Assembly: GCA_002430125.1 (NCBI GenBank)
Contig: DJBQ01000087.1
Coordinates: forward strand, 2,503 to 15,721
Origin: Rhodobacterales bacterium UBA5972
GTDB taxonomy: Bacteria; Pseudomonadota; Alphaproteobacteria; Rhodobacterales; Rhodobacteraceae
Length of the DNA: 13,219 nucleotides
Direction: 5' to 3'
Both the position numbers and the translations under genes were made by a program. Below the pieces are notes generated by a model that worked only from the letters and a program-made list of their open reading frames with translations, was not told the origin of the DNA and ran no database searches. Positions 1 through 13,219 of the stretch are shown here, piece after piece. Each line of letters opens with the position of its first letter. The first letter of the stretch is position 1.

Positions 1-1072
1 CCCCGCCATTTTTTCCCCACCAGTCAGGATCGTTGTAAACGATCTTGTCGATGTTCTTGGCCGAGGTGATGGCATAGTCCTGCTGATCTTCAGGGATTTC
101 GCCAAAGGCTGCCGGGTTGGACGGCGTCATCCCAAGGCACTCGAGCAAGGCAAGTTGTGCAGGCACTTCTTGCGCGGTTGCGATGAACTGCATTACTGCG
201 GCACCCGCCGGATTTCCCTTGGGCACAATATAAGCACCAGGCATCGCCATGGCCTGATTGTTCACCAGCTTGTAACGACCGTTGGTGTCATTCTCAATGT
301 TGCGGCCCCGGTTTTGCCAGATCATGCCCATGGTGACTTCGCCATTCACGCACATCGAATGCGCTTCTGAACCAGAGCCCCAATAAAGGCTGCTGTCTTT
401 GATCGATTTGATCTTGGCCAGCGCGCGGTCCATGTCGAGAGGATACAGCGCATCGCCCGCCACACCGTCCGCCATCAGCGCCGCCTCAAGTGAACCGTTG
501 GCCCATTTGTAAAGCGAACGCATGCCAGGGAAATTGGTGGTATCGAAGAAATCAGCCCAGTTTTCTGGTGGGTTATCGCCGAAGGCTTCGGTGTCATAGA
601 CAAAGGCATAGCCATAAAGAATGACCGACACACCATATTCAAGCGCATAGCCGGGCAGAGTTTTGTCTTTGGAGACAACCGAATAATCGATCGGCTCCAG
701 GTGCCCGGTTGGCCCAAGCGAAACCGCATTGAAAAGGTCGGCATCGGCCACGTCGGCGGTGACATTGCCGCTTTCGACCATCTCTTTGATCTTGCCTTCC
801 AATGGACCCGAGGTGTCGAACTTTAGCCCTTTGCCGGTCGAAGCTGTGAACGCATCGCCAATTGCAGAGCCGTGGCATTCCTCGGATTGGCCGCCCCAGT
901 TCCACATAACCACGTGGTCTGCTGCAGCTTTGGCGTCGCCTGCCATGACGGCGTTCAGTGCCACGCCCGAAGCACCACAAAGTGCCAGGAACGTTCGGCG
1001 GTCCATGCGACCTGCTTTATAAGCATGCGCACTTTCAGTGAGCATCTCTTTCATGAACTGTTTGTCTTGCAT
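1..1072 (-). CDS. ABC transporter substrate-binding protein, PotD/PotF-like, Tat-exported (3' part off window)
   Basis: This is probably the periplasmic binding protein of an ABC importer for a polyamine-like or quaternary-amine solute. About 357 codons are visible and the reading frame is still open at the left edge, so the C-terminus is missing. The start at 1072 follows an AGGAGG ribosome-binding site about 9 nt upstream. The N-terminus has a 22-residue leader, then a twin-arginine motif (DRRTFLALCG, residues 24-33), a hydrophobic stretch and an Ala-rich cleavage region near AKAAA. The mature protein opens with VVMWNWGG, as PotD/PotF-like proteins typically do, and carries the family-like segments NWADFFD and GMIWQNRGR. 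It lies 78 nt downstream of the ATPase gene on the same strand, so it belongs to that operon; permease genes presumably follow off the left edge. The solute cannot be read from sequence, but the BKACE upstream suggests a carbon source that feeds the neighbouring enzymes. Confidence 0.88.
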   Translation of the reverse strand, partial: MQDKQFMKEMLTESAHAYKAGRMDRRTFLALCGASGVALNAVMAGDAKAAADHVVMWNWGGQSEECHGSAIGDAFTASTGKGLKFDTSGPLEGKIKEMVESGNVTADVADADLFNAVSLGPTGHLEPIDYSVVSKDKTLPGYALEYGVSVILYGYAFVYDTEAFGDNPPENWADFFDTTNFPGMRSLYKWANGSLEAALMADGVAGDALYPLDMDRALAKIKSIKDSSLYWGSGSEAHSMCVNGEVTMGMIWQNRGRNIENDTNGRYKLVNNQAMAMPGAYIVPKGNPAGAAVMQFIATAQEVPAQLALLECLGMTPSNPAAFGEIPEDQQDYAITSAKNIDKIVYNDPDWWGKNGG

Positions 1073-1092
1073 TTTTAGTCCTCCTACTGATG

Positions 1093-1111
1093 AGCCGGCA
1101 TTTGCCTGGCT
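1093..1111 (-). other. Small intercistronic stem-loop between ATPase and binding-protein genes
   Basis: Read on the minus strand, the 78-nt gap contains AGCC-A-GGC, a loop AAAT, and GCC-GGCT. This is a 7-bp stem with one bulged A. No U-run follows and the binding-protein ribosome-binding site lies just downstream, so it is not a normal terminator. Such elements can raise binding-protein mRNA relative to the other transporter genes, but that role is only inferred here. Confidence 0.3.
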
Positions 1112-1150
1112 GGTTTTGTGAGGCGCCTTTGCGGCACTCTTTTGTGAAAT

Positions 1151-2152
1151 CTACGTGTCGTGCAATTCGACGGCAGCATCTTCCTGCCAAAGCAGATCGA
1201 CTTCAGCACCCTCGGTCAGCGCCTCTTGATTGCGCCAAACGTCAATATCGACCTCAATCTCCTCCCCCTGGATAGAGTCGACGATGATCCGCTTCATTGA
1301 GCCGAAATAGGTGATAGAGCGAATGGTGCCGCTGATGCGGGCATCGCTCCCACCTTGCGCCAATCGCAGGTCAATCTTTTCAGGCCGCAGGGCGTAGGTC
1401 TTGTCGCCTTGTGTGATGAAATTTGATTTACCCAGAAAGCTGGCCGCAAACTTGGTCGCGGGGCGTTCGTATAATTCAACCGGTGTGCCGACCTGTTCGA
1501 TCGCCCCGTCGCGCATGATCACGATCCGGTCGGACATCGACAGCGCTTCTTCTTGATCATGGGTGACATAAATGAATGTCGTGCCGACACGGCGATGGAT
1601 GTCTTTGAGTTGCTCCTGAACCTCGACCCGCAGTTTCTTGTCTAACGCCCCAAGCGGTTCATCCAGCAGCAATACGGGCGGTGCAAAACACAAGGCACGC
1701 GCTAAGGCGACCCGTTGCTGCTGTCCCCCTGACAATTGGGTAGGCTTGCGATCTGCGAATTCCTGCAATTGCACCAGGTCCAACATCTCATCCACGCGGG
1801 CCTTGATCTCGGATGCCGGGCGCTTTCGCACGCTCAGCGCATAGCCAATATTGTCGCGCACCGACATATGTGGGAACAGAGCATAGCCCTGAAACACCAT
1901 ACCGAAATTGCGTTTTTCCGCGGGCACATCAGCAATGGAGGCACCATCCAGCGCGATGTCGCCTTGGGTGATATCCAAAAATCCCGCGATCATCATCAGC
2001 AACGTTGTCTTACCCGAGCCTGAGGGGCCAAGTAGCGTCAGAAATTCGCCCTTTTCAATATCGAGTGTGACGCCGTCCACTGCGCGGAACGGCCCGAACA
2101 TTTTCGAAACGTCACGGATTTGCAAACTGCCGGTACTGGCAAGATCAGCCAT
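1151..2152 (-). CDS. ABC transporter ATP-binding protein, PotA/spermidine-putrescine-type
   Basis: This is the cytoplasmic ATPase that would power the importer served by the binding protein downstream. All nucleotide-binding motifs are present in the 333-residue product: Walker A GPSGSGKT (42-49), Q-loop Gln88, signature LSGGQ (140-144), Walker B LLLDEP (161-166) and H-loop His198. A C-terminal region of about 90 residues fits the TOBE domain of the PotA/MalK/FbpC group. I chose the start at 2152 (MADLASTG) over the longer frame back to 2209. The longer form would add 19 residues that overlap the end of the BKACE gene, while 2152 gives a short 8-nt overlap with the BKACE stop, typical of translational coupling. 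The closest relatives are probably PotA-like ATPases for polyamines or other cationic solutes. The motifs give strong support for an importer ATPase, but the transported solute remains unknown. Confidence 0.93.
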
Positions 2153-3035
2153 TTGCGCCCCGCAAACCCAGTTTGTTGCGCGCTTCCTGCGGTGTGATGA
2201 TCCGAGCACCCATCCGTTCGATAATCTCGCGCGCCCGCGTCACCAACTGACCGTTGGTCGCCAGAACGCCGCGATCGAGATAAATGTTGTCCTCCAAACC
2301 GACCCGCACGTTACCACCCAAGGCGACAGCGGCCGCCATCATTGGCATCTGGCCCCGGCTGATCCCGAAGCTGGCCCAGCTTGCACCGGACGGCAGTTGC
2401 GCCTTCATGGCCGCCATCGTCTCAACAGTTTGATCAGCGCCCCATGGGATACCAAGGCACAACTGAAACATCGGCGGCGCGTTGATCAGACCTTCTTCAA
2501 CCATTGCCTTGGCAAAGCGGATATGGCCCAGATCGAACACTTCCAACTCCGGCTTCACACCCCATTCCTGCACCATCGCCGCCATTTTGCGCAGGCTGGG
2601 CGGGGTCGAGATGTAGATCATGTCGGTGTCGGAAAAATTCAGCGTGCCGCAGTCAAGCGAGCAAATTTCCGGCATACATTCTTTGACATGCGCCAGCCGT
2701 TCTTCGGGGCCGATCATATCGGTTCCGGGACCTGGCATTGCTGGATTATCAGCATCTGAAATCCAATCGCCGCCCATACCAGCGGTGATATTGATCACAA
2801 TATCAGTTTCGCTGTCGCGGATCCTGTCGACGATTTCCTTGAACAGTTTAGGATCGCGAGACCCCTGCCCTGTTTCAGGGTCACGCGCATGGATATGCGC
2901 GATAGAGGCCCCCGCTTTTGCCGCTTCAATCGCGGCATCCGCAACCTCCTTGGGCGTGACAGGCACGTGTGGGCTTTTGCCACTGGTATCTCCTGCTCCC
3001 GTAACCGCGCAGGTCAAGACAACTTCGTAATTCAT
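2145..3035 (-). CDS. BKACE beta-keto acid cleavage enzyme (DUF849), 3-dehydrocarnitine-cleavage-like
   Basis: BKACE enzymes condense a beta-keto acid with acetyl-CoA and split the product into acetoacetate and a new acyl-CoA. In carnitine catabolism the substrate is 3-dehydrocarnitine and the product is betainyl-CoA. The 296-residue protein is full length for the family. The zinc-binding motif HIHAR (His47, His49) and the later GLEDN motif (Glu248, Asp249) are intact, which argues for an active enzyme. The start at 3035 has a GGGGAG ribosome-binding site about 9 nt upstream. It is the first gene of the transporter operon and overlaps the ATPase gene by 8 nt. The carnitine-dehydrogenase-like gene at 4207-5157 could make its beta-keto substrate. 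Family assignment is firm. Dehydrocarnitine specificity is only inferred from context, because BKACEs accept several beta-keto acids. Confidence 0.9.
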
Positions 3036-3154
3036 TCAGGCAGGCTCCCCTTTTCTTCAGCTTGGGTCGGAGAGGGCACGAATTTCATCGATTATCCGCC
3101 ATATCTTTGGCTATAGTGACGAAAAATCGCACCTGGAACGGAAAGTCATTCACA
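3036..3154. promoter_or_regulatory. Divergent control region between the BKACE-transporter operon and the regulator gene
   Basis: These 119 bp separate two divergent transcription units and must hold both promoters. No consensus sigma-70 pair stands out; a weak TATAGT lies at 3112-3117 on the plus strand and a weak GATAAT on the minus strand (3091-3096). The notable element is CGAAAAATCG at 3120-3129, shared with the 8515-8654 region. A weaker related copy, CGGAAAGTC, lies at 3139-3147. The site is 84 bp upstream of the BKACE start, a plausible activator position, and just ahead of the regulator's own start, which would allow autoregulation. Confidence 0.5.
3120..3129 (+). promoter_or_regulatory. 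Candidate operator CGAAAAATCG (single strong copy)
   Basis: Ten bases are identical to the site at 8573-8582, and the similarity continues as CACCTG here against ACCTG there, with one inserted base. It lies in the intergenic region next to the regulator gene. The natural candidate binder is that GlxA-type regulator; this is inference from placement. Confidence 0.45.
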
Positions 3155-4225
3155 GTGGAAATTGATATCTCGCCCAAAATGGCACCTGCGCAAATACACA
3201 CGGTCTTTATCGTTGTGCCAAGATTCAACATCACCACGTTGATCACGATGATCGAGGCGATGCGAATCGCGAACTATCTCGCGCCTGTGCCGATTTTCTC
3301 GTGGGAAATCGCCTCCTTTGATGGCACTAAAATCACCGCAAGCAACGGGATGACAACCACCGTTGAGGTCGCGGATGACACCCTGCGGTCCGCCGAATTC
3401 ACCTTTGTTCTAGGGAGTTGGGGGACTGAACATTATTCAAACAAACATCTGATCACGTGGCTGCGGAAACGTGCCCGTGCTGGCACCCGAATCTGTGGGG
3501 TCGAGTTGGGTTGCTACATCGTTGCCCGCGCCGGTTTGCTGGACGGCAAGCCTGCGACGATCCATTGGTCATGGCTGAACGGGTTCCGCGAGACGTTCGA
3601 CCGTGTCGACGTGCGCGAGGGGTTGTTTACGTTTGATGGCAAAGTGATGACCTGCGCGGGTGGATTGGCCGGTGTGGATCTGATGTTGCGCTTGATTGAG
3701 GAACTCCAGGGCAGCAGTTTTTCCGGCGAGATTGCCGACCAGATGCTACACCATCCGATCCGCAATGCCGCAACGCCGCAACGCAGCACTATGGGGCGCA
3801 GCACAGAAACGATGTTGCCGCTGGTGCGAGAAGCGATGACATTGATCGAAAACAACATCGAGGAACCGCTGAGAGTGCCTGAAATCGCGGGCCTGCTTGA
3901 CGTGTCGCAGCGCCAATTGGAGCGGCAGTTTAAAAAACATGTGGGGTGCACTATTGTGCAATTCGGGTTGCTCAGAAGGTTGCAAAATGCGCGGCTCTTG
4001 CTGATCTCAACCCAACTGAGCATCCGCCAGATCGCGACGGCTTCGGGTTTTAACAGTCTGTCGCATTTCGCCTATTCCTTCGGGAAATTCTTTGACCGCC
4101 GCCCGTCCGACTACCGTGAGGCTTGGCCAGAAAACGAACCGGCACCGAGCTGGCCCGGCTCGCTTTCAGATTTCCTCAACACGCTCAATGGCAAGCCAGA
4201 CAAAGCTCAGATGGACCGCGCCTGA
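3155..4225 (+). CDS. GlxA/CdhR-type AraC-family transcriptional regulator
   Basis: This is a two-domain regulator of the group that includes the carnitine regulator CdhR and the glycine betaine regulator GbdR. From the GTG at 3155, residues about 15-185 form a DJ-1/PfpI-like sensing domain, with the characteristic ARAGLLDG...TIHW segment. Residues about 222-325 form the AraC DNA-binding domain with two helix-turn-helix units, around VPEIAGLLDVSQRQLERQF and IRQIATASGFNSLSHFAY. The start is uncertain. GTG 3155 has a GGAAAG ribosome-binding site about 9 nt upstream, while ATG 3179 has no clear site but gives a family-like N-terminus; the frame also extends back to 3062. The gene is divergent from the BKACE operon and convergent with the dehydrogenase gene, overlapping its coding end by 19 bp. 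It is probably the inducer-responsive activator of the surrounding operons. The ligand is unknown. Confidence 0.88.
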   Translation: MEIDISPKMAPAQIHTVFIVVPRFNITTLITMIEAMRIANYLAPVPIFSWEIASFDGTKITASNGMTTTVEVADDTLRSAEFTFVLGSWGTEHYSNKHLITWLRKRARAGTRICGVELGCYIVARAGLLDGKPATIHWSWLNGFRETFDRVDVREGLFTFDGKVMTCAGGLAGVDLMLRLIEELQGSSFSGEIADQMLHHPIRNAATPQRSTMGRSTETMLPLVREAMTLIENNIEEPLRVPEIAGLLDVSQRQLERQFKKHVGCTIVQFGLLRRLQNARLLLISTQLSIRQIATASGFNSLSHFAYSFGKFFDRRPSDYREAWPENEPAPSWPGSLSDFLNTLNGKPDKAQMDRA

Positions 4226-5157
4226 CGCAATGCATTCAGCACAGCGACTATTTCGCGGTCGCGTTGGGCTGCCATGTCCTCAAAGTGGCGATCCCCCGCC
4301 ACGGCGTTGCAGCCGTCAACCATGCGGTCGCGCAGTTCTTTGGTAAGCTCAGGCGCTTCCAGACGGGTCCAAGGCAATTTCAACGCTGGCCCAAACTGAT
4401 CCAGATTGGTCGCCATGCCGCCCGCTCCGCAGGCGACATGAAATGCCATGCACTGCCCTTGGCTTACCATGCGCGGAGCCGGGCCGTTCATCAGCGCAAT
4501 ATCGATATCTTCCGGCGTCGCCTCGCCATTCGCGACCATGTGCAAGGCCTCGCGCCATAGCGCTTCTTGCAGCCGGGTTGCAACAAAACCAGGGATTTCC
4601 TTTTTCATCATCAATGGCGCTTTGCCAGCGATCTTGTAGAACTCCCCCGCCCATACGACCGCCTCGGGTGCGGTTTTCTTGCCGCCGACTATCTCGACCA
4701 GCGGCAACAGGTAAGGCGGGTTAAACGGGTGTCCGATGACCGTGCGCTCAGGTGTCGGGCAATCAGCCTGAATGTCGCTCATCATCAGACCCGAGGTTGA
4801 GGATCCAATTACAACGGAAGGCGACAGAATTGCACCCATTCTGGCATAGAGCGCTTGTTTGATATCCAACCGCTCTGGCCCGCTTTCCTGCACAAACTCC
4901 GCTCCAGCAAGTGCATCTTCGAGGTCCGTGGAAATTCGCAACCGGTCCAATGATGCGCCTGGCGCAAGTCCTAGATCAGTCAAACTGATCCACGCCGTTT
5001 TCAGGATCGACATGAATGCGTCTGTTTCAGAGGCGGCATGCAGATAGGCCGTGACGTCATAGCCACGGGCAAGGAAATGCGCGGTCCATCCGGCACCGAT
5101 CGGTCCGGCACCAATACTGGTTACGCGGGTGATGCTCTCAGGATTTGGATACATCAT
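4207..5157 (-). CDS. L-carnitine dehydrogenase-like NAD-dependent beta-hydroxy acid dehydrogenase
   Basis: This enzyme would oxidise a beta-hydroxy acid to its beta-keto acid with NAD+; in the carnitine pathway, L-carnitine to 3-dehydrocarnitine. The 316-residue length matches carnitine dehydrogenases. Visible features are the Rossmann motif GAGPIG (16-21), STSG (120-123), HPFNPPYLLPLVEIVGG (143-159) with the His143/Glu155 pair 12 residues apart as in 3-hydroxyacyl-CoA dehydrogenases, and QFGPALKLPWT (254-264), which is typical of the carnitine clade. The segment NGPAPRMVSQG (224-234) lies where I recall an aromatic, substrate-contacting stretch in Pseudomonas CdhA, so the substrate may differ. 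The start at 5157 overlaps the hydratase stop as ATGA; a second ATG at 5154 has better spacing to AAAGG. It is the last gene of its operon. Its product would feed BKACE. Confidence 0.85.
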   Translation of the reverse strand: MMYPNPESITRVTSIGAGPIGAGWTAHFLARGYDVTAYLHAASETDAFMSILKTAWISLTDLGLAPGASLDRLRISTDLEDALAGAEFVQESGPERLDIKQALYARMGAILSPSVVIGSSTSGLMMSDIQADCPTPERTVIGHPFNPPYLLPLVEIVGGKKTAPEAVVWAGEFYKIAGKAPLMMKKEIPGFVATRLQEALWREALHMVANGEATPEDIDIALMNGPAPRMVSQGQCMAFHVACGAGGMATNLDQFGPALKLPWTRLEAPELTKELRDRMVDGCNAVAGDRHFEDMAAQRDREIVAVLNALRQARSI

Positions 5158-5957
5158 TCACCTTTGAAATTTGGTTCACGTTTCTCGACAAAAGCAGCAA
5201 CGCCTTCTTTGGCATCCTCGGATTTCAGCATCTTGCGGTAGGTCGGCATCGGATCGGTGCGCATTTTGTGAAAGGCCTGTTCCAGTGGGATACACTCGAT
5301 TTCACGCTGCACTTCCTTGACGGTCTGCATCGCCAGCGGTGCGGACCACGCGATTGACGCCGCCCATTCCCTTGCTGCATCCATCAGTTGATCCCTGGGC
5401 ACGACTTTGTTGACAAGACCGTAATGCGCCGCCTCGGTGGCAGACATCCGGCGGCCGAGCAGAAACATCTCCATCGCGATGTTATGGGGAATGCGGCGTG
5501 GCAGGCGTTGCAATGCGCCCGCGTCAGGTACAATTCCCAAGGGCATTTCGGGTAGACCAAATTCCACATGATCAGCCGCGATCAGCAGATCACAGGCCAT
5601 CGCCATCTCGAACCCGCCGCCAATCGCCAGCCCGTTGATCGCGGCAATCACCGGTTTGTTCAACGCCCAGTTTTCGGTGAGGCCAGTAAACCCGCCGAAG
5701 CCGTATTCATCTGCCTCCCACCAATTGTCTAGGCTCATCTCGCCATCATTCAGCGCCTTGAGATCCCAGCCCGCCGAGAAAATTTTGTCGCCGCCACCCG
5801 TCAGAATGGCGCAGCGCAAATCCTTGTCTTCGTGCAGTTCCTGAAACGCAGCGGCCAATGCTTGCGACGTCGGGACATCGATGGCATTCACTTTACCCCG
5901 CGCAAGCGTTACCTCAAGCACATGGCCGTCACGATGGGTCGTTACACCTGCCGACAT
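5154..5957 (-). CDS. Enoyl-CoA hydratase/isomerase, CaiD (carnitinyl-CoA dehydratase)-like
   Basis: This is a crotonase-fold enzyme that adds water to, or removes it from, an acyl-CoA. In E. coli, CaiD interconverts crotonobetainyl-CoA and carnitinyl-CoA. The 267-residue protein has the oxyanion-hole segments FSAGWDLKA (60-68) and GGGFE (113-117). Both glutamates expected for hydratase chemistry are present, Glu117 and Glu137 (in LPEMPLGIVPDAG). The FSAGWDLKA, GFGGFTGLTE and LGIVPDAG segments closely resemble CaiD as I remember it. An AAGGAG site 8 nt upstream supports the start at 5957, which overlaps the monooxygenase stop by one base (TGATG). The downstream dehydrogenase start overlaps this gene's stop as ATGA, so three consecutive products are probably made in fixed ratio. 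Crotonase fold and activity class are secure; carnitinyl-type specificity is inferred. Confidence 0.9.
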   Translation of the reverse strand: MSAGVTTHRDGHVLEVTLARGKVNAIDVPTSQALAAAFQELHEDKDLRCAILTGGGDKIFSAGWDLKALNDGEMSLDNWWEADEYGFGGFTGLTENWALNKPVIAAINGLAIGGGFEMAMACDLLIAADHVEFGLPEMPLGIVPDAGALQRLPRRIPHNIAMEMFLLGRRMSATEAAHYGLVNKVVPRDQLMDAAREWAASIAWSAPLAMQTVKEVQREIECIPLEQAFHKMRTDPMPTYRKMLKSEDAKEGVAAFVEKREPNFKGE

Positions 5958-7000
5958 CAGCGCGTCTCCTTAAATTCTGGCATGACTTCTTTGCAGAACA
6001 TACGCAAGGATCGTTGCTGGGATTCGTGGCTGAGGCCCATGGAAGCGTAGTAGATGAACTCGTTCACCCCCAAAGCCTGATATTTATTCAACTTTTGAAT
6101 GACAGTATCGGGGGGGCCGAACATCAGGTTTTCTTCGAGCATCGCAGGGTCAAATTGTTCGCGGCCTTCCAACTGATCCAAAGGCTGGGCGGAAGGGAAA
6201 CCGTTGACCACATCGCCAGAGTTGCGGAACAGGTTTTCGAACTGGCTCAGCAATCTGCGGATCGCATTCAACGCCTCTTGCCGGTCTGCGTCATTGTCGT
6301 AAAGGCAGGCGTGACGCATCAATGCAAATCGCGGATTCCAGCCATTTTCAGCCTTCACGATCGCCTCATTCAGTTGCTGCATATAGAGTTCAGCTTCGGC
6401 GAAGGGACGGGTCAACGGCCAGCAGTTCACGTGGCATTTCTCACGCATCGCATAGTCGTATGTGATGGGCGAGCGGGCCGAAACCCAGACAGGCACCTCG
6501 GGTTGCACTGGCTTGGGAACCGAAGTGGAGGTCGGAAAGTTCCAGAACTCTCCGTCATGGGCATAATCGCCGCCCCAAAGCGCGCGCACAGCAGGCAGCA
6601 TTTCCTGCATATAGCGCCAGGCGTCCGACTGTTTCAGCCCCGGTCGCATCCGGTCAAATTCCCGCTGATAGGCACCCGATCCGATACCGAATTCCAGCCG
6701 TCCGCCGCTGATCAAATCGACAAACGCCGCCTCGCCCGCCAGATTGATCGGATGCCAATAGGCCGCTGTCGCCACTGCGGTGCCTAAACGTATGTTGCTG
6801 GTCTCTTTCGACCACCAGGTCAGCAGTTGAAACGGATTGGGCGCAATCGTCATCTCTAGTGCGTGGTGCTCAGCGGCCCAGACAATATCAAAACCGCCGT
6901 CTTCCGCGATCTGCACCATCTCAAGCGTGTGACGAGCGACGTCTTTCATGTCATAGCTGTCGTCGATCCGCTCCATGTTCACGGCCAGTTGGAATTTCAT
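5957..7000 (-). CDS. LLM-class (luciferase-like) flavin-dependent monooxygenase
   Basis: Proteins of this class use reduced FMN supplied by a separate flavin reductase, plus O2, to oxygenate a small molecule, often cleaving a C-N, C-S or ring bond. The 347-residue length is normal. Family features include AAEHH (42-46), YWHPINLAGEAAFVDLISG (81-99) and the flavin-phosphate region GRLEFGIGSGAYQREFDR (100-117), with LMFGPPDTVIQKL in the C-terminal part. The start at 7000 has an AAGGAG site with about 7 nt spacing. The gene begins 32 nt after the aldehyde dehydrogenase stop and overlaps the hydratase start by one base. The reductase domain fused to the CoA-transferase at 9853-11961 is the obvious partner. 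The substrate is not visible. It could be a free betaine or N-heterocycle, or a CoA thioester. Confidence 0.9.
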   Translation of the reverse strand: MKFQLAVNMERIDDSYDMKDVARHTLEMVQIAEDGGFDIVWAAEHHALEMTIAPNPFQLLTWWSKETSNIRLGTAVATAAYWHPINLAGEAAFVDLISGGRLEFGIGSGAYQREFDRMRPGLKQSDAWRYMQEMLPAVRALWGGDYAHDGEFWNFPTSTSVPKPVQPEVPVWVSARSPITYDYAMREKCHVNCWPLTRPFAEAELYMQQLNEAIVKAENGWNPRFALMRHACLYDNDADRQEALNAIRRLLSQFENLFRNSGDVVNGFPSAQPLDQLEGREQFDPAMLEENLMFGPPDTVIQKLNKYQALGVNEFIYYASMGLSHESQQRSLRMFCKEVMPEFKETR

Positions 7001-7032
7001 CCTAATTCTCCTTACTCAACTCTTGGACCTGC

Positions 7033-8514
7033 TCAACGCATCACAAACGGGTTCGAAATCGGCGCATCCGAAGTATTCACCCAGATCGTCTTGGGCCGTG
7101 TGTAATCATAGATCGCCTGAAAACCGCTTTCGCGACCATAGCCTGACCCTTTGACCCCACCAAACTCGGCGATGGGCGACACCACGCGATAGGTGTTCAC
7201 CCAGACAATGCCCGCTTGCACCGCATTCGCCATTCGCAATGATCGCGCAGAGTCTCGTGTGAAGATGCCCGCCGCCAGCCCGTGTTCGGAATCGTTGGCC
7301 AGTTCCAGCACCTCTTCTTCGGTTTTGAAACGCTGCACGGATAGGACAGGCCCGAACAATTCGGTGTCGACAATCCGCAAATCCTGACGCGGACATTCAA
7401 TAATTGTCGGCTCGTAAAACAAGCCACCCATGCCGTCAGGTTGCTTGCCCCCCGCAAGGATCGTGGCCCCTTGTTCTTGTGCATAGGCAACCTCGCGCTG
7501 GATGTTTTCCAACTGCCCGATGGTGCAGAGCGGCCCCATCTGCGTCTCATCCACAAGCGGATCACCGATCACGATCTGGCGGGTTAATGTCGTCATCCGT
7601 TCCAGAAACTTATCTGCAATATCTTCGTGGAGATAGAGCCGCGACCCTGCGACACAACTTTGCCCTGTTGCCCCAAAAATCCCTGCAATCGAGGCGTTGA
7701 CCGCGCTCTCGATGTTCGCGTCGTCAAACACGATGAAAGGCGATTTGCCGCCCAACTCCAGCGACACTTCGGCAAAGTTACGTTTGACGTTTTCCAGCAC
7801 ATGACGCGCAGCGTTAGGTCCGCCGGTAAACGACACCCGCGCGACCAAAGGATGACCGGTCAACGCACGCCCACAAGGCTCTCCGTGGCCCGTGACGATA
7901 TTTACGACGCCGGGCGGGATGCCCGCCTCTTCGATCAGCTTGCCAAATTCCAGCATCGCGGCACTTGCATGTTCGGATGCTTTTAACACCACGGTATTGC
8001 CTGCGGCCAAAGCTGGGCCCAGTTTGACGGCGACCAAGAACAACTGCGAATTCCACGGAACGACGGCGGCAACCACGCCCAGCGGTTCACGCTTGGTAAA
8101 GACAAACATGTCGGGCTTGTCGATCGGTAACGTCTCACCGCTGACCTTGTCCGCGCAGCCCGCAAAAAAGTGGAAGAACTCGGCTATGTATTTAGCCTGC
8201 CAGCGCGTTTCCTTTAACATTTTCCCTGTATCGACGGATTCAGTGCGGCCCAAATCTTCTGACTGCTCGGCCAGCAGATCACCTAGCTTACGCAAATGTT
8301 TGCCGCGATCAGTCGGAGTAAGTTTCGACCATGGCCCTTTGGTAAAGGCATGATGGGCCGCTTCTACAGCACGGTTAACATCGGCTTCCGTCGCTTCGGG
8401 GACGCGGCTCCAGATTTGACCGGTTGTGGGATTCACACTGTCGAATGTGCCGCCGTCAGATGCATCAACCCACCCCCCATCGATCAACATTTGATAGTTT
8501 TTGATATCGCCCAT
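7033..8514 (-). CDS. NAD(P)-dependent aldehyde dehydrogenase (betaine-aldehyde-dehydrogenase-like)
   Basis: This enzyme oxidises an aldehyde to a carboxylic acid. The 493-residue product carries the complete catalytic set: Asn155 (PWNSQ), Glu253 (LELGGKSP), Cys287 (GQSCVAGSR) and the EL FGPV cofactor motif near 385-390. Length and motifs fit the betaine/aminoaldehyde/hydroxymuconic-semialdehyde group. I chose the start at 8514 (MGDIKNYQ), which has a GGAGG site 9 nt upstream. The same frame runs back to 8787, but that extension crosses the divergent promoter region and the opposite-strand RidA gene and has no family similarity. It is the first gene of the operon continuing with the monooxygenase 32 nt downstream. 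A likely job is removing a semialdehyde made by oxygenative ring opening or C-N cleavage; the exact aldehyde is unknown. Confidence 0.92.
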   Translation of the reverse strand: MGDIKNYQMLIDGGWVDASDGGTFDSVNPTTGQIWSRVPEATEADVNRAVEAAHHAFTKGPWSKLTPTDRGKHLRKLGDLLAEQSEDLGRTESVDTGKMLKETRWQAKYIAEFFHFFAGCADKVSGETLPIDKPDMFVFTKREPLGVVAAVVPWNSQLFLVAVKLGPALAAGNTVVLKASEHASAAMLEFGKLIEEAGIPPGVVNIVTGHGEPCGRALTGHPLVARVSFTGGPNAARHVLENVKRNFAEVSLELGGKSPFIVFDDANIESAVNASIAGIFGATGQSCVAGSRLYLHEDIADKFLERMTTLTRQIVIGDPLVDETQMGPLCTIGQLENIQREVAYAQEQGATILAGGKQPDGMGGLFYEPTIIECPRQDLRIVDTELFGPVLSVQRFKTEEEVLELANDSEHGLAAGIFTRDSARSLRMANAVQAGIVWVNTYRVVSPIAEFGGVKGSGYGRESGFQAIYDYTRPKTIWVNTSDAPISNPFVMR

Positions 8515-8572
8515 ACTTCCAATCCTCCGTCGCTTGATTCCTACTCTCGGCGGCTTTCTCGAATAGCATGCC

Positions 8573-8602
8573 CGAAAAATCGACCTGCCCTGTCGAAAAA
8601 TC
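8573..8602 (+). promoter_or_regulatory. Direct repeat CGAAAAATC x2, candidate AraC-family operator
   Basis: Exact copies lie at 8573-8581 and 8594-8602, with start-to-start spacing of 21 bp, two turns of B-DNA. AraC-family dimers commonly bind direct repeats on one face of the helix with this spacing. The first copy extends to CGAAAAATCG, also found at 3120-3129 beside the regulator gene. The binder is inferred. Confidence 0.5.
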
Positions 8603-8630
8603 TGCAATCCTTCTGACTCGAACACGGCAA

Positions 8631-8647
8631 CCTCCCAGCGAGGGAGG
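8631..8647 (+). promoter_or_regulatory. Hairpin sequestering the RidA ribosome-binding site
   Basis: CCTCCC (8631-8636) and GGGAGG (8642-8647) are perfect complements around a 5-nt loop, AGCGA. The right arm is the ribosome-binding site for the ATG at 8655, 7 nt away. The alternative ATG at 8649 is only one base from the site and so unlikely to be the start. Folding would hide the site and could lower or condition translation of the four-gene operon. Confidence 0.55.
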
Positions 8648-8654
8648 CATGAGC

Positions 8655-9056
8655 ATGGTTCAGAAAAAGCAGATTCTTGGTGGTCCAATTGAAATCGGCG
8701 GACGTGTGTTGACGCTGTCCCGTGCGATCCGCGCTGGCGATTTTGTCTTTCTAACCGGTCAAATTCCGATGCGGAGCGGTGCGCCAATGACAGACGGCTC
8801 GATAGAGGATCAAACCCGTGCCGTGCTTGAGGACATCACAGAAACGCTGGCGTTGGCAGGCTGCACACGCGATGACGTGGTCAAAGCGATGGTCTGGCTG
8901 CGCGACCGCACCGACTTCCCCGGCTTTAACGAAATTTACGGTGAATACTTCCCGATTGAACCGCCGACACGGTCCGCTATTGTCAGCGATCTGCTGGTGG
9001 ACGCACGGGTCGAAGTTGAGGTTATGGCGTATAAGCCAATGGGGCGCGATACATAA
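8655..9056 (+). CDS. RidA/YjgF/RutC-family protein (enamine/imine deaminase-like)
   Basis: RidA proteins hydrolyse reactive enamines and imines to keto compounds and ammonia; RutC, in pyrimidine breakdown, belongs to the same superfamily. The 133-residue product is typical in length. It has GQIP (35-38), the active-site arginine in PPTRS (Arg106) and the C-terminal VEVEVMAY segment with acidic residues 120 and 122. These suggest a catalytically competent protein rather than an arginine-less relative. ATG 8655 is chosen because the GGGAGG site is 7 nt upstream of it; the ATG two codons earlier is too close. The stop overlaps the hydrolase start (TAATG). It is the first gene of this operon, and its role probably concerns an aminoacrylate- or enamine-like intermediate produced by the oxygenase step, by analogy with Rut. 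Confidence 0.9.
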   Translation: MVQKKQILGGPIEIGGRVLTLSRAIRAGDFVFLTGQIPMRSGAPMTDGSIEDQTRAVLEDITETLALAGCTRDDVVKAMVWLRDRTDFPGFNEIYGEYFPIEPPTRSAIVSDLLVDARVEVEVMAYKPMGRDT

Positions 9057-9856
9057 TGGCGCTGGCACCTGACGGCACGCATTTCGAATTAGTTGGTCCG
9101 GCAGATGCGCCGGTTGTTGTGCTGATCCACGGTCTGGGTCTGAACCTGGAATGCTGGCAATGGACGACCCCTGCGCTGACGGATTGCTACCGCGTTCTGA
9201 CCTACAACCTTTATGGGCATGGCGGCTCCAGCGCGCCGCCTGAAACGCCCAGTCTGTCGTTGTTTTCAAATCAATTGGCCAGCTTGCTCGATCACTGCGA
9301 CATCGATCGCGCTGTGATCGGCGGTTTCTCTTTGGGCGGCATGATTGCCCGTCGTTTTGCGCAGGATACACCCGACAGAGCGCAGGCTTTGATCATCCTT
9401 CATTCGCCTCACAAACGCAGTGATGCAGCCCAGACCGCCATCCACAAGCGGGTGGAACAGGCCCGCGAAATGGGGCCAAGTTCCACGGTCGAAGCTGCCC
9501 TTGAGCGGTGGTTTACTGATGCCTTTCGCGCCGCCAATCCCGAGGTAATGGAGCTTGTGCGTGGCTGGGTCACTGCCAACAAAAAGTCGATCTACCACAC
9601 GATTTATCGCGTTCTGGCAAGCGGCATTGACGAGATTGTAGCCCCTGACCCTGCAATTTCTTGCCCCGCTCTGGTCATCACCGGCGACGAAGACTACGGC
9701 AATGGCCCTGAAATGACCCAAGCCATCGCTGCCGAAATTCAAGGGGCAAGTGCAGTGGTCTTGAAAGATCTGCGCCATATGGCTTTGGCCGAAGACCCCG
9801 ATGCGGTGAACACGCCGATCCGGGCCTTTCTTGAGTCATTGAGCGGTGCACCGTGA
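9056..9856 (+). CDS. Alpha/beta-fold hydrolase
   Basis: This 266-residue single-domain hydrolase has a full catalytic triad: Ser92 in GGFSLGG, Asp213 in TGDEDYGNGP and His241 in LRHMALAED, with the oxyanion-hole motif HGLGL (25-29). It resembles RutD, TgnE-like and 3-oxoadipate enol-lactone-type hydrolases that follow ring-opening reactions. The start overlaps the RidA stop by one base and the stop overlaps the next start as GTGA, so it is translated with its neighbours. Possible jobs are hydrolysing a lactone, amide or carbamate after ring cleavage, or acting as the thioesterase otherwise missing from this carnitine-like gene set. Sequence alone cannot choose between these. No signal peptide is seen, so it is cytoplasmic. 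Confidence 0.9.
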   Translation: MALAPDGTHFELVGPADAPVVVLIHGLGLNLECWQWTTPALTDCYRVLTYNLYGHGGSSAPPETPSLSLFSNQLASLLDHCDIDRAVIGGFSLGGMIARRFAQDTPDRAQALIILHSPHKRSDAAQTAIHKRVEQAREMGPSSTVEAALERWFTDAFRAANPEVMELVRGWVTANKKSIYHTIYRVLASGIDEIVAPDPAISCPALVITGDEDYGNGPEMTQAIAAEIQGASAVVLKDLRHMALAEDPDAVNTPIRAFLESLSGAP

Positions 9857-11961
9857 GCACGCAAATCCTGAAAGGCCTGCGGGTATTGGACCTCAGCCGC
9901 ATGCTGTCGGGACCGTATTGCACAATGCATCTGGCCGATCACGGCGCGGAAGTGATCAAGATCGAGGGCGGCAGCGGTGACACCAGCCGTGGCAATGGGC
10001 CCTTCCGCGATGATGACCCAAGCCAAGACTGGGCCGGATATTTTGTCAGCCTGAACCGCGGCAAAAAGAGTGTCCGGCTCGATCTGAAGTCTGAAAGCGG
10101 CAAGGCCAGTTTCCGCAAACTCGCGGCGACTGCAGATGTGATCGTTGAGAACTTCCGCCCCGGTGTGATGGAACGTCTGGGCCTTGCCTACGAAACGTTA
10201 GCGACCGAAAATCCGAAACTGGTTTATGCGGCCATCCGTGGCTTTGGGGATCCGCGCACCGGGGCCAGCCCCTACAGCGATTGGCCGTCGTATGATGTCG
10301 TCGCTCAAGCCATGGGCGGATTGATGGCGATGACTGGTCCTGACATCGAAACACCAACCAAAACCGGCCCCGGAATAGGCGATATTTTTGCCGGCATGAT
10401 GATGGCATTTGGCATCATGGCAGCCCTGCGCGAGGCCGAGGCGACCGGCAAAGGTCAATTCGTTGATGTCGCTATGTATGACGCGATGATCTCGCTCTGT
10501 GAACGCATGGTCTACTTGCATGACATGACGGGTATCGTCGCCGCGCCAGAGGGCAACGGCCATCCTTTCCTGGCGCCCTTCGGGCTTTTCCCAGCTAAAG
10601 ATGGGCACATAGCACTTGGTATTGTGGATGATGCGTTTTGGCGCCGCTTGGCAGCGATTATGGATCAACCGGATTTGGGAAATGACACGCGCTATGCAAC
10701 CCGCGCGGCAAGGTCTGCAAATGCTGTTGAACTAAACGCGTTGGTAGCCCATTGGAGTCGCGTCCGCAGCAAAACTGAACTGACCACTCTTTTAGGCGGA
10801 GAGGTGCCTTTCGGACCAATGAACACGATCGCCGACATTGCAACAGATCCCCATGTCGCCGCACGTGGCATGCTGGCCAAAGTCGCCGCACCGGGCCAAG
10901 ACCCTTGGACGATTGCCGCCAATCCCTTGCGTTTTGGGGCGCATGGTCACGGCCCGCTGTCCGCCCCTCCGGCACTTGGTGCGGATGACAATTTGTTGGG
11001 CACCCTTGCGGCACCCAAAGAAATGGACCCAACTGCCAAACGGGCCCTTCGCAATGCCTTTGGCAGCTTTGCCACAGGTGTCACCGTTGTCACAACGCGC
11101 CAGCCAGACGGCACGCCGCGCGGGTTCACCGCCAATTCGTTTACCTCGGTCTCGCTTGATCCTCCATTGTTGTTGGTGTGTATCGCCAAGGCGGCACTGT
11201 CTTGCGATACCTTCGCGCAGGCAGATCATTTTGCGGTCAACATTCTGGCAGATGACCAAAAGGAAGTATCAGGCCTTTTTGCATCGCAATCAGTCGATAA
11301 GTTCGACCTCGCCAAATGGCATGTCGATGCGCAGAATATCCCGCTGATCGATGGAACATTGGCAAGTTTCAGTTGTACGCGACACCGACTTGTGGATGCC
11401 GGCGACCAACTGATCCTGATCGGCCGGGTGTTGGAATTTGAGACTTCCGAAGGCACACCCCTTGGATATTACAAAGGGGCCTATTTCGACATCGGGTTAG
11501 ACGAAGCATTGGCTGACGCCGCCGCATCCACGGGGCGTATTTCGTTGGGGGCTGTCTTGGAGTGTGAGGGCCAACTTTTGCTTTGCGAAGATGCCACTGG
11601 CCGGATATCAGTGCCCGCGGCTTCGGCGCGCGCAGGGACATCGATTGAGGGGCTGTCCAACTACTTGAAAGCGCTTGGCGTGATACCCGAGCTTGGCCAT
11701 CTTTACGCCGTCTACCAAAACACAAAAGATGGATCACAGCGCATCGTATATCACGGGGTTGTCGCGGGGGATGCACCTGCTGGAATGCGGTATTTCGATC
11801 TGAGTACCCTGCCCTATGATCGGGTTTATGACGAAGCTGAACGCTCATTGTTGCGCCGATACGTTCAAGAAAATCAATACGGTGCCTTTGGCATCTATCA
11901 CGGAACCGAGGTTGAAGGGGTGGTGCATGCCGTCACTGGACGCCGAAACTATCATATCTGA
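9853..11961 (+). CDS. Fusion protein: CaiB/BaiF CoA-transferase + flavin reductase + Nudix-like C-terminal region
   Basis: This is an unusual 702-residue multidomain enzyme. Residues 1 to about 388 are a full CaiB/BaiF class III CoA-transferase: opening LKGLRVLDLSRMLSGP, VENFRPGV and the catalytic aspartate Asp177 in TGPGIGD. Residues about 391-548 are a flavin reductase (FMN-binding split barrel): RNAFGSFATGVTVVTT, RGFTANSFTSVSLDPPLLLV and a late YYKGAYFDIG. Residues about 562-640 resemble a Nudix fold (LGAVLECEGQLLLCED, then LYAVYQ and RIVYHGVV) but lack the REXXEE catalytic box; a tail of about 60 residues follows. The start is a GTG overlapping the hydrolase stop (GTGA). No stop or frame change separates the domains; Met391 (ATG 11023) has no ribosome-binding site. 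The reductase domain probably supplies reduced flavin to the monooxygenase at 5957-7000, while the transferase activates a carboxylate as a CoA ester. Confidence 0.88.
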   Translation: MSTQILKGLRVLDLSRMLSGPYCTMHLADHGAEVIKIEGGSGDTSRGNGPFRDDDPSQDWAGYFVSLNRGKKSVRLDLKSESGKASFRKLAATADVIVENFRPGVMERLGLAYETLATENPKLVYAAIRGFGDPRTGASPYSDWPSYDVVAQAMGGLMAMTGPDIETPTKTGPGIGDIFAGMMMAFGIMAALREAEATGKGQFVDVAMYDAMISLCERMVYLHDMTGIVAAPEGNGHPFLAPFGLFPAKDGHIALGIVDDAFWRRLAAIMDQPDLGNDTRYATRAARSANAVELNALVAHWSRVRSKTELTTLLGGEVPFGPMNTIADIATDPHVAARGMLAKVAAPGQDPWTIAANPLRFGAHGHGPLSAPPALGADDNLLGTLAAPKEMDPTAKRALRNAFGSFATGVTVVTTRQPDGTPRGFTANSFTSVSLDPPLLLVCIAKAALSCDTFAQADHFAVNILADDQKEVSGLFASQSVDKFDLAKWHVDAQNIPLIDGTLASFSCTRHRLVDAGDQLILIGRVLEFETSEGTPLGYYKGAYFDIGLDEALADAAASTGRISLGAVLECEGQLLLCEDATGRISVPAASARAGTSIEGLSNYLKALGVIPELGHLYAVYQNTKDGSQRIVYHGVVAGDAPAGMRYFDLSTLPYDRVYDEAERSLLRRYVQENQYGAFGIYHGTEVEGVVHAVTGRRNYHI

Positions 11962-11974
11962 CAGGAGAATACAT

Positions 11975-12577
11975 ATGCTGCCCGAACTACGAAAAATAGT
12001 CACTTTCGACGAGGATATTCATACCGAAGGTGGCCGCGCCTCAGACCCTGTCTTGCGCATGATCGGGGTGGCCGCTGTGGTAACAAACCCATGGGCGGGT
12101 CGCGGATTTGTCGAAGACCTGTCTCCCGAGATCATCCGCATGGCGCCAGTGCTGGGGTCGATGTTAACCGACCGTCTGATTGCCCTGGCAGGATCAGGCG
12201 ACGCAATCGAGGCATATGGCAAGGCTTGCATCGCGGGAACCAGCTGTGAAGTCGAACACGCTTCAGCCCTCATCCACACTTTGCATTTCGGCAACTTCTA
12301 TCGCGAGGCAGTGGGCGCTAAAAGCTACTTGGGCTTCACAAATACCCGCGGCCCGGCAAACACCCAGATTCAAATCCCCTTGATGGACAAACACGATACC
12401 GGCCGGAGGTCCCACTACTTGACGGTGCAGTTTTCAATCTACGACGCACCTGCTGTTGACGAATTGGTTGTCGCATTGGGCGCTGCGACACGCGGGCGCC
12501 CCCATCACAGGATTGGAGATCGGTATTCGGATCTGGCAGCAATGGGCCACGAGGTCGACAATCCTGCGGGTGTATAG
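11975..12577 (+). CDS. PF06684 (DUF1185) 'amino acid synthesis' family protein
   Basis: The 200-residue product matches this small family in length and in segments such as RASDPVLRMIGVAAVVTNPW (21-40), CEVEHASALIHTLHFG (91-106) and RGRPHHRIGDRYSD (173-186). Crystal structures of family members from Bordetella and Silicibacter (Ruegeria) show a variant of the chorismate-mutase-like fold, and no reaction is established to my knowledge. The start at 11975 (MLPELRK) has an AGGAG site with 7-8 nt spacing; the frame reaches back to 11816, but that part overlaps the fusion gene. It lies 13 nt after the fusion gene and is the last member of the operon. Sharing an operon with RidA, a hydrolase and a flavin reductase suggests it acts on a small nitrogen-containing intermediate. 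It is probably an enzyme, of unknown reaction. Confidence 0.87.
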   Translation: MLPELRKIVTFDEDIHTEGGRASDPVLRMIGVAAVVTNPWAGRGFVEDLSPEIIRMAPVLGSMLTDRLIALAGSGDAIEAYGKACIAGTSCEVEHASALIHTLHFGNFYREAVGAKSYLGFTNTRGPANTQIQIPLMDKHDTGRRSHYLTVQFSIYDAPAVDELVVALGAATRGRPHHRIGDRYSDLAAMGHEVDNPAGV

Positions 12578-12639
12578 ATACCAGGATTGTGTCCGTAGCG
12601 CTGGTGGGCTGTTCTAAGCTACCCACGAAAACCGGTATC

Positions 12640-12651
12640 ATAAGCGCTTAT
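12640..12651. repeat. Perfect 12-bp palindrome ATAAGCGCTTAT
   Basis: This self-complementary 12-mer lies 62 bp after the stop of the PF06684 gene and is nested inside the CCAGGAT/ATCCTGG pair. It could be an operator or part of a transcript-end structure. No known site is recognised. Confidence 0.5.
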
Positions 12652-12688
12652 CGATCCTGGAATAAATCCAGACAACACCTGATCCCAC

Positions 12689-12747
12689 CGGGACGTCGCA
12701 GGCCAACGCTTGAGTGCTAAAGTCGCACCGATCGACATGACGTCCCG
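12689..12747. repeat. 9-bp inverted repeat CGGGACGTC ... GACGTCCCG
   Basis: The arms lie at 12689-12697 and 12739-12747 and are perfectly complementary over 9 bp, with 41 bp between. Each arm contains the palindrome GACGTC. It could form a long-loop stem or present paired protein-binding sites; no function is recognised. Confidence 0.5.
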
Positions 12748-12841
12748 CCGAAACCACGGCAGTTAAGAGCCCATTTTGCCGATGCTGAAGAGCAATACTT
12801 TGTAACGATCGGCACAATACTCAACCGATCAACACAACACT
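12727..12841 (+). repeat. Three imperfect copies of an ACCGATC(G/A)ACA-type motif
   Basis: Copies begin at 12727 (ACCGATCGACATGACG), 12804 (AACGATCGGCACAATACT) and 12823 (AACCGATCAACACAACACT). The last two are adjacent, about 19 bp apart, and agree at 15 of 18 positions with one gap. This could be a repeated binding site upstream of the asparaginase-like gene. Low sequence complexity could also explain part of the similarity. Confidence 0.35.
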
Positions 12842-12903
12842 TAGAGATGGAGTTTATGGATATTCCTATAGAATAACTGGGGCTTCTGATTGGGAAAAGC
12901 AGC

Positions 12904-13219
12904 ATGAATACCATAAATTTCGTCCAAGCCGGCGGAACGATAGACAAAGATTATCTGACCGACGATAATAATCGCGCCTACAATTTTGTGATCGGTGATC
13001 CGGCATATCAATCGATCATACGGCGAGCCGAAATCCCTTATCCGGTCGGCTTCATTTCTGCCTGTCGAAAAGATAGTACGGATATGGACGATCAAGATCG
13101 CCAAGCGATTAGGCGCATCGCTTTGGAAGTTGCTGCGGACAAAGTGATTATCACCCATGGCACCGATACTTTGCATATTACGGCCAAGCATTTGGCCGGG
13201 CAGTGTCAGAGGAAACTAG
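12904..13219 (+). CDS. Asparaginase-like protein, N-terminal part (runs off right edge)
   Basis: One hundred and five codons are visible and the frame is still open at the window end. The N-terminus FVQAGGTIDKDY carries the asparaginase nucleophile threonine (Thr12 in GGTI), and ITHGTDTL (83-90) is the second active-site motif with Thr87/Asp88. Asparaginases hydrolyse L-asparagine to aspartate and ammonia. The short start without a signal peptide suggests a cytoplasmic form. It resembles, as I recall, the small single-domain asparaginase-like proteins of about 170 residues, but the missing 3' end prevents confirming length. The ribosome-binding site is weak (GGGAAA, about 7 nt upstream). Codon use is richer in A/T (many ATA, AAT and GAT codons) than in the operons to the left. 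That, with the 326-bp gap, suggests it is not part of the catabolic cluster. Confidence 0.8.
   Translation, partial: MNTINFVQAGGTIDKDYLTDDNNRAYNFVIGDPAYQSIIRRAEIPYPVGFISACRKDSTDMDDQDRQAIRRIALEVAADKVIITHGTDTLHITAKHLAGQCQRKL

Follow-up and report, generated by a model that had tools for sequence, protein, structure and literature searches.

The window analysed here (13 219 nucleotides from Rhodobacterales bacterium UBA5972) encodes a fusion of a CoA-transferase to a flavin reductase that is real and not an accident, and this one polypeptide probably does two jobs in a single catabolic pathway, as a TgnA-type reductase for a luciferase-like monooxygenase (LLM) and in CoA transfer after ring opening. 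The open frame runs on the forward strand from 9853 to 11961, with a GTG start that overlaps the stop codon of the hydrolase gene before it, and 702 codons are read through with zero internal stops. Computed domain assignments place a full-length class III CoA-transferase domain at residues 6–378 (9868–10986; Pfam CoA_transf_3, PF02515; profile positions 1–365 of 366, E = 2.1e-121), and its catalytic Asp is residue 177 (10381–10383), which lies within the motif PGIGDIFAG and is conserved in 110 of 111 aligned fusions. The transferase is followed by a complete TgnA-type flavin reductase domain at residues about 396–547 (11038–11493; Pfam Flavin_Reduct, PF01613, residues 403–547, profile 1–152 of 153, E = 4.5e-39), and then by a C-terminal domain at residues about 550–702 (11500–11961). 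PDB entry 3RH7 aligns with residues 396–697 in a single stretch that takes in both of these domains. The C-terminal domain is also seen by structure modelling, for which a first model, built on 17 sequences, lacked the confidence to be of use (pLDDT 63.5), whilst a second from 111 sequences (pLDDT 79.4, pTM 0.61) was usable domain by domain. An earlier note on this DNA had described the uninterrupted frame, the complete CaiB/BaiF domain with Asp177 and a flavin reductase starting near residue 391; all of these are borne out, but the third domain had been overlooked.

The architecture is widely shared by relatives of the protein. The domain-architecture search that the earlier note had proposed found both Pfam domains in 116 of the best 120 listed relatives, the majority of which are about 700 residues long, and 110 of those 116 align with the window protein; the fusion is also present in named genomes, including cultivated carriers such as Parasedimentitalea marina and Ruegeria denitrificans CECT 5091, whilst one scan returned no viral relatives. 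A sequencing error or lost stop near 11000 is ruled out, because equally long relatives can be aligned with the window protein over their full length, and the idea of an isolated accident, with the two domains otherwise on separate proteins, is refuted by the conservation of the fusion. The same note had not recognised the architecture as a characterised one, and in the literature searched (open-licence papers only) no description of a CoA-transferase/flavin reductase fusion was found.

The gene neighbourhood, computed by synteny and homology, resembles that of the trigonelline (tgn) locus. On the forward strand, the fusion is preceded by a RidA-family protein (8649–9056, start assumed at ATG 8649; PF01042) and an alpha/beta hydrolase (9056–9856; Pfam), and is followed by a DUF1185/AA_synth protein (11975–12577, start assumed at ATG 11975; PF06684), with an AraC/GlxA-family regulator lying further upstream (3179–4225, start assumed at ATG 3179; HTH_18 and DJ-1_PfpI). 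The reverse strand carries an aldehyde dehydrogenase (7033–8514, start assumed at 8514; PF00171), the LLM (5957–7000; PF00296), an enoyl-CoA hydratase of the carnitinyl-CoA dehydratase kind (5154–5957; PF00378) and a 3-hydroxyacyl dehydrogenase of the L-carnitine dehydrogenase kind (4207–5157; PF02737, PF00725), both of which score below the carnitine/gamma-butyrobetaine cut-offs of NCBIfam (295 against 500 bits and 309 against 414 bits, respectively), a beta-keto acid cleavage enzyme (BKACE; 2145–3035; PF05853, PDB 3c6c), an ABC transporter ATPase (1151–2152, start assumed at 2152; PF00005) and an ABC solute-binding protein cut by the window edge (2–1072; PF13416; 37% identical to that of a tgn-type locus of Sinorhizobium meliloti). 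Homologues of tgnA, tgnB and tgnC and of the hydrolase are thus all found together, with identities of 40% to tgnA (over the reductase half), 38% to tgnB (the window LLM sitting on a different branch), 53% to tgnC, 60% for the DUF1185 protein and 29% for the hydrolase. At the level of sequence, the reductase half is a homologue of TgnA, which is the reductase component of trigonelline monooxygenase, and the window is a tgn-like locus plus an added CoA module; the locus looks like an undescribed relative of the trigonelline breakdown pathway. As the earlier note had held, the LLM has no other partner in the window, since no further flavin reductase domain was detected among the 13 ORFs scanned (Pfam). 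A succinate-semialdehyde dehydrogenase was found neither among these 13 ORFs nor among the annotations in 28 kb of the Parasedimentitalea locus L036, and does occur in loci L214 and L215.

The enzyme activities, substrate and reaction sequence that we infer are as follows. The C-terminal half is a predicted TgnA-type NAD(P)H:flavin reductase that would supply reduced flavin to the TgnB-like LLM of the locus and, together with the aldehyde dehydrogenase and the hydrolase, the LLM probably opens the ring of an N-heteroaromatic betaine, in the manner of the trigonelline enzymes. The N-terminal half is predicted to be a class III CoA-transferase akin to the succinyl-CoA:mesaconate enzymes; it would most likely move CoA onto (or off) an acid formed after ring opening, a step that would feed the hydratase, dehydrogenase and BKACE. 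The fusion itself would mainly fix co-expression and stoichiometry, and channelling between the halves is not implied. The best NCBIfam model for the transferase half is succinyl-CoA:mesaconate CoA-transferase (NF041294), at 411.7 bits; as this is below the 700-bit cut-off, the CoA acceptor is not fixed. The transferase domains of nine fusions form a single clade (support 99), which is joined at 94 to transferases encoded beside acyl-CoA dehydrogenase, MaoC, MmgE/PrpD and CoA ester lyase genes; the transferase half is therefore sister to transferases of C5-dicarboxylate-type operons.

It had been proposed in the earlier note that the transferase loads CoA onto the acid substrate, or the direct product, of the LLM, such that activation and oxygenation are coupled and the oxygenase is placed on a CoA thioester. 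The joining of the two domains agrees with this, as does the presence of an LLM orthologue in 40 of 42 intact-fusion loci, so that the co-occurrence with an LLM gene that the note had put up for checking holds except in L138, where the LLM is elsewhere in the genome, and L142, where the contig ends before the LLM would be reached. The coupling was nonetheless not borne out and now looks improbable, as there are loci of the same gene order in which an LLM orthologue is kept although no intact transferase is present: loci from Aminobacter, Sulfitobacter and Tabrizicola have the LLM and a stand-alone reductase but no transferase, whilst other orthologous loci retain the LLM with a transferase domain that is missing its catalytic segment, or with a reductase that is fused to the hydrolase, such that the transferase is not the sole fusion partner of this reductase family. 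Moreover, no CoA gene is present in the 17 kb viewed of the Acinetobacter tgn locus, and in the trigonelline pathway, as given in PMC8269262, ring opening of trigonelline by TgnA/TgnB is the first step, which there leaves no room for prior CoA activation. The intact transferase instead tracks the genes of the CoA module: two or more of the hydratase, dehydrogenase and BKACE accompany it in 39 of 40 loci, as against 7 of 18 other loci (counts uncorrected for relatedness). The most likely place of the transferase is then downstream of ring opening, not in the loading of CoA onto the substrate of the oxygenase. This same association weighs against the notion that the transferase is dispensable and just carried along, fused by chance, no longer important and now in the course of deletion. 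Such a passenger would fit with the degenerate and absent copies within the clan, as would the poorly kept linker (residues 379–394, 29% mean identity to the window among aligned fusions), but the transferase domain is conserved like the reductase domain (78% and 77% mean identity to the window protein, with 52% for the C-terminal domain) and Asp177 is retained, which makes the idea very improbable. A permissive search of the 1.5 kb upstream of reductases that lack a transferase, in 16 loci, recovered no remnants of a deleted transferase (best E = 0.36).

A different role for the transferase, following a carnitine-like route, would be as a CoA shuttle: CoA would be taken from the 3-hydroxyacyl-CoA that the hydratase makes and handed to the next substrate, and the hydroxy acid so released would go on to the carnitine-dehydrogenase-like enzyme and BKACE. 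Carnitine dehydrogenases work on free acids. A synthetase, an acyl-CoA dehydrogenase, the hydratase, the dehydrogenase and BKACE are conserved together with the intact fusion as a single module, and carnitinyl-CoA hydratase and L-carnitine dehydrogenase are the best-scoring models for the hydratase and dehydrogenase. Both, however, miss their cut-offs, the transferase half reaches just 121 of the 413 bits required by the L-carnitine CoA-transferase model and branches among dicarboxylate-type enzymes, and loci exist with the module but without the transferase; on balance, a shuttle of this kind seems unlikely. The idea that a self-contained carnitine module lies next to an unrelated operon for an oxygenase was rejected because dehydrogenase orthologues (E ≤ 1e-100) are found in 17 of the 394 genomes of the family and all 17 hold an LLM orthologue. 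Several observations count against the reading preferred here, of a TgnA-type reductase joined to a transferase acting after ring opening. In six loci (L114, L118, L172, L210, L227 and L235) the CoA module is present but no intact fused transferase is; replacement by a stand-alone orthologue was considered, but searches at E ≤ 1e-60 of G190, G287 and G272 (genomes of some of these loci) and of G103 returned nothing beyond paralogues of up to 42%. The locus type also has its own acyl-CoA synthetase (51–74% in 19 of 22 genomes searched). Loci L227, L231 and L234 hold the LLM and hydrolase with no reductase nearby, meaning that a reductase encoded in cis can be dispensed with, and reductases of the family occur with no LLM within reach in L168–L171, L117, L124 and L126.

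With regard to the substrate, it is tentatively suggested, at somewhat less than even confidence, that marine Rhodobacterales possess an undescribed pathway in which TgnAB-like ring opening of an N-heteroaromatic betaine is followed by processing of a nitrogen-bearing or dicarboxylic product along a CoA route of the carnitine type (synthetase, acyl-CoA dehydrogenase, hydratase, dehydrogenase and BKACE), with the fusion physically joining both halves of the pathway. A third kind of locus (15 fetched: L217–L226, L228–L230, L232 and L233) has an aldehyde dehydrogenase, an LLM 59–68% identical to that of the window and a hydrolase, with a DUF1185 gene in most, a weak match to a small reductase in 7 of the 15, and a LysR regulator in L226 and L228, the two whose neighbours were scanned for one. 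A 2026 study in Nature Microbiology reportedly describes a five-gene hom operon for homarine, and homarine as the substrate linked to these third-kind loci is a lead. In PMC8269262, trigonelline and homarine are both measured ocean metabolites, and TgnA/TgnB are argued to be unlikely to act on homarine.

More broadly, the locus points to an uncharacterised catabolic route in ocean bacteria, probably for a betaine-like compound, and it gives 3RH7, whose structure came out in 2011 under the label of a putative oxidoreductase, a candidate pathway. The usual picture of a two-component oxygenase is of two free proteins, an oxygenase and its reductase. In this case, members of one reductase family are found attached, depending on lineage, to different enzymes of their own locus, either hydrolase or CoA-transferase, and the separate, hydrolase-fused, transferase-fused and transferase-decaying forms provide a natural series for asking what fusions do.

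Amongst known systems, the tgn locus, of which an annotated copy lies on a plasmid of Acinetobacter sp. PK01 (NZ_CP094644.1), has a homologous reductase, LLM, aldehyde dehydrogenase, hydrolase and DUF1185 protein, and the tgn-type locus of S. meliloti shares a homologous solute-binding protein with the window. In contrast to the tgn locus, the window has its reductase fused to a CoA-transferase and an LLM that is just 38% identical, adds RidA, the hydratase, the dehydrogenase, BKACE and the AraC regulator, and, like the annotated Parasedimentitalea locus, has no second (succinate-semialdehyde) dehydrogenase. 3RH7 (SMa0793 of S. meliloti) is a two-domain reductase like the C-terminal half of the fusion but without the CoA-transferase domain, and the reductase of the S. 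meliloti tgn-type locus matches it across all 311 residues (681 bits). Succinyl-CoA:mesaconate and related class III dicarboxylate CoA-transferases provide the best model for the transferase half, which differs from them in falling below the model cut-off, in being fused and in its gene neighbourhood; a stand-alone homologue from Tistrella, 58% identical to the transferase half, sits beside acyl-CoA dehydrogenase, MaoC and CoA ester lyase genes. In the hydrolase–reductase fusions (for example on Mesorhizobium ciceri pMESCI01), the reductase family of the window fusion is again joined to an enzyme of its own locus, the partner there being an alpha/beta hydrolase, whereas in the window it is a CoA-transferase.

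The 702-residue protein encoded at window 9853-11961 (+), from a GTG start, is indeed a CoA-transferase joined to a flavin reductase in one uninterrupted frame, as the earlier note had claimed. Both Pfam domains are complete, CoA_transf_3 at residues 6-378 and Flavin_Reduct at residues 403-547, and the catalytic aspartate of the transferase is residue 177. The reductase also carries an additional C-terminal domain of ~150 residues that the earlier note had not described, and PDB 3RH7 covers residues 396-697 as one continuous match. Among the best 50 fold matches of the structure model, 3RH7 takes ranks first to third and the remainder are class III CoA-transferases, such as the formyl-CoA, succinyl-CoA:glutarate and benzylsuccinate CoA-transferases. 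When residues 385-702 were used to search proteins of ~386-1228 amino acids, with the best 7997 candidates scored, 1486 matches were found at E <= 0.001; CoA_transf_3 and Flavin_Reduct occur together in 116 of the best 120 of these, and the other four (P0071, P0101, P0107 and P0115) combine an alpha/beta hydrolase with Flavin_Reduct. The window protein was aligned with 110 of the best 120, leaving out the four hydrolase fusions, five short fusions and P0008. Asp177 is present in 110 of the 111 rows (the exception is P0109), and mean identity to the window protein is 78% in the transferase, 77% in the reductase domain, 52% in the C-terminal domain and 29% in the linker (379-394). The fusion is a real, conserved architecture, in which ordinary enzyme types meet in an unusual join; as far as our literature searches reach, no description of it was found. 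Four relatives (P0003, P0005, P0037 and P0080) are named 'cag pathogenicity island protein Cag11' in public records, which is probably a carried-over misannotation, as the domains seen give it no support.

The distribution of the fusion is patchy. Of 394 genomes sampled from the window's family, 71 hold the reductase half (E <= 1e-45) and at least 13 hold it fused to the transferase. A whole-protein search of 101 relatives recovered the full-length fusion in four, the window's own genome counted; the nine other genomes from its genus gave no full-length match. Named carriers include Parasedimentitalea marina (on a plasmid), Ruegeria denitrificans, Ruegeria sediminis, Pseudogemmobacter humi and Defluviimonas; 1302 plasmid records gave any match, and at least 80% of the protein is covered in one. 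One genome (G427) has two copies of the locus, both with an intact fusion (G427:C26 = L122 and G427:C42 = L121), and another (G329) has two fusions. The window's own genome holds another flavin-reductase match (G000:C178:12145-12615), 43% identical to residues 396-552 and with one stop within the match.

The reductase family occurs alone, fused to a hydrolase, fused to an intact transferase and fused to a transferase without its catalytic segment. Fusions of the last type are missing the catalytic Asp segment as well as a large part of the C-terminal lobe, and comprise three proteins of ~500 amino acids (P0177, P0212 and P0166) and three with shortened N-terminal parts (at loci L118, L177 and L180). 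In L109, L160 and L161 the fusion stops after the reductase domain and the C-terminal domain was not detected; L157 has that domain, but in a different frame. A tree of the reductase half was built from 77 rows, which include close relatives of the window but not the window itself (L159 was dropped and L165 had no usable frame). All 42 intact transferase fusions fall in one clan, with losses interspersed, and a tgn-type clan of 12 rows, named for the trigonelline breakdown (tgn) locus, is separate from it (99% SH-aLRT). Hydrolase-reductase fusions occur in many loci of both clans (L212:7137-8936; L074, L076, L114, L120, L185, L186, L188-L190, L192, L197, L201 and L204). Parsimony requires at least 10 label changes on this tree, at least five of them forced by well-supported branches, and in a second tree the transferase domains of nine chosen fusions form one clade (support 99). 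Architectures may have been exchanged between lineages; in the simplest history the two domains were fused once and the transferase was then lost repeatedly.

On the minus strand, the window encodes an ABC solute-binding protein, an ABC ATPase, a beta-keto acid cleavage enzyme (BKACE), a carnitine-dehydrogenase-like enzyme, a carnitinyl-CoA-dehydratase-like hydratase, a luciferase-like monooxygenase (LLM; 5957-7000) and an aldehyde dehydrogenase; the plus strand encodes an AraC/GlxA regulator, then RidA, a hydrolase, the fusion and a DUF1185 protein. Parasedimentitalea and Aminobacter share this order, and in both the run of minus-strand genes goes on with permeases, an acyl-CoA dehydrogenase and an acyl-CoA synthetase. 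Aminobacter encodes the reductase on its own, and the interval from its hydrolase gene to its DUF1185 gene holds no transferase. An asparaginase-like gene follows the locus (12904-13218, cut by the window's edge), and downstream of the Parasedimentitalea locus lie genes for an asparaginase-domain protein and for an aspartate ammonia-lyase (L036:17157-19085).

The intact transferase travels with the CoA module of hydratase, dehydrogenase and BKACE. Among 58 loci that extend 2.8 kb or more past the dehydrogenase gene, at least two of the three module genes occur in 39/40 loci with an intact transferase vs 7/18 without (Fisher p 1.4e-6, relatedness not corrected for); reassigning L152, with its transferase split over two frames, and L165, with its fusion cut by the contig end, gives 40/42 vs 6/16 (p 7.9e-6, kinship again ignored). 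In the genomes of L138 and L165, both intact-transferase loci without a nearby module, the LLM and dehydrogenase genes sit near each other at another site. The rule is not strict: in six loci the module occurs but no intact fused transferase does, and the genome of L177, whose transferase is degenerate, has the dehydrogenase on a different contig. A locus-type synthetase (51-74% identical) was found in 19 of 22 genomes searched, both with and without the transferase, and may explain why transferase loss is tolerated; the incomplete genome of the window gave a match at 44% only. The LLM is accompanied by the reductase more constantly than by the transferase, though not invariably. Three loci (L227 in G220, L231 in G239 and L234 in G428) have the LLM, dehydrogenase, hydrolase and DUF1185 genes with no reductase between them, fused or separate; searching their genomes with the reductase half found nothing at E <= 1e-45. 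Conversely, clan reductases occur without an LLM within the stretch seen in L168-L171, L117, L124 and L126; the genomes of L168, L170 and L171 carry an LLM orthologue (80%) on another contig, and the only LLM match in that of L169 is at 38%.

The best NCBIfam model for the transferase is succinyl-CoA:mesaconate CoA-transferase (412 bits, below the cut-off of 700), followed by the succinate-glutarate model (276 bits); the carnitine model gives 121 bits. Its sister group (joined at 94) has five rows, from Tistrella, G092, Pseudosulfitobacter, G061 and Cupriavidus, that of G092 being a near copy (99%) of the Tistrella one. An acyl-CoA dehydrogenase adjoins all five, MaoC and CoA ester lyase homologues lie near all five (weak and non-adjacent in Cupriavidus) and MmgE/PrpD near four; we take these operons to serve C5-dicarboxylate degradation. 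Source names of fusion-relative records include 2-((N-methylformamido)methylene)succinate, an intermediate of the trigonelline pathway. The C5-dicarboxylate reading agrees with the chemistry of this compound, a substituted methylenesuccinate in its own right.

In the likeliest mechanism, NAD(P)H would reduce flavin on the C-terminal half of the fusion, the LLM would open a ring with the reduced flavin, the aldehyde dehydrogenase and hydrolase would then yield an acid, and the N-terminal half would load CoA onto such an acid, or take it off, to serve the route through hydratase, dehydrogenase and BKACE; we infer the activities, substrate and order of steps alike. Oxygenation of a CoA thioester by the LLM, raised as a possibility in the earlier note, is less likely because orthologues of the LLM are retained where the transferase is absent.

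Rhizobia and the window's family commonly carry a second kind of locus, which encodes, usually in this order, the DUF1185 protein, hydrolase, reductase (alone or hydrolase-fused), LLM and aldehyde dehydrogenase. Its copy in Acinetobacter sp. PK01 is annotated for trigonelline breakdown, with tgnA the reductase, tgnB the LLM and tgnC the dehydrogenase. In the tgn-type locus of S. meliloti pSymA, the reductase (L215:8069-9004) matches 3RH7 over all 311 residues (681 bits), which suggests a role for that protein (SMa0793, a putative oxidoreductase). A third kind (15 fetched: L217-L226, L228-L230, L232 and L233) has an LLM of the window's branch (59-68%), no CoA module and, in seven of the 15, a weak, small separate reductase, Pfam-confirmed in two (185 and 223 amino acids); it is a candidate for a related betaine pathway. 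Identities between the window and Acinetobacter sp. PK01 are 40% for the reductase half, 38% for the LLM, 53% for the dehydrogenase, 29% for the hydrolase and 60% for the DUF1185 protein. Judged by these homologies, the window locus is part of a tgn-like pathway, one that differs from the tgn locus in having an LLM from another branch and an added CoA module.
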